A stretch of 64,000 nucleotides of DNA from an uncultured Paracoccaceae bacterium (lineage in GTDB: Bacteria; Pseudomonadota; Alphaproteobacteria; Rhodobacterales; Rhodobacteraceae): contig CANLEQ010000003.1 in the NCBI GenBank assembly GCA_947489705.1, forward strand, positions 124,001-188,000, in the 5' to 3' direction. Made by a program: the position numbers and the translations under genes. This document shows positions 1-64,000 of the stretch, piece after piece; position 1 is the stretch's first letter; every line of letters starts with the position of its first letter. The notes beneath the pieces were generated by a model that saw only the letters and a program-made list of their open reading frames with translations, was not told where the DNA came from and ran no database searches.

Positions 1-989
1 TCGGGAGCCAGCGTGACGTCCTGACCGGAAAGGATGTGGTCGAGCTGATCCAGACGGGTCGCACCCAGGATCGGAATGGTGTTCCAGGGCCGGGATCTGG
101 TCCAGGCCATCGCCATGTGAACGGGATCGACCCCATGCTTGCGGGCGATCTCGAGGTAGGCGCCGACGGCCGCAAAGGCACGGTCGGTCTTGCGCCCGCC
201 CAGATCGCCATTGATCGCCATGCGCGAGCCCTCCGGCAACGCGCCGCCCTGGTACTTGCCGGTGAGAAGCCCCGCGCCCAACGGCGAATAGGCCAACAGG
301 GTGACGTCCTCGTGGTGGCTCATCTCGGCCAGATCGGAATCGTATTGCCGGCAGAGCAGCGAATATTCGTTCTGCATGGTCGCCACGCGCGGCCCGCCGG
401 AGCGTTCGGCGGCCAGCTGCCACTGCATCGCGCCCCAGCTGCTGTCGTTGGACAGGCCGAATGCGCGGATCTTGCCCTCGCTCTCGAGGTCCTTCAGCGT
501 CCCCATCGTCTCGTCGACATGCGACTGCATCGCCTGCGTGTCCTGCTTCGTCGGATCGAAGCCCCAGATCTGACGAAAGTGGAACGATCCGCGGTTGGGC
601 CAGTGAAACTGGTAGAGATCCACGTGGTCGGTCTTGAGCCGGCGCAACGAGGCGTCGAGTGCAGCCCGCAGCGTCTCCGGGCCGATCGGCGCGCCGTCGC
701 GCACGTTCTTCGACGGGCCGGAGCATTTTGTGGCCAGAACGACCTCATGACGACGCCCGGTCGCGGCGAACCAGTCGCCGATGATCGTCTCGGTATCGCC
801 AATGGTCTCGGGCCGGACCGGGTTCACGGGATACATCTCCGCCGTGTCGATGAAGTCGATCCCCGCATCGAGCGCCCGTTCGATCTGCGCATGTCCCGTC
901 GCGGCATCGCTCTGCCGCCCCCAGGTCATCGATCCGAGGCACCATTCCGATACTTCAATTCCCGTGCGTCCCAGCGTCGTGCGATTCAT
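1..989 (-). CDS. Aldo/keto reductase, 3' end cut by window edge
   Basis: Read from an ATG at 989 on the minus strand, the frame stays open to base 1, so the C-terminus is missing. The N-terminus MNRTTLGRTGIEVSEWCLG is typical of AKR-family NAD(P)H oxidoreductases. The catalytic tetrad can be placed: Asp48 and Tyr53 in IDTAEMY, Lys in LATKCSG, and His in LYQFHWPN. The C-terminal part carries the cofactor-site block PILGATRLDQLDHIL. It resembles the Tas/YghZ-type branch more than small-molecule xylose reductases, but the substrate cannot be deduced. It is divergent from the methyltransferase gene at 1216, with about 225 bp between them and no obvious shared operator. Confidence 0.88.
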   Translation of the reverse strand, partial: MNRTTLGRTGIEVSEWCLGSMTWGRQSDAATGHAQIERALDAGIDFIDTAEMYPVNPVRPETIGDTETIIGDWFAATGRRHEVVLATKCSGPSKNVRDGAPIGPETLRAALDASLRRLKTDHVDLYQFHWPNRGSFHFRQIWGFDPTKQDTQAMQSHVDETMGTLKDLESEGKIRAFGLSNDSSWGAMQWQLAAERSGGPRVATMQNEYSLLCRQYDSDLAEMSHHEDVTLLAYSPLGAGLLTGKYQGGALPEGSRMAINGDLGGRKTDRAFAAVGAYLEIARKHGVDPVHMAMAWTRSRPWNTIPILGATRLDQLDHILSGQDVTLAP

Positions 990-1215
990 GTGAAAGTCGT
1001 CCCTGTCGTGGCTTCGGGCCAAGGGGTGGGCCACCGCGCGTCGATTGGCAAGGACAAAGCGGGCGCAGAACCCTGCGCGCACCGTGGCGGGATCGGACCC
1101 GTGATCCTGCGGTTCGACCCCCGGCCGCGCGACGCGATACGTCCCCCTTCGCGCAATATCCGGGTCGCAACCGGATCCCGCTCCGGCGTATCAACCTCCC
1201 CGAGGGAGACTTGTC

Positions 1216-2064
1216 ATGGATCAGTCGGAACAGAGCTATTACTGGCCGCTCATGCGGCGCGCGATCGCCCGGATCGACACGGAGGACGGGCGCGACCTGA
1301 CCCTGGCGGAGATCGCGGAGGAGATGAATCTCGCCCCCGAACATTTCCAGAGGGTTTTCAGCCGATGGGTCGGCGTGAGCCCCAAGAGGTTCCAGCAATT
1401 CCTGACTTTGGGCCATGCCAAGCGCCTTCTCGACGCGCGTTTCACCACGCTCGCAACGGCCGACGGCGTGGGCCTTTCCGGCGCGGGTCGTCTGCACGAT
1501 CTCTTCGTTCGGTGGGAGGCGATGAGCCCGGGGGAATACGCCCGCAAGGGTGCGGGCCTTACGATCCTTCACGGCTATGCAACGGGCCCGTTCGGACGGA
1601 TGCTCGGCATGGTCACCGATCGCGGCCTCTGCGGGCTCGCATTCTGCGAGGAAACCGGCGACGCGGCAGCACTCGCGGATCTGAGCGCGCGATGGCCGGG
1701 TGCGACGCATCGACGGGACGACGACGCCCTCGCCCCGCATCTCGATGCCGCGATGACCGCCGGTTCCCGCAGCAAGCTCCACCTCATCGGTGCACCGTTC
1801 CAGATCAAGGTCTGGGAGGCGCTGATGGCCATCCCCACCGGTCACGTGACCACCTATGGCGAGATCGCACAGGCCATCGGAAGCCCCAGGGCGGTTCGTG
1901 CGGTCGGCACCGCCGTCGGGCGCAATCCGATATCCTGGCTCGTCCCGTGCCACCGTGCGGTGCGTGCGACCGGCGCGCTCGGCGGCTATCACTGGGGCCT
2001 GCCGGTCAAGCGGGCGATGCTGGCGCACGAGGCCGCGGAAACCGGCTTCGATCTGCCGGGATAG
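1216..2064 (+). CDS. Ada-like AraC-type regulator / methylated-DNA-[protein]-cysteine S-methyltransferase
   Basis: 282 residues. Residues 1-110 form an AraC-type helix-turn-helix (LTLAEIAEEMNLAPEHFQRVF). Residues about 115-275 form the O6-alkylguanine-DNA alkyltransferase domain, with the suicidal acceptor Cys245 in PCHR and the DNA-binding segment TTYGEIAQAIGSPRAVRAVG. The role is direct reversal of O6-alkylguanine by transfer of the alkyl group to Cys245. Unlike E. coli Ada there is no N-terminal zinc/phosphotriester domain, so methylation-triggered activation through that Cys is not possible. A good ribosome-binding site (gagggaga, about 1202-1209) precedes the ATG. It is a lone gene, transcribed away from the aldo/keto reductase. 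Confidence 0.9.
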   Translation: MDQSEQSYYWPLMRRAIARIDTEDGRDLTLAEIAEEMNLAPEHFQRVFSRWVGVSPKRFQQFLTLGHAKRLLDARFTTLATADGVGLSGAGRLHDLFVRWEAMSPGEYARKGAGLTILHGYATGPFGRMLGMVTDRGLCGLAFCEETGDAAALADLSARWPGATHRRDDDALAPHLDAAMTAGSRSKLHLIGAPFQIKVWEALMAIPTGHVTTYGEIAQAIGSPRAVRAVGTAVGRNPISWLVPCHRAVRATGALGGYHWGLPVKRAMLAHEAAETGFDLPG

Positions 2065-2190
2065 ACCCGGAAAACACACCTTCGTGCTGCGCAACGGGCT
2101 GCCGAACGTCAGAATTCAGGTGCAACCTGAGGTACGCATGCTGTATTGCCGGGAAAGATGTGCACATGTTACGCTCTCAGTGAGGACAAA

Positions 2191-2844
2191 ATGAACATGA
2201 CGAAAACCCCGCTTCTCATCGCCACCGTCGGCATCCTGACCCTCGGGGCCTGCGTCAACCAGACGACCGGCGAACGCAATCGCACCGGCACGGGCGCCCT
2301 CGTGGGGGCGGGTATCGGCGCGCTCGCAGGCGCGACGCGCGAATCCGGTGACGACCGGCTCCGCAACGCCGCCGTCGGCGCCGCGCTCGGCGCCGCGGGT
2401 GGCGCGGTGGTCGGCAACATCCTCGACAAGCAGGCGGCCGAACTCCGCGACGATTTCTCGAACGGCGCCATCGACGTGGTCAACACGGGCTCGGAGCTGG
2501 TCGTGCGGATGCCGCAGGACATCCTTTTCCCGACCGACAGCGCGACCGTCGGATCCGGGCTTCAGGGCGATCTGCGGGTTCTGGCCGCGAACCTGAACCG
2601 CTACCCCAATTCGACGATCGAGGTGCAGGGCCACACCGACAATACCGGTGCCGCAGCCTACAACCAGGAGCTGTCGCAGCGCCGGGCCCAATCCGTCGCG
2701 TCGATCCTGGCAATGAACGGGGTGTCCCCGGCACGGATTCGCTCGGTCGGGTATGGAGAAGATCAGCCGATCGCGTCGAACGCGACCCCCGAATCCCGCG
2801 CCCAGAACCGCAGGGTTCAGATCGTCATCCGTCCCACGCAATAA
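2191..2844 (+). CDS. OmpA-family outer-membrane lipoprotein (YiaD-like)
   Basis: 217 residues if started at the ATG at 2191, which follows a gagga ribosome-binding site; an in-frame ATG at 2197 is also possible. The signal peptide ends in a lipobox LGAC, giving lipidated Cys21. Residues about 36-80 are a glycine-zipper segment (GALVGAGIGALAGA, AAVGAALGAAGG). Residues about 105-217 are an OmpA-like peptidoglycan-binding domain with QGHTDNTG and the closing NRRVQI block. It probably tethers the outer membrane to peptidoglycan. It stands alone and is followed by a strong intrinsic terminator. Confidence 0.9.
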   Translation: MNMTKTPLLIATVGILTLGACVNQTTGERNRTGTGALVGAGIGALAGATRESGDDRLRNAAVGAALGAAGGAVVGNILDKQAAELRDDFSNGAIDVVNTGSELVVRMPQDILFPTDSATVGSGLQGDLRVLAANLNRYPNSTIEVQGHTDNTGAAAYNQELSQRRAQSVASILAMNGVSPARIRSVGYGEDQPIASNATPESRAQNRRVQIVIRPTQ

Positions 2845-2897
2845 GCATCCGCTCCGAGCCGCCGCGATCCTGCCCGAACAAGGACGCACACTGCGCG

Positions 2898-2936
2898 AAG
2901 GCCCCGCCGACGATATCGGCGGGGCCTTCGTCTTTC
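2898..2936 (+). terminator. Intrinsic terminator of the OmpA lipoprotein gene
   Basis: A perfect 13-bp stem (2898-2910 with 2916-2928, aaggccccgccga and its complement) closes a 5-nt loop and runs into ttcgtcttt. Confidence 0.85.
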
Positions 2937-3130
2937 GCGCCTTTTGCGGCAGCCTTCACAGGCGTTTTCACCGCTTCGGACGAGCGATCGCCTTCAAAAG
3001 CCCAAGACCGACACCACCGCCTCTCAAAGATGATCGTGCGCTGGAAACACATTGTGCGAGACGCGAGGATTCCGTCCGCGGCCCCCGCCCCCCGTCGCAC
3101 ATTTCGCCCCCCCCCGGCTCCCCAGGCATT

Positions 3131-3170
3131 CGATACGAAAACGCCTGCCGCAGGGATCTGCGGCAGGCGT
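3131..3170 (-). terminator. Intrinsic terminator of the F0 operon
   Basis: A 13-bp stem (3141-3153 with 3158-3170, acgcctgccgcag) has a 4-nt loop. Read on the minus strand it runs into a T-rich tail (tttcgtatcg), just beyond the atpF stop. Confidence 0.85.
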
Positions 3171-3218
3171 TTGGAGACGCTCGGGCGCCGCGGATGCGGC
3201 CCCGTCGGTCAATGAACC

Positions 3219-3779
3219 TCAATGCAACTTTGTGTCGACGGTCTGGATCGACTGGTCGATCAACTGGTTCTGACGCGAGGGATCCATCTTCTGGACCAGA
3301 ACGTCCCGCGCCGCCGCGATGGCCACGTTGATGGCCCGGTTGCGCACATCGCGGATTGCCTGCTCTTCGGCCGAAGCGATCTGCTCCTTGGCGGCTTGAA
3401 CCCGGCGCTCGATGGAGGCCGCGATATCCGCCTTGGCCCGCTCGGCATTGACCCGCGCATCCTCACGCGCGGAGGCGACGATGCGATCCGCTTGGTGCTG
3501 CATGTCCTTCTGCTTACGCTCGTAGGATGCCAGCAGAGACTGAGCCTCCTCGCGAAGCTCTCGCGCCTCGGACAGGTCGGACCTGATGCTTTCCGCGCGC
3601 TTGTCGAGCATGGCGAAGAGTGTCGAAGGCACCCGCAGATAGAGCAGGACCGCCAGGAAGATCAGGAAGCCCAGGATCACCACGAAATCGGTGTTGTTGA
3701 GCGAAATGAAGGGACCTTCGGCCGCGAATGCGGGTATCGGAAGCGCCACCGCCGCGGCGAACAAGTACCTGCGCATCAT
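3219..3779 (-). CDS. atpF: F0F1 ATP synthase subunit b
   Basis: 186 residues. An N-terminal hydrophobic stretch ([15 protein letters not shown]) looks like a signal-type segment, followed by the single membrane anchor [16 protein letters not shown]. The rest is the long charged helix that forms the peripheral stalk ([21 protein letters not shown] onward). It is the last gene of the F0 operon and overlaps atpF' by 4 nt (ATGA), which indicates translational coupling. Together with b' it makes the heterodimeric stator typical of alphaproteobacteria and phototrophs. Confidence 0.95.
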
Positions 3780-4321
3780 GCGGTCTCCTTCAAACGGCGA
3801 TCGACCGCGTCGTCGACCTGGCTCTGATCGGCCTCGAACCCCATCGCGGCGACGACGGCGAGCGCGGTATCCTTGGCAACCTCTTCGACGGACGCCATCG
3901 CATTGTCGCGAATCTCGGCAATCCGCTTCTCGGATTCCGCCTGCTGAGCGCCGATCTCGGCCTCGGCCTTTTCCGACGCACGATCGAGCTGCGCCTGCAT
4001 CTCGGCCTTGTTCTCTTCGGAAATGCGGTTCGCCTCCGCGCGGGCCTCGGCAAGCGCCCTGTCATAGGCACGTTCCGCCTCGGTGGCCTTCTGTTTCAGC
4101 TCTTCGGCGGCGGCGATATCGTTGGTGATCGTCCCCTGACGCTCCGCCAGGACGGACGAAATACGCGGCAACGCGATACGCGTCAGTACGAAATAGATCG
4201 CGACCAGCGCGATCAGCAACCAGAAGATCTGGTTCGGGTAGGAGCTCGGATCCAGCTGCGGCATGCCGCTGGCGACTTCCTCGCCCGGGCCGATTACGGC
4301 TTCACGTGTTTCAGTTTCCAT
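3776..4321 (-). CDS. atpF2: F0F1 ATP synthase subunit b'
   Basis: 181 residues. Residues about 1-25 are a hydrophilic N-terminal extension, followed by the transmembrane anchor [21 protein letters not shown] and a long amphipathic helix rich in Glu/Ala/Lys. PNQIFWLL is characteristic of the b' paralogue rather than of b. It is the divergent duplicate of the stator subunit and pairs with the downstream atpF product. It lies 71 nt after atpE in the same operon. Confidence 0.94.
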
Positions 4322-4392
4322 CGGCGTCCTCTTGAAGATCGGTCGGCCGGAAGCGGTCTCCCGCTTCCGGCGTCTGAGAAGTCAGGAGAGGA

Positions 4393-4629
4393 TCAGACAG
4401 CGAACATCAGCAGAAGCGCGATCAGGAACGAGAAGATCCCGAGGGCTTCGGCAAAGGCGATGCCGATGAAGAGAGTTGCGGTCTGTCCGGCCGCGGCCGA
4501 GGGGTTGCGCAAGGCGCCGCCGAGGAAGTTGGCAGCCACGTTGCCGACACCCAGAGCGGCGATGCCCGTTCCCAGCCCGGCGATGCCGGCCCCGATGAAC
4601 TGGCCCATATTTGCGATATCGCCTTCCAT
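4393..4629 (-). CDS. atpE: F0F1 ATP synthase subunit c (proteolipid ring)
   Basis: 78 residues forming two transmembrane helices joined by the conserved polar loop RNPSAA. The first helix has the Gly-rich pattern [17 protein letters not shown] for ring packing. The proton-binding carboxylate is Glu61 in FAEALGIF. There is no added Na+-ligand signature that I can see, so proton coupling is expected. It sits between atpB and atpF'. Confidence 0.96.
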
Positions 4630-4689
4630 GATGACTCTCCTTGATGAATTGGAAGTTGACGTGTCCGGCGGACCGATCGGTCCGTCAAA

Positions 4690-5502
4690 TCAGTGATGCG
4701 GATGCAGCGCATCCTTGAGGTAGACGCATGTCAGGATGGTGAAGACATACGCCTGGATGAAGGCCACCAGCACTTCGAGCGCGTAGATGGCGGTGATCGC
4801 GAGGATCGGCAGGAAGGCGAAGAGCCCCAGCGCCCCGGCGAACCCTGCAAAGACCTTCAGAACCGCGTGCCCGGCCATGATGTTGCCAGCAAGACGAATG
4901 GAGTGGCTCACGGGGCGGACGAAATACGAGATCAGCTCGATCACGGCGAGGATCGGGCGAAGCGCCAGAGGCGCCGACGACACCCAGAAGAGGCCGAGAA
5001 ACGAGGCGCCGTTGCGAACGAAGCCGAGAATGGTGACGCCCAGAAAGACCATGAGGGCGAGAACCGCCGTCACGGCGATATGTGCGGTGGGCGCGAACGA
5101 CATCGGCAGCAGCGCCAGGCTGTTGGCCATGACGATGAACATGAAGAGCGTCATGATGTAGGGGAAGTATTTCAGCCCCTCCTTGCCTGTGATGTCCTCG
5201 GTCATCTTGTAGATGAAGCTGTAGGACAGCTCGGCCACGGATTGCGCGCGACTGGGGATGACGGAGCGCCCCCGGCTGCCGATGACGAGCAACAGGACCA
5301 CGCAGATGACGGCGACCGCCATCCAGAGCGTGGCATTGGTCAGCGTGAACATACCCACCGGGCCGTCAGAGAAGAGCGGCTGGACGATGAACTGGTCCAT
5401 CGGGTGAATGTTCAGGCCGCTGGCCCCGTGCGCCGCCTCGGCGGTCGCGTGGGCGGCATCCGTCCCGGATTCTGCTATCTTGGCGGCGACCTGCTCAGCC
5501 AT
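4690..5502 (-). CDS. atpB: F0F1 ATP synthase subunit a
   Basis: 270 residues from [13 protein letters not shown]. The reading frame is open further upstream, but that extension runs into atpI coding sequence in another frame and is not homologous to the family. Five to six transmembrane helices are visible. The essential Arg of the proton half-channels is Arg203 in [12 protein letters not shown]. The N-terminus overlaps the atpI end by 8 nt. It forms the stationary half-channels against the c-ring. Confidence 0.95.
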
Positions 5503-5830
5503 TGTTACCCTCGTTCCTGTCGTGCGACGCCGCGCTGGCGTCCCTCTCGATCTCTTTCGCGGTTCGCAGCATGACGTTGACGCCCGCCGCGAGGCCAAGC
5601 AGCACGAAGACGATGAGGAAAAGAGGCATGGTCCCCAAGGCGTAGTCGAGCCCGTATCCAATGCCAAAGCCGATCAGAAGACCGGCCGTCAGTTCCGTCA
5701 CCATTCGCCACGCCATATTGGCCATCGAATAATGTTCGTCCGATCTCGGGGTGGGACCCTGTGACTTGCGCGCCGCCGCAAGACGCCGCTCGAGCGCCTC
5801 CATGCGGTCGCGTGTGGTATCGTCGACCAC
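5495..5830 (-). CDS. atpI: ATP synthase assembly protein AtpI/AtpZ
   Basis: 111 residues: a charged N-terminus (about 40 residues) followed by two transmembrane helices ([21 protein letters not shown] and [20 protein letters not shown]) and a charged tail. The family assists c-ring assembly or Mg2+ supply, and the gene classically leads the F0 operon, as here. It overlaps atpB by 8 nt. Any operon promoter should lie between 5831 and the ArsR gene start. Confidence 0.9.
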
Positions 5831-5974
5831 GGCCGTCCCCCTGTCAGACGGGCGGAAACTAGTCCGGCGCGGCGACCATAGTCAAGCCATCGCGGCGCCA
5901 GTCAAGTCGCTGTTCTGAAACGATATTCTGAAAACGCTCCGCCACTATGATACCGAAGTTTTCCGCAGAGGACG

Positions 5975-5992
5975 TTCAACCATCGGGTTAAG
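5975..5992. promoter_or_regulatory. Imperfect palindrome, candidate ArsR operator
   Basis: The core AACC-4-GGTT, with partial extension on both sides (ttcaacc / ggttaag), lies 42 nt upstream of the ArsR start and between two divergent transcription units. ArsR/SmtB repressors commonly bind such dyads at their own promoter. This is inferred from position and symmetry only. Confidence 0.35.
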
Positions 5993-6033
5993 TGACACTT
6001 GACCGGAACGATACGGGCTGTCACGCCACTGCA

Positions 6034-6381
6034 ATGCGCGATCTCGATCTGACCTTTTCGGCGCTGGCCGATCCCACGCGTCGCAAGATCCTGGCGATGC
6101 TTCTTGAAGACGACATGGCGGTGACCGATGTCGCCGCCCCGTTCGATATCTCGCTTGCCGCGATCTCGAAACATCTTGGAATTCTCAGCCGCGCCGGTCT
6201 GCTCAGCCAGGAGCGGCGCGGCCGTGTCGTCTGGTGCAAGCTGGAGCCGCAAAGCCTGCGGGATGCGAGCATCTGGATGCAGGGCTTCGGGCAGTTCGAA
6301 CCGGTCAATCTCGACCCGTTCGAACAATTCCTCGCAAGCGAAGGTCTGATCGGCGCCCCCGGGGACGCGATCGACGATTAG
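6034..6381 (+). CDS. ArsR/SmtB-family transcriptional regulator
   Basis: 115 residues from the ATG at 6034 (MRDLDLTFSALADPTRRKIL), which is where family members normally begin. A GTG at 5992 would add 14 residues, and neither start has a clear ribosome-binding site. The winged helix-turn-helix is complete (AISKHLGILSRAGLLSQERRG). The metal-binding ELCVCDL-type motif is absent; its place is taken by MAVTDVAAPF, so a metal-sensing role is unlikely. The SALADPTRR subgroup often controls SRPBCC or efflux genes, but no such gene lies beside it. Confidence 0.85.
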   Translation: MRDLDLTFSALADPTRRKILAMLLEDDMAVTDVAAPFDISLAAISKHLGILSRAGLLSQERRGRVVWCKLEPQSLRDASIWMQGFGQFEPVNLDPFEQFLASEGLIGAPGDAIDD

Positions 6382-6446
6382 AGTACGAAGGAAACGATCG
6401 CCACGACGATGACGACAAGGCCCACGATGTAGATGATGCGGTTCAT
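6378..6446 (-). CDS. 22-residue single-span membrane miniprotein
   Basis: ATG at 6446 and TAA at 6378-6380. A good ribosome-binding site (aaagga) sits 7 nt before the ATG. The peptide starts MNRIIYIVGLVVIVVA and is a single hydrophobic helix with one Arg near the N-terminus and no other charge. Similar tiny proteins starting MNRI(I/V)YIVG are, as I recall, frequent in Rhodobacteraceae, usually unannotated. It overlaps the end of the ArsR gene tail to tail by 4 nt. The function is unknown. Confidence 0.62.
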   Translation of the reverse strand: MNRIIYIVGLVVIVVAIVSFVL

Positions 6447-6525
6447 TAGATGTCCTTTGAGACTGTTTTATAGAAACGTTGCCCTGCAGCGCGGTTATTC
6501 CGGCGCAATGCAGAGATGGCGGTAA

Positions 6526-6553
6526 AGAAAAAGGCACCCCGGAGGATGCCTTT
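6526..6553 (-). terminator. Intrinsic terminator of the 99-residue secreted protein gene
   Basis: A 7-bp stem (6530-6536 with 6547-6553, aaaggca) has a G/C-rich internal part. On the minus strand it leads into ttttctttacc, 26 nt after the stop codon. Confidence 0.7.
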
Positions 6554-6578
6554 ATCGCAATCTTGCGTCCGTCGCGAA

Positions 6579-6878
6579 TTACTCGGTCGTGGTCGTGGGG
6601 GAATCGTCGTCGTCGTCATCGTCGTTGGCGATGGCAGCAAGCGCACCGAGGGCCAGAAGACCACCACCGACAGCAGCCGCGGTACCGGCGGCGCCCAGGC
6701 CACCCAGACCGGCGGAACCGGACGATCCCTGTGCGGGGGCCATGGTCACCACGGCGCATTCGGGCGCATCGGGCGTGACGTTGCAGTCGACCACGGGGGC
6801 CAGGCTGCCGGCGACGGCGGTTTGGGTCAGAACGACGGAACAGACCGCCGTACCTGCGAGGATGGATTTGATGCTCAT
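6579..6878 (-). CDS. Small secreted protein with Asp-rich tail, unknown function
   Basis: 99 residues. A signal peptide is visible (SILAGTAVCSVVLTQTAVAGS), then a short segment with two cysteines (VVDCNVTPDAPECAV) that may form a disulfide. A Gly/Ala hydrophobic stretch (GLGGLGAAGTAAAVGGGLLALGALAAI) could span a membrane. The tail has seven consecutive Asp residues followed by Ser, Pro and four Thr. The overall plan is the short Rhodobacteraceae type of secreted Gly-rich protein with an acidic tail. I do not recognise a named family. It is a monocistron with its own terminator. Confidence 0.7.
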   Translation of the reverse strand: MSIKSILAGTAVCSVVLTQTAVAGSLAPVVDCNVTPDAPECAVVTMAPAQGSSGSAGLGGLGAAGTAAAVGGGLLALGALAAIANDDDDDDDSPTTTTE

Positions 6879-7005
6879 TTAGGCCCCCTTGGGATTCGTC
6901 GAAAGTTCGATATTGCTACCCCTAATTGCGTCTCGGCGATGACGCAAGCGCTCTCGAAACAGCTATTGCACGGGTGACACACTATTTTGCGTCGAATTCG
7001 CGCCG

Positions 7006-7971
7006 TTATTCGCCGCGCTCCGCGAGGCCGGCATCTTTTTGCCGGTCTTCGTGGGTTTGCCGGGTGGAATGCTGCTCGACCGCCGAGAACCCTGCCCAGG
7101 AAGAAGCTTCGGATTTCAGAAATTTAAGCAGTTCCTGGACCTTCGTGGTCCGGTGCAGGTCGACATGCGTGACCAGCCAGATCGGCACCGACCATTCCGG
7201 CCTGGGGGCGAGGGCCGGAAGCAAGTCGTCCATCTTTTCCGCCTGGAAAACGGGCAGAAAGCCCAATCCTGCCCCCGAAACGATCGCATCGCGCAAAACG
7301 CGATCGTCGGTTCCCCGGAAAACCCGGCGTTCGGGCGGGATGGTTTCGTTGAGCCATCGATTGAACGGCGCGCGATTGTCGAACATGTCGTGCGCGACGA
7401 AATCGTGCTGGGCCAGATCGGCATCGCCGTCGGGCAGTCCGCGCCGCTCTGCGTAGCTGCGCGACGCATAGAGGGTGAACAACTCCGCGCCGAACGCCTG
7501 CGCCACGTTGTCGGGTTCCTGAGGCGCCGCTCCCGCCCGGATGGCGACATGCGCCTCGCCGTATTCGAGCCGATAGACCCTTTCGTCGGTGAGGAACCGC
7601 ACGACGAGGCCGGGATGCAGAGCCTGGAAGCGGACCAGCGCCGGCGTGAGGAACGGCGAGAAGGCACCCAGCGACGTGACCACGAGCTCGCCGTCGACCG
7701 CGTCGCCCTGCCCCCTGATCCGGCTGACCAGCTGCGCGAACTGGTCGTCGGTCGCCTGCGCCACACGCAGCAGGTCCGCGCCGGCCTCGGTGGCGGTATA
7801 GCCGCGCGAGTGGCGCTGGAAAAGCTTGGCCCCGAGCCCCGCCTCGAGCGCGTCGATGTGACGGATCACGGTGGCATGATGCACCCCGAGCACCTCCGCC
7901 GCCCCGGAAACGGTGCCGATCCGGGCAACATGATAGGCTGTCCGTATTTCGTCCCAAGCCGTGATTGTCAT
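7006..7971 (-). CDS. LysR-family transcriptional regulator
   Basis: 321 residues from the ATG at 7971 (MTITAWDEIRTAYHVARIGT). The frame extends upstream, but only the part from this ATG aligns with the family. The helix-turn-helix is at about residues 15-40 (VSGAAEVLGVHHATVIRHIDALEAGLGAKLF), and an effector-binding periplasmic-type fold covers about 90-300. The C-terminal 25 residues are charged and Gln/Glu/Arg-rich. Its own target is unknown; the divergent neighbour at 8122 is the obvious candidate. Confidence 0.9.
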   Translation of the reverse strand: MTITAWDEIRTAYHVARIGTVSGAAEVLGVHHATVIRHIDALEAGLGAKLFQRHSRGYTATEAGADLLRVAQATDDQFAQLVSRIRGQGDAVDGELVVTSLGAFSPFLTPALVRFQALHPGLVVRFLTDERVYRLEYGEAHVAIRAGAAPQEPDNVAQAFGAELFTLYASRSYAERRGLPDGDADLAQHDFVAHDMFDNRAPFNRWLNETIPPERRVFRGTDDRVLRDAIVSGAGLGFLPVFQAEKMDDLLPALAPRPEWSVPIWLVTHVDLHRTTKVQELLKFLKSEASSWAGFSAVEQHSTRQTHEDRQKDAGLAERGE

Positions 7972-8072
7972 GCGCAGCACTCCAGATGCCTCCGCACGCT
8001 GAGTTCCACGCGCCCTTGCGGAAATCAAGACGCCCGGAGGATGCCACCGGTCGTGGTGGAACCCGATGAAGG

Positions 8073-8098
8073 GAATATCGTTCACTTTCCGGATATTC
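8073..8098. promoter_or_regulatory. Inverted repeat in the LysR divergent region
   Basis: Perfect 7-bp arms GAATATC and GATATTC are separated by 12 bp. They lie in the 150-bp gap between the LysR gene (leftward) and the membrane protein gene (rightward), 23 bp before the latter's ATG. Spaced dyads of this size are typical LysR sites. No binding evidence is available. Confidence 0.45.
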
Positions 8099-8121
8099 AC
8101 ATTCTGAGAGGACATTCAGTG

Positions 8122-8619
8122 ATGTCACCCATGACCCGGAACCTTGCCTTGACCGCCGCGGCGATCGTGATCCCTGCCGTTGCGGCCGCCGCCGCGGGCC
8201 CCGAGCGCGTCCGCCGCCTTCCGGGCCAGATGCGGGACCTTCCGGGCCAGATGCGGGACCTGTTGACCGAGGATGACAGCGTCGAGGGTCAGCTCAAGCG
8301 TTTGACGCACCGGCTGAACGGGCTGACCGAAGATCTCCACGCCCACAGCGTCAACCGCGACGCGATGCTCCAGATGGGCCGTATGGCCGCGATCCTCGGT
8401 GCCGTTCTGTTGGTCCCCGCTGCCTTGGCGGCCTGGGTCGGCCCCGAGCGGATCCGCGAGAAGGCCCGCCAGTATCGCGACGAATGGACTTCCGCCGACG
8501 GCGTCGGCAAACCGCGCGGGTTTGCCGACGATATCGAGGATCTCGAGGACGACATCGAAGAGCAGCGCGACGATGCCTATGACGCGGTGACGCGGCGGGC
8601 GCGCGAGATGCGCGACTGA
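8122..8619 (+). CDS. Membrane-associated protein with charged tail, unknown function
   Basis: 165 residues from the ATG at 8122, preceded by gagagga with 9-nt spacing. A hydrophobic N-terminus (LALTAAAIVIPAVAAAAAG) and a second hydrophobic helix (AAILGAVLLVPAALAAWVG) flank a 60-residue amphipathic region. Both helices are followed by GPER(V/I)R, suggesting an internal duplication. The C-terminal part is strongly acidic and then basic (DDIEDLEDDIEEQRDDAYDA). A 21-bp tandem repeat duplicates seven residues (LPGQMRD). It is divergent from the LysR gene, which may regulate it. Confidence 0.7.
   Translation: MSPMTRNLALTAAAIVIPAVAAAAAGPERVRRLPGQMRDLPGQMRDLLTEDDSVEGQLKRLTHRLNGLTEDLHAHSVNRDAMLQMGRMAAILGAVLLVPAALAAWVGPERIREKARQYRDEWTSADGVGKPRGFADDIEDLEDDIEEQRDDAYDAVTRRAREMRD
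8217..8258 (+). repeat. Two exact 21-bp tandem repeats inside the coding region
   Basis: The unit ccttccgggccagatgcggg plus a final a occurs twice in direct contact (8217-8237 and 8238-8258), adding seven in-frame residues. Confidence 0.85.
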
Positions 8620-8633
8620 CTTGACATGACGGA

Positions 8634-8734
8634 CGGGAGGATTTAGCTCCCCGCCATCCCGGAAGTCAAAATGCTTCCGGTCCCCCCGGGTTGCGGGGGG
8701 ATCGCCTCCCACCAGCGCGTTGCGCCCGTGGGAG
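8634..8734. other. Run of four hairpins upstream of ffh
   Basis: Four consecutive dyads are visible: GGGAG/CTCCC (8635-8639, 8647-8651), CCGGAAG/CTTCCGG (8659-8665, 8674-8680), TCCCCCC/GGGGGGA (8681-8687, 8695-8701) and CTCCCAC/GTGGGAG (8706-8712, 8728-8734). The last two could end transcription of the upstream gene, though neither has a real T tract. The whole could also be a structured RNA leader. Confidence 0.35.
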
Positions 8735-8797
8735 CGTTCGTCGTTTGGGAAACCGGTTCTTATCCTCCGGGAGTTCCGCACAAGAAGGAGGCCTCAC

Positions 8798-10282
8798 ATG
8801 TTCGAGAATCTTTCGGAACGCCTGGGCGGAGTTTTCGACCGGCTGACCAAGCAGGGCGCGCTGAGCGAGGACGACGTCAAGACGGCCCTGCGCGAAGTCC
8901 GCGTGGCGCTGCTCGAGGCCGACGTCTCGCTGCCCGTGGCGCGCGATTTCGTCAAGGCGGTTCAGGACAAGGCCACGGGTGCCGCGGTAACCAAGTCGGT
9001 CACGCCGGGCCAGCAGGTCGTGAAGATCGTCAACGACGAACTGGTCCACGTCCTTGGCGGCGACGATCCCGAGCCCGGCAAGCTGCGCATCGACAGCGCC
9101 CCCGCCCCCATTCTGATGGTCGGCCTCCAGGGGTCGGGCAAGACCACGACCACGGCCAAGCTCGCCAAGCGTCTCAAGGACCGCGAGAAGAAGCACGTCC
9201 TGATGGCCTCGCTCGACACCAACCGGCCCGCGGCGATGGACCAGCTTCAGATGCTGGGGCTGCAGATCGGCGTCGACACGCTGCCGATCGTGAAGGGCGA
9301 GACGCCGGTCCAGATCGCCAGGCGTGCCAAGCAGCAGGCGACCCTCGGCGGATACGACGTCTACATGCTCGACACTGCCGGGCGCCTGCATATCGACCAG
9401 GAACTGATAGCGCAGGCCGCCGAGGTGCGCGACGTCGCCAACCCGCGTGAGACTCTTCTGGTTGTGGACGGCCTCACGGGTCAGGACGCCGTGAACGTCG
9501 CCACGGAATTCGACGACAAGATCGGCGTGACCGGCGTCGTCCTCACCCGGATGGATGGCGACGGGCGCGGCGGCGCCGCACTTTCGATGCGGGCCGTCAC
9601 CGGCAAGCCTATCAAGTTCGTCGGTCTCGGCGAAAAGATGGACGCGATCGAGACGTTCGAGCCGGAGCGGATTGCCGGCCGCATCCTCGGCATGGGCGAC
9701 ATCGTGGCCCTCGTCGAGAAGGCGCAGGAGACGATCGAGGCCGAGCAGGCCGAGCGCATGATGAAGCGCTTCCAGAAGGGTCAGTTCAACATGAACGACC
9801 TTCGCCAACAGCTTGAGCAGATGATCAAGATGGGCGGCATGGAAGGGATGATGGGCATGATGCCCGGCATGGGCAAGATGGCCAAGCAGGTGCAGGATGC
9901 CGGCATGGACGACAAGGTCCTGACCCGTCAGATCGCCCTGATCCAGTCCATGACCAAGAAGGAGCGCGCCAATCCGCAGATTCTCCAGGCCAGCCGCAAG
10001 AAGCGCATCGCGGCAGGCTCGGGTTTGGACGTGTCCGACCTGAACAAGCTTCTCAAGATGCATCGTCAGATGTCTGACATGATGAAGAAAATGGGCAAGG
10101 GCGGCATGCTGAAGAAGGCCATGGCCGGGATGTTCGGCAAGGGCGGCCCGACCGAGGACCAGATGAAGGCCGCACAGGCCCAGATGGGCAGGTCCGGCGG
10201 GATGCCGGGTATGGGCGGCAATCCGTTCGGCGGCGGCGGCGCGCTGCCCCCCGGGCTCAGTGGCTTCGGAAAGAAGAAGTGA
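8798..10282 (+). CDS. ffh: Signal recognition particle protein Ffh
   Basis: 494 residues from MFENLSERLGG, preceded by the ribosome-binding site aagaaggagg. The domains are an N-terminal four-helix bundle (1-85), a G domain with P-loop GLQGSGKTTT at about 109-118, DTAGR and the TRMDGDGRGG block, and an M domain from about 300. The M domain contains Met-rich loops (MGGMEGMMGMMPGMGKM) that hold signal sequences, and a Met/Gly-rich C-terminal tail. It binds 4.5S RNA and delivers ribosome-nascent chains to FtsY. It leads the rpsP-rimM-trmD-rplS cluster. Confidence 0.97.
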   Translation: MFENLSERLGGVFDRLTKQGALSEDDVKTALREVRVALLEADVSLPVARDFVKAVQDKATGAAVTKSVTPGQQVVKIVNDELVHVLGGDDPEPGKLRIDSAPAPILMVGLQGSGKTTTTAKLAKRLKDREKKHVLMASLDTNRPAAMDQLQMLGLQIGVDTLPIVKGETPVQIARRAKQQATLGGYDVYMLDTAGRLHIDQELIAQAAEVRDVANPRETLLVVDGLTGQDAVNVATEFDDKIGVTGVVLTRMDGDGRGGAALSMRAVTGKPIKFVGLGEKMDAIETFEPERIAGRILGMGDIVALVEKAQETIEAEQAERMMKRFQKGQFNMNDLRQQLEQMIKMGGMEGMMGMMPGMGKMAKQVQDAGMDDKVLTRQIALIQSMTKKERANPQILQASRKKRIAAGSGLDVSDLNKLLKMHRQMSDMMKKMGKGGMLKKAMAGMFGKGGPTEDQMKAAQAQMGRSGGMPGMGGNPFGGGGALPPGLSGFGKKK

Positions 10283-10346
10283 TGCGCCGGATGTTCGTTT
10301 TTTCAGGTCGGCTCGACATGCCCTCGCCTTTCGAGGGAGCCTTGGC

Positions 10347-10670
10347 ATGACCGACAGCAATCCGGTCGATCACGCGACGCGCGATCGCGCGGCGGAGCTT
10401 TTGAAGGCTCATCGCGCAAGTATAGATCGCCTCGATGCGATCCTGATCTACACCTTGGGAGAGCGGTTCAAGCACACCCAGGATGTCGGTCACCTCAAGG
10501 CCCTTCACGACCTTCCCCCGAGCGATCCCGACCGCGAGGCGAAACAGATCGCCCGGCTCGAATCCCTGGCGAAGGAGGCGGATCTCGATCCCGACTTCGC
10601 GCGAAAATTCCTGACCTTCATCATTGCGGAGGTCATCCAACACCACAAGAAAATCTCAGGAGAACAATGA
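10347..10670 (+). CDS. Chorismate mutase (AroQ type)
   Basis: 107 residues from [19 protein letters not shown], with a gaggga site 8 nt before the ATG. The small all-helical fold is recognisable from [30 protein letters not shown], with the conserved Arg and Lys residues of the active site, and the C-terminal helix [18 protein letters not shown]. It converts chorismate to prephenate for Phe/Tyr synthesis in the cytoplasm. A chorismate mutase between ffh and rpsP is, to my knowledge, a common arrangement in Rhodobacterales. It ends 1 nt before the rpsP start codon. Confidence 0.88.
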
Positions 10671-10671
10671 T

Positions 10672-11058
10672 ATGGCTATGAAGATCCGTCTGTCCCGCGG
10701 TGGCTCCAAGAAGCGTCCGCACTACTCGATCGTCGCCGCCGATTCGCGCTATGCCCGCGACGGCCGTTTCGTCGAGAAGCTCGGCACCTACAACCCGCTG
10801 CTGCCGAAGGACAGCGAGGACCGCGTCAAGATGGACACCGACCGCGTGCAGTTCTGGCTCGACCAAGGCGCGCAGCCGACGGACCGGATCCAGCGATTCC
10901 TCGAAGCCGCGGGCGTTCGCGAAAAGAAAGAGCGCAACAATCCCCAGCGTGCCGAGCCCGGCAAGAAGGCGCAGCAGCGCGCCGAAGAGCGTGCGGCCAA
11001 GTCCGCCGCCGCGGCCGAAGCATCGGCCGATACACCCGCCGAGGAAACCGCCGAATAA
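10672..11058 (+). CDS. rpsP: 30S ribosomal protein S16
   Basis: 128 residues from [20 protein letters not shown]. The S16 core occupies about residues 1-85 ([31 protein letters not shown]). The remaining roughly 40 residues are an Ala/Glu/Lys-rich extension common in alphaproteobacterial S16. The ribosome-binding site cagga lies about 10 nt upstream, inside the end of the chorismate mutase gene. It binds 16S rRNA during assembly of the 30S body. Confidence 0.97.
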
Positions 11059-11307
11059 TCGGCGCCTGTCGATGCATCCGATCCTCCGTACCGGACATCC
11101 CGTTTTGACGCGCGATGTCCGGTCGACGGCCGCGCCTCATCGCGAACGATCCCTCGGGAACGTCCGCGAGTGTATGTGCGGGCCGGCCATACGCCCGCCC
11201 TTCCCTTCCAGACATTTCCCTCGTCGTTCGCATCGCACGGCGGTACTGAACGGGTCTCTGACGGACATGCAGGGCGGCGTCCGGGACGCGGCCTCGGACC
11301 GTACGCC

Positions 11308-11820
11308 ATGAAGGATCACGTTTGCGTCGGCGCCATCGCGGGTGCGTTCGGGGTTCGCGGCGAGGTGAGGCTGAAGAGCTTTTGCGCCGATCCCGAAGCC
11401 ATCGCCGATTACGGCCCCCTTTCGAGCGAGGACGGCGCGCGACGCTTCGACGTGTCGCTCGACCGTCCCATCAAGAACGGGTTTGCCGCGCGTCTCTCCG
11501 GCGTCGCGAGCAAGGAGGAGGCCGAGGCGCTGCGCGGCACGCGGCTGTTCGTCCCGCGTGATCGACTGCCTGCGACCGAAGACGACGAATACTATCATGC
11601 CGACCTGATCAATCTCGAGGTCGTGGATACCGGCGGAACATCGCTCGGGCGGGTCAAGGCGGTGCTGAACCATGGCGCGACCGACCTGCTCGAGGTCGCG
11701 CTGCGGGGTCGGTCCGAGACCGTGCTGCTGCCCTTCACCCGCGCGGCGGTGCCGAATGTGGATATCGGCGCGGGCCGGATCGTCGCCGATCCGCCAGAGG
11801 GGCTCTTTCCCGATGAGTGA
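11308..11820 (+). CDS. rimM: 16S rRNA processing protein RimM
   Basis: 170 residues from [20 protein letters not shown]. The N-terminal RimM barrel (1-80) is followed by the PRC-barrel (about 95-165, [19 protein letters not shown] and DLLEV). It assists 30S head maturation and binds S19. The ATG at 11308 has no strong ribosome-binding site, and 249 bp without a recognisable gene separate it from rpsP. Its last codons overlap trmD by 8 nt, so the two are translationally coupled. Confidence 0.95.
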
Positions 11821-12631
11821 CGAGTCCGGGCGATCCCACGGCCGGCTGAAGATATCGGCCTCGCGCCGTCCCTCGGCACTCATGCAGGAGACGCCGGTTC
11901 TCCACGATGCCTGGGAGGCGCGTATCGTCACGCTCTTTCCCGAGGTGTTTCCCGGTGTCCTCGGCGCGTCCTTGACCGGTCGCGCGCTGAAGGACGGCCT
12001 CTGGAGATGCGAGGCGATCGACTTGCGCGCCTTCGGCGAGGGTCGGCATCGCAATGTCGACGACACGCCCGCGGGCGGCGGTGCGGGGATGGTCCTGCGC
12101 GCCGACATCGTCGAGCGCGCAATCGCCCATGCGCAGCGCGGCGTCACGTTCGAACGCGCGGAGTGGCCTCTGGTGTATCTCTCGCCGCGCGGCCGGCCAT
12201 TCGAGCAGGCCACCGCGCGCCGCTGGTCGCGCGCGCGGGGCGTCACCCTACTCTGCGGCCGGTTCGAAGGCGTCGACCAGCGCGTCCTCGACGAATACGC
12301 GATCGAGGAGGTCTCGCTGGGCGATTTCGTTCTGACCGGCGGCGAGATTGCGGCACAGGCCATGCTCGATGCGACCGTCAGGCTGTTGCCGAACGTTGTC
12401 GGCAATGCGACGAGTCTCGATGACGAGAGCTTCTCCGACGGGCTGCTCGAAGCGCCGCACTACACCCGGCCGGCCAGTTGGAAAGGCCGCGACATTCCCG
12501 ACGTGCTGACCTCCGGCGACCACGGACGCGTCGCGGCCTGGCGGCGCGAACAGGCCGAGGCGCTGACCCAGGCCCGCAGGCCGGATCTTTGGGCAGCTTA
12601 CCAGGCCAAAAAGGGATCGTCGCAGACTTGA
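11813..12631 (+). CDS. trmD: tRNA (guanine37-N1)-methyltransferase TrmD
   Basis: 272 residues from the ATG at 11813, overlapping the rimM stop. The N-terminal 30 residues ([10 protein letters not shown] onward) are an extra lead before the core [15 protein letters not shown]. The SPOUT knot is seen in [26 protein letters not shown] and [11 protein letters not shown]. It methylates G37 of tRNAs reading CNN codons to prevent +1 frameshifting. A later ATG at 11882 ([11 protein letters not shown]) would give a more usual length. Confidence 0.95.
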
Positions 12632-12862
12632 TCAAGCGGCCCGATCCACATATACGACGGCGATCCGGCGGCGCGCGAGTCGACCGGGTCCTCGCCCCGT
12701 GTCGCGATGACTTCGATCGCACTTCGACATCGCGGGCGATGCACTGACAAGGAACACGACCTGCATTCTCTGGTGGCGACGCGCCCGGACCGAAGGCCAG
12801 AGCTCTGAGGCGGCACATATCTTCGCGGACCCTACCGCGGGCAACATCAAGGAGCGAGCCAG

Positions 12863-13249
12863 ATGAACCTGATCGCAGAACTCGAAGCAGAGCAAGTCGC
12901 CGAACTTGCCAAGAAGATTCCCGACTTCAAGGCCGGCGACACCATTCGCGTCGGCTACAAGGTCACGGAAGGCACCCGGACCCGCGTCCAGAACTACGAA
13001 GGCGTCTGCATCAGCCGCAAGAACGGCGCCGGCATCGCCGGGAGCTTCACGGTCCGCAAGATCAGCTTCGGTGAAGGGGTCGAGCGTGTGTTCCCCCTGC
13101 ATTCCACCAATATCGACGAGATCGCAGTGGTGCGCCGCGGCAAGGTGCGCCGGTCCAAGCTCTATTACCTGCGCGCGCGTCGCGGGAAATCCGCGCGTAT
13201 CGCCGAAGTGACCAACTATCGTGCGCCCAAGAGCGAACGCGAAGCCTAA
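12863..13249 (+). CDS. rplS: 50S ribosomal protein L19
   Basis: 128 residues beginning [15 protein letters not shown] with a good ribosome-binding site (aaggagcgagcc). Typical blocks are [40 protein letters not shown] and the Lys/Arg-rich [15 protein letters not shown]. It sits at the 30S-50S interface. The 231-bp gap before it holds a possible hairpin (ctctgg 12768-12773 with ccagag 12797-12802) that might be a leader, but I cannot support an autoregulatory site. Confidence 0.97.
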
Positions 13250-13261
13250 GGAGCCGACGTC

Positions 13262-13483
13262 ATGAGAAAAGATACCCATCCCGATTACCACGTGATCGAC
13301 GTCAAGATGACGAATGGCGACGTCGTTCAGATGAAATCCACCTGGGGAAGCGAAGGCGATCAACTTGCCCTCGACATCGATCCCAGCGTTCACCCGGCCT
13401 GGACCGGCGGCTCGACCCGCCTCATGGATACCGGCGGCCGCGTGTCGAAGTTCAAGAAGAAATACGAAGGCCTGGGCTTCTGA
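13262..13483 (+). CDS. rpmE: 50S ribosomal protein L31, zinc-free form
   Basis: 73 residues, [20 protein letters not shown]. The four zinc-coordinating cysteines of the C+ paralogue are absent (the protein has no Cys at all), which is the usual alphaproteobacterial form. The end [16 protein letters not shown] is characteristic. It lies 12 nt after rplS and is followed by a strong terminator, so it closes the cluster. Confidence 0.95.
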
Positions 13484-13510
13484 GCGCCCATTCTTTTCGG
13501 ATGCTTCCAG

Positions 13511-13536
13511 ACGCCGCCCTTCGGGGCGGCGTTTTT
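13511..13536 (+). terminator. Intrinsic terminator after rpmE
   Basis: A 9-bp stem acgccgccc/gggcggcgt (13511-13519, 13524-13532) with a stable TTCG loop is followed by five T. Confidence 0.93.
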
Positions 13537-13673
13537 GGTGGTACACGGCGATCGCCCAAGGGGCGAAAATCCCGGCGTTTCTTTCCGGCCTCGACGTCTT
13601 TCCACCCGGCCCACGCGCCCATATAGTCCGCGCAAATCCCGGAAAACGCGGGCGGAAAGGGGCAATAACCGGC

Positions 13674-14483
13674 ATGGCGCATATCATCGTGGTGGGAAAC
13701 GAAAAGGGCGGATCCGGAAAATCCACGACCTCCATGCATGTCGCCACGGCCCTCGTTCGGATGGGCCACAAGGTGGGCGCGCTCGATCTCGATCTTCGTC
13801 AGCAGAGCTTCGGCCGCTATATCGAGAACCGCCTCTCGTTTCTGGCGAAATCCGAAATCGACCTCGCCTCGCCGAACTTCCGGCAATTGCCCGAGATCGA
13901 CGAGGCCGCGATCGGGCCCGACGAGAACCTCAGCGATCGTCGCCTTTCGGCCGGGATTTCCGCGCTCGAGGAAACGTCGGATTTCATCCTCGTCGATTGC
14001 CCGGGCTCGCATACCCGGCTCAGCCAGGTCGCGCATTCGCTTGCCGACACGCTGATCACCCCGCTCAACGATTCCTTCGTCGACTTCGATCTTCTTGCAC
14101 GCGTTGACGGTGAGACGCACAAGGTCCTGGGCCCTTCGGTTTATTCCGAGATGGTATGGAGCGCACGTCAGATGCGCGCAAAAGCGGGGTTGCGGCCGAT
14201 CGACTGGATCGTCGTGCGAAATCGCCTCGGCACCCAGCAGATGCGCAACAAGAAGAAGGTGGGCGACGCTCTGGAAGGACTGGCAAAACGCATCGGCTTC
14301 CGCGTCGCCCCCGGCTTTTCGGAGCGGGTGGTGTTTCGCGAGCTCTTTCCGCGCGGGCTCACGCTTCTGGATCTGAAGGATATCGGCGCGGGGGGATTGA
14401 ACCTGTCGAATGTCGCGGCGCGTCAGGAACTGCGCGATCTTCTTCGCGCGCTGCAGCTTCCGAACGTCTCGGTCACGATCTGA
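13674..14483 (+). CDS. mipZ: Division-plane positioning ATPase MipZ
   Basis: 269 residues from MAHIIVVGNEKGGSGKSTTS. The deviant Walker A of ParA/MinD ATPases is GNEKGGSGKST (residues 8-18). ALDLDLRQQSFGRYIENR matches the MipZ signature in the switch region, and the Walker B equivalent is FILVDCPGS. MipZ forms a polar gradient with ParB and blocks FtsZ assembly away from midcell in alphaproteobacteria lacking MinCD. It stands alone between the rpmE terminator and the F1 operon. Confidence 0.93.
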   Translation: MAHIIVVGNEKGGSGKSTTSMHVATALVRMGHKVGALDLDLRQQSFGRYIENRLSFLAKSEIDLASPNFRQLPEIDEAAIGPDENLSDRRLSAGISALEETSDFILVDCPGSHTRLSQVAHSLADTLITPLNDSFVDFDLLARVDGETHKVLGPSVYSEMVWSARQMRAKAGLRPIDWIVVRNRLGTQQMRNKKKVGDALEGLAKRIGFRVAPGFSERVVFRELFPRGLTLLDLKDIGAGGLNLSNVAARQELRDLLRALQLPNVSVTI

Positions 14484-14501
14484 ACGAACTTGACGCGATG
14501 C

Positions 14502-14525
14502 AAAACGGGCCGCCGAAGCGGCCCG
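14502..14525 (-). terminator. Intrinsic terminator of the F1 operon
   Basis: An 8-bp stem cgggccgc/gcggcccg (14506-14513, 14518-14525) has a CGAA loop. On the minus strand it is followed by gttttg. It lies 11 nt past the atpC stop. Confidence 0.85.
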
Positions 14526-14536
14526 AGGCAGAATGC

Positions 14537-14974
14537 TCAGAGGTTGGATTGCTTCGGCGATAGCCCGATATGATCGCCCATCGCCATCATGTCGGACAGC
14601 AGCTTCGCGGCATCGTCCACCGGCCCAGGCTCGTTCTCGAAGTTGCTCTTGGCCTCGTTGTGCCGGCGCGCCGCGGCTTCGATCATCCGGTCGAGCTTTT
14701 CCTGCGTCATCTCTTCGCGGGAATGGCTCTCCTCGGCCAGTACCGAAATGCCTTCGGCGCCGACCTCGGCAAAGCCGCCCGTAACGACGAATTCCATCTC
14801 GCCTTCGGGGCCCTCGGCGTGAAGAACGCCCGGGCGCAGGGTCGTGATGAGCGGCGTATGGTCCGGCATCGCGGTCAGGTCGCCTTCGGTCGCCGGGATG
14901 CGCACCGCGGTGACCTCCATCGACGCCACGCGACGCTCCGGGCTGACGAGCTCGAACCTCATCGTATCGGCCAT
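14537..14974 (-). CDS. atpC: F0F1 ATP synthase subunit epsilon
   Basis: 145 residues, MADTMRFELVSPERRVASMEV. The N-terminal beta-sandwich is clear (PATEGDLTAMPDHTPLITTLRPG, FVTGGFAEV). The C-terminal helical part is shortened or divergent (MTQEKLDRMIEAAARRHNEAK), as in many alphaproteobacteria where inhibition is taken over by the zeta protein. It is the last gene of the F1 operon and forms the foot of the rotating central stalk. Confidence 0.95.
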   Translation of the reverse strand: MADTMRFELVSPERRVASMEVTAVRIPATEGDLTAMPDHTPLITTLRPGVLHAEGPEGEMEFVVTGGFAEVGAEGISVLAEESHSREEMTQEKLDRMIEAAARRHNEAKSNFENEPGPVDDAAKLLSDMMAMGDHIGLSPKQSNL

Positions 14975-15026
14975 GTCTGGTCCTTTCTAAGCGGGCCGGG
15001 CGTCAACCCGGCCGCCGTTTGAAAAA

Positions 15027-16454
<1,428 letters not shown>

Positions 16455-16469
16455 TTACTCCGGTTCGTC

Positions 16470-17351
16470 TTAGAGCGCTTCGGCGCCCGAAATGATTTCG
16501 ATCAGCTCGTTGGTGATCACGGCCTGGCGGGTACGGTTGTATTCGCGGTTCAGATCGTCGACCATTTCCTCGGCGTTGCGCGTGGCGTTGTCCATGGCGC
16601 TCATCCGCGCGCCCTGCTCGGACGCCGCGTTCTCGAGCAGGGCCGCGAAGATCTGCGTCGCCACGCCGCGGGGAAGCAGGTCCGCGAGGATCTGTTCCTC
16701 CCCCGGCTCGTAATCATAGAGCGTCTTGTCCGCCGGCGCCTCGCCCTCGTCGCCGCCGAACGTTGCCGGAACGATCTGTTGCTCGCGCGGATGCTGCGTC
16801 ACCACGTTCTCGAACTCGCCGTAATAGATGAAGGCGCGGTCGAACTCGCCGTTGTCGAACCGATCGAGAACGTTGCGCGCGATCTCCTGCGCATCCCCGT
16901 ACCCGACGCGTTTGACGTCCGAGTGATCGACATGGTCGATCATCTGGTCGGCATAGGTCCGGCGCAGGACGTCGCGCCCCTTCTTGCCGACCGTGATGAT
17001 CTTGACCTCCTTGCCTTCCTGGCGGGACTGCTTGATCCGCTGCACGGACTTCTTGACGATATTCGTGTTGAAGCCGCCGCAGAGCCCCTTCTCCGAGGTC
17101 ATGACGATCAAAAGATGCACGTCGTCCTTGCCGGTGCCCCTGAGAAGCAGCGGCGCGGTTTCGCTGTCGCCCACAGAGGCCGCAAGCTGGCCCATGACCG
17201 CGTCGAAACGCTCGGCATAGGGCCGGGCATTTTCGGCCGCTTCCTGCGCGCGGCGCAACTTCGCCGCGGCCACCATCTGCATGGCCTTGGTGATCTTGCG
17301 CGTCGATTTGACCGACGAGATCCGGTTCTTGAGATCCTTCAGGCTCGGCAT
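16470..17351 (-). CDS. atpG: F0F1 ATP synthase subunit gamma
   Basis: 293 residues starting MPSLKDLKNRISSVKSTRKI, the canonical N-terminal helix. The C-terminal helix (MDNATRNAEEMVDDLNREYNRTRQAVITNELIEI) completes the coiled-coil rotor shaft. The Rossmann-like middle part is visible in LLIVMTSEKGLCGGFNTNIVK. It lies between atpA and atpD, in normal order and at normal length. Confidence 0.98.
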   Translation of the reverse strand: MPSLKDLKNRISSVKSTRKITKAMQMVAAAKLRRAQEAAENARPYAERFDAVMGQLAASVGDSETAPLLLRGTGKDDVHLLIVMTSEKGLCGGFNTNIVKKSVQRIKQSRQEGKEVKIITVGKKGRDVLRRTYADQMIDHVDHSDVKRVGYGDAQEIARNVLDRFDNGEFDRAFIYYGEFENVVTQHPREQQIVPATFGGDEGEAPADKTLYDYEPGEEQILADLLPRGVATQIFAALLENAASEQGARMSAMDNATRNAEEMVDDLNREYNRTRQAVITNELIEIISGAEAL

Positions 17352-17371
17352 GTCGCTCTCCCTTCAGGTAA

Positions 17372-18910
17372 TCAGGCGAAATCGGTCGCGTATTCGTCCA
17401 GCGCGGACTTCAGGCGGTTTTCGGCGTCACCTTTGATCTTCGGATCCTCGTTGGTGATCCAGTCGAGCAAGTCGCTGTGCTTGGACCGCAGGTGATTGAG
17501 CAGGCCCTGCTCGAACGCCCCGACCTTGTCGACGGGAACCTCGTCGAGATATCCCTTCGTACCCGCAAAGATCACGCAGACGATCTCGGCATTGGTCAGC
17601 GGCGAGTATTGCGGCTGCTTCATCAGCTCGGTCAGGCGCTTGCCGCGGTTGAGCTGACGCTGGGTCGCGGTGTCGAGGTCCGAACCGAACTGCGCGAAGG
17701 CCGCCATCTCGCGATACTGCGCGAGTTCCAGCTTCACGGGCCCCGCCACCGACTTCATCGCGTTGGTCTGCGCCGAGGAGCCGACGCGGCTCACCGAAAG
17801 ACCCGTGTTCACGGCCGGACGGATGCCCTGGTAGAACAGGTCCGTCTCGAGGAAGATCTGTCCGTCGGTGATCGAGATCACGTTGGTCGGGATGAAGGCC
17901 GACACGTCGCCGCCCTGCGTCTCGATCAGAGGAAGCGCCGTGAGCGAGCCTGCGCCGTATTCCTCGGAAAGCTTCGCCGACCGCTCCAGCAGGCGGGAAT
18001 GGAGATAGAACACGTCGCCCGGATAGGCCTCGCGCCCGGGCGGACGGCGCAGCAGCAGCGACATCTGACGGTAGGCGACGGCCTGCTTCGACAGGTCGTC
18101 GTAGACGATCAGCGCATGGCGGCCGTTGTCACGGTAATATTCGGCCATCGCGGTCGCGGCATAGGGAGCCAGGAACTGCATCGGCGCGGGGTCCGACGCG
18201 GTCGCGGCCACGATCGTGGTGTACGCGATCGCGCCGGTTTCCTCGAGCTTCTTGACGAGCTGGGCCACGGTGGACCGCTTCTGCCCGATGGCGACATAGA
18301 CGCAGTAGAGTTTCTTGCTCTCGTCATCGCCAGCGGCGTCGTTGTAGCTCTTCTGGTTGAGGATCGCGTCGAGCGCCACGGCGGTCTTGCCTGTCTGGCG
18401 GTCGCCGATGATGAGCTCGCGCTGGCCGCGGCCGATCGGGATCATGGCGTCGATCGCCTTGAGGCCGGTCGGCATGGGCTCGTGCACGGATTTACGGGGA
18501 ATGATGCCCGGCGCCTTGACGTCGGCCACGCGACGCTCCGACGTCTCGATCGGACCCTTGCCGTCGATCGGGTTGCCGAGGCCGTCGACCACGCGGCCGA
18601 GAAGCGCATCGCCCGCCGGCACGTCGACGATCGAATTCGTCCGCTTGACGACGTCGCCTTCCTTGATGTCGCGGTCGGAGCCGAAGATAACGACGCCCAC
18701 ATTGTCGGTCTCGAGGTTGAGAGCCATACCCTGGATGCCGCCGGGGAATTCGACCATCTCGCCGGCCTGGACGTTGTCGAGGCCATGGACCCGGGCGATC
18801 CCGTCGCCGACGCTGAGGACGCGGCCGACCTCGGCCACCTCCGCCTCTTGTCCGAAGTTCTTGATCTGGTCTTTGAGGATCGCAGAAATCTCGGAAGCTT
18901 GGATGCCCAT
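17372..18910 (-). CDS. atpA: F0F1 ATP synthase subunit alpha
   Basis: 512 residues, [20 protein letters not shown]. The P-loop is GDRQTGKT, and the arginine finger lies in the [10 protein letters not shown] block that ends the nucleotide-binding domain. It forms the three non-catalytic nucleotide sites of the F1 hexamer. Its ATG overlaps the atpH stop codon by one base (TAATG), a tight coupling. Confidence 0.98.
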
Positions 18911-19470
18911 TATCCGACCTCTTTCATGGTGTTCTGGAGTGAGATCAGCTTCGAGCGGATCGAGGTATCGATCATCTTCGAGCCGACCTTGACGACAAGA
19001 CCGCCGATGAGGCTTTCATCGACGCTCAGATTGATGTTCACGTCCCGGCCCATCGACGCCTTCAGCGTCTCGGCGAGGTTCGCGCGCTGTTCGTCCGAGA
19101 GTTCGGTCGCCGCGGTGACGTCGGCGGTGATCTCGCCGTTCTCCTGGGCGATGAGCGCGCGCAGTTCGGTGATGAGCGCTCGCAGGACGAAGAGGCGACG
19201 CTTCGACGCCATCAGCCGCAGCGTGTTCGCGGTGATCGGATGCAGCTCCATACGTTCCGCGATCGCGCCGATCGCGTCCTGCTGTTGCGCCCGCGAATAG
19301 ATCGGCGAATGGATCAGGTCGCGGAAATCGTCGCTGTCTTGCAACGCACTCGCGAGCGTATCGGTATCTTGTCGAACGGCCGGCAGAGCGCCCTCGTCCT
19401 TCGCAAGTTCGAATATGGCCGTGGCATAGCGCTTGGCAATGCCGGAAGAGATCGAAGCCGGTTCGGACAC
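18910..19470 (-). CDS. atpH: F0F1 ATP synthase subunit delta (OSCP)
   Basis: 186 residues from a GTG at 19470 (reads as [23 protein letters not shown]). The frame remains open upstream, but only this start matches the family N-terminus. The N-terminal helical bundle binds the alpha subunits, and the C-terminal block [26 protein letters not shown] is the signature that contacts the b/b' stator. It is the first gene of the F1 operon. The promoter should lie within 19471-19723; I could not assign one with confidence. Confidence 0.95.
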
Positions 19471-19723
19471 GTCCACCCTTTCGATGTTCGCCAAACCCCG
19501 CTCGGAGCACCGGGCGGGGTGTGGTGTGGTTCCAAGTACCCGCCAGGACCGGGTACGCATCAAAATCGGGCCTGCTCTAACAGAGGGTCACCCCCCCCGC
19601 AACCGCCCTTTGGCACCTGCCAGCGCGACGCAGGACAGCCGCCCCGCGCCGCGATGCGGCTTCCCGCCCCTGAATGTCCTGCCCCGGGGCGGGACCGGCG
19701 CATCGAAGGCCGCGGGCATACCG

Positions 19724-20512
19724 TTAACCATTTCCGTACTTAATTCCAGCCGCCGCCTGCCCGTCCCTTCGTGCCGGCTCGGGCGCCGGCGCGCCGAGCC
19801 CTTCGAGCACGCGCGAGGGCCGCCTTTGGCGAATCCCGAGCCCGCCCGCCCGGGCGGGCACCTGCTTGCGGGCCTCGACCACGAGGACACCGCCCGCGAA
19901 ACGCCCCGTGATGCTGCGTCCCGTCCGTTCGAGGAGGCCACCCATGCGCATCCAGATCTTCTGTTCGCTGGGCGGCTGGAACAGCGCCGCGGCATGTCGG
20001 AGCGGGAGGAAGTCGAACGCCTTGAGCTGGGTCTCGAGCTGGCCCAGCGAATAGGGCCGGCCGAATCCGAACGGCGTATGCTCGTTGCTCGACCAGAGCC
20101 CCGCGCGGTTGGGGACGATGAAAAGGGCGCGCCCCCCGGGGCCCAGCACGCGGTAGCTCTCGCGCAGCACGGCGGCGGCGTTTTCCGACGTCTCGAGCCC
20201 GTGCAGCATGATCAGCTTGTCGGCATGTCCCGTCTGGATCGGCCAGAGCGTCTCCTCGCTCAGGACCGAGACGTTGGGTTTTCCCGCGGGCCACGGCATC
20301 ACGCCCTGCTGCGCGGGCATGAGCGCGATGACCCGGCGCGCCTCGTCGAGGTAGGGGCGAAGCATCGGCACCGCGAAGCCGAAGCCCAGCAGCGTCTCGG
20401 CCTTGGCGGACGGCCAGAAGTCGCGAACCTGGTCGCGCACGGCCTTTTGCGCCGCGCGCCCGAGGGCCGTACGATAATAGAAGCTGCGCAGATCGCGCAC
20501 GTCCAGATGCAT
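19724..20512 (-). CDS. Class I SAM-dependent methyltransferase (YafS-like)
   Basis: 262 residues from [18 protein letters not shown]; the frame's upstream extension overlaps gloB on the other strand and is discarded. SAM-binding motif I is [12 protein letters not shown]. Motifs further on are [38 protein letters not shown]. The last 35 residues are Arg/Ala/Pro-rich and probably disordered. The substrate is unknown. It is divergent from gloB, the same pairing as yafS-gloB in E. coli, which suggests a conserved functional link. Confidence 0.85.
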
Positions 20513-20576
20513 TGTCGGGCCTTCGTTGCGCCTTATGCTCCCAAGGATAGGCGCCACCGAACCGGAGCACAGATCC

Positions 20577-21341
20577 ATGTCCCTCACGATTACCACAATT
20601 CCCTGCCTCAGTGACAATTATGCCTTCGTGTTGAACGACGGCACGCGCACGGCGCTGGTCGACGTCCCCGAGGCGGCGCCGATCCTCAAGGTGCTCGACG
20701 AGAAGGGCTGGTCCCTCGACGAGGTCTGGCTGACGCACCACCATGCCGACCACGTGGACGGGCTGCCCGCGCTGAGGGAGCGGTTCCCCGACCTCCAGAT
20801 CACCGGCGCCGAAGCCGACCGCGACCGTCTGCCGCGGCTCGACCGCGCCGTCGGGGATGGCGAGACGTTCCGGTTCGGCGACGCGGAGGTTCACGTGCTC
20901 GACGTCTCGGGCCACACGGTCGGGCATGTCGCCTTCCACGTGCCGTCCGCGCAGGCCGCCTTCACCGCCGACAGCCTGATGGCCTTCGGTTGCGGCCGCG
21001 TATTCGAGGGAACCATGCCGCAGATGTGGGAGAGCCTGTGCAAGCTGCGCGCCCTCCCCGACGATACGATAATCTACTCGGGGCACGAATACACCGAGAA
21101 GAACGCCGACTTCGCCCTGACGATCGAGCCCGGCAACCACGCCCTCCAGACCCGCGTCAAGGAGGTCAGGGACAAGCGCCAGCGTGGTGTTGCCACGGTT
21201 CCCTCGACGTTGCGCGACGAACGGGCGACGAACCCGTTCCTACGCGCGGACTTGGAAAGTGTGAAAGACGCCGTATCTATGACCGGCGACGACGATGCGG
21301 ATGTCTTTGCCGAGATCCGGTCGCGCAGGGACGGTTTCTAG
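20577..21341 (+). CDS. gloB: Hydroxyacylglutathione hydrolase (glyoxalase II)
   Basis: 254 residues from [17 protein letters not shown]. The metallo-beta-lactamase fold carries the binuclear metal motif [10 protein letters not shown], then a metal His in DVSGHTVGH, Asp in FTADSL, and His in YSGHEYT, which also starts the substrate-binding region. The C-terminal domain has the glutathione-contact basic block (KEVRDKR and NPFLR). It hydrolyses S-D-lactoylglutathione to D-lactate and glutathione. Confidence 0.95.
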
Positions 21342-21514
21342 TCTGCCGTATCTTTCGTCGCTTTTCGCCGTGCGATCGGTCACGATGAAATTGTGATACC
21401 CGCGGCGAAGAAAAACCTTGAAGACGGATCGCAAACCTCCAACCTTCATGGGTGAGGCCATGGTGGGGTTGCTGGCCCGTTCAGCGCCCGCCCGAATAAA
21501 AAGGAGCACCCCTC

Positions 21515-23839
<2,325 letters not shown>

Positions 23840-23910
23840 CGCGGTGGCGGCCGGGTCGTCGGACCCGGCCGCACCTCGAACAGATCTCCCCGGACAATCT
23901 TCGGGGCCTT

Positions 23911-23945
23911 GCGCCGCCTCCCGATCCGGAGGCGGCGCATTTCGT
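23911..23945 (+). terminator. Probable terminator after clpA
   Basis: An 11-bp stem gcgccgcctcc/ggaggcggcgc (23911-23921, 23928-23938) leads into atttcgttc, a weak T tract. Another GC hairpin without a T tract lies at 23848-23871. Confidence 0.55.
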
Positions 23946-24072
23946 TCGGCTCCACCCGAGTACGGGTAGCGTCGCGCCCCCGGCGCAATCGCCCTGCCCG
24001 CATCGCGCGACATCCTGCGAAAGCCGGGCTCGGTGTGCGCTAGCTCCCTGACCCGTCGGGCAGGTGCGCTCC

Positions 24073-26154
24073 TCAGCGTTCGGTCAGCTTGAGCTCGATC
24101 CGCCGGTTCCGGGCGCGCGCTTCGGCCGTCCCCGAACTGTCGATGGGGCGGAATTCGCCGAAGCCCGTGGGGGCGAGACGCCGCGCGGGAAACCCGAGAT
24201 CCTCGGACATGAACCGGACGACCGACAGGGCGCGCGCCTGGCTCAACTCCCAATTGTCGTCGAACGACGCCGTGGGAAGGATCGGCACGTCGTCGGTATG
24301 CCCGTCCACCCGGATGACCCAGTCGATGTTGTCGGGGATCTCGCCGGAAACCTCCTCCAGAAGCGCCGCGACCCGTGCGACCTGGTCCTTGCCCGCTTCC
24401 GAGAGGGTCGCCGACCCCGACGGAAACAGCACCTCGCTGTCGAAGACGAAGCGGTCGCCCACCACTTCCACGCCATCGCGATCGCCCAGCAGGTCGCGCA
24501 GCCGCCCGAAGAATTCGGATTGATACCGCTCCAGCCGCTCGCGTTCGGCCGCCTCCAGTTCCGCGCGCCGTCGTTGCTCGCGCGCTTCGCGAACGAGTGC
24601 CGCGTTGAGCCTGGTGCCCAGATCCGCGATCTCTTCCTCCCGTTCGGATTCCGCCGCTTCGGCCAGGTCGAGAGAGGCCTGCAAATCCGCGAGCTCGCGA
24701 CGCAATTCCGCCACCTGTTCGGTCAGCGCCGTCACGCGGCGCGCCGCGGCGGTGCCGTCAGCCTCGGCCGCCTCAAGTTCGGAATTCGCCTCCGCCAGAA
24801 GGACCGCCTGCCGTTCCGCGGCACTCATCTGTTCGGCCGCGCGGTTTTCGGCCGCGAGCTTGAGCGCGAGGGCCTCTTCGAGTTGGGCCCTCAGCTCGGC
24901 CTGCGCCTCGGTCGCGCCTTCGAGCGCCGCGGCCTCGCTGCGCGCCTGCGCGAGGGCCGCGGCCAGCCGGTCGCGCTCGGTCGCCTCGCGGCCGGCCTCG
25001 GCCCGGAGCGTTTCGACCCTCGCTTGCGCTTCGGCAAGTGCCGCGCGTGCCGCATCGAGATCGCGTTCGAAGGTCACGCGCGCCGCCCGCGCCGCGTCCA
25101 GCGCGTCGGCGATCGCGGCCGCCTCGCGCAATTGCGAAGCTTCCCGTGCCAATGCGGCCTGAAGCAGGGCCTGTGTCTCGTCCAGCGCCCCCTCCGTTTC
25201 AGCCTGCGAGACCCGCGCGGCACTCAGCTCGTCCGCCGTGGCCTCCAGTTCGGTGTTCCGCGCCTCGGCGTTCTCGAGCCGCCGCGACAGACCTGCGGCG
25301 GTCGCATCCGCCTCGTCGCGCGCGAGAAGCGCCGCGGCGAGGCGCGCGTCGAGCTCGCTTTCCGCGCGTCGTGCCGCCGCGAGCAGGGTGAGCGTCTCCT
25401 CCGCCTCGGCGCGTTGCTCCTCCAGCGCAAGCGTCATGGCCGACAATTCGGCATCCGCATCACGAAGACGCGCACGCAGCGCCTCGGCGGCGGCGGCCTC
25501 GGCGAGACGCGCGGCCTCCTCCTCCGAGAGCGACGCTTCAAGCGTCTCCATCTCGCCGGAAAGCGCTGCTTGCGCGTCCCCCGCACGGTCGAGCTCCGTT
25601 CTCAGATCCGCGGTCAGGGCCTCCAGCGCTTCGCGTCGCGCGGCGGCAAGACGCGCCTCCTCGGCCGCCGCGTCAATCTCGTCGCGGGCCTGCGCAAGGG
25701 CGAGGTTCAACGCCTCGCGCTCTGAGATCAGGCGATCTTCCGTCTCTTCCAGGGTCGCGATGCGGGCCTGCGCGCTCTCGCGCTGCGACAGGAGCGACGC
25801 GACCTGCTCCTCGAAGCTGGCGATGCGCCCGGCCTGCTCCTCCGTCTGCGACCGCAGCCCGGCGATCCGCTCCGCCTGCGCCTCCGACGTCTCCCGGAGC
25901 GCGTCACGCTCCGTCATCAGGGCCGCCGCGCGTCCCTCGGCCAGTCCCAACGCCTCGCTGAGGCCCGCGATCTCCGCCGACAACGTGTCGAGCTCGCTTC
26001 GCTGCCCGGAAATTTCCTCGCGCAGGACGAATTGCACGACCATGAAGATCGTCAGGACGAACATGATCACCAGGAGAAGCGACGTCATCGCGTCCACGAA
26101 GCCCGGCCAGATGGCGGCGTTCATCGCGCGATTGGCGCGGCGGGTCAAAGCCAT
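24073..26154 (-). CDS. MotB/OmpA-like protein with giant coiled coil
   Basis: 693 residues from MALTRRANRAMNAAIWPGF. One transmembrane helix (about 17-43) begins FVDAMTSLLLVIMF; Asp21 sits where MotB, TolR and ZorB carry the ion-binding Asp. About 500 residues of Ala/Glu/Arg heptad-like coiled coil follow (AEALGLAEGRAAALMTERDAL and onward), very long for this class. The last 150 residues are an OmpA-like peptidoglycan-binding domain (VDGHTDDVPI, NWELSQARALSVV, NRRIELKL). It pairs with the MotA/ExbB-like gene 4 nt upstream and is probably the peptidoglycan-anchored rotor or stator of an ion-driven envelope complex. The cellular role is unknown. Confidence 0.85.
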   Translation of the reverse strand: MALTRRANRAMNAAIWPGFVDAMTSLLLVIMFVLTIFMVVQFVLREEISGQRSELDTLSAEIAGLSEALGLAEGRAAALMTERDALRETSEAQAERIAGLRSQTEEQAGRIASFEEQVASLLSQRESAQARIATLEETEDRLISEREALNLALAQARDEIDAAAEEARLAAARREALEALTADLRTELDRAGDAQAALSGEMETLEASLSEEEAARLAEAAAAEALRARLRDADAELSAMTLALEEQRAEAEETLTLLAAARRAESELDARLAAALLARDEADATAAGLSRRLENAEARNTELEATADELSAARVSQAETEGALDETQALLQAALAREASQLREAAAIADALDAARAARVTFERDLDAARAALAEAQARVETLRAEAGREATERDRLAAALAQARSEAAALEGATEAQAELRAQLEEALALKLAAENRAAEQMSAAERQAVLLAEANSELEAAEADGTAAARRVTALTEQVAELRRELADLQASLDLAEAAESEREEEIADLGTRLNAALVREAREQRRRAELEAAERERLERYQSEFFGRLRDLLGDRDGVEVVGDRFVFDSEVLFPSGSATLSEAGKDQVARVAALLEEVSGEIPDNIDWVIRVDGHTDDVPILPTASFDDNWELSQARALSVVRFMSEDLGFPARRLAPTGFGEFRPIDSSGTAEARARNRRIELKLTER

Positions 26155-26158
26155 GGGA

Positions 26159-27340
26159 TCACTCCCTGTCGACCGGCTCGGCCCGCGTTCCACGAGCCAT
26201 CGCGCGCGTCATCTGCCGCAATTCCTGGCGCAGCTCGGCAATGGATTCCTGCCGCCCCGAGGCAAGCTCCTCGGAAATGCGCAAAAGCTGCACGTCGATG
26301 GAGCGCAGGCGCAACCGGCTTTCTGCGTCGATGCCGCCATTCTCGCCCGCGTCGCTCAGGGCCTGGGCCAGACGGTCCTGCCCCGCACCCAGCCGCTCCA
26401 TCGCGCGGCCGAGCGCCACCTCGCCCTCCATCCGCTCGGCAAGCCTCGACATACCGTCGGCGAGCGCACCCAACCGCTCGTCGACCTGCGCGCGGGCGTG
26501 ATCGGAGCTTGCGAAGAGGGCTTCGAGCCGGTCCATCTGCCCCGCCATATGCTCCATTGCAGCGGCGACAACGGCGGTATCGCCCCCGGGCCCCTCGAGT
26601 TCGGGCCCGGCGAAACCGAGCCGGGTGATCAGACTCAGCCATTCCTCGAGCTCGCGGTAGAACCTGTTCTGACCGTGGCTCGCGAAAAGCTCGAGCAATC
26701 CCACGACGAGCGACCCGGCGAGCCCCAGCAGCGACGACGCGAAGGCCACGCCCATGCCGCCGAGCTGCGATTCCAGCCCGTTCATCAACCGCCCGAACAC
26801 GTCCATGCCGCCCTCCCCCTCCACGGGGGCGAGCGCGCGGATCGTCTCGACGATCGCCGGAACGGTCGTCGCGAGGCCGTAGAAGGTCCCGAGAAGCCCC
26901 AGAAAGATCAGCAGGCTCACGATGTAGCGGGTGATGTCGCGCGCCTCGTCGATCCGCGTGGCGACCGATTCGAGGATGGAGCGGGCCGAAGTCGGCGATA
27001 TCTGCAGGTTGCGCCGCGAGCGCAGCAGCGCGGCCAGGGGCGCCAGCAGACGCGGCGCCCTGGTGATCTGGTGGCCGGGTGTGTCCCGCGCGAACCCTTC
27101 GATCCAGTTGACCGACTGGATGAGCTGGATCTCCTGCCAGAAACACGCGACCACGCCGATGAGGAACACGAAGAAGATGAACCCGTTGAGCAACGGATTG
27201 GCGAGGAATACCGGCGCGACGCTCGGGAAGGCCAGATAGGTGCCGATCGCCACGAGGATCAGGACGATCACCATGCTCACGATCTGGCGGACGGGTTGCG
27301 AAAAGTTCGGCTCGGCCGCACGGTCGGTATCGAGCATCAT
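26159..27340 (-). CDS. MotA/TolQ/ExbB-like proton-channel protein with helical tail
   Basis: 393 residues from the ATG at 27340; 27337 or an ATG at 27376 are alternatives, none with a strong ribosome-binding site. Four transmembrane helices lie near 20-38, 50-68, 139-160 and 195-218. The last two (LIFLGLLGTFYGLATTV and GMGVAFASSLLGLAGSLVVGLLE) match the MotA/TolQ/ExbB channel signature. A cytoplasmic helical tail of about 135 residues follows (MEHMAGQMDRLEALFASSD onward), as in ZorA-type proteins. Its stop codon is 4 nt from the partner's ATG. Together they look like a MotAB/TolQR-type ion-driven motor; the output is unknown. Confidence 0.85.
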   Translation of the reverse strand: MMLDTDRAAEPNFSQPVRQIVSMVIVLILVAIGTYLAFPSVAPVFLANPLLNGFIFFVFLIGVVACFWQEIQLIQSVNWIEGFARDTPGHQITRAPRLLAPLAALLRSRRNLQISPTSARSILESVATRIDEARDITRYIVSLLIFLGLLGTFYGLATTVPAIVETIRALAPVEGEGGMDVFGRLMNGLESQLGGMGVAFASSLLGLAGSLVVGLLELFASHGQNRFYRELEEWLSLITRLGFAGPELEGPGGDTAVVAAAMEHMAGQMDRLEALFASSDHARAQVDERLGALADGMSRLAERMEGEVALGRAMERLGAGQDRLAQALSDAGENGGIDAESRLRLRSIDVQLLRISEELASGRQESIAELRQELRQMTRAMARGTRAEPVDRE

Positions 27341-27405
27341 GGGCGGGTTCCGGTCCTGATCATCGCGATCCAGCATAAACCAATGGCCATAAAAGGAAAA
27401 GCGCC

Positions 27406-27957
27406 CTAACCGAGGGCGCGCACGCGGCTGGTCAACCAGTCCAGATCGGCATCCCCGATCCCGAGTTCCGCCAGATGCGCGGCGGTGTTGAAGAGATATT
27501 CGTCGTTGGGCCCCCGACCGCCCGTCGCCGTGGCGATGATCCGCGCCTGTTCCTCGAGCGTGAGGTCGCAATATTGCTCGTGCTCGGCGTCGATGACGTA
27601 GGCCACCGCGTCCACCCGCCGCCCGTCCGAAAGGTCGAGCGGCACGACCCGTTCCAGATATGCCGACGAGATCAGCTCCCGTTCGCGCAGCGCCACCAGC
27701 GTCGCCGCCTCGTGACCCGGATCCACCCGGAACGCCACGCCGCGGCAGGCAGCGCCAGGATCCTCGTCGAGCGCCAGCACGAGGCCCGGCACCGCCTCGC
27801 TTCCGCGATGGTGGATGGACCGCATGCAGAATGTCCGTCGATATCCCGGCAGGGTCGCGACGCGCTGCTCGGCCACCGGGAAATCGGGGTTCCAGACGAG
27901 CGAGCCATAGCCGAAGACCCACATCGGTCCGTCCATCGTCTCTGGTATGCTGTTCAT
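27406..27957 (-). CDS. ChaC-like gamma-glutamylcyclotransferase
   Basis: 183 residues from MNSIPETMDGPMWVFGYGSL; an ATG at 27972 would add five. The substrate loop FGYGSLVWNP and the partner motif RRTFCMRSIHHRGS define the ChaC branch. The catalytic Glu is likely in VALRERELIS. It cleaves glutathione to 5-oxoproline and Cys-Gly in the cytoplasm. It lies upstream of the MotA/ExbB-like gene on the same strand with a 65-nt gap, so they may be cotranscribed. Confidence 0.88.
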   Translation of the reverse strand: MNSIPETMDGPMWVFGYGSLVWNPDFPVAEQRVATLPGYRRTFCMRSIHHRGSEAVPGLVLALDEDPGAACRGVAFRVDPGHEAATLVALRERELISSAYLERVVPLDLSDGRRVDAVAYVIDAEHEQYCDLTLEEQARIIATATGGRGPNDEYLFNTAAHLAELGIGDADLDWLTSRVRALG

Positions 27958-28022
27958 GCGGCCTATAGACACGATGCGCGGGCGCGTGAAAAGGGGCCCG
28001 GCAGGCGTGAGGGGCCCATTCG

Positions 28023-29012
28023 ATGCGCAAGATTGTCCTGGTGGTTCTGGCCGCCGCCCTCGTCTGGTCGGCCTACTGGTTCGTCGGCGCCGCCGCGCTC
28101 GACCGCGCCCTCAATGCGGGCCTCGACGAACTCCGTGCCGCCGGCTGGAACATCGAGGCCGCCTCGCGCGAGACGCGCGGCTTTCCCAACCGCTTCGACA
28201 CCACGTTCGACGCGCTCGAGGTGGCAAGCCCCGGCGGCACGCGGGTCAGTCTGCCGCTCTTCCAGATCCTCGCGCTCAGCTACAAGCCCAACCAGGTCAT
28301 CGCCGTCTTTCCGCACGAGATGATCGTGGAGAACGCGAGCGGCGACGCCCGCGTGACCAGCGAGACGGCACGCGGCTCGATGACATTCCGGACGGCAGCG
28401 TCCCTGCCCCTCGACCATTCGTCCTTCGTGATCGACGCCCTCGCGGTCGAGAGTGCCGGCCGCTCCTTCGCGATCGACCAGCTCAGGTTCGCGACCCGCA
28501 TCCCGCCCGGCGCGCCCGATGCGAGCCACCAGAATATCGGCATTGCCGTTACGAACCTGTCGCTCGCCGATACCCTGACGGAGCGTCTAGGCGCGTCAGG
28601 GCTCGGCCCCGTCGACGCTCTGCGCCTCGACGCGACGCTGCATTTCGAGCGCCCGATCGATCGCCACGCCCCCGAAGACCCGCCGGCCCTGCGACAGATC
28701 GAGGTCCACGACCTGTCGCTCGATTGGGGAACGATCGCGCTCGACGGCGCGGGTCTCCTGGATGTCGGGCCCGACGGCATCCTGTCGGGTGCGCTCGACC
28801 TTTCGCTCGAAAGCTGGCAGCGCGCGATCGAGATGGCCGTGGAGGCGGGGCTCGTGCCCGAGGAGCAAAGCCGCATGATCACGCAGGGTCTCTCGTTTCT
28901 CGGGAGCGGGGGGGAATCCGCGCTCGACCTGCCGCTGCGGTTCGCGGACGGGCAGATCCATCTCGGGCCGATCCCGCTCGGACCGGCGCCGCGCCTCGAC
29001 ATGGGCGGCTGA
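28023..29012 (+). CDS. DUF2125 family protein
   Basis: 329 residues. An N-terminal membrane anchor or signal (KIVLVVLAAALVWSAYWFVG) is followed by a beta-rich periplasmic domain. The blocks GWNIEAASRETRGFPNRFD, YKPNQVIAVFPHE and SLDWGTIALDGAGLLDVGPDGILSG (read in pieces) are typical of DUF2125, a family of unknown function frequent in Rhodobacterales and Rhizobiales and related in style to AsmA-like envelope proteins. It is divergent from the chaC-like gene with 65 bp between starts. Confidence 0.85.
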   Translation: MRKIVLVVLAAALVWSAYWFVGAAALDRALNAGLDELRAAGWNIEAASRETRGFPNRFDTTFDALEVASPGGTRVSLPLFQILALSYKPNQVIAVFPHEMIVENASGDARVTSETARGSMTFRTAASLPLDHSSFVIDALAVESAGRSFAIDQLRFATRIPPGAPDASHQNIGIAVTNLSLADTLTERLGASGLGPVDALRLDATLHFERPIDRHAPEDPPALRQIEVHDLSLDWGTIALDGAGLLDVGPDGILSGALDLSLESWQRAIEMAVEAGLVPEEQSRMITQGLSFLGSGGESALDLPLRFADGQIHLGPIPLGPAPRLDMGG

Positions 29013-29025
29013 CGCCGGGCCCCGC

Positions 29026-29760
29026 TCAGCCGCCGGTGCGAGAGATCAGCCGCGCCTCGAGCTGCACCAGCGCGTCGTAGATCAGCACGGCGAACAATCC
29101 CACGATCAAACCGCCCTGCAGCACATAGGCGGTGTTGTTGGTCAGCAGCCCCGCGATGATCACCTCGCCCAGCGTGCGCGCCGCCACGGTGGAGCCGATC
29201 GTCGCGGTCCCCAGCGAGATCACCACCGACAGCCGGATCCCCGTCAGCATGACCGGCAGGGCAAGTGGCAGCTCCACCCGGATCAGCCTCTGCCAGCGGT
29301 TGAGCCCGATCCCCCGCGCCGCCTCGATCGTCGCGGGCGGCAGGGTCGACAGGCCCGTCATCGCATTCTCGAAGATCGGCAGCAGCCCGTAGAGAAACAG
29401 CGCCACCAGCGTCGGGCCCGCGCCGAAGCCGAGCATCGGCACCGCAAGGGCAAGGACCGCTACCGGCGGAAAGGTCTGGCCCATATTGGTGATGGTGCGC
29501 GAGAGCGGCCGGAACGCGGCCCCCGCCGGCCGGGTCACCAGGATCGCCAGCGTCACCGCCACCAGAGTGGCCGCGGCGGAGGCCAGCACGACCAGCGTGA
29601 GATGGCTGAGCGAAAGCGACAGCAGCGACGCGCGGTCGTAGATCACCGGCCCGCCCGCGGGCGCGAACGGGGCGAAGACCGGCGCGAACCAGGTCGGCCG
29701 CAGGACCAGCGCGATCAGCACGACGATCAGCGCCGGCCGCAGGATCGTGCCGATCCTCAT
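29026..29760 (-). CDS. yehW: Osmoprotectant ABC transporter permease (YehW-like)
   Basis: 244 residues with six or so transmembrane helices. The binding-protein-dependent permease motif is EAARGIGLNRWQRLIRVELPLALP, whose EAA loop contacts the ATPase. The length matches E. coli YehW (243). It is the last gene of a four-gene operon with the order osmF-yehY-yehX-yehW, and its start overlaps yehX by 4 nt. The likely substrates are glycine betaine or related quaternary amines; family evidence alone does not fix this. Confidence 0.86.
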   Translation of the reverse strand: MRIGTILRPALIVVLIALVLRPTWFAPVFAPFAPAGGPVIYDRASLLSLSLSHLTLVVLASAAATLVAVTLAILVTRPAGAAFRPLSRTITNMGQTFPPVAVLALAVPMLGFGAGPTLVALFLYGLLPIFENAMTGLSTLPPATIEAARGIGLNRWQRLIRVELPLALPVMLTGIRLSVVISLGTATIGSTVAARTLGEVIIAGLLTNNTAYVLQGGLIVGLFAVLIYDALVQLEARLISRTGG

Positions 29761-30692
29761 GCGCGCCGCTCCGCCCGGGCACGGATCGACGCGAGCGTCA
29801 CGCGGCCCGGGCCGCTGCCATCGCGCATCACCGGCACGGCGTCGCGCCCGGTCCAGAGGCAGGCCGAGAGCGCGTCGCGCAGGCTCGCCTCCGCCGGCAG
29901 GGCGTCGCCCTCGGCCGGGCCCTCCTCCATGATCTCCGAGACCGGGACGAGCGACAGCAGCCGCAGCGGCCGCTCGACGTCTCCGACCATGTTGGCGACG
30001 AACTCGGTGGCCGGCCGGGCCACGATCTCGGCCGGCGTGCCATGCTGGACGAGCCGACCCGCATCCATCACGGCCACGCGGTCGCCAAGACGAATCGCTT
30101 CCTCCATGTCGTGGGTGATCAGCATGATGGTCGAGCCCAGTTGCTGCTGGATGCGGCGCAGATCCTCCTGCGCGCGCATCCGGATGATCGGGTCGAGCGC
30201 GCCGAAAGGCTCGTCCATCAGCAACAGGTCGGGCCGTGAGGCCAGCGCGCGCGCCACGCCCACGCGCTGTTGCTGTCCACCCGAAAGCTCGGCGGGATAG
30301 CGGTCGCGGAACTGCGCGGGCTCCATCGCGAGAAGCGTCAGCAATTCGTCGACGCGCGCGCGGATGTCTCCCTTGGACCAGTTGAGCAATTCGGGCACCG
30401 CGCCGATATTGCGCGCCACGGTATGATGCGGGAAGAGCCCGTGGCCCTGGATCGCATAGCCGATGCGCCGGCGCAGCAGATGCGGCTTCTCCGCCGAGGT
30501 CGCGTCGCCGTTGATCCGCACCTCGCCCGATGTCGGCTCCACCAGCCGGTTGATCATCCGCAGCAGCGTGGTCTTGCCCGATCCCGACGTGCCGACGATC
30601 ACCGTGATCGTGCCCGTCTCGACAATCATCGACACGTTGTCCACGGCCGCGGTGCCGTCGTAGACCTTGGTGATTCCGTCGATCTCGATCAT
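29757..30692 (-). CDS. yehX: Osmoprotectant ABC transporter ATP-binding protein (YehX/OpuCA-like)
   Basis: 311 residues from MIEIDGITKVYDGTAAVD. Walker A GTSGSGKTT, signature LSGGQQQRVGVARAL, Walker B LLLMDEPFGALD and the switch His in LITHDMEEA are all intact. The C-terminal region after residue 235 is where OpuA/OpuC ATPases carry CBS domains, but only one rudimentary CBS-like repeat is visible (LRDALSACLWTGRDAVPVM). It overlaps both neighbours by 4 nt. Confidence 0.9.
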   Translation of the reverse strand: MIEIDGITKVYDGTAAVDNVSMIVETGTITVIVGTSGSGKTTLLRMINRLVEPTSGEVRINGDATSAEKPHLLRRRIGYAIQGHGLFPHHTVARNIGAVPELLNWSKGDIRARVDELLTLLAMEPAQFRDRYPAELSGGQQQRVGVARALASRPDLLLMDEPFGALDPIIRMRAQEDLRRIQQQLGSTIMLITHDMEEAIRLGDRVAVMDAGRLVQHGTPAEIVARPATEFVANMVGDVERPLRLLSLVPVSEIMEEGPAEGDALPAEASLRDALSACLWTGRDAVPVMRDGSGPGRVTLASIRARAERRA

Positions 30693-31861
30693 GGACGTGC
30701 CTCCGGTGTGGCGCGGACGAGGTCCACGAGGATGTCCATGACGATGGCCGAGACCAGCGCCAGAAGGACGGTGGGCAGCGCGCCCAGCAGGATGAGGTCC
30801 GTAGCGGTCTGGTTCAGCCCCTGGAAGACGAAGGTGCCGTATCCACCGCCGCCAATCAGCCCCGCGATGACGGCGAGCCCGATATTCTGCACCAGCACGA
30901 TCCGCAGCCCCGCCAGCAGGACCGGCAGGCCCAGCGGCAGTTCCACCCGCAAGAGGCGCTGCCCGACCGTCATGCCCATTCCGCGCGCGGCCTCGAGCGC
31001 GGCGGGCGGCGCCGCGGCAAGCCCCGCCACCGTGTTTCCCACCACCGGCAGCAGGGAATAGAGGACGAGCGCCAGGAAGGCCGGCGCGAAGCCGATCCCC
31101 GCAATGCCGAGCGTCCGCGCCCCCGGCACGCTGGCCCCGACCCATCCGAGGATCGGGATCATGATGCCGAACATGGCAAGCGACGGAATGGTCTGGAGAA
31201 AGCTCAGCATGGGCAGCACCGTGCGGCGCAACCTCGCCTTGCGATGGCAGAGGATCCCCAGCGGGAAGCCAATCAGGGCCGCGGCGGCCAGCGATCCGAA
31301 GGCGAGCCCGAGATGGCGCAGCGTCGCGGCCACGAAGGCGCTCTTGCGGCTGGCAAATTCCTGCGCGATCGACAGGTCCGACAGCACCCCCGACCCCAGC
31401 AGCAGCGCCAGCACCGCAAGCCCCAGCGCGAGCAGCCCGCCCCGCAGGAGCGGCCCCGGCGAAAGCTGGGCCAGCGCATCGGCCATCAACAGCAGGAAGA
31501 CCATCAGAAGGGCCCAGAAGCCCGCGGCCGGCGAGACGCGGGCGTAATCGCCCGCCCCGTCGAGCAAGGCGGGCGCGCCGCGGACGATCAGCCAGAAAAG
31601 ACCGCAGAGCCCGATTGCCGCGCCCCCGAGACGCAGGCGCCGCCGGACATTCTGCGCCCCGAAGAGCAGGCCCGCGACGATCGCCGCAAGCCCCGCCCCG
31701 GTCGCCCCCGGCCCGGCCAGCGCCCAGGCGCGCAGACCTTCGCCGGCCACGATCCGGTTCGCGGCTAGCGTCATGAAGGGCGTCACCAGCAAAAAGAGCC
31801 CCAGCCCCGCGAAGAGAAGCCCTGGCGGCGACAGCGCCGATGCGGATCGCGGGAGGGGCAT
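30689..31861 (-). CDS. yehY: Osmoprotectant ABC transporter permease, long form (YehY-like)
   Basis: 390 residues, matching the long YehY type (385 in E. coli). The first about 160 residues are an additional set of hydrophobic helices, and the last about 215 are the standard permease domain with EAARGMGMTVGQRLLRVELPLGLP. FLQTIPSLAMFGIMIP is typical of ProW/OpuB permeases. It forms a heterodimeric channel with the yehW product. Confidence 0.88.
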   Translation of the reverse strand: MPLPRSASALSPPGLLFAGLGLFLLVTPFMTLAANRIVAGEGLRAWALAGPGATGAGLAAIVAGLLFGAQNVRRRLRLGGAAIGLCGLFWLIVRGAPALLDGAGDYARVSPAAGFWALLMVFLLLMADALAQLSPGPLLRGGLLALGLAVLALLLGSGVLSDLSIAQEFASRKSAFVAATLRHLGLAFGSLAAAALIGFPLGILCHRKARLRRTVLPMLSFLQTIPSLAMFGIMIPILGWVGASVPGARTLGIAGIGFAPAFLALVLYSLLPVVGNTVAGLAAAPPAALEAARGMGMTVGQRLLRVELPLGLPVLLAGLRIVLVQNIGLAVIAGLIGGGGYGTFVFQGLNQTATDLILLGALPTVLLALVSAIVMDILVDLVRATPEARP

Positions 31862-31872
31862 GACGCCGAGGA

Positions 31873-32781
31873 TCAGTCCAGCACGCCCGTCAGCGTCAGA
31901 TAGTCTCGGGCCACACCCTCCGCGGGTTCGCCGCCGACCTGGATCCGGCCGTTGAGCTCCTGCAGCGTCTGCATGTCGAGACCTTCGAAGATCGGGTCGA
32001 GCACGTCGGGGATCGACGGATATTCCTCGAGCACCTCCGCGCGGACGATCGGTGCGGGTTCATAGACCGGCTGCACGCCCTGATCGTCCTCCATCACCAC
32101 GAGGCCAGTGGCCCCGACGCCGCCATCGGTTCCGTAGACCATCGCCGCGTTGACCCCCGAGGTGCCGCGTGCGGCGGCCTGGATCGTCGCCGCGGTATCG
32201 CCCCCCGACAGGATCACGGTCTGGTCCGGCGTGAGCTCGAAGCCGTAGGTCTCCTGCATCGCGGGCAGCACGGCAGGCGAGGACACGAATTCGGTCGAGG
32301 CGGCGAGCTTCACGTCGCCGCCATCGGCGACCCAGGTTCCGAAATCGGTCATGGTCGTCAGGGCGTTGGTCTCGGCGACCGGGCCCGTCACCGCGATGGC
32401 CCAGGTGTTGTTGGCGGGCGCGGGTTCGAGCCATGTGATATCGTTCTGCTCGGAATCGAGCTCGGCCGCGCGTTCATGCGCAGCGTCGGCATTCTTCCAG
32501 ACATCGCTCTCGGCCTCGTTGAAGAAGAAGGCCGCGTTGCCGGTATATTCGGGATAGATGTCGATCTGCCCGGCCAGCAGCGCCTCGCGGACCACCTGCG
32601 TTCCGCCGAGCTGCAGGCGGCGCTCCACCGGCAATCCGGCATCCTCGAGCGCCAGCGCGATGATGTTGCCGAGCAGCCCGCCCTCGGTGTCGATCTTGGA
32701 CGAGACCGTGATATCGGCCAGCGCGGCCGTGCTCATGGCCCCTGAAAGACCGACAGCGGCGATAAAAGTGACAGGTTTCAT
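31873..32781 (-). CDS. osmF: Osmoprotectant-binding periplasmic protein (OsmF/YehZ-like)
   Basis: 302 residues from MKPVTFIAAVGLSGAMSTAA with a caaggag site. A signal peptide is cleaved after about residue 22 (STAALA-DITV). The mature part matches the OpuAC-type substrate-binding fold (IDIYPEYTGNAAFF, ITWLEPAPANNTWAIAVTG, GVNAAMVYGTDGG). Aromatic residues suitable for cation-pi binding of quaternary amines are present (Tyr and Trp in those blocks). It is the first gene of the operon, and the 157 bp upstream to nadK should hold the promoter. Confidence 0.9.
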   Translation of the reverse strand: MKPVTFIAAVGLSGAMSTAALADITVSSKIDTEGGLLGNIIALALEDAGLPVERRLQLGGTQVVREALLAGQIDIYPEYTGNAAFFFNEAESDVWKNADAAHERAAELDSEQNDITWLEPAPANNTWAIAVTGPVAETNALTTMTDFGTWVADGGDVKLAASTEFVSSPAVLPAMQETYGFELTPDQTVILSGGDTAATIQAAARGTSGVNAAMVYGTDGGVGATGLVVMEDDQGVQPVYEPAPIVRAEVLEEYPSIPDVLDPIFEGLDMQTLQELNGRIQVGGEPAEGVARDYLTLTGVLD

Positions 32782-32938
32782 TGTGGGATCGCTCCTTGAA
32801 GAGATTGACCAGACGCTGCGCATCCTTCGAGATGGGCATTAACCTAGCGAGCGAAGGGCCCGGGCCAAGTGCCACGCGTCATCCCGGCCCCGACGCCGCG
32901 CCGGGTTGTCGCTTCGGACGGCCCCTCGCGGCGGCACC

Positions 32939-33700
32939 TTAGGTGAATTGCTCCTGGATCAGCCGTTCCTCCAGTCCGTGACCCGGATCGAAAAGAATTG
33001 TGTGGGAGATCGTGGGCTCGCTCTGGACCGTGACGCTCGCGACCTCGCGCACGGATTTCCCGTCGGCATCCGACATGACCGGCCGCTTCTCGTGTTCGAG
33101 CACGTCGAAACGCACCATGGCGTTCTTGGGCAGGAGTGCGCCGCGCCAGCGTCGGGGCCGGAACGCCGCCATCGCGGTCAGCGCAAGCACATCCGCGCCG
33201 ATCGGCAGGATCGGTCCGTTGGCCGAATAATTGTAGGCTGTCGATCCCGCGGGCGTGGCCACCATGGCGCCGTCGCAGACCAGCTCCTCCATCCGCACCC
33301 GCCCGTCGACGCTGATCCGCAGCTTCGCGGCCTGCGGCCCGGCGCGCAGCAGCGACACCTCGTTGATGGCGAGCGCCTTGTGGGTCTCTCCGTCGGTCGT
33401 CGTGGCCACCATCGACAACGGATTGATCCGCTCGACCTCCGCCGCTTCGAGGCGCGCGAGCAGGTCGTGCTCGTGAAACTCGTTCATGAGAAAGCCGATC
33501 GTGCCGCAATTCATGCCATAGACGGGCGCCGGCAGGGCCTCGGTCGCATGCAGGGTGTGCAGCATGTGGCCGTCGCCCCCCAGCGCCACGATCACATCGG
33601 CATCCTCCGGCTGCGCCTGGCCGTAGCATTGCGCCAGCCGCGACATCGCCGATTGCGCGATCTCGGACCGGCTCGCCACAAAGGCGATCTTGTCGAACAT
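32939..33700 (-). CDS. nadK: NAD kinase
   Basis: 253 residues from MFDKIAFVASRSEIAQSAMS. The catalytic GGDG motif is VIVALGGDGHML with the essential Asp. The NE motif is AINEVSLLR, and the substrate-recognition block is DGAMVATPAGSTAYNYSANGPIL. It phosphorylates NAD+ to NADP+. It is divergent from glyA (160 bp). The length is at the short end, as usual in Rhodobacterales. Confidence 0.95.
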   Translation of the reverse strand: MFDKIAFVASRSEIAQSAMSRLAQCYGQAQPEDADVIVALGGDGHMLHTLHATEALPAPVYGMNCGTIGFLMNEFHEHDLLARLEAAEVERINPLSMVATTTDGETHKALAINEVSLLRAGPQAAKLRISVDGRVRMEELVCDGAMVATPAGSTAYNYSANGPILPIGADVLALTAMAAFRPRRWRGALLPKNAMVRFDVLEHEKRPVMSDADGKSVREVASVTVQSEPTISHTILFDPGHGLEERLIQEQFT

Positions 33701-33859
33701 GCGTGGCACTCTCCCCATTTCCGAGGGCCACGGTGACGATGGCGCGACAGTTTGACAAGCGCAGAGGCGCGCTCGGCGCTGCATCCCCTCTTTTGCCGAA
33801 CCGGCCTTTGCGTTATGCCGCGCCATATCGCCTCGCTTGCTCCCGAAAGGATGTCCGCC

Positions 33860-35155
33860 ATGAACGCTCCGCACCGCGACGAAGGCTTCTTCACCCGCAC
33901 GCTTTCCGACAGCGACCCGGATGTGGCGCGCGCCATGGAGCAGGAACTGGGTCGACAGCGCCACGAGATCGAGCTGATCGCCTCGGAGAACATCGTCAGC
34001 CGCGCCGTGATGAACGCCCAGGGTTCGGTCCTGACGAACAAGTATGCCGAGGGCTATCCCGGCCGGCGCTATTACGGCGGATGCCAGTATGTCGACGTGG
34101 TCGAGACCCTCGCCATCGACCGCGCGAAAGAGCTCTTCGGCTGCGGCTTCGCCAACGTCCAGCCCAATTCCGGCAGCCAGGCCAATCAGGGCGTCTTCAC
34201 CGCGCTGATCCAGCCCGGCGACACGATCCTCGGGATGAGCCTCGATGCCGGCGGCCACCTCACCCACGGCGCCAAGCCGAACCTCTCGGGCAAGTGGTTC
34301 AACGCCGTGCAATACGGCGTGCGCCGCCAGGACATGGCGCTCGATTACGACCAGGTGCAGGCGCTCGCGACCGAGCATCAGCCCAAGATGATCATCGCCG
34401 GCGGCTCGGCCATCCCGCGGATCATCGATTTCGCCCGGATGCGCGAGATCGCCGACAGCGTGGGCGCCTACCTGCTCGTCGACATGGCGCATTTCGCGGG
34501 GCTGGTGGCCTCGGGCGACTACCCCTCGCCCTTCCCGCACGCCCATGTCGCCACCACCACCACCCACAAGACCCTGCGCGGACCGCGCGGCGGCATGATC
34601 CTCACCAATGACGAGGCGCTGGCCAAGAAGTTCAACTCGGCGATCTTCCCGGGCATCCAGGGCGGGCCGCTGATGCACGTGATCGCCGGCAAGGCCGTGG
34701 CCTTCGCCGAGGCGCTGGAGCCGGGCTTCAAGACCTACCAGCAACAGGTGATCCGCAACGCGCAGGCTCTGGCCGACCAGCTGATGAAGAACGGGCTCGA
34801 CATCGTCACGGGCGGCACCGACACGCATTTGCTGCTGGTCGACCTGCGGCCCAAGGGCGTCAAGGGCAACGCCACCGAAGCGGCTTTGGGGCGCGCGCAC
34901 ATCACCTGCAACAAGAACGGCATCCCCTTCGACGACGAGAAGCCGACCATCACCAGCGGCATCCGCCTGGGCTCTCCGGCCGGCACGACGCGCGGCTTCG
35001 GCGAGCCCGAGTTCCGCCAGATCGGCGACTGGATCGGCCAGGTGGTCGACGGCCTCGCCGCGAACGGCGCCGACGGCAATTCCGAGATCGAGGCCCGCGT
35101 GAAGGCCGAGGTCGAGGAGCTTTGCGCCCGCTTCCCGATCTACCCGAACCTGTGA
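33860..35155 (+). CDS. glyA: Serine hydroxymethyltransferase
   Basis: 431 residues from [20 protein letters not shown]. The ATG at 33860 has a gaaagg site at the right distance; an ATG at 33851 sits directly on that site. The PLP lysine lies in [14 protein letters not shown]. Other family blocks are [24 protein letters not shown] and [15 protein letters not shown]. It interconverts serine and glycine with tetrahydrofolate. The stop overlaps the start of the next gene (GTGA). Confidence 0.98.
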
Positions 35156-35904
35156 GCCGTCTTGCCAGCCAGACCTACGGCGAGGGGGGCCGGCCCCTCC
35201 TCGTCGCGCACGGCCTCTTCGGCACCGGCCGCAACTGGGGCGTGATCGCCAAGCGCCTGTCGGATCGCGGTCAGGTGACGACCGTCGACATGCGCAACCA
35301 CGGCGATTCGTTCTGGGACGACGACCATTCCTACGCGGCACTCGCCGACGACCTCGCGCAGGTGATCGGCGACGGACAATGGGACGTGCTCGGCCATTCG
35401 ATGGGCGGCAAGGCGGCGATGGCGCTGGCCCTGCGCCACCCCGACAAGGTCCGCCGGCTGGTCGTGGCCGATATCGCTCCCGTCGCCTACACCCATTCGC
35501 AGCAGCACTTCATCGACGCGATGCGCGCCCTCGACCTCACCGGCATCGAGACCCGCAAGCAGGCCGATGCGGCCTTCGCCCACCACGTCCACGATGACGG
35601 CGTGCGCGCCTTCCTGCTGCAATCGCTCGACGTGCGCGAGGGGCGCTGGCGGATGAACCTCGACGTGCTCGAGGATCAGATGGACGCGATCACCGGCTGG
35701 GCGCCCATCGACGCGACCTTTCCACGCGCGGCCTTCTTCCTCTCGGGCGGCGACAGCGATTACGTCCAGTCCGAGCATTCCGACGTGATCCGCGCGCTCT
35801 TCCCCAAGGCGCGCTTCGCCTGGATCCCCGGCACGGGGCACTGGCTTCACGCCGAAAAGCCGCGCGACGTCGAGGCCTCGATCCGCGCATTCCTCGACGC
35901 CTGA
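35152..35904 (+). CDS. Alpha/beta-hydrolase (YbfF-type esterase)
   Basis: 250 residues from a GTG at 35152 that overlaps the glyA TGA. The oxyanion block is [12 protein letters not shown], and the nucleophile elbow is [11 protein letters not shown] with the catalytic Ser. The acid is probably Asp in SGGDSDYV, and the His is in [11 protein letters not shown]. It matches the YbfF acyl-esterase branch. The coupling with glyA probably reflects expression rather than pathway. The physiological substrate is unknown. Confidence 0.88.
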
Positions 35905-35961
35905 GGAACCGCCCGGGGCCTTTCCCGGTTACGCAACCACATCATGAAACGGAGCCAGATC

Positions 35962-36105
35962 ATGACCCTGCCACTTAAACTCGTCGCCATTGCCGGCCTT
36001 CTCGCACTCGGCGCCTGCGAAACCGTCGGCGGGGCCGGTCAGGATATCCAGAGCGCCGGACGCGCCGTCCAGGGCACCGCGCAGGATGTGCAGAACGACC
36101 TCTAG
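35962..36105 (+). CDS. Entericidin A/B-family lipoprotein, first copy
   Basis: 47 residues. Signal peptide with lipobox LGAC (Cys19), then the entericidin pattern ETVGGAGQDIQSAGRAVQG. It has a ggag ribosome-binding site 7 nt before the ATG; an in-frame ATG at 35944 is less likely. Entericidins are tiny outer-membrane lipoproteins forming an antidote/toxin pair linked to lysis in enterics; whether that applies here is unknown. It is followed by a terminator and then a second copy. Confidence 0.85.
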   Translation: MTLPLKLVAIAGLLALGACETVGGAGQDIQSAGRAVQGTAQDVQNDL

Positions 36106-36154
36106 GCCGTGTTTCGGGCCTTGCGGCCCGCCGGACCACACGGCAAAACGCATC

Positions 36155-36188
36155 ACGGGACAGGGCTCATCCCCTGTCCCGTTCTTTA
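36155..36188 (+). terminator. Intrinsic terminator between the two entericidin-like genes
   Basis: An 11-bp stem acgggacaggg/ccctgtcccgt (36155-36165, 36172-36182) with a 6-nt loop runs into tcttta. A smaller hairpin cgggcc/ggcccg lies at 36115-36130. Confidence 0.9.
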
Positions 36189-36214
36189 TGTCAGATGCTT
36201 CCGGAGCCTGCCCG

Positions 36215-36346
36215 ATGCGCCGCCTCGCCCTTCTCGCCCTCGCCCTCACGACCCTCTCGGCCTGCGCCACGATCGGCGGCGTCGGACGCGACATGCAAAG
36301 CGCGGGCCGCGCGATCGAGCGCGAAAGCTACCAGGCACGGAACTGA
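36215..36346 (+). CDS. Entericidin A/B-family lipoprotein, second copy
   Basis: 43 residues. Signal peptide RRLALLALALTTLSAC with lipidated Cys17, then ATIGGVGRDMQSAGRAIE, clearly paralogous to the upstream copy. A ggag site lies 8 nt before the ATG. Copy one is followed by Gln/Asp and has no Arg-rich part after the motif, while this copy ends in a charged tail (RESYQARN). The tandem organisation resembles ecnA-ecnB. Confidence 0.82.
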   Translation: MRRLALLALALTTLSACATIGGVGRDMQSAGRAIERESYQARN

Positions 36347-36405
36347 ACCGCTCCACGACGCCTTACCCCCTCGCGCGGTTGTCGCGCGGACCCAAGGAGG
36401 GTGTC

Positions 36406-36585
36406 ATGAAGAACCCGATGCTGGCCAAGAACCCGTTCATGAGCGCGTGGCTCTCCGCCGCCAACCAAATCGCCGCCCCCGCCCGTTCTCAGATGATGTC
36501 CGAGATGAGCAAGGCGCAGACGCAGATGATGCAGGACTGGCAGAAGGCGTGGATGAAGATGTGGTTTCCGTGGGTGAGCAAGTAA
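36406..36585 (+). CDS. Small Met/Trp-rich protein, unknown function
   Basis: 59 residues with an excellent ribosome-binding site (aaggaggg, 5 nt before the ATG). It is an amphipathic helix rich in Met, Trp, Gln and Lys (MSEMSKAQTQMMQDWQKAWMKMW). There is no signal peptide. The composition recalls phasin-like or membrane-surface-associated small proteins of alphaproteobacteria, but I cannot assign a family. It is the last GC-rich gene before the AT-rich island. Confidence 0.7.
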   Translation: MKNPMLAKNPFMSAWLSAANQIAAPARSQMMSEMSKAQTQMMQDWQKAWMKMWFPWVSK

Positions 36586-36636
36586 CCTATTGAGGGCCCA
36601 ACTTAGATTACTTATTTCTCATTTTCACAAATGAAT

Positions 36637-37686
36637 CTATTCTACCAACCTATATTTATCGATCTCAGCATCATAGATGTAGGCGCTATAATCTTCGGCA
36701 TTAACACTTTTGTCAAAGTCATAAACGCTGATGCAGAAGTTATAAGAGCCTTTTCCAAGCTTGTCTTCGATTTCAGCCCTCTCCACCACGACACCAATCC
36801 AATTGCTCAAAAGGTTCAAAAGAGGTCCACCACTACTTCCGGGAGCCACCTCGCAAGACGTTAAAATATCGCTACTTCCGCCAAATCTATCTATTTCACC
36901 ATTGATAGTTCCCTCATGAATAATGAGAGGGCTTTTAACCATCAATGAAACTCTTGGAAACCCCGCAGTATAAACACGCTCTAACAGGGTATAACCACGA
37001 GTGCCTAGCGCCACAATGTCACGACTTTTTGCGACAGTAAGAATCGCTAGATCAATACTTTTAAATATAGCTATCGCTAATATATTGTGACTAGCCCCAT
37101 TTACACACAAAGAAATACTATCGTAGAAGCGGCCACTATCATCTAAAATGTTATGCCTGCATGTAAGGAACCGATTAAATTCTTCAGGGATTTCATCTCC
37201 GGCATAGCAAAATGCCGTACCGGTGTACTCCTCACCGGAACCCGAGTCGAACAGAGTAAGCTCTCCTATCGAGTACTTAAGGTTTCTTGACCAATACTGC
37301 ACGCCGCCAATGACGGCGCCACAGTCGCTTCTTCTTAAAAACGACTTCAAATCGGTAACATCCACTATATAATCCGAAACACTATTTTCACCGCCCTTCC
37401 TAAACGGTCCATTTGAAGATAACCCTTGCATTGCCGACCTCAAAAACCGTAGCAGGTTGTCAAAGTTTGAAGTTGGAAAGCTTTCTATTATAAATTTAGC
37501 CAACTCTCCTTCGGTAATGCTGAGAATGCTGCCGCTTAGTCGTATCCGGTTAATACATCGGGTGGAATGTTTGTGAATCTTTAATGAAAATAATTCAGGT
37601 TCAACTGACGCAAACTTAAGAGTAGATACTATTATATCAACAAAATCTTCAATTTTGTCGTAAGGGCTGTTTCGTGGATTCCACAT
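36637..37686 (-). CDS. Trypsin-like serine protease, AT-rich, probably horizontally acquired
   Basis: 349 residues with no signal peptide or PDZ domain. The catalytic triad can be placed: His178 in FLTCRHNIL, Asp212 in KSIDLAIL and Ser285 in GSSGGPLL. TGTAFC (155-160) matches the start of HtrA/V8-like chymotrypsin folds. Residues 1-130 are a separate region; 57-82 (ITEGELAKFIIESFPTSNF onward) faintly resembles effector-associated domains fused to proteases in bacterial conflict systems. Codon use (ATA, TTA, AAA, AGA) and base composition differ sharply from every neighbour. No ribosome-binding site of note. Likely a cytoplasmic protease acting in stress or defence; this is inference. Confidence 0.8.
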   Translation of the reverse strand: MWNPRNSPYDKIEDFVDIIVSTLKFASVEPELFSLKIHKHSTRCINRIRLSGSILSITEGELAKFIIESFPTSNFDNLLRFLRSAMQGLSSNGPFRKGGENSVSDYIVDVTDLKSFLRRSDCGAVIGGVQYWSRNLKYSIGELTLFDSGSGEEYTGTAFCYAGDEIPEEFNRFLTCRHNILDDSGRFYDSISLCVNGASHNILAIAIFKSIDLAILTVAKSRDIVALGTRGYTLLERVYTAGFPRVSLMVKSPLIIHEGTINGEIDRFGGSSDILTSCEVAPGSSGGPLLNLLSNWIGVVVERAEIEDKLGKGSYNFCISVYDFDKSVNAEDYSAYIYDAEIDKYRLVE

Positions 37687-37758
37687 AAGCGCATTTTCCG
37701 CTAGGATCTACGTTGCATTTTGAGGAAGCCTGTCTAGTAATGAAAGATCTGTGTTCCT

Positions 37759-39561
37759 TCACCCATCCATCTTCAGCGCATTGATAAACGCTTCCTGCGG
37801 GATCTCGACCTTGCCGAACTGGCGCATTTTCTTCTTGCCGGCCTTCTGCTTTTCCAGAAGCTTCTTCTTCCGCGTGGCGTCGCCGCCGTAGCATTTGGCG
37901 GTCACGTCCTTGCGCATCGCCGACAGGGTTTCGCGCGCGATCACCCGCCCGCCGATCGCGGCCTGGATCGGGATCTTGAACATGTGGCGCGGGATCAGTT
38001 CCTTGAGCTTCTCGCACATCGCCCGCCCCCGCCCCTCGGCCCGGTCGCGGTGGACCATCATCGACAGCGCATCCACTGGCTCGTCGTTGACGAGGATCTG
38101 CATCTTGACCAGCGCGTCCTGCCGGTAGCCGATCATCTGGTAATCGAAGCTGGCATAGCCCTTGGTCACCGATTTCAGCCGGTCGTAGAAGTCGAACACC
38201 ACCTCGTTGAGCGGCAGGTCATAGACCACCATCGCGCGGGTCCCGGCATAGGTCAGGTCCATCTGGATCCCCCGCCGGTCCTGGCAGAGCTTGAGCACAT
38301 CGCCCAGATACTCGTCCGGCACCAGGATCGTCGCCTTGATCCGCGGCTCCTCGATCCGCTCCACGAGGGTCATGTCGGGCATGTCGGCGGGGTTGTGCAG
38401 GTCCGTCCGCTCCCCGTCGCGGAGATAGACGTGATAGATGACCGACGGCGCCGTGGTGATCAGCTCGATGTCGTATTCCCGCTCCAGCCGGTCGCGGATG
38501 ACCTCCAGATGCAAGAGCCCCAGGAACCCGCAGCGGAACCCGAAGCCGAGCGCGGCCGACGTCTCCATCTCGTAGGTGAAGGACGCGTCGTTGAGCGCGA
38601 GCTTCTCGATCGCGTCGCGCATGTCGTCGAAATCGTTCGTGTCCACGGGGAAGAGGCCGCAGAACACGACCGGCACGCTCGGCTTGAAGCCCGGCAGCGC
38701 GGTCTCGCAGGGTTTCTTCTCGTGCGTGATCGTATCGCCCACCCGCGTGTCGCGCACCTGCTTGATCGACGCGTTGAGATAGCCGATCTCGCCGGGCCCG
38801 AGGCTTTCCACGGCCGTCATGGCGGGGCGATAGACGCCCACATCGTCCACGTCGTAGGTGCCGCCGGTCTTCATCATGCGGATGCGGTCGCCCTTCCTGA
38901 GGGTGCCGTCGATGATCCGCACGATCACGATGACGCCGAGATACTGGTCGTATTTCGAGTCGACCAGCATCGCCTTCAGCGGCGCCTCCGCATCTCCGCC
39001 CGGTGGCGCCGGCAACCGCTTCACGATCGCCTCGAGCACATCGGGGATCCCGAGCCCGGTCTTGGCCGAGATCTCCACCGCGTCATGCGCCTCGATCCCG
39101 ATCACGTCCTCGATCTGGGTCCGGACCCGCTCCACGTCGGCCGCCGGCAGGTCGACCTTGTTGAGCACCGGCACGATCTCGTGGTCGGCGTCGATCGCGG
39201 TATAGACGTTGGCGAGCGTCTGCGCCTCGACCCCCTGGCTCGCATCGACGACGAGCAAGGAGCCCTCCACCGCCTGCATCGACCGGCTGACCTCGTAGGC
39301 GAAATCGACATGGCCCGGCGTGTCGATGAGGTTGAGCACATAGGTATGGCCGTCCTGCGCGGGATATTCGATCCGCACAGTGTTGGCCTTGATGGTGATG
39401 CCCCGCTCGCGCTCGATATCCATGGCATCGAGGAGCTGTTCCTTCATGTCCCGCTCGGCCACGGTGCCGGTCAACTGGATCAACCGGTCGGCCAGCGTCG
39501 ACTTGCCGTGGTCGATATGGGCCACGATGGAGAAATTGCGGATATATTTGAGCTCTGTCAT
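37759..39561 (-). CDS. lepA: Elongation factor 4 (LepA)
   Basis: 600 residues, the normal length. The G domain has [22 protein letters not shown] and NKVDL. The LepA-specific C-terminal domain is complete ([14 protein letters not shown] region and the [25 protein letters not shown] hallmark read in parts). It is a ribosome-associated GTPase that back-translocates or rescues stalled ribosomes. The 3' end is intact beside the AT-rich insertion, which begins within about 70 bp. Confidence 0.98.
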
Positions 39562-39655
39562 GGGGATGATATGCGGAGATTTGTCGAACTTGGCAATGGT
39601 GCGCGTGGCGGTCCGGTCATGCTTTGAACCGCCACCAGGATAAGGAGAATACGCG

Positions 39656-39922
39656 ATGGCAGCACGGGTTTCGATCGCCGGCCGCGTTCAGGGCGTCGGA
39701 TTTCGCGCCTTCACCGAGGCGGTCGCGCGCCGGCACGGCGCCTGCGGCTGGGTCCGCAACATGGAGGATGGCCGCGTCGAGGCGCATATCGAGGGCGAGG
39801 ATGCGGCCATCGAGGCCGTTCTCGACGAGCTGCGCCAAGGCCCCCCGCTCGGACGCGTCGACAGCCTCGATCGCGAGACCGTCGATGACCAGGGCGCAAC
39901 GGATTTCGAAATCCGCCACTAG
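39656..39922 (+). CDS. acyP: Acylphosphatase
   Basis: 88 residues with a taaggag site. The phosphate-binding loop is [11 protein letters not shown] with the catalytic Arg, and the catalytic Asn is in [12 protein letters not shown]. It hydrolyses acyl phosphates. It is divergent from lepA (94 bp). Confidence 0.95.
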
Positions 39923-40035
39923 TCGGCGATTTGCGGATTTCTCGAAACGCCGTTTCGTGCTACGCGACCTCTCGTGGCAGACACCGATCGACCGGGGATC
40001 AACTCCGGCGGCGGTCCTAACGAGAGGCAGGCAAC

Positions 40036-40335
40036 ATGAAGAAACTTACCGCAATCGCTCTTCTGACCATCTGTGCAGGGGGGGCGGCGCAGGCCGGCGT
40101 GATCGAACGCGCCTGCCTCGGCTCCGACCGCACCCAGGCAAGCCGGGGCCTTTGCGGCTGCATCCAGCAGGTCGCCGACGTCACCCTCACCCGCCGCGAC
40201 CAGCGCATGGCCGCGCAGTTCTTCAAGGATCCGCACCGCGCCCAGGAAGTGCGCCAGTCGAGCAACCCGCGCGACGAGACCTTCTGGAGAAAGTACCGCA
40301 GCTTCGGGTCGACGGCCGAGAACTACTGCAGCTGA
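40036..40335 (+). CDS. Secreted Cys-containing protein, unknown function
   Basis: 99 residues. Signal peptide KLTAIALLTICAGGAAQAG, then a mature part with four Cys (RACLG, LCGCIQ, YCS) and a charged middle (TRRDQRMAAQFFKDPHRAQEV). The Cys residues would form disulfides in the periplasm. It looks like a small Rhodobacteraceae-specific family without a named function. Its last 13 nt overlap the end of the phosphatase gene on the other strand. An upstream 7-bp complement (cctctcg, 39968-39974) could pair with the region of the ribosome-binding site (cgagagg, 40021-40027). Confidence 0.72.
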   Translation: MKKLTAIALLTICAGGAAQAGVIERACLGSDRTQASRGLCGCIQQVADVTLTRRDQRMAAQFFKDPHRAQEVRQSSNPRDETFWRKYRSFGSTAENYCS

Positions 40336-40802
40336 GCGATCAGCCCGTCGCAGGCCGCCTCGACCAGGGCCAGCGCGCCGGCGAAATCGCCGGTGAAGTA
40401 AGGGTCCGGTATGGCGTCCTGCCCGCTGCCCGACAGCGGCGCGAAGAGCATCACGGGCGTCGTGTTCCCGGCGGGGCGAATCGCCTCGATATCGCGCAGG
40501 TTCGACGGGTCCGCCGCGAGGATCAGATCGAACCGCGCGAAATCCGCCGGGGCGATCTGGCGGGCGCGCAAGGCCGCGATGTCGTAATCCTTCGCGGCGG
40601 CCGCTTCCGTCATCTCGACATGCGGCGCCTCGCCCACGTGCCAGTCGCCGGTGCCTGCGCTGTCGACCTCGATGTCGAGCCCCGCGGCCGCCAGCCTGGC
40701 CCGCAGCACCGCCTCCGCCGTGGGAGAGCGGCAGATATTGCCCAGGCACACGATAAGAATGCTCGCCGGGCGTGCGGTCGGGTCGGTCGTCGAATGGGTC
40801 AC
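40323..40802 (-). CDS. Low-molecular-weight protein-tyrosine phosphatase
   Basis: 159 residues from a GTG at 40802 with an aaagga site; the frame extends further upstream into the sirtuin gene. The P-loop CLGNICRS gives the nucleophile Cys19 and Arg25, with the structural Asn. The general acid Asp is in IPDPYFTG. Cytoplasmic dephosphorylation of protein tyrosines is the family role; no cognate kinase is nearby. It is divergent from the sirtuin gene with 49 bp between starts. Confidence 0.93.
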   Translation of the reverse strand: MTHSTTDPTARPASILIVCLGNICRSPTAEAVLRARLAAAGLDIEVDSAGTGDWHVGEAPHVEMTEAAAAKDYDIAALRARQIAPADFARFDLILAADPSNLRDIEAIRPAGNTTPVMLFAPLSGSGQDAIPDPYFTGDFAGALALVEAACDGLIAQLQ

Positions 40803-40851
40803 GTATCGTCCTTTCGCTGAGGACCCGCACCATAGCCGAAGGAGCGGCGGA

Positions 40852-41538
40852 ATGGAAAAGATCGTGATCCTGAGCGGAGCGGGCCTTTCGGCCGAAAGCG
40901 GCCTCGGCACGTTCCGCGACGAAGGCGGGCTCTGGACGCAATACGATCTGGCCGATGTCGCCACGCCCGAAGGGTTCGCCCGCGATCCTGGCAAGGTCCT
41001 CGATTTCTACAATGAGCGCCGCGCCAACGCCGCGGGCGCCCGGCCCAACGCCGCGCATCATGCGCTGGTCCGGCTTCAGCACGAGCGCGACGTCCTGCTG
41101 GTGACGCAGAATGTCGACAGCCTGCTGGAGGCTGCGGGGGCACGCGACGTCCTGCACATGCATGGCCGCCTCGATCGCGCGACCTGTGCGGCCTGCGGCG
41201 CGAGCTGGCCGGCACCGCCCGTCATGTCGGTTTCGGACCGCTGCCCGGACTGCGGCGCCCGCGCGACCCGTCCCGACGTCGTCTGGTTCGGCGAGATGCC
41301 CGTGGGCCTCGACCGGATCGACGCGGCCCTGTCGCAGGCGACGCTCTTCGTGGCGGTCGGCACCAGCGGCACGGTCTATCCCGCGGCGGGCTTCGTCGAT
41401 CTCGCCCGCGCGAACGGCACGCCCAGTGTCGAGCTCAACCTCGAGGCGTCAAGCGGCGTCTTCGACGACGGACGCTACGGTCCGGCAAGCGAGATCGTCC
41501 CCGCCTGGGTGGGGAAAATCCTCTCCGACAATCGTTAA
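40852..41538 (+). CDS. cobB: NAD-dependent protein deacylase (sirtuin)
   Basis: 228 residues. NAD site GAGLSAESGLGTFR, TQNVDSLL and catalytic His in HMHGRL. The zinc ribbon is complete (CAACGAS and CPDCG). LDFYNERR carries the Tyr and Arg that in CobB/SIRT5 recognise succinyl- or malonyl-lysine, so desuccinylase activity is likely as well as deacetylation. The length is short, lacking any N-terminal extension. Confidence 0.93.
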   Translation: MEKIVILSGAGLSAESGLGTFRDEGGLWTQYDLADVATPEGFARDPGKVLDFYNERRANAAGARPNAAHHALVRLQHERDVLLVTQNVDSLLEAAGARDVLHMHGRLDRATCAACGASWPAPPVMSVSDRCPDCGARATRPDVVWFGEMPVGLDRIDAALSQATLFVAVGTSGTVYPAAGFVDLARANGTPSVELNLEASSGVFDDGRYGPASEIVPAWVGKILSDNR

Positions 41539-41718
41539 GCAATTAGGTCACAGATTTTTGAAGATCTGCGTGGCGCGCCCACATTCCGTTGCAGGCTCGC
41601 GGCAAGCGGGTCCATCGTCGCCCCATCCTCACATCGGCGCAGGCGCAAATCGACGCGATCCCGATCAGGGCAAATCCCGAAATGTCCCGCGACGGGGCGA
41701 CGACACAAAGGCATAGTC

Positions 41719-42864
41719 ATGACGAGAACCTTTCCCCTGGCGCTCGGTGCAGCGTCCCTCGCGGCGCTGGGCGCCACGACCGCCACGGCACAGTCGGATG
41801 CCGACCGGCTCGCTCAGCTCGAACAGCGCATCGCGACGCTCGAATCGCGATCCGAAGCGGCCTCGGAACCGCTGACCTTCGGCAGCGACACGGGCACGAC
41901 CTTCGAACTCTACGGCTACTTCAAGGCCGACTTCATCTACGACAGCGGTTACGAGCTCGGCAACTCGACCTTCGGGCTCGTCGGAATGGACAGTTCCGAC
42001 GACGGCGAATTCTTCAACGCCACCGTGAACCAGACCCGGATCGGCCTGCGCACCACCACGCAGACCTCGTTCGGCGAACTCGGAACCGAGATCGAGATCG
42101 ACTTCTACGGCGGCGATTCCGCCTTCTCGACGGCCGATGGCAACGTGCGGATGCGCAATGCCAACCTGACGCTGGGCGGGCTCCGGGTCGGCAAGTACTG
42201 GACCTCGTTCATGCCGCTCAGCTCCTATCCGGTGACCCTCGACTTCCAGGGCGTCGCGGGCATTCCCTTCGCCCGGCAGGAGCAGATCAGCTACGAGTTC
42301 GACATCACCGGCAATTTCATGGGTGAGGTCGCGGTCGAGGAAAGCAACGGCGACAGCGACGATCCGGTCCTGATCGGCGCCGTCGGATACGACACCGATC
42401 CCCTGCTGCTGCGCGCCTCCGCGATCGCCGGGAGCGTGAACGACGACGAGGGCGGAACCGAGGACGTCTACGGGTTCAACCTCTCGACCACCGCCCAGCT
42501 CTGGGACGGTGCGACGCTCGACGCCGCCTATACCTATGGCGAGGGGATCGCGTCCTATCTGGTGTTCCTCGGGGACGACCTCGATACCGACGGCGACCCG
42601 ATCGAGGTGCAGGCCGCCTATATCGGCCTTGCGCAGACCGTCGGCGAAGACCTCACCCTGCGCGCCATCTACGGCTACCGCGAGAACGATACCGGCACGC
42701 CCGACGCGACCGAAAGCCTGAGCTCGGTGCACCTCAATGCGGAATACCAGCTGATCGAAAGCACGAGTGTCGGCGTCGAATACTTCCACGGAACCCGCGA
42801 CACGTTCGCAGGCGACAGCTACGACGTGGACCGGATCCAGACTTCGGTCACCTTCAACTTCTGA
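41719..42864 (+). CDS. DcaP-like trimeric outer-membrane porin
   Basis: 381 residues. Signal peptide MTRTFPLALGAASLAALGATTATAQ is followed by a coiled-coil start (DADRLAQLEQRIATLESR) and then a beta-barrel with GYFKADFIYDSGYELG. It ends in Phe-Asn-Phe (VTFNF), the outer-membrane assembly signal. The DcaP family moves negatively charged dicarboxylates and related solutes. The barrel is rich in Asp/Glu. It has a bidirectional terminator after it. Confidence 0.88.
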   Translation: MTRTFPLALGAASLAALGATTATAQSDADRLAQLEQRIATLESRSEAASEPLTFGSDTGTTFELYGYFKADFIYDSGYELGNSTFGLVGMDSSDDGEFFNATVNQTRIGLRTTTQTSFGELGTEIEIDFYGGDSAFSTADGNVRMRNANLTLGGLRVGKYWTSFMPLSSYPVTLDFQGVAGIPFARQEQISYEFDITGNFMGEVAVEESNGDSDDPVLIGAVGYDTDPLLLRASAIAGSVNDDEGGTEDVYGFNLSTTAQLWDGATLDAAYTYGEGIASYLVFLGDDLDTDGDPIEVQAAYIGLAQTVGEDLTLRAIYGYRENDTGTPDATESLSSVHLNAEYQLIESTSVGVEYFHGTRDTFAGDSYDVDRIQTSVTFNF

Positions 42865-42918
42865 GCGCGGGCGGACGGGGCAATCCGGATTGCCCCGTCG
42901 ACGCGACATGGCGAACGC

Positions 42919-42946
42919 AAAAAGCCCCGCCGAAGCGGGGCTTTTT
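42919..42946. terminator. Bidirectional terminator between porin and rpmB
   Basis: A 12-bp stem aaaaagccccgc/gcggggcttttt with a CGAA loop (42919-42930, 42935-42946) gives a T tract on both strands and serves the two converging genes. Confidence 0.94.
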
Positions 42947-42969
42947 CATGTCCGGCAAACGATCGCGGC

Positions 42970-43257
42970 TCAGGCGGAGGCCCGGGCTTTCTCGATCTCT
43001 TTCTTGATCTTCAGCGCGCCGGGCGACAATTCGGCCGGTTTGGCCTTGGCCATGAACCCGTCGAGGCCGCCACGGTGATCCACCGTGCGCAGGGCTGCGG
43101 CCGAGATGCGCAGCTTGAAGGTCCGACCCAGCGATTCCGACATGAGCGACACGTCGTTCAGGTTGGGGATGAAGCGGCGGCGGGTCCTGTTGTTGGCATG
43201 GCTGACATTGTTGCCAGTCATCGGGCCTTTGCCGGTCAGTTCGCAAACGCGCGACAT
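42970..43257 (-). CDS. rpmB: 50S ribosomal protein L28
   Basis: 95 residues from [20 protein letters not shown]. The typical RRFIPNL and [11 protein letters not shown] blocks follow, with a Lys/Ala-rich C-terminus. The reading frame stays open upstream across the boundary with meaB, but the family N-terminus is at 43257. Confidence 0.97.
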
Positions 43258-43394
43258 GGGTCTGATCCTCGTCTGGTCGTGTCCGGAAGGGGCCGCGTGA
43301 CCGGGCCTGCGGACGCAAATGGGTTTGAGTTGAGGGGCAATAGGCAATCGGAACCCGATGGTCAAGGACCAATGGCCGATTTCAGCCCCGGTCT

Positions 43395-44381
43395 TCAGGC
43401 CCCTCCGGGGAAAAGCCGGCGCAACATCTCGTCGGCCGCCGCCGAGGGGGCCGTCTCCCCCCTCGCCACGGCCTCTCCCAGCGATGCCATCGCGTCTTTC
43501 GTCGCGGCATCCGACGTCAGGTGCCGCAGGATCCCGTGGCGCACCGCGTCGTGGAACCAGTGGCGATTCTGTGCTGCGCGGATGCGCTCCCAATGCCCCG
43601 TTTCGCGACGGTGCCCGGCCAGCGCCGACATCTCGTCCCACACGGTCGCGAGGCCCTCCTGCGAAAGCGAGGACGCGGTCAGCGCCTTGGGAAAATCCTC
43701 CGGATCGCCCTCGCGCCGGCGCAGCAGGTGCAGCGCGCCTGCGTAATCCGCGCGGGTACGTTCGGCCTGCGTCTTCATCTCGCCATCGGCCTTGTTGATG
43801 ACGATGAGGTCCGCGATCTCCATGATGCCGCGCTTGACGCCCTGAAGCTCGTCGCCGCCGCCGGGCGCCAGCAACAGCGTGAAGATGTCGGTCATCTGCG
43901 CCACCAGTGTCTCGGACTGGCCCACGCCCACCGTCTCGACGATCACCACGTCGAACCCCGCCGCCTCGCAAAGGGCGATCGCCTCGCGCGTGCGCCTTGC
44001 CACGCCGCCGAGCTCGGTCTGGCTCGGCGAGGGGCGGATGAAGGCGCGCTTCTCCCGGCTGAGCCGCTCCATCCGGGTCTTGTCGCCCAGGATCGAGCCG
44101 CCCGACCGGGTGGAGCTCGGATCGACGGCGAGAACGGCCACCCGCTTGCCCTGCCCGGTCAGCATCATCCCGAAGGCCTCGATGAAGGTGGACTTGCCCA
44201 CACCCGGCGTGCCCGACAGCCCGATCCGGAGGGCCTGCCGGCCCGGGTCCGCCACCGCGTCCAGCAGCCGCGCGGCCCGCCTCCTGTCGGCGGGCCGTCC
44301 GCTTTCCACCAGCGTGATGGCCCGCGCCAGCGCCCGGCGATTGCCGTCCTTCACCCCGTCGATCAGCATCTCGTCATCCAT
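43395..44381 (-). CDS. meaB: MeaB-type GTPase, methylmalonyl-CoA mutase chaperone
   Basis: 328 residues from [20 protein letters not shown]. The P-loop is [15 protein letters not shown]. Later motifs are [29 protein letters not shown] and the NKADGEMK base-recognition block. It gates adenosylcobalamin loading of methylmalonyl-CoA mutase and protects it. No mutase gene is in the window, so its partner must be elsewhere. It is divergent from hrpB by 63 bp. Confidence 0.93.
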
Positions 44382-44444
44382 GCCGCGATGTGGCCCGAGC
44401 GACCCGGGATTGTCCAGCCGCCCGCGCCCCCTTAGGACGGCGCC

Positions 44445-46829
44445 ATGCATCTGCCGATCGACGACATCCTCGACGCGTTCCGCGCCTCCCTCGCAAGGGA
44501 CGGCCGCGTCGTGCTGCAGGCCCCGCCCGGGGCGGGCAAGACGACCCGCGTGCCGCTCGCCCTGCTCGACCGGATCGAGGGCCGGATCGTGATGCTGGAG
44601 CCGCGCCGTCTTGCCGCGCGCGCGGCGGCCGAACGGATGGCCGCGACCTTGGGCGAGGCGGTGGGCGAAACCGTCGGCTACCGCATCCGCGGCGAGGCGA
44701 AGGTGTCGCGCGCCACCCGGATCGAGGTGGTAACCGAGGGCATCCTGACGCGGCGGTTGCAGAATGACCCGAGCCTCGACGGCATCGGCTGCGTCATCTT
44801 CGACGAATTCCACGAACGCTCCCTCAACGCCGATCTCGGCCTCGCGCTGGTCTGGGAGGTGCGCCAGGCACTGCGCGAGGATCTCGCGGTCGTCGTCATG
44901 TCGGCGACGCTCGACGCGGACCCGGTCGCCGCGCTTCTGGACGCGCCCATCATCACCAGCGCCGGGCGCGCCCACCCGGTCGAGACGCGCTGGCTCGACA
45001 CGCCGCGCGCGCGGTCCGACCGGTTCGAGCCCGCCATGGCGCGCCTCGTCACCCGCGCGGCCGCCGAGACCGAGGGCGGCATTCTCTGCTTCCTGCCCGG
45101 CGAAGGCGAGATCCGGCGCGTGATGGCGGCACTCGACCTGCCGGGGATCGAGATCCGCCCGCTCTACGGCGCCCTGCCCTTCGCAGAGCAGCGCGCGGCG
45201 ATCGCACCTTCGCAGGGCCGCAAGCTCGTTCTCTCGACCGCCATCGCCGAGACCTCGCTCACGATCGAGGATATCCGGGTCGTCGTCGATGGCGGCCTCT
45301 CGCGGCGTGCGCGGTTCGATCCGGGCTCGGGCATGTCGCGGCTGGTCACCGAACGCGTCAGCCGGGCCGAAGCGACGCAACGCGCGGGCCGCGCCGGGCG
45401 GGTGGCCCCCGGCATCGCCTACCGGCTCTGGACCCGCGGCGAAGAGGGCGCGTTCGCCGCCTTCGCGCCGCCCGAAATCGAGACCGCGGATCTGGCGCCC
45501 CTGGCGCTCGACCTGGCGCTCTGGGGTGCCCGCGCGGCGTCCGACCTGCCGTTCCTGACGCTGCCGCCCGAGGGCGCAATGGCCGAGGCCCATGCGCTGC
45601 TCGGCGATCTCGGCGCGATCGAGGACGGCCGTATCACCGATCACGGCCGCGCGCTGGCACATAAACCGCTCCACCCGCGGCTTGCCCACATGCTGGAGCT
45701 TTCCGGACAGGCGGCGGCCCCGCTCGCGGCCCTCCTGTCGGAGCGCGACATCCTGCGCGATCGCGGCGTCGACCTGATCCAGCGGCTGCGCGCGCTCGAC
45801 AATCCCGCCGCCTACCGGCTGCCCAAGACAACCGTCGCGCGGATCAGGACCGAGGCGAAACGCCTCGCCCGCGATGCCGGGCCCGATGCCGACCTCACAG
45901 ACGCGCAGCAGGCCGCCCTCGCCTATCCCGACCGGATCGCGCTCAGACGCCGGGGCGACATGCCGCGCTGGCTTCTGTCGGGCGGCAAGGGCGTGCGGAT
46001 GGCCGAGGACGATTCGCTGGCCGGCGAGCGCCTGCTCGTCGTCACGGATACCGACGGCCATCCGCGCGAGGCGCTGATCCGCCAGGCCATCGCGATCTCC
46101 GAGGCCGATCTGCGCAGCGTGCACGGGGATCGGATCGCGTGGCACGACGTCTGCCACTGGTCGCGCCGCGAGGGCCGCGTCGTCACCCGCCAGCGGGAGC
46201 GGCTCGGCCAGATCGTCCTCGACGACCGGCTCTGGCCCGACGCACCCGAAGACGCGGTGGCGCGGGCAATGCTCGAGGGCGTGCGCCTGATCGGGCTCGC
46301 GCCCAGCGCCGCGACAGCGCGGTTTCTCGCCCGCATCCGCCTCACGGGCGCGTTTCCCGCGGACGAGGCCGCGCTGCTGGCAAGCGCCGAGGAATGGCTG
46401 CTGCCCTATCTCGGGGGGCTGCGCTCCACCGCCGACTGGAAACGGTTCGACATCCTTCCCGCCTTGCGCGCGCGGCTCGACTGGGACGCCCAGCAAAGGC
46501 TCGACCGCGAGGCGCCGCCCCACGTGATCTCGCCGCTCGGGCGCAAGCTTCCGATCGATTACGGTGGCGCCGTGCCCGAGATCTCGGTCCGCGTGCAGGA
46601 GCTCTTCGGGATGAAGACCCACCCGCAAGTGGCCGGCACACCTTTGAAAATTTCTCTTCTATCGCCTGCGGGGCGGTCCGTTCAGGTGACCGACGACCTG
46701 CCCGGCTTCTGGGACGGAAGCTATGCCGACGTGCGCAAGGACATGCGCGCGCGCTATCCCCGCCATCCCTGGCCCGAGGACCCGCGCGAGGCGCCCCCGA
46801 CCCTGCGCGCCAAGAAGCGCGGCACCTGA
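44445..46829 (+). CDS. hrpB: ATP-dependent helicase HrpB
   Basis: 794 residues. Motif I APPGAGKTTRVPL, the DEFH box FDEFHERSLNADLG, motif III VMSATLD and motif VI QRAGRAGR are intact. The HA2 and HrpB C-terminal domains follow (LRSTADWKRFDILPALRARL). It is a DExH-box helicase of the HrpA/HrpB family; the target RNA is poorly defined. A weak terminator (acaggc/gcctgt, 46865-46886, then TTT) follows. Confidence 0.95.
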   Translation: MHLPIDDILDAFRASLARDGRVVLQAPPGAGKTTRVPLALLDRIEGRIVMLEPRRLAARAAAERMAATLGEAVGETVGYRIRGEAKVSRATRIEVVTEGILTRRLQNDPSLDGIGCVIFDEFHERSLNADLGLALVWEVRQALREDLAVVVMSATLDADPVAALLDAPIITSAGRAHPVETRWLDTPRARSDRFEPAMARLVTRAAAETEGGILCFLPGEGEIRRVMAALDLPGIEIRPLYGALPFAEQRAAIAPSQGRKLVLSTAIAETSLTIEDIRVVVDGGLSRRARFDPGSGMSRLVTERVSRAEATQRAGRAGRVAPGIAYRLWTRGEEGAFAAFAPPEIETADLAPLALDLALWGARAASDLPFLTLPPEGAMAEAHALLGDLGAIEDGRITDHGRALAHKPLHPRLAHMLELSGQAAAPLAALLSERDILRDRGVDLIQRLRALDNPAAYRLPKTTVARIRTEAKRLARDAGPDADLTDAQQAALAYPDRIALRRRGDMPRWLLSGGKGVRMAEDDSLAGERLLVVTDTDGHPREALIRQAIAISEADLRSVHGDRIAWHDVCHWSRREGRVVTRQRERLGQIVLDDRLWPDAPEDAVARAMLEGVRLIGLAPSAATARFLARIRLTGAFPADEAALLASAEEWLLPYLGGLRSTADWKRFDILPALRARLDWDAQQRLDREAPPHVISPLGRKLPIDYGGAVPEISVRVQELFGMKTHPQVAGTPLKISLLSPAGRSVQVTDDLPGFWDGSYADVRKDMRARYPRHPWPEDPREAPPTLRAKKRGT

Positions 46830-46902
46830 CCTGGGTTGATGCGGGAAAGATCGGCGACCTGGGGACAGGCGCAAAGAAAAGCCTGTTTTCCCCGTCTCCA
46901 AG

Positions 46903-46931
46903 TTGTAACGATTTCTTTATCCGTTAGTAAT
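46903..46931 (+). promoter_or_regulatory. Putative sigma-70-type promoter of the BCCT gene
   Basis: TTGTAA, a 17-bp spacer and AGTAAT lie 64 bp before the ATG in a locally AT-rich patch of an otherwise GC-rich region. Assigned by match to the consensus only. Confidence 0.35.
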
Positions 46932-46994
46932 GCCTTCAGGCGCGCCGGGGTGGCTCATCCTGTCTTGGTCGTCAGACCAGAACGGGAGACCTCT

Positions 46995-48665
46995 ATGGAC
47001 GATAAGAAACGCACCGAGATCGAGCAGACGCAGCTTTGGATATTTCCAAAGGTCAACCGGCCGGTCTTCGTCAGCTCCGCCCTTCTCATTCTCGGCTTCA
47101 TTGCCTTCGGCGCGATCTTCAGCGATCTGGCTAACACCGTCTTCTCGGGCGCGCAGACCTTCCTCGCCACCACCTTCGGCTGGGCCCTCGTGATCGAGGT
47201 CAACCTGCTGCTGATCTTCGTGATCTTCGTGGCGCTGGGACCGTTCGGCGACATCCGCCTCGGCCGGATGGACGAGGCGCCGGAATACGGCATCCTCAGC
47301 TGGACCGCGATGCTGTTCTCGGCGGGGATCGGGATCGGCCTGATCTACTGGGGCGTGGCCGAGCCCATGTTCCACTACTTCGCGCCGCCGATGGGCGAGG
47401 CCGAAACGCTCGAATCCGCGCGCCAGGCCATGACGCTGAGCTTCATGCACTGGGGCTTCCACGCCTGGGCGATCTACGCCGTCATCGCGCTGGCGCTGTC
47501 GTATTTCCACTACCGCCAGGGATTGCCGTTGACGATCCGCTCGTCGCTCTATCCGCTGCTGGGCGACCGGATCTACGGCCGCTGGGGCGACCTCGTCGAC
47601 GTGCTGGCCGTCTTCGGGACGATGTTCGGGATCGTGACCTCGCTGGGGCTTGGGGCGATCCAGGTGAATGCGGGCCTCTCGCGCGTCTTCGGCCTGCCCG
47701 ATTCCGCCTTCGTCCAGGTCATCATCATCGCCGTCATCACCGCGGCCGCGACCATGTCGGTCCTCGCCGGGCTCGACGGCGGGATCAAGCGGCTCTCGAA
47801 CATCAATATCGGGCTGAGCTTCGCACTGCTGGCCTTCATGCTGGTCGTAGGTCCGACGCTCTTCATCTTCGACAGCTTCGTCGAGAATTACGGCAATTAC
47901 ATCGCCTCCCTCATCGATATCGGCAGCTGGACAGAAGGCTGGACCGGCGACGACTGGCAGAACAACTGGACCATCTTCTACTGGGCCTGGTGGGTCAGCT
48001 GGGCGCCCTTCGTCGGCATCTTCATCGCCCGGATCAGCCGCGGGCGCACGATCCGGGAATTCCTGGCCGGCATCATGCTGATCCCCTGCTCGATCATGTT
48101 CTTCTGGTTCACCGCCTTCGGCGGTACGGCGATCCGCATGTCGCTCGACGGAGAGACCTCGCTCGTCGAAGCCACGCAGGAGAATTACGCCCAGACGATG
48201 TTCGAGCTGCTGACCTTCTTCCCGTTCTCCAGCTTCACGTCGATCTTCGCGATCGTGCTGATCGTCATGTGGTTCGTGACCTCGTCCGATTCGGGGTCGT
48301 TCGTGATCGACATGCTGACCGCGGGCGGCGATCCGAACCCACCCAAGGTCCAGCGCGTCTTTTGGGCGGTGAGTGAGGGCGCGGTCGCCTGCGTGCTGCT
48401 GGTCATGGGCGGGCTCAACGCGCTGCAGGCCGCCGCGGTGATCGCGGGGTTTCCCTTCGCGCTGGTGATCCTGGCGGTGGCGCTCGGGTTGTGGCGGGCG
48501 CTCAGATGGGACGATCTGATGGTCCATCGCCATCGCCAGCGGTTCCGCAGCGATGTCGAGGCCGAACACAACATGCCCGACGCGCCGCATTCGGCCGCCC
48601 TCGAGAACAGCGGCGCCGATCCGGGCAAACCCCGCCGCAGCGGCGAGCCGTCGCCGGCGGAGTGA
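46995..48665 (+). CDS. BCCT-family betaine/choline/carnitine transporter
   Basis: 556 residues from MDDKKRTEIEQTQLW with a gggag site. Twelve transmembrane helices are expected. The family signature is present (FYWAWWVSWAPFVGIFIARISRGRT), with the Gly-rich TM3 block SAGIGIGLIYWGVAEP and the aromatic box in TM4/8. The N- and C-terminal ends are short and charged. It imports compatible solutes with Na+ or H+. It could complement the ABC transporter at 29-33 kb. The exact substrate is not readable. Confidence 0.93.
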   Translation: MDDKKRTEIEQTQLWIFPKVNRPVFVSSALLILGFIAFGAIFSDLANTVFSGAQTFLATTFGWALVIEVNLLLIFVIFVALGPFGDIRLGRMDEAPEYGILSWTAMLFSAGIGIGLIYWGVAEPMFHYFAPPMGEAETLESARQAMTLSFMHWGFHAWAIYAVIALALSYFHYRQGLPLTIRSSLYPLLGDRIYGRWGDLVDVLAVFGTMFGIVTSLGLGAIQVNAGLSRVFGLPDSAFVQVIIIAVITAAATMSVLAGLDGGIKRLSNINIGLSFALLAFMLVVGPTLFIFDSFVENYGNYIASLIDIGSWTEGWTGDDWQNNWTIFYWAWWVSWAPFVGIFIARISRGRTIREFLAGIMLIPCSIMFFWFTAFGGTAIRMSLDGETSLVEATQENYAQTMFELLTFFPFSSFTSIFAIVLIVMWFVTSSDSGSFVIDMLTAGGDPNPPKVQRVFWAVSEGAVACVLLVMGGLNALQAAAVIAGFPFALVILAVALGLWRALRWDDLMVHRHRQRFRSDVEAEHNMPDAPHSAALENSGADPGKPRRSGEPSPAE

Positions 48666-48675
48666 CACGACACCC

Positions 48676-48704
48676 AAGGGCCCCGGATCACTTCCGGGGC
48701 CTTT
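48676..48704. terminator. Terminator shared by BCCT and argF
   Basis: The sequence aagg-g-ccccgga pairs with ttccggggcctt around a tcac loop (one bulged G), with T or A runs on the outer ends. It lies between two converging genes. Confidence 0.8.
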
Positions 48705-48709
48705 TCGCG

Positions 48710-49615
48710 TCAGACCCCCAGGCAGTGACGCATGACCGCCTTCTGTGCGTGTAGCCGGTTCTCTGCCTCGTCGAAGATCACGGAATGCGGGCCGTCCATC
48801 ACCTCCGACGTGGCCTCGTCGTCGCGATGCGCGGGCAGGCAATGCATGAAGAGCGCGTCGTCCTTGGCCCGTTTCATCAGCGCCTCGTTGACCTGATAGC
48901 CGCGCAGCTGGTTATGGCGCCGCTCGCGGGCGGATTGCGGATCGTGCATGCTGACCCAGGTGTCGGTCACGACCAGATCTGCGCCCTCCACCGCCTTTGC
49001 AGGATCGCGTTCGGTCCGGTAGAGCCCTTCGAGCGCGCGATCTGGGTCGAGCGGTTCGGGCCCCGTGAAGGTCAGGTCGAACTCGAATTGCCGCGCGGCG
49101 TGGGCGAAGCTCGCAAAGACGTTGTTGCCGTCGCCCGACCAGACCACCTTGCGCCCCGCGATCGGTCCGCGATGTTCCTCGAACGTCATGATGTCGGCCA
49201 TGATCTGGCAGGGATGGCTGCGATTGGTGAGCCCGTTGATCACCGGCACCGTCGCGTGCTCGGCCATCTCCAGCAGGGTCGCCTCCTCGAAGGTCCGGAT
49301 CATGATCAGATCCACGTAACGCGACATGACGCGGGCCGTGTCGGCGATGGTCTCGCCATGGCCGAGCTGCATGTCAGCCCCCGACAGGACTAGCGTCTGG
49401 CCGCCCATCTGGCGCACGCCCACGTCGAAGCTGACGCGGGTCCGGGTCGAGGGTTTCTCGAAGATGAGCGCGACCATGCGCCCCGCGAGCGGCTGCTCGT
49501 CGTCCGGGGCACCCTTGGGCCGGTCGTTTCTGGCCGTCTTCATCGCGCGGGCGCCGTCGATGATCGACCGCAGCGCGGCCCTGTCGGTTTTGTGGATGTC
49601 GAGGAAATGGTTCAT
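48710..49615 (-). CDS. argF: Ornithine carbamoyltransferase
   Basis: 301 residues. The carbamoyl-phosphate motif is [14 protein letters not shown], the ornithine loop is [12 protein letters not shown], and the second-site block is [17 protein letters not shown]. It makes citrulline in arginine synthesis. It follows argD with a 68-nt gap on the same strand, so argD-argF probably form an operon controlled by the leader region upstream of argD. Confidence 0.97.
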
Positions 49616-49683
49616 GAAACGACCCTTGGAAATGTGCGGCGGAAGGCGGGCCGCCGGGAAATCTATACCCCAGGCCCGCGCGG

Positions 49684-50850
49684 TCAGGCCAGAGCGGTGG
49701 CGGCGGCGTCGAGCCGGCGCACGGCCTCGGCCAGATCGTCGTCCCCGATGGTCAGAGGCGGCAGCAGGCGCACGACGTTGTCGCCCGCCGGAACCGTCAG
49801 CAGATGCTCGGAATAGCCCGCCTTCACGAAATCCGCGGCCGGAACGCGGCATTTGAGCCCCAGCATCAGGCCCGATCCGCGCACGTGGTCGAAGATGTCG
49901 GGATGGCTCGCCACCAGCCCCTCCAGCGCCTGGCGCAGATCCGCGGCCCTGCGACGCACGGCGGGCAGGAAATCGGGCGCCGTCATGATCTCCATCACGC
50001 GAACCCCCACGGCACAGGCCAGCGGATTGCCGCCATAGGTCGAACCGTGGCTGCCCGCGCCCATCCCCGAGGCCGCATTTTCGGTGGCAAGCACCGCGCC
50101 CAGCGGAAAGCCGCCGCCGATCCCCTTGGCGACCATCATGATGTCGGGCGCGATTCCCGCCCATTCATGCGCGAAGAGCTTTCCCGTCCGGCCCATGCCG
50201 CATTGAACCTCGTCGAGGATCATCAGGATGCCGTGCCGGTCGCAAAGCTCGCGCAGGCCCTTGAGGCAGGCGTCCGGCATCGGCCTTATGCCGCCCTCGC
50301 CCTGCACCGGCTCCACGATCACGGCGGCCACATCGTCGTCGAGCGCCGCCTCGAGCGCGTCGTGATCGCCCCAGCGCAGATGGCTGAACCCAGGCAGAAG
50401 GGGGCCGAAGCCCCTGGTCATCTTCTCCGACCCCGCCGCCGCGATCCCCGCCGAGGAGCGGCCGTGGAAGCTGCCCTCGAAGGCCACGATGCGGCTGCGG
50501 CCCTCGCCCTTCTCGAACCAGTACTTGCGCGCCATCTTGACCGCCAGTTCGCAGGCCTCGGTGCCGGAATTGGTGAAGAACGCGGTATCGGCGAAGGTGT
50601 GCTCGACCAGCAGATCGGCCAGGCGCTGCTGCTGCGGCACCTGGTAGAGGTTCGAGACGTGCCAGAGCTTGCCGGCCTGATCGGTCAGCGCGGCGACGAG
50701 CTCGGGATGGGCATGGCCCAGCGCGTTGACCGCGATGCCGGCGCCGAAATCGAGATAGCGGGTGCCGTCCTCGGCGCTGAGCCAGGCGCCCTCGCCATGG
50801 CTGAACGCGATCGGCGCGCGGTTGTAGGTCGGCAGGATAGAGGGGATCAT
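49684..50850 (-). CDS. argD: Acetylornithine aminotransferase
   Basis: 388 residues. Class III PLP transaminase with PLP Lys in [16 protein letters not shown], the cofactor Asp in [12 protein letters not shown] and the binding block [16 protein letters not shown]. It converts N-acetylglutamate semialdehyde to N-acetylornithine and probably also serves in lysine synthesis. It is the first structural gene of argDF, preceded by a 107-nt leader after a mini-ORF ending in Arg codons. Confidence 0.96.
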
Positions 50851-50954
50851 CGGATCGCTCCTTCACGGGAATGCGCGAAGCCCGAGCAATGCCAAACGGC
50901 ACGGGGGCTGTCAATTTTGGGGAGGAATGGCGCGCAGGGACGCACCGCCTGAGA
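50851..50954 (-). promoter_or_regulatory. argD leader: argD leader region with alternative hairpins
   Basis: Between the mini-ORF stop and the argD ATG lie sequences able to form competing structures. GACGC within the Arg codons (50965-50961) can pair with GCGTC (50943-50939), and a second hairpin AGCCC/GGGCT (50909-50905 with 50883-50879) encloses TGCC/GGCA. There is no T tract, so control by occlusion of the argD ribosome-binding site (gaaggag) or by Rho is more plausible than an intrinsic terminator. A TTGACA at 50914-50909 could instead mark a promoter inside this region. Confidence 0.4.
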
Positions 50955-50996
50955 TCAGCGGCGTCGTCGGAGGAAGGAATGTGTCGCGATGTCCAT
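50955..50996 (-). CDS. Putative arginine attenuation leader peptide (Arg4)
   Basis: Peptide MDIATHSFLRRRR: ATG at 50996, TGA at 50955-50957. The ribosome-binding site taggaggg directly precedes it with ideal spacing. The last four sense codons are all Arg (cga cga cgc cgc) and end 107 nt before argD, the first gene of argD-argF. Ribosome-mediated attenuators place tandem codons for the regulated amino acid just before a switchable hairpin, as here. Its expression is inferred from codons, position and ribosome-binding site, not proven. Confidence 0.6.
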   Translation of the reverse strand: MDIATHSFLRRRR

Positions 50997-51036
50997 GCGC
51001 CCTCCTAGCCCCCTGCCGCCCCTGCGTAAAGACCTC

Positions 51037-51840
51037 TCAAGATTTCAGGCGATAGCCGCGCTGGAACCACACCAGCGCCAGCGCCGAGAGCGCCACGGTC
51101 ACACCGCCGCAGACCGCAAGGCCCAGCCACGGCGACGCGTCCGACACCCCGAGCGTGCCATAGCGCGCCCCGTCGATCAGGTAGAAGATCGGGTCCGCAT
51201 GCGCGGCCATGGTCAGCCCCTCGGGCAATGCCTCGATCGAATAGAACGTGCCCGACAGGAAGCTCAGCGGCGTGATGATGAAGTTTGTGATCGCCGACAT
51301 CTGGTCGAACTTGTTGGCCACGATCCCCGCGAGGATGCCGAGCGCGCCCATCATCAGGCCGCCCAGCACCAGGAACGTGAGGAACCACAGCGGATGCGCG
51401 AGGCCGGTGCCGACCACCACGACCATCACCGCCCCGATGACCAGCCCGACCAGCGCACCGCGCGCGAGCCCCCCCGCGAGATAGCCCAGCAAAAGCTCCA
51501 TCGGCGAGAGCGGCGGCATCAGCGTGTCGACGATGTTGCCCTGCACCTTGGAGGCAAGGATCGACGACGAGGTATTGGCGAAGGCGTTCTGGATCACGGT
51601 CATCATCAGAAGGCCGGGTGCGATGAACATGACATAGCTCACGCCCATGACGTCGCCCCGCGCGGGCCCGATGGCGATGGCGAAGACCGCCAGCAAAAGC
51701 CCCGCATTGATCAGCGGCCCCATGATGGTCTGGCTCCAGATCGACATGAAGCGGCGGCATTCGCGCTGCGCCAGCGTCGAGAGCCCGGTGACGTTCCAGC
51801 GTCCGAAGCGGCGTACGCCCATCTGCTCGGTTTGTGACAT
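51037..51840 (-). CDS. ABC-2 type transporter permease
   Basis: 267 residues with six hydrophobic segments (QTIMGPLINAGLLLAVFAIAIG, YVMFIAPGLLMMTVIQNAFAN, and others). The ABC-2 signature is visible at FANTSSSILASKVQGNIVDTLMPPLSPMELL and at TNFIITPLSFLSGTFYSIEALP. No ATPase gene is adjacent, so its partner must be encoded elsewhere. It may export a lipid or polysaccharide. It ends 40 nt before the Arg leader on the same strand, so read-through into argDF is possible. Confidence 0.88.
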   Translation of the reverse strand: MSQTEQMGVRRFGRWNVTGLSTLAQRECRRFMSIWSQTIMGPLINAGLLLAVFAIAIGPARGDVMGVSYVMFIAPGLLMMTVIQNAFANTSSSILASKVQGNIVDTLMPPLSPMELLLGYLAGGLARGALVGLVIGAVMVVVVGTGLAHPLWFLTFLVLGGLMMGALGILAGIVANKFDQMSAITNFIITPLSFLSGTFYSIEALPEGLTMAAHADPIFYLIDGARYGTLGVSDASPWLGLAVCGGVTVALSALALVWFQRGYRLKS

Positions 51841-51916
51841 TTCGGTTCGTTCCCTTGGAATGCGTCGCTTGTATCTGGCGCGGTCGTGATTAGAATAGGC
51901 TCACCAAGGAAATCTC

Positions 51917-51947
51917 AAGGCGAGGTGTCGGAATCGCACCTCGCCTT
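51917..51947. promoter_or_regulatory. Hairpin in the gcrA upstream region
   Basis: An 11-bp perfect stem aaggcgaggtg/cacctcgcctt (51917-51927, 51937-51947) has a 9-nt loop and lies 20 nt before the gcrA ATG. Just before the ATG there is also a 10-bp palindrome gggggccccc (51958-51967). The hairpin could act as a leader structure for gcrA or as the terminator of something upstream. Confidence 0.4.
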
Positions 51948-51967
51948 TGCAATTGACGGGGGCCCCC

Positions 51968-52528
51968 ATGTCCTGGACCGATGAACGCGTCGAGACGCTC
52001 AAGAAGATGTGGAACGAAGGCCAGTCGGCCAGTCAGATCGCCAAGGAGCTCGGCGGCGTGACGCGCAACGCCGTGATCGGCAAGGTGCACCGCCTGGGCC
52101 TCTCGAACCGCAACGGCATCCTCGAGAAGGCGATCGAGGAGGAGACCAAGGTGGCTGATGTGCCCCCCGCCCCGGCGCCCGAGCCCGAACCCGCCGCGAT
52201 CCCCGAGGAGCCCTCGACCCAGTCGGCGAGCCCGCCCGCCTCGAACCGCCGCGCGATCATCCCCGCGGGCCAGCCCCTGCCGCCGCAGCCCTCGGCCAAC
52301 GAGATCAGCCCCGAGGCCCTCGCCTCCGTGCGCGAGGTGGAAAAGACCGCCAAGAAGCTCAGCCTGATGGAGTTGACCGAGCGGACGTGCAAATGGCCCG
52401 TCGGCGACCCGGCGACCGAGAACTTCTGGTTCTGCGGTCTCAACGTGCAGCCCGGCAAACCGTATTGCGAGGCCCATGTGGGTGTCGCGTTCCAGCCGAT
52501 GTCGTCGCGGCGCGACCGCAAGCGCTGA
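51968..52528 (+). CDS. gcrA: Cell-cycle regulator GcrA
   Basis: 186 residues from MSWTDERVETLKKMWNEGQS. The N-terminal helix-turn-helix (about 1-50, NAVIGKVHRLGLSNR) binds CcrM-methylated GANTC-containing promoters and works with sigma-70. The middle is a Pro/Ala/Glu-rich linker (about 60-115), and the C-terminal block TERTCKWPVGDPATENFWFCG is the conserved RNA-polymerase-contacting end with two Cys. A hallmark alphaproteobacterial regulator. Confidence 0.96.
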   Translation: MSWTDERVETLKKMWNEGQSASQIAKELGGVTRNAVIGKVHRLGLSNRNGILEKAIEEETKVADVPPAPAPEPEPAAIPEEPSTQSASPPASNRRAIIPAGQPLPPQPSANEISPEALASVREVEKTAKKLSLMELTERTCKWPVGDPATENFWFCGLNVQPGKPYCEAHVGVAFQPMSSRRDRKR

Positions 52529-52542
52529 AGGCGCGGCGGCGC

Positions 52543-53493
52543 CTAGCGGCGCGCCGCCACCCTGCCCTCGATCGCGGCCCAGATTCCTGCGGTGATGTTC
52601 GTCTCGTCGAACCGCTCGAGCTCCTGAATGCCCGTGGGCGAGGTCAGGTTGATCTCGGTAAGGTACTCCCCGATCACGTCGATCCCGACGAAGACCTGTC
52701 CCTTCTCCTTCAGAAGCGGCCCGATCGCGTCGCAGATCTCGCGGTCGCGCGGTGTCAGGGCTACCTTCTCTGGCCGCCCGCCGACATGCATGTTCGACCG
52801 CGTCTGGCCCTCGGCGGGCACGCGGTTGATCGCCCCCACGGCCACGCCGTCGACCAGGATCACTCGCTTGTCGCCCTTCGAGACCGCCGGCAGGAATTTC
52901 TGCGCGATCAGCGGCTCGGAACTGATCCCTGCGAACATCTCGTGCAGCGAGGCGAGGTTGCCGTCCTCGTGGCGCAGCCGGAACACCCCCGCGCCCCCGT
53001 TGCCGTAGAGCGGCTTCACGATGACGTCGCCATGCTCGGCCTTGAACTCCCGCAGTGCATCGAGGTCATGCGCGATCAGCGTCGGCGGGATCAGATCGGG
53101 AAACTGCAGCACCAGCAGCTTCTCGGGATAGTTGCGCACCCAGAACGGATCGTTGACCACCAGCGTCGTGTCGCGCAGCAGGTCCAGCAGATGCGTGCTG
53201 GTGATATAGCCCATGTCGAAGGGCGGGTCCTGCCGGAGCCAGACCACGTCCATCTCGGAAAGGTCCGCCTCGCGCATCTCCCCCAGACTGTAGTGATCGC
53301 CCTTCACGCGCCGCACGGTCAGATCGCCGCCGCGCGCGGTGACCCGTCCGTCGCGCCAGGCGAGCTTGTCGGGCGTGTAGTAGAACAGGCTGTGACCCCG
53401 CGCCTGCGCCTCTTCGGCGATGCGGAACGTGCTGTCGGCGTCGATGTTGATCGGGCCGATCGGGTCCATCTGGATCGCGATTTTCAATGACAT
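52543..53493 (-). CDS. gshB: Glutathione synthase
   Basis: 316 residues from [23 protein letters not shown]-grasp fold with the Gly-rich loop [14 protein letters not shown] and the metal-binding block [22 protein letters not shown]. It joins gamma-glutamylcysteine and glycine. It is the third gene of the leftward set rsmI-yraN-gshB, with a 66-nt gap after yraN. Confidence 0.96.
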
Positions 53494-53559
53494 GTCCTGG
53501 CGCCCTTTCCCGTTCTGTCGCGCGATACATGGCGCAGCGGAGGCGCGGGGGCAATGGCG

Positions 53560-53910
53560 TCAGGGGAATGCGTTGCGCCGCACCTCGATCCGGCCGGTCC
53601 CGTCGAGCAGGGCCGCGTCGAACCGCGTCTCGCTGCGCTGCCCGTCCGGCTGACCGGCAAGGAACTCGGACGCGGCGGCCAGGATGCGCGCGACCTGCCG
53701 CGGGCCGATCCGCTCGGCGGCAAGCGCATGGGTCCTCGCGCGCTTGACCTCCACGAAGACGATCGCCGCGCCGTCGCGGCAGATCAGGTCGATCTCGCCC
53801 CCCTGTCCGCGCCAGCGACGTGCGAGAACCTCGTGCCCGAGATCGGCGTAATGCCGCGCCACCTGATCCTCCGCCGCATCGCCGGCGAGGTGATTTCGCA
53901 ACGGATCCAC
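53560..53910 (-). CDS. yraN: YraN/UPF0102 endonuclease-like protein
   Basis: 116 residues from a GTG at 53910. Restriction-endonuclease-like core with GGEIDLICRDGAAIVFVEVKRA (read in parts: E-I-D-L and EVK are the catalytic-type residues). Members resemble Holliday-junction nucleases, but the function is unproven. It lies 4 nt after rsmI, hence translationally coupled. Confidence 0.92.
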   Translation of the reverse strand: MDPLRNHLAGDAAEDQVARHYADLGHEVLARRWRGQGGEIDLICRDGAAIVFVEVKRARTHALAAERIGPRQVARILAAASEFLAGQPDGQRSETRFDAALLDGTGRIEVRRNAFP

Positions 53911-53914
53911 GCCG

Positions 53915-54769
53915 TTACCCTTCGTCGCTGAGGCGCAGCGCCATCTGATAGGCGTCGCGCTTCTTCACGCCGTAGCCTTCGGCGACGAAGGCCGCGGCAT
54001 CCTTGACGCCCATCGTCGCGAGGGCCTGCCGCAAGGCGGTCTCCATGTCCTCGGAGGAGACGCTGTCGCGCCGCCGATCGACCACCACGACCAGCTCGCC
54101 GCGCGGCGGATCGCTCTCGCACCCCTCGATCAGGGCGCTGATCGTCCCGCGGCGCACCTCCTCGAACTTCTTGGTGAGCTCGCGACAGATCGCGGCCTCC
54201 CGGTCGCCCAGCCGGGCCAGGAGCCCGTGCAGCATCGGCACGCACCTTTTCGCCGTCTCGAAGAAGACGAGCGTGGCGGGCGCCGCCTCGAGCTCCGCCA
54301 GAACCCGGTCGCGCGCCGACGCCGCGGGCGGCAGGAACCCCGCAAAGAGGAACCGGTCGGTCGGCAGGCCCGACAGCGCGAGGGCCACCGTGGGCGCCGA
54401 CGGCCCCGGCGCGGTCGTGACCATGAGGCCCCGTTCGGTCATCGCGCGCGCGAGGTCGAATCCCGGATCGGCGATCATCGGCATCCCCGCATCCGAGGCG
54501 AAGGCCACCGAATGACCCTCGGCCACCAGCTCCAGGATCTTCGGCCGCACCGCCGCCCCGTTATGGTCGTGATAGGTCCAGAGCCTGCGTCCGCCCACCG
54601 GAATGCCGTGGATCTCCATCAGCTTGCGCAGATTGCGCGTATCCTCGGCCAGCAGCACGTCGGCGTCGCGCAGGATGTCGAGCGCACGCAGCGTGATGTC
54701 GCGCGCGGTGCCGATGGGTGTGGCAATGAGGTACAATCCGGCCGACAATCGGTCCGAAGATCCGATCAT
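53915..54769 (-). CDS. rsmI: 16S rRNA (cytidine1402-2'-O)-methyltransferase RsmI
   Basis: 284 residues. Tetrapyrrole-methylase fold with LYLIATPIGTARDIT, LLAEDTRN, VAFASDAGMPMIADPG and CRELTKKFEEVRRG. It 2'-O-methylates C1402 in the ribosomal P site with RsmH. It is divergent from the LpoA-like gene by 87 bp, the same arrangement as rsmI-yraM in E. coli. Confidence 0.96.
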   Translation of the reverse strand: MIGSSDRLSAGLYLIATPIGTARDITLRALDILRDADVLLAEDTRNLRKLMEIHGIPVGGRRLWTYHDHNGAAVRPKILELVAEGHSVAFASDAGMPMIADPGFDLARAMTERGLMVTTAPGPSAPTVALALSGLPTDRFLFAGFLPPAASARDRVLAELEAAPATLVFFETAKRCVPMLHGLLARLGDREAAICRELTKKFEEVRRGTISALIEGCESDPPRGELVVVVDRRRDSVSSEDMETALRQALATMGVKDAAAFVAEGYGVKKRDAYQMALRLSDEG

Positions 54770-54856
54770 GGCCGCGCCGCCGATTTACACACCGAACACT
54801 TGCGCATATCGTGACCTCCACATCTCTGCCGACCATTTTCCCGGGGGTTACCTACC

Positions 54857-56041
54857 ATGTTTGCTTCGCTGCGCACCATGCGCAAACCGATTGCGCGCGC
54901 GGCGCTTGGCTGCTTGGCCGCCTTCGCCCTCGTCGCCTGCGATACCGTCGCGACCGGATCGCGCGGGAATACCGGCCCCCGGGTCGACGCCGCATCCCCC
55001 GTCCGCGTGGCCCTCCTGGTCCCGAGCGGCGCGTCGGGCGGCGGCGGCATGGTCGGCCGCTCGCTCGAGAATGCCGCGCGTCTCGCTGTGGCCGACGTGC
55101 AGGGCGCGCAGATCGACCTCGCGGTCTACGATACCGGCGGAACCCCCGCGGGTGCCGGCTCGGCCGCGAGCCGCGCGGTCGCCGAGGGGGCCCAGATCAT
55201 CCTCGGCCCGCTCTATACGCAATCGGTGACCGCCGTGGTGCCCGCCACCTCGCAAAGCGGCGTCAACGTGCTCGCCTTCTCCAACAACACCGCCGTCGCG
55301 GGCGGCAACGTCTTCATCCTCGGCCAGACGTTCGAGAACGTCGCCAACCGGCTCGTGGGCTATGCCAGCCGCCAGGGCCGCTCGAGCGTCGCGGTCGTCC
55401 ATGCGAGCGACGTGGCGGGCCAGGCGGGCCGCGACGCGATCGTGGGCGCCGCGCAATCCTCGGGCATGAGCGTCGCGACCGTGCAGGCCTATCCGCTCTC
55501 GCAGGACGGCATCGTGTCGTCGGGGCCGCGCATCGCCGAGGCGATCCGCCAGACCGGCGCCGACACGGTGTTCCTGACCGCCAATGTCGACAGTGACCTG
55601 CCGCTGGTGGCGACGTCGCTGCCCGAACAGGGGATCGATCCGGGGCAGTACCGCTATCTCGGGCTTACGCGCTGGAACGCGCTGCCGCAGGTCCTGTCGC
55701 TGCCTGGGGTGCAGAACGGCCTCTTCACCATGCCCGACATGTCGGTCCTCAACGCCTTCGAGGCGCGCTATACCCAGGCCTACGGCACCGCGCCGCACCC
55801 GCTCGCGGGGCTCGCCTATGACGGCGTGCAGGCGGTCGGATCGCTGCTGGCGCAGGGTCGGTCGGATGCGCTGACCGCGTCTGCGCTGACGCAATCCTCG
55901 GGCTTTGCCGGGGCCTACGGCGTGTTCCGCCTGCTCCCCGACGGCACCAACCAGCGCGCGCTGACGGTTGCGCAAGTCCAGAACAATCAGGTGGTGGTGC
56001 TTGACCCTGCTCCCAAACGGCTCGGCCGCGCCGGTTTCTGA
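54857..56041 (+). CDS. Penicillin-binding protein activator (LpoA-like) lipoprotein
   Basis: 394 residues from the ATG at 54857; an internal ATG at residue 8 is possible. The signal peptide ends in ALVAC (Cys28 lipidated). The rest is a type 1 periplasmic-binding fold (VALLVPSGASGGGG, IILGPLYTQSVTAVVPATS, YDGVQAVGSLLAQ) that corresponds to the C-domain of LpoA. The TPR-like N-domain of enteric LpoA is missing. It may activate a class A penicillin-binding protein, or bind a ligand like YraM. The stop overlaps the glnD coding region by about 40 nt. Confidence 0.88.
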   Translation: MFASLRTMRKPIARAALGCLAAFALVACDTVATGSRGNTGPRVDAASPVRVALLVPSGASGGGGMVGRSLENAARLAVADVQGAQIDLAVYDTGGTPAGAGSAASRAVAEGAQIILGPLYTQSVTAVVPATSQSGVNVLAFSNNTAVAGGNVFILGQTFENVANRLVGYASRQGRSSVAVVHASDVAGQAGRDAIVGAAQSSGMSVATVQAYPLSQDGIVSSGPRIAEAIRQTGADTVFLTANVDSDLPLVATSLPEQGIDPGQYRYLGLTRWNALPQVLSLPGVQNGLFTMPDMSVLNAFEARYTQAYGTAPHPLAGLAYDGVQAVGSLLAQGRSDALTASALTQSSGFAGAYGVFRLLPDGTNQRALTVAQVQNNQVVVLDPAPKRLGRAGF

Positions 56042-58817
56042 ACCGGCCGGACCCGACGACACGCATCGCGATCCGGGCGACCTGATCTGCCCGGTCGAAA
56101 AGGTCTTCGACCGCGAGACCGTCCATCGGCGGCTCGCGGCGGATCTCGACGCGGCCGGCGAGCCGGCCGAGATCCGGCAGATCACGGTGGGCCACCTGCG
56201 CGCCGCGCGCAAATCCGGCCGCGCGGCCATCGCCGAAGCCTTCGCCCTCGCGCCGCTCGACGCGCGCAAGACCGTCTCGGCCTATTCCTATCTGACCGAC
56301 CGTCTGGTCGAGACCGTGCATCACGTCGCCATCACCTATCTCCATCCGGTGGCAACCCCGACCGAGGCGCAGCAGCTGGGCGTCTTTGCCGTGGGCGGCT
56401 ACGGCCGCGCCGAGATGTGCCCCCATTCCGACGTGGACCTGCTGTTCCTGAGCCCCTGGAAGCTGACCGCCTGGGCCGAGAGCGTCATCGAATCGATGCT
56501 CTACATGCTGTGGGATCTGCGGCTGAAGGTCGGCCACGCGAGCCGGACCGTCGCCGATTGCGTGCGGCTCGGACGCGAGGATTACACCATCCGCACCGCC
56601 CTTCTGGAGCATCGCTTCCTCACCGGGCGCCCCGAGCTTGCCCGGCAATTGCAGGACGCGCTCTGGGGCGAACTCTTCGACGGCACCGGAAGCGACTTCG
56701 TGCGCGCCAAGCTCGACGAGCGGACCGCCCGCCACCAGCGTCAGGGCGGCCAGCGCTATGTGGTCGAGCCGAACGTGAAGGAGGGCAAGGGCGGCCTGCG
56801 CGACCTGCAGACGCTGTTCTGGATCGCGAAATACGTCAACCACGTGCAGGATGTCGCGGATCTGGTCCAGAAGGGCACCTTCACCGACGCGGAATTCCAG
56901 AGCTTCGTGCGCGCCGAGACCTTCCTTCTGGCCGTGCGCTGCCACCTGCATCTCGTGACGGGCCGCGCGATGGACCAGTTGACCTTCGACCTCCAGGTCG
57001 AGGTGGCCGAGCGGATGGGATACGTCGACAAGGGCGGACGCCGCGCGGTCGAGCATTTCATGCAGGCCTATTTCCGCCACGCGACCCGCGTGGGCGAGCT
57101 CACGCGGATCCTGCTCACGGCACTCGAGGCCGACCTGAAGAAGGAGCCGCCGAAGCTCGTCGGGTTCTTCCGCCGGCGCAAGCGCGTCCGGCCCGGATAC
57201 GCCATCGTGCAGAACCGCCTGCGCTATGCCAACGAGGACGCGTTCCTGGCCGACAAGCTCAACCTGCTCCGGATCTTCGCCGAGGCGCTGAGGACGGGAT
57301 ACCTGCTGCATCCCGACGCGATGCGCACCATCGCCTCGAACCTTACACGCATCGACGACGAGATGCGGCGCGACCCCGAGGCGGTGCGGATCTTCTTCGA
57401 CCTGCTGCTGAAATATCCCGATCCCGACCGGGCGCTGCGCCGGATGAACGAGCTCGGGGTGCTGGGGGCGTTCCTGCCCGAATTCGAATCCATCGTCGCG
57501 ATGATGCAGTTCAACATGTATCACCATTACACGGTCGACGAGCACACGATCCAGTGCGTTTATCACATGAGCCAGATCGAGGGCGGTACGCTCAAGGACG
57601 ATCTGCCCGTCGCCAGCCGGATCGTCGAGGAGGGCTTCAACCGCAAGGTGCTCTATCTTGCGTTGCTGCTGCACGATATCGGCAAGGGCCGGCCCGAGGA
57701 TCACTCGGTCCTGGGCGCCCGGATCGCGCGCAAGGTGGGTCCGCGGCTGGGCCTCGGACGCCAGGACGTCGACACGCTCGAATGGCTGGTGCGCTATCAC
57801 CTGCTGATGTCCGACATGGCGCAGAAGCGCGATCTCAGCGACCCGCGCACCGTGCGCGACTTCGCCAAGGCGGTGCGCACCAAGAAGCGGCTCGACCTGC
57901 TGCTTCTGCTGACGGTCTGCGACATCCGCGGCGTGGGCCCCGGCACCTGGAACAACTGGAAGGCGCAGCTGCTGCGCAGCCTCTACCGCGAGACGGCGCA
58001 TGCGCTGGAAAACGGGCTCGAGGCGCTCAACCGCGAGAATCGCGGCAACGAGGCCAAGGCGCGATTGCGCGAGGCCCTGCCCGACTGGGATCGCCGCGCC
58101 ATCCGCGCCGAGACGCAGCGCCATTACCCGCCCTATTGGCAGGGCCTCGGCATCGCCTCGCACATGGCCTTCGCGCAGATGCTGCGCGACATCGAGGACA
58201 ACCAGATCCGCATCGACATCACCGATGACGAGGATCGCGATGCCACCCGCATCTGCTTTGCCATGGCCGACCATCCCGGCATCTTCTCGCGCCTCGCGGG
58301 CGCGCTGGCGTTGGTAGGGGCCAACGTGGTCGACGCACGGACCTACACGTCGAAGGACGGCTATGCCACGGCGGTCTTCTGGGTGCAGGACCACGAGGGC
58401 CACCCCTACGAGGCGGCACGCATCCCGCGCCTCAAGACGATGATCGACAAGACGCTCAAGGGCGAGGTCATCGCGCGCCAGGGCCTCGACGACCGCGACA
58501 AGATCAAGAAGCGCGAGCGCGATTTCCGCGTGCCCACCAACATCGCCTTCGACAATGACGGGTCCGAGATCTACACGATCGTCGAGGTCGATACCCGCGA
58601 CCGGCCGGGACTGCTGCACGATCTCACGCGCGCGCTGGCCGAGGCCAACATCTCGATCGCGAGCGCGGTGATCGCGACCTACGGGGCGCAGGTGGTCGAC
58701 ACGTTCTACGTCAAGGACATGTTCGGGCTGAAGATCTATTCCGACAACAAGCAGAAGACCCTGGAGCGCAAGCTGCGCCATGCGATCGACACGGGCGCCG
58801 CCCGCGCGCGGTCCTGA
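56001..58817 (+). CDS. glnD: [Protein-PII] uridylyltransferase
   Basis: 938 residues using the TTG at 56001 (a ggtgg site precedes it); the true start is uncertain, and upstream in-frame TTG (55968) or later starts remain possible. The nucleotidyltransferase domain has GGYGRAEMCPHSDVDLLFL. The HD hydrolase domain contains LLHDIGKGRPEDH, and two ACT domains lie at the C-terminus (GALALVGANVVDARTY and LTRALAEANISIASAV). It uridylylates and deuridylylates PII in response to glutamine. Confidence 0.95.
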   Translation: MTLLPNGSAAPVSEPAGPDDTHRDPGDLICPVEKVFDRETVHRRLAADLDAAGEPAEIRQITVGHLRAARKSGRAAIAEAFALAPLDARKTVSAYSYLTDRLVETVHHVAITYLHPVATPTEAQQLGVFAVGGYGRAEMCPHSDVDLLFLSPWKLTAWAESVIESMLYMLWDLRLKVGHASRTVADCVRLGREDYTIRTALLEHRFLTGRPELARQLQDALWGELFDGTGSDFVRAKLDERTARHQRQGGQRYVVEPNVKEGKGGLRDLQTLFWIAKYVNHVQDVADLVQKGTFTDAEFQSFVRAETFLLAVRCHLHLVTGRAMDQLTFDLQVEVAERMGYVDKGGRRAVEHFMQAYFRHATRVGELTRILLTALEADLKKEPPKLVGFFRRRKRVRPGYAIVQNRLRYANEDAFLADKLNLLRIFAEALRTGYLLHPDAMRTIASNLTRIDDEMRRDPEAVRIFFDLLLKYPDPDRALRRMNELGVLGAFLPEFESIVAMMQFNMYHHYTVDEHTIQCVYHMSQIEGGTLKDDLPVASRIVEEGFNRKVLYLALLLHDIGKGRPEDHSVLGARIARKVGPRLGLGRQDVDTLEWLVRYHLLMSDMAQKRDLSDPRTVRDFAKAVRTKKRLDLLLLLTVCDIRGVGPGTWNNWKAQLLRSLYRETAHALENGLEALNRENRGNEAKARLREALPDWDRRAIRAETQRHYPPYWQGLGIASHMAFAQMLRDIEDNQIRIDITDDEDRDATRICFAMADHPGIFSRLAGALALVGANVVDARTYTSKDGYATAVFWVQDHEGHPYEAARIPRLKTMIDKTLKGEVIARQGLDDRDKIKKRERDFRVPTNIAFDNDGSEIYTIVEVDTRDRPGLLHDLTRALAEANISIASAVIATYGAQVVDTFYVKDMFGLKIYSDNKQKTLERKLRHAIDTGAARARS

Positions 58818-58845
58818 TCCCGTCCCCCGCGTGCAGGCCGGCGAA

Positions 58846-58865
58846 ATGTTTCGCGCGCGAAACAT
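58846..58865. promoter_or_regulatory. Perfect 20-bp palindrome between glnD and murJ
   Basis: ATGTTTCGCG is followed directly by CGCGAAACAT with no spacer. It lies 29 bp after the glnD stop and 97 bp before the murJ ATG. It could be an operator for a dimeric regulator, or a cruciform/hairpin. I do not recognise the site. Confidence 0.6.
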
Positions 58866-58866
58866 C

Positions 58867-58944
58867 TGCGCGCCTTGTCAGCGTCGTGCAAATGCGCGCC
58901 TTGTCAGCGTCGCGCGAATGCGCGCCTTGTCAGCGCCGTGCAAC
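58867..58944 (+). repeat. Three 26-bp tandem repeats upstream of murJ
   Basis: Three contiguous copies (58867-58892, 58893-58918, 58919-58944) share tgcgcgccttgtcagcg and differ at a few later positions (tcgtgcaaa, tcgcgcgaa, ccgtgcaac). The last copy ends 17 bp before the murJ ATG. The unit's own symmetry is weak, so multiple protein-binding sites or replication slippage are both possible. Confidence 0.8.
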
Positions 58945-58961
58945 CGGCTCATTGAGACGCC

Positions 58962-60506
58962 ATGAAGACCACCGCGCCGCCCCGCCTCATCAAGGGTTTC
59001 CTGACCGTCGGCAGCTGGACGCTGATCAGCCGGATCATGGGATTCGTCCGCGACATGATGATCGCCGCGACACTGGGCGCGGGCCCGGTGGCCGAGGCGT
59101 TCCTGGTGGCGTTCTCGCTGCCGAACATGTTCCGCCGGTTCTTCGCCGAGGGTGCCTTCAACATGGCCTTCGTGCCGATGTTCTCGAAGAAGGTCGAGGC
59201 GGGCGACAACGCGCGCGACTTCGCGCAGGACGCGTTCACGGGGCTCGCGACGATCCTCATCGTCTTCACCCTGATCGCGCAGGTGGCGATGCCGTGGCTC
59301 GTGCTGCTGATGGCGGCGGGCTTTGCCGAGGATCAGCGGTTCGAGCTCGCCGTGCTCTACGGGCGGATCTGCTTTCCATATATCCTGCTGATCTCGCTGG
59401 CGGCGCTTTTGTGCGGCGTGCTGAATTCGCTCGGGCGATTCGTGGCCGCGGCCGCGGCGCCCGTGCTCCTGAACCTCGCTTTGGTGGTGCCGCTCTTCAT
59501 CGGCTACCGCGTCGGCTGGGATCCGGGGCTGACGCTCGCCTGGACGGTGCCCTTCGGCGGCGTGCTGCAGCTCGGGCTGGTCTGGATCGCGGCAGCGCGG
59601 GCGGGGTTCCGCCTCGTGCCGCGCCGGCCGAAGATGACCCCGGAGCTCAGGCGGCTCGCGATCATCGCGGCCCCCGCGGCGCTTGCGGGCGGGGTGATGC
59701 AGGTCAACCTGCTGGTCGGGCGCCAGGTGGCGAGCTTCTTCGACGGTGCGATCGCGTGGCTCAACTATGCCGACCGGCTCTACCAGCTGCCGCTGGGCGT
59801 GGTGGGAATCGCGATCGGCGTGGTCCTGCTGCCGGAATTGTCGCGACGCCTGCGCGCCGAGGACGATGCGGGCGGGCGCGACGCGCTGAGCCGGGCGGCG
59901 GAGTTCGCGCTGATGCTGGCGATCCCCTCGGCGGTGGCGTTCCTCGTCGTGCCCATGCCGCTCGTCACGACGCTGTTCCAGCGCGGCGCCTTCGACCCCG
60001 ACGACGCGGCGGCGACCGCGCTGGCCCTCGCGATCTACGGTCTGGGGCTGCCGGCCTTCGTGCTGCAGAAGGTCTGGCAGCCGCTTTATTACGCGCGCGA
60101 GGATACGGTGTCGCCGTTCCGCTATGCGCTCGTCTCGCTGGTGGTGAACGTGGCCGTGGCGATCGGCCTCGCACCCTATATCGGCTTCGTGTCGGCGGCG
60201 TTCGGAACCACGCTGGCGGGCTGGGCGATGGCGATCCTGCTGATCTGGGGCGCGCGCGGCATGGGAGAGACGGCACGCGTCGATGCGCGGTTCCGCCGCC
60301 GCCTGCCCCGGATCCTGCTGGCGAGCGTCGCCATGGGACTGTGCCTGTGGGTCGCCAATATCGTGCTCGGCACGATGTTCGGCGGCCCGTGGCAATTCCT
60401 GGCGCTGCTGATCCTGATCGGGGTGGGCGCGCTCAGCTATTTCGCGATCGGCAACCTGATCGGCGCCGTGTCGCTGCGCCAGATCCGGCACTCGATCCGG
60501 CGCTGA
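58962..60506 (+). CDS. murJ: Lipid II flippase MurJ
   Basis: 514 residues, 14 expected transmembrane helices. Motifs: GSWTLISRIMGFVRDMMIA, the early substrate-cavity block LPNMFRRFFAEGAFNMAFVPMFSKK, and VMQVNLLVGRQVASFF. It flips lipid-linked peptidoglycan precursor across the inner membrane. The ribosome-binding site is weak (gag, 9 nt before). It follows glnD with the palindrome and repeat array between them. Confidence 0.96.
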   Translation: MKTTAPPRLIKGFLTVGSWTLISRIMGFVRDMMIAATLGAGPVAEAFLVAFSLPNMFRRFFAEGAFNMAFVPMFSKKVEAGDNARDFAQDAFTGLATILIVFTLIAQVAMPWLVLLMAAGFAEDQRFELAVLYGRICFPYILLISLAALLCGVLNSLGRFVAAAAAPVLLNLALVVPLFIGYRVGWDPGLTLAWTVPFGGVLQLGLVWIAAARAGFRLVPRRPKMTPELRRLAIIAAPAALAGGVMQVNLLVGRQVASFFDGAIAWLNYADRLYQLPLGVVGIAIGVVLLPELSRRLRAEDDAGGRDALSRAAEFALMLAIPSAVAFLVVPMPLVTTLFQRGAFDPDDAAATALALAIYGLGLPAFVLQKVWQPLYYAREDTVSPFRYALVSLVVNVAVAIGLAPYIGFVSAAFGTTLAGWAMAILLIWGARGMGETARVDARFRRRLPRILLASVAMGLCLWVANIVLGTMFGGPWQFLALLILIGVGALSYFAIGNLIGAVSLRQIRHSIRR

Positions 60507-60515
60507 TCCCCCGCC

Positions 60516-60567
60516 CCGGCGTCGCGCCGGCGGGCCGCGCGGCCAGATGAGTATTTAAGGACAGATG
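60516..60567 (+). other. Palindrome plus GATGAGTATTT extragenic element
   Basis: After murJ, CCGGCG-tcg-CGCCGG (60516-60530) is followed by gggccgcgcggccagatgag and tatttaaggacagatgaag, ending near 60567. The pattern of a GC palindrome followed by GATGAGTATTT-GG-CA-GATGAAG is one I recall seeing repeatedly in Rhodobacteraceae intergenic regions. It may be an extragenic repeat or a terminator. Only one copy is in this window. Confidence 0.35.
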
Positions 60568-60607
60568 AAGCCAGGGGGCGGGTCCGCCTCGAGGCCGGAA
60601 CGGGCGT

Positions 60608-61294
60608 TCAGCGCTGGCGCAGACGGTCGAGCACCTTGCGCCAGCCGCCCGGCGAGACCACGAACGACAGCGCGAAGCCGGCCGCGAATCCCCCCAGATC
60701 GGCCACCCATTCGAGCCCGCCGCCGAAGGCCAGCCCGAAGAAGAGCTGGATCCCCATCAGGAACGCGATCAGCGTGAAGGCGCGCAGCCGTTGCTCGCCG
60801 ATCGCGCCCAGGCCCGTCCAGAGGATGAACGTATAGGCGCCGATGAGCCCGTAGACCGCCGGATAGCCGCCCACCAGCGCCACGTCCGGATCGAGGACGC
60901 TCGCATAGACCAGGGCGCCCGCCACCGACGACACCGCCAGCACCGCGACGAGGGCGGCGGCCGAGAACGCCTCGGCCACCATCTTGCCCAGCGCCAGCAG
61001 AAAGACGAGCACGAAGAGCATGTGGCCGAAGCCCAGATGCACGAACGAGTAGCTCAGGAGGCGAAGCAGCGCGCGCGGCGGGAACTGCCCCGTCTCGACC
61101 ATCCGGTCCCAGAGCTGCGGCGAGAAGGCCCAGGCGTTCAGCGCCTCGAGCCGCCAGCCCACCGCATCCGCCCCGCCGAAGCCCCGCGCGCCCGCCTGGA
61201 AGGCAAGCTCGATCCCCGCGATCGCCACGGCGAGGACCACCACCACGGTCGGGATCGCGTTGAAGGGATTCTGGTTGATGTCGCTGCTGGCCAT
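60608..61294 (-). CDS. Rhomboid-family membrane protein, catalytic residues lost
   Basis: 228 residues from [20 protein letters not shown] with an aagga site. Six hydrophobic helices of the rhomboid core are present ([45 protein letters not shown]). The catalytic Ser of GxSG is replaced: the block at 142-149 reads GGYPAVYG. The catalytic His is replaced by Asp199 in VADLGG, and the Asn of helix 2 is a Val. It is therefore predicted to be a non-proteolytic pseudorhomboid. It is divergent from trpS by 72 bp. Confidence 0.88.
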
Positions 61295-61366
61295 GGTCGG
61301 GCTTCCTTGACGGTCATTCACGCCATCGGTAAGCGAGACCGACCCGATGATCCAGAAGGCACGACC

Positions 61367-62383
61367 ATGGCAGAGGCCCCGTTCACCCCGCGCGTATTCT
61401 CCGGCATCCAGCCCTCGGGGAACCTGCATCTGGGGAATTACCTCGGCGCGCTCAAGCGGTTCGTGGACTGGCAGGATCGCGACGTCGAGACGATCTTCTG
61501 CATGGTCGACATGCATGCGATCACCGTCTGGCAGGACCCCGCCGCCCTCGCGCATTCGACGCGCGAGCTTGCCGCGGGCTTCATCGCGGCCGGGATCGAC
61601 CCGGAAAAATCGACGCTCATCAACCAGAGCCAGGTGCCCGAGCATGCGCAGCTTGCCTGGATCTTCAACTGCGTGGCGCGGATGGGCTGGATGGGGCGGA
61701 TGACGCAGTGGAAGGACAAGGCCGGCAAGAATGCGGAGGCAGCATCGCTGGGGCTTTTCGCGTATCCGGCGCTAATGGCGGCCGACATCCTCATCTATCA
61801 CGCGACGCATGTGCCCGTGGGCGAGGACCAGAAGCAGCATATCGAGCTCACGCGCGACATCGCGGCCAAGTTCAACCACGATTACGGCGTGGAGTTCTTT
61901 CCCCTGACCGAGCCGGTGATCGAGGGCGCGGCCACCCGCGTCATGTCCCTGCGCGACGGCACGAAGAAGATGTCGAAATCCGACCCGTCGGATGCGAGCC
62001 GGATCAACATGACCGACGACGCCGACACGATCGCCAGGAAGATCCGCCGCGCCAAGACCGATCCCGAGCCGCTGCCCGAGACCTATGAGGGGCTGAAGGA
62101 CCGGCCCGATGCGCGCAACCTCGTCAACATCTATGCCGCGCTGTCGGATCGCGACGTGGCGGACGTGATGGCCGAATGCGGCGGACAGCAATTCGGCCAG
62201 TTCAAGCCGGCGCTTGCCGATCTTGCGGTCGAGAAGCTCGCGCCGATCTCGGCCGAGATGGCGCGGCTGATGCGGGATCCCGGCGAGATCGACCGCATTC
62301 TCGCCCGCGGGGCCGAGCGTGCGCGCGCGATCTCGGCGCCGATCCTCGACGAGACGTATCGCATCATCGGCATGGTCCGGTAG
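61367..62383 (+). CDS. trpS: Tryptophanyl-tRNA synthetase
   Basis: 338 residues from [20 protein letters not shown]. Class Ic motifs are HLGN (HIGH equivalent, [12 protein letters not shown]) and KMSKS ([10 protein letters not shown]). [11 protein letters not shown] and the [21 protein letters not shown] block bind Trp and adenylate. It attaches Trp to tRNA. No Trp-rich leader peptide is visible upstream. Confidence 0.97.
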
Positions 62384-62407
62384 CGCCAGCAAGAGGAAGG
62401 AAACGCG

Positions 62408-63271
62408 ATGGCCGTCGGCAAAGACATCCGCACCTATTTCGACGGGGCGTGGCACGACGGTGACGTGGCCGTGCTCCGGGCCGCGGATCACGGGGCATGG
62501 CTCGGCTCGTCGGTCTTCGACGGCGCGCGCTATGCGCATGGCGTGGCGCCGGACCTGCGCGCGCATTGCGCGCGGGTGAACCGCTCGGCCGAGGCGCTGA
62601 TGCTGAGGCCGACGATGGGTGTCGACGAGATGGTCGCGATCACCTGGGAGGGGCTCAAGCGCTATCCTGCCGATGCCGCGGTCTATATCCGTCCGATGTA
62701 CTGGGGCATCGACGGGGGCCCCGGCGCGATCGCGCCCTCGGCCGAGACGACGGGGTTCTGCATCTGCCTCGAGGCGATCCCGCTCGCAGCCAATGCCGAG
62801 ACGACGCTGACCACCACGCGGTTCCGCCGGCCCGTGCTGGAATCGGCCGTGGTCAACGCCAAGGCCGGGTGCCTCTATCCCAACAACGCGCGGATGCTGC
62901 GCGAGGCGCAGGCGAAGGGCTTCGGCAACGCGCTGGCCGCCGACGCACTCGGCAACGTGGCCGAAAGCGCAACGGCCAACGTTTTCATCGTGCGCGACGG
63001 CGAGGTCCTGACGCCGATCGCCAACGGCACGTTCCTCGCCGGCATCACCCGCGCGCGGCACATGGCCAACCTCGCCGCCGCCGGCAATCCGGTTCGCGAG
63101 GCGGTGCTCTCCTTCGACGACGTGCGCCAGGCCGACGAGGTGTTCCTGTCGGGCAACATGTCCAAGGTCTCGCCGGTCACGGCGTTCGACGACCGGCACT
63201 ACCAGGTCGGTCCGGTGACGCGACGGGTCCGCGAGATGTACTGGGACTGGGCACTCTCCGAGCGGTCCTGA
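62408..63271 (+). CDS. ilvE: Branched-chain amino-acid aminotransferase (class IV)
   Basis: 287 residues. PLP-dependent class IV transaminase with PLP Lys in VNAKAGCLYPNN and the phosphate block NVAESATANVFIV and FLSGNMSKVSPV. The GYPYDGSP-type substrate loop is not readable, and the sequence diverges from E. coli IlvE, so D-amino-acid or lyase-type class IV activities cannot be excluded. It follows trpS by 24 nt with an aagaggaagg site. Confidence 0.86.
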   Translation: MAVGKDIRTYFDGAWHDGDVAVLRAADHGAWLGSSVFDGARYAHGVAPDLRAHCARVNRSAEALMLRPTMGVDEMVAITWEGLKRYPADAAVYIRPMYWGIDGGPGAIAPSAETTGFCICLEAIPLAANAETTLTTTRFRRPVLESAVVNAKAGCLYPNNARMLREAQAKGFGNALAADALGNVAESATANVFIVRDGEVLTPIANGTFLAGITRARHMANLAAAGNPVREAVLSFDDVRQADEVFLSGNMSKVSPVTAFDDRHYQVGPVTRRVREMYWDWALSERS

Positions 63272-63338
63272 CGGCGCGAGGTGGACAGCATCCGCCCGCG
63301 ATGTCATGATTTCATCGCCCGACGAGTGGAATGATCCG

Positions 63339-63794
63339 ATGCGCAAGTTCCTGGTGATCCTGGACGACAGTCGCGAATGCCTGAACGCCATGCGCTTTGC
63401 GGCGATGCGTGCCAACAAGACCGGTGGCGGCGTGCAGATCCTCTCGGTCATTCCGCCCGACGAGTTCAATCACTGGATCGGCGTGGGCACGATCATGCGC
63501 GAGGAGGCGCGCGAGAGGATCCGCGCGCATTACGAGGTCTTCGCCAAGTGGATGCGCGACCGGCAGGGCATCGACCCCGAGCTGGTGATCCGCGAGGGCG
63601 AGCCGGTGCCGCAGATCCTCGCCCAGATCCGCGAGGACGACGAGATCGGCGTCGTCGTCCTGGGCGCCAGCGCGGAGAAGGGCGGACCCGGACCGTTGGT
63701 GCAGCAGATGTCGCGGATCGCGGGATCGCTTCCGATCCCGATGACCGTGGTGCCGGGCGAGCTCAGCAAGGATCAGCTTGAGCAGATCACCTGA
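63339..63794 (+). CDS. Universal stress protein (UspA family)
   Basis: 151 residues from the ATG at 63339 (MRKFLVILDDSRECLNAMRF); an earlier ATG at 63306 lacks homology. Rossmann-like fold with the nucleotide block VVVLGASAEKGGPGPLV near residue 110. It follows the aminotransferase by 67 nt. Confidence 0.88.
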   Translation: MRKFLVILDDSRECLNAMRFAAMRANKTGGGVQILSVIPPDEFNHWIGVGTIMREEARERIRAHYEVFAKWMRDRQGIDPELVIREGEPVPQILAQIREDDEIGVVVLGASAEKGGPGPLVQQMSRIAGSLPIPMTVVPGELSKDQLEQIT

Positions 63795-63795
63795 A

Positions 63796-64000
63796 TTGCG
63801 CGTGGCCTGGATCGACCGGGGCCGCGGCGTGGCGCTGGTCGCGATGATCGTGTTCCACCTGAGCTTCGATCTGGTGATGCTGGGCTTCGTGGGCTGGAAC
63901 GTGGCGAGCGGAACCGGTTGGTTCTGGTTCGCCGCATCGATCGCGGGCGGGTTCATCGCGCTCTCCGGCGTATCGCTGCAGATCGCGCATGGCGGGGGCA
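63796..64000 (+). CDS. HGSNAT/DUF1624-like membrane acetyltransferase, 3' end cut by window edge
   Basis: The coding frame begins with TTG at 63796 or GTG at 63802, 1 or 7 nt after the previous stop, and is still open at 64000. The readable residues (VAWIDRGRGVALVAMIVFHL, then SFDLVMLGFVGWNV) match the N-terminal membrane helix of heparan-alpha-glucosaminide N-acetyltransferase-like proteins (the DRxRGxALVxMxxFH motif). Only the first 66 to 68 residues are in the window. Confidence 0.72.
   Translation, partial: MRVAWIDRGRGVALVAMIVFHLSFDLVMLGFVGWNVASGTGWFWFAASIAGGFIALSGVSLQIAHGGG

Follow-up and report, generated by a model that had tools for sequence, protein, structure and literature searches.

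A conserved mini-ORF with terminal arginine codons and a candidate arginine-responsive leader of argD-argF in Rhodobacterales

Upstream of argD and argF, an uncultured Paracoccaceae bacterium carries a short open reading frame that ends in four arginine codons, and this mini-ORF is real and conserved among its relatives. We consider it fairly probable that the leader controls argDF in response to arginine by way of the translating ribosome, which would probably detect a shortage of arginine on it. If this is true, many Rhodobacterales gauge their arginine supply via a mini-ORF whose length is mostly 11-18 codons. According to the textbooks, arginine biosynthesis is under the control of ArgR. 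With the PF01316 profile, ArgR was found in none of 60 relatives, the genome studied here included, and in none of 196 genomes of the order (the two sets overlap); the same profile gave matches in 9 of 14 control genomes. The original prediction had interpreted the region as an arginine attenuator. The conserved ORF with its arginine codons, the constrained codon choice and the result for ArgR speak for this interpretation, but no terminator-like site was detected between positions 50600 and 51300 of the window, i. e. the whole stretch of 64,000 nucleotides that was analysed, and a switch between terminator and antiterminator of the trp type is therefore unsupported. The leader would work like an attenuator, but it is set apart from the classical family since the terminator that defines this family was not found.

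The mini-ORF and its conservation

The elements of the locus are listed below in the order of transcription.

51025..51030, minus strand: -35-like element (TTTACG) of the upstream promoter P1, from the sequence and the T at ATG-35 in the family
51002..51007, minus strand: -10-like element of P1 (TAGGAG), from the T at -12 and the A at -11 in the family
50955..50996, minus strand: mini-ORF MDIATHSFLRRRR and stop codon, probably leaderless, conserved in relatives
50985..50996, minus strand: segment A, nt 1-12 of the mini-ORF, which in the family covary with a region after the stop codon (permutation tests)
50958..50969, minus strand: segment 1, arginine codon tract CGA CGA CGC CGC, from the sequence and codon counts
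50939..50948, minus strand: segment 2, partner of the arginine tract or part of the post-stop hairpin as predicted by folding
50929..50946, minus strand: post-stop hairpin (2:3), predicted with a ribosome footprint on the first arginine codon
50927..50934, minus strand: segment 3, predicted by folding to pair with segment A; it shares nucleotides with the right arm of the post-stop hairpin
50915..50930, minus strand: C-rich, G-poor tail 5' of TTGAC, by its composition a possible Rho loading region
50909..50914, minus strand: TTGACA of the probable second promoter P2; TTGAC is conserved before argD
50858..50863, minus strand: Shine-Dalgarno sequence of argD (AAGGAG), from the sequence; Shine-Dalgarno-like 4-mers precede argD in 74 of 87 leaders
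49684..50850, minus strand: argD, acetylornithine transaminase (NCBIfam NF002325 and TIGR00707 above cut-off)
48710..49636, minus strand: argF, ornithine carbamoyltransferase (NCBIfam TIGR00658 above cut-off)

The mini-ORF reads from an ATG at 50996-50994 to a TGA at 50957-50955, and its stop codon is separated from the argD ATG (50850) by 104 nt; the predicted distance of 107 nt includes the stop codon. Upstream of it lies a gene for an ABC-type permease (51037-51840), whose best match in NCBIfam falls just short of the cut-off. According to NCBIfam, the genes 3' of the leader are argD and argF and not an ornithine decarboxylase gene, which places the leader outside the speFL/orf34 family. 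Judged from the upstream frame, the order permease-argD is also present in L099-L103, L105 and L107 from other alphaproteobacterial families, and a different gene is located upstream of argD in the congeners L091 and L096, where the mini-ORF is absent.

For our comparison, the 80 best loci were taken from at least 582 argD matches in named genomes; further sets were 14 genomes of the genus of the window and 25 genomes from other genera of its family. The main set of 94 leaders, mostly from Rhodobacterales, consists of the window, L002, the 80 loci and 12 congeners (L085 was omitted); it counts the congener L091, although a comparison of 250 nt showed its argD leader to be identical to that of Palleronia rufa (L005). 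In 57 of the 94 leaders there is an ATG mini-ORF of 7-24 codons that contains four adjacent arginine codons; dinucleotide shuffling, repeated 20 times, gave a mean of 0.2 (maximum 1), and the antisense strand gave 1 of 94. This bears out the original prediction of a mini-ORF with four terminal arginine codons before argD-argF. Three adjacent codons were found in 69 leaders (shuffles 1.6, antisense 1). Two were found in 89, and since 9.8 shuffled and 20 antisense leaders have them as well, two codons alone are weak evidence. The arginine tract is specific to argD leaders if compared to those of other arginine genes: mini-ORFs with three arginine codons precede argC in 0 of 13, argG in 1 of 14 and carA in 0 of 14 cases (1 of 41 in all; the argC set lacks G005, one of the 14 genomes, in which no match exceeded the cut-off).

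Within the genus, 11 of the 14 genomes carry the mini-ORF, in L084 and L092 with only two adjacent arginine codons. It is missing in L091, L094 and L096, which have kept argD; loss of the arginine codons in relatives, which the original prediction had named as counting against it, is thus seen in part. Among the 25 other genera, 17 have the mini-ORF, 12 of them with three or more arginine codons and five (L186, L190, L193, L195 and L207) with two; L190 was assigned manually, and L199 was not counted in spite of an RR peptide. It is absent in the remaining eight (L199, L200, L201, L203, L204, L205, L206 and L208). Of 22 genomes searched from the other families of the class, 18 gave a match, and no comparable element was seen at 12 argD loci from these; arginine-ended ORFs do occur there, as the GTG ORF VSAWRRR of L107 and the ATG ORF MRCSAWRR of L102. 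A strict leader pattern matched none of 36 genomes. Rfam gave two sub-threshold matches for positions 50500-51500 of the window, neither of them within the leader, and nothing at the gathering threshold for 14 related loci.

The choice of arginine codons is strongly constrained. We counted the codons in the longest arginine runs of 89 mini-ORFs, i. e. of all leaders kept from 95 after L005, L065, L079, L091, L094 and L096 had been left out. The 306 codons, which include the near-duplicates L085/L002, L087/L086 and L064/L038, comprise 149 CGA (49%), 145 CGC and 12 CGT; CGG, AGA and AGG do not occur among them. In contrast, CGG and AGR make up 26.5% and CGA 7.2% of the arginine codons in 80 argD genes, so that CGA is about sevenfold enriched in the runs; binomial values for this bias overstate its significance because the sequences are related. 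CGA, CGC and CGT interchange freely, and CGG is never reached. A single tRNA (ICG) decodes CGU, CGC and CGA, and it decodes CGA slowly. The bias, with no CGG or AGR and with CGA increased, provides a natural test case for the question of which codons best sense starvation. Only two adjacent arginine codons are present in 19 of the 89 mini-ORFs; shortened forms, often with CGA CGA, are found in L027, L039, L053, L186 and L195, and MTLLTDIRRDF and MTKGHPIRRA are examples of shortened peptides. The N-terminal parts diverge widely and, by eye, have little in common beyond arginine. A CATAT motif, mostly 14-15 nt 5' of the arginine tract, was seen in 23 of 84 leaders (5.0 expected; e. g. L012, L022, L042, L060 and L078) and in only 2 of 17 held-out leaders. 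It falls in frames 0, 1 and 2 in 12, 10 and 1 leaders, respectively, and its presence in two main frames suggests a nucleotide rather than a peptide motif; some mini-ORFs have a His-Ile dipeptide 5' of the tract.

Start of the leader RNA and pairing of its first nucleotides

The family has promoter elements at a fixed distance from the start codon. In 87 leaders aligned on the ATG (start choices of the 89 mini-ORFs, two duplicates dropped), T is present at -35 in 80%, T at -12 in 53%, A at -11 in 67% and C at -1 in 86%, the figures for -12 and -11 leaning upward because the start choice favoured ATGs preceded by TA. A profile of 79 leaders with starts chosen without this preference (L005, L065 and L079 not included; the window entered with a wrong ORF, and six leaders with too early a start) agrees with this, the values at the same positions being 81, 53, 65 and 78%. 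An SD-like 4-mer before the mini-ORF is absent in 82 of the 87 leaders, the exceptions being the window, L061, L068, L084 and L095. Among the 17 held-out leaders, for which nested starts were picked by hand in L198 and L207, SD-like sites are absent throughout, and TA occupies the place of the -10 element in 15. As 82 of 87 leaders have no SD-like site and the -35 and -10 elements fit an RNA start at the AUG, the family looks leaderless, and the mini-ORF is probably leaderless in most of it. A leaderless start has been reported for trpL of Sinorhizobium meliloti in the available parts of the respective papers (PMC7298713, PMC10117765). The textbook ribosome-binding site of the original prediction is therefore not typical of the family: GGAGG is present in the window, but most leaders have promoter elements instead. 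In the window and in the congener L084, GGAGG overlaps or adjoins the -10 position; in the window, TAGGAG is located 1 nt closer to the ATG than in the family mode and overlaps the putative ribosome-binding site. GGAGG could be part of the -10 box, a ribosome-binding site, or both.

Two hairpins had been predicted for the leader, and both can be formed in the window: the tract (50968-50958) and 50948-50939 form 10 bp interrupted by a single bulge (-15.3 kcal/mol), and further downstream 50946-50940 can pair with 50935-50929 in the second hairpin. Hairpin z-scores and composition were calculated for 84 of the 89 leaders (post-stop stretch of at least 25 nt, non-repeated), helix permutation tests for 79 of these after a similarity filter, and a segment-pair scan for 78. 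Pairing of the tract with the 3' leader, although strong in both the window and L002, was rejected as a conserved element: its mean z is -0.10 (84 leaders), permutation gave z 1.0-1.2 for 45 post-stop nt and 2.1-2.6 for the first 20 (79 leaders), and a repeat of the test gave 0.2-1.3, the value of 2.4 for the first 12 post-stop nt falling to 1.6 with GC-matched partners. The post-stop hairpin is conserved modestly (mean z -0.47 in 84 leaders, permutation z 3.4 with GC-matched partners), and some leaders have none.

A different helix covaries across the family. We compared the length of the helix formed with the partner from the same species to that formed with permuted partners: nt 1-12 of the mini-ORF and the 45 nt after the stop codon form a mean contiguous helix of 5.08 pairs with cognate as opposed to 4.15 with permuted partners (z 9.1, 0 of 1000 permutations, n = 79). 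The signal persists with GC-matched permutation (z 7.8-8.1, 0 of 2000) and in the 17 held-out leaders (z 5.4, 0 of 2000; control segment z 1.1), and this pair is the strongest of 136 segment pairs in the scan (z 7.0, 78 leaders). Mini-ORF nt 13-30 gave no signal with the post-stop stretch (z 0.0-1.2, 79 leaders), nor did the 24 nt 5' of the AUG (z -0.4 to -0.8), the latter as expected if the RNA begins at the AUG. Examples of the helix are GATCAAACG with CGTTTGATC (L076, L078), GATTAAAC with GTTTAATC (L185), ATGACGCAA with TTGCGTCAT (L187) and GAACAAAAGC with GCTTTTGTTC (L011). At least six contiguous pairs are formed in 29 of 79 leaders (permuted 12%) and in 7 of 17 held-out leaders (14%), so that in many leaders the helix is short or interrupted. 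In the window, segment A (AUGG and CGCG) pairs with CGCGCCAU at 50934-50927 over 8 bp across a 4-nt bulge, which is weak by itself (-3.8 kcal/mol). When two subsets (25 and 24 leaders) were aligned with MAFFT, RNAalifold found next to nothing. Thus, of the alignment support that had been proposed, the mini-ORF with its arginine tract is conserved and the arms of the tract hairpin are not, a different helix showing the covariation. Pairing of the start codon in this helix may be a simple means of restricting the reading to one ribosome.

In the minimum-energy fold of the window, the argD Shine-Dalgarno sequence is paired with the mini-ORF; its sequestration is not supported across the family, with no clear signal in the segment-pair scan (z up to 1.8). 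One pair that is not expected to form, the 24 nt 5' of the mini-ORF with the first 16 nt of argD, reached z 3.5 (1 of 500, 78 leaders), and scan values of about 3.5 should be read with caution since this unexplained pair reaches them as well.

Ribosome position, termination and the second promoter

To model the ribosome, a footprint of 30 nt was masked. For the window, the start-region helix and the tract stem are predicted in the free leader, the post-stop hairpin with the ribosome on the first arginine codon, and the start-region helix with the ribosome at the stop codon; the probability of the post-stop hairpin is 0.0, 1.0 and 0.0, respectively. Across the family, the contrast is small: of 101 leaders, 79 are predicted to form the post-stop hairpin when free, 93 with a stalled ribosome and 77 with the ribosome at the stop codon. 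The mean pairing of nt 1-12 with the post-stop stretch in the family is 0.50 (free), 0.41 (stalled) and 0.35 (stop); permuted partners gave 0.30-0.32 for the free and 0.24-0.25 for the stalled state.

A lenient scan found terminator-like sites in 16 of 84 leaders with the mini-ORF (68 without) versus 11 of 20 argD leaders that lack it. A GC-rich hairpin followed by a T-run is located about 30-110 nt 5' of argD in L099, L101, L103, L105, L200, L205, L206 and L208; these alphaproteobacterial leaders lack both the arginine mini-ORF and an evident uORF, and they perhaps represent an older argD attenuator. Between the stop codon and TTGAC, C exceeds G in 83 of 84 leaders, and the C/G ratio is 1.87 (argC 1.08, argG 1.22 and carA 1.45 in control leaders). 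Because of this C-rich composition, we would prefer Rho over an intrinsic terminator as the output.

TTGAC lies 28-85 nt 5' of argD in 81 of 82 loci (the sites taken in L049, L074 and L082 may be non-homologous). It is present in all 17 held-out leaders, too, and of the 14 congeners 12 have it, among them all three without the mini-ORF; L088 and L095 have no exact TTGAC. At 4 of the 12 loci from other families it is part of a promoter-like sequence, TTGACA-N17-GATACT in L099, L100 and L101 and a variant with CATACT in L107. Given the arrangement in the first three, TTGAC is probably a second promoter, P2; its -10 region is poor in Rhodobacterales. A transcription start at this internal TTGACA had been named as an argument against the original prediction, and its conservation as a probable promoter lends this argument some weight. 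At 50880-50914 of the window and in relatives, TTGAC is followed 16 nt on by GGCAC..GGGC, which is conserved across Rhodobacterales. A hairpin in the TTGAC..GGGC stretch was rejected as an RNA structure, as there was no covariation and the paired fractions were about those expected by chance.

Proposed mechanism, alternatives and related systems

Taken together, we propose that RNA from P1 begins at or near the AUG of the mini-ORF and would, to judge from the sequences, be translated without a leader in most of the family (the window has an SD-like site). The first ribosome would translate the terminal CGA and CGC codons, which are read by one arginine tRNA, on the nascent RNA. If arginine is plentiful, it would reach the stop codon and leave; the start codon region would then pair with the post-stop stretch, as the observed covariation suggests, and thereby block re-initiation on the leader. 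Early termination before argD, most likely by Rho, would be made possible by the C-rich tail. If charged Arg-tRNA is scarce, the ribosome would stall on the tract, the post-stop hairpin would form, as folding predicts in the window and weakly across the family, and transcription from P1 would continue into argDF. P2, just 5' of argD, may provide basal expression. Several points stand against this reading: P2 is conserved and could alone drive argDF, some congeners and other genera lack the mini-ORF, part of the mini-ORFs have two adjacent arginine codons only, the window has its SD-like site, the tract stem is not conserved and the post-stop hairpin modestly so, the effect of ribosome position is weak across the family, and helix A is predicted in the stalled state, too. 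It is tempting to speculate that a leaderless arginine mini-ORF without intrinsic terminator, widespread in an order for which no ArgR was detected and with its start codon sealed by the covarying helix so that only the pioneer ribosome reads it, has replaced an older terminator-type argD leader of other alphaproteobacteria; we put this forward tentatively and lean slightly towards doubt.

The conservation of P2, also where the mini-ORF is missing, and its promoter-like form in other families would fit the idea that argDF is transcribed from P2 only and that the mini-ORF has a short transcript of its own, which would act in trans as RNA or peptide. There is a precedent: as far as reported in the available text, the trp attenuator RNA rnTrpL of S. 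meliloti, whose 5' end is the ATG of trpL, has its effect in trans (PMC7298713), as does the peptide peTrpL. We regard this as rather unlikely here, since arginine codons read by one isoacceptor directly 5' of arginine genes point to sensing in cis, the N-terminal peptides differ widely by eye, the -10 region of P2 is poor, L088 and L095 have the mini-ORF but no exact TTGAC, and the window has no terminator-like site that would define a short RNA. Classical attenuation as in trp and his, with stalling on the arginine codons preventing an intrinsic terminator 5' of argD, is distinctly unlikely: a leader with arginine codons before its cognate operon, the presence of hairpins and the terminator-like sites in a minority of leaders would agree with it, as would the U-run terminator following a Cys-codon uORF before cysS of Rhodobacterales, described in the accessible part of PMC8632094, but the window and most leaders have no such site, and stalling in the window favours the post-stop hairpin rather than preventing it.

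The covarying helix at the 5' end is also compatible with an action of the leader via RNA stability or refolding, in which this helix would protect or expose the RNA, somewhat like the case of Salmonella speF, whose arginine codons, according to the available text, govern RNase G-dependent decay (PMC6386406). This is very unlikely in our view, as leader segments gave no clear signal with the argD Shine-Dalgarno sequence or early argD, and the exceptional pair with z 3.5 involves the 24 nt 5' of the mini-ORF, which lie outside a leaderless transcript. Finally, a nascent peptide might sense arginine or ornithine, with arrest by the peptide instead of codon sensing. The fungal arginine attenuator peptide and SpeFL are such nascent-peptide sensing systems, and His-Ile precedes the tract in some leaders. 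Yet the peptides share little beyond arginine by eye, the CATAT behind His-Ile falls in two main frames, and codon choice is constrained, which makes an arrest peptide extremely improbable.

Control of argDF by a ribosome on the arginine codons, our preferred reading, can be compared to known systems. In the trp, his and leu attenuators of E. coli, cognate codons are located near the end of the leader ORF, and the position of the ribosome sets alternative folds; these leaders have an intrinsic U-run terminator and an SD-led ORF, whereas no such terminator was found in the window. By analogy, orf34-speF of Salmonella is closest in mechanism (PMC6386406): in the accessible part of this report, pausing at tandem arginine codons permits a hairpin 3' of the stop codon to form, and Rho acts in the leader. 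Both have a short ORF with tandem arginine codons and a post-stop hairpin on pausing, which is predicted here for the window, and arginine is a signal there and a proposed one here. In contrast, orf34 has 34 codons and a Shine-Dalgarno sequence and belongs to an ornithine decarboxylase gene of gammaproteobacteria, speF beginning at nt 516 of the mRNA; no start-codon helix like that of the argD leader is described in that part.

Closest in setting, again by analogy, are the leaderless trpL and the uORF of Rhodobacterales cysS. The available texts describe trpL/rnTrpL as an alphaproteobacterial mini-ORF of 14 codons with cognate codons before a biosynthetic gene (PMC7298713, PMC10117765); its RNA begins at the ATG, and P1 is placed for the same start here. 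It differs by its Trp codons and a transcription terminator. The uORFC-8-2 before cysS, in the available part of its report (PMC8632094), shares the occurrence in Rhodobacterales, the tandem cognate codons and, in the reading of its authors, ribosome-mediated attenuation; it differs by its Cys codons, the tRNA synthetase gene and a U-run terminator in all cases. An S. meliloti uORF upstream of a DUF1127 gene is likewise alphaproteobacterial, with a C-rich stretch and presumed Rho termination, ribosomes and pairing setting access to this stretch; the part of the report at hand proposes sensing of translation efficiency, with a Shine-Dalgarno sequence, and describes no role for an arginine tract (PMC12218461). 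Among the matches listed in our literature search, an arginine leader of the argD type is apparently unreported. The name uORFC-8-2 suggests a uORFC-8-1 in the same genome, as judged from the accessible part of that report (PMC8632094), and this uORFC-8-1 might be the argD mini-ORF element.
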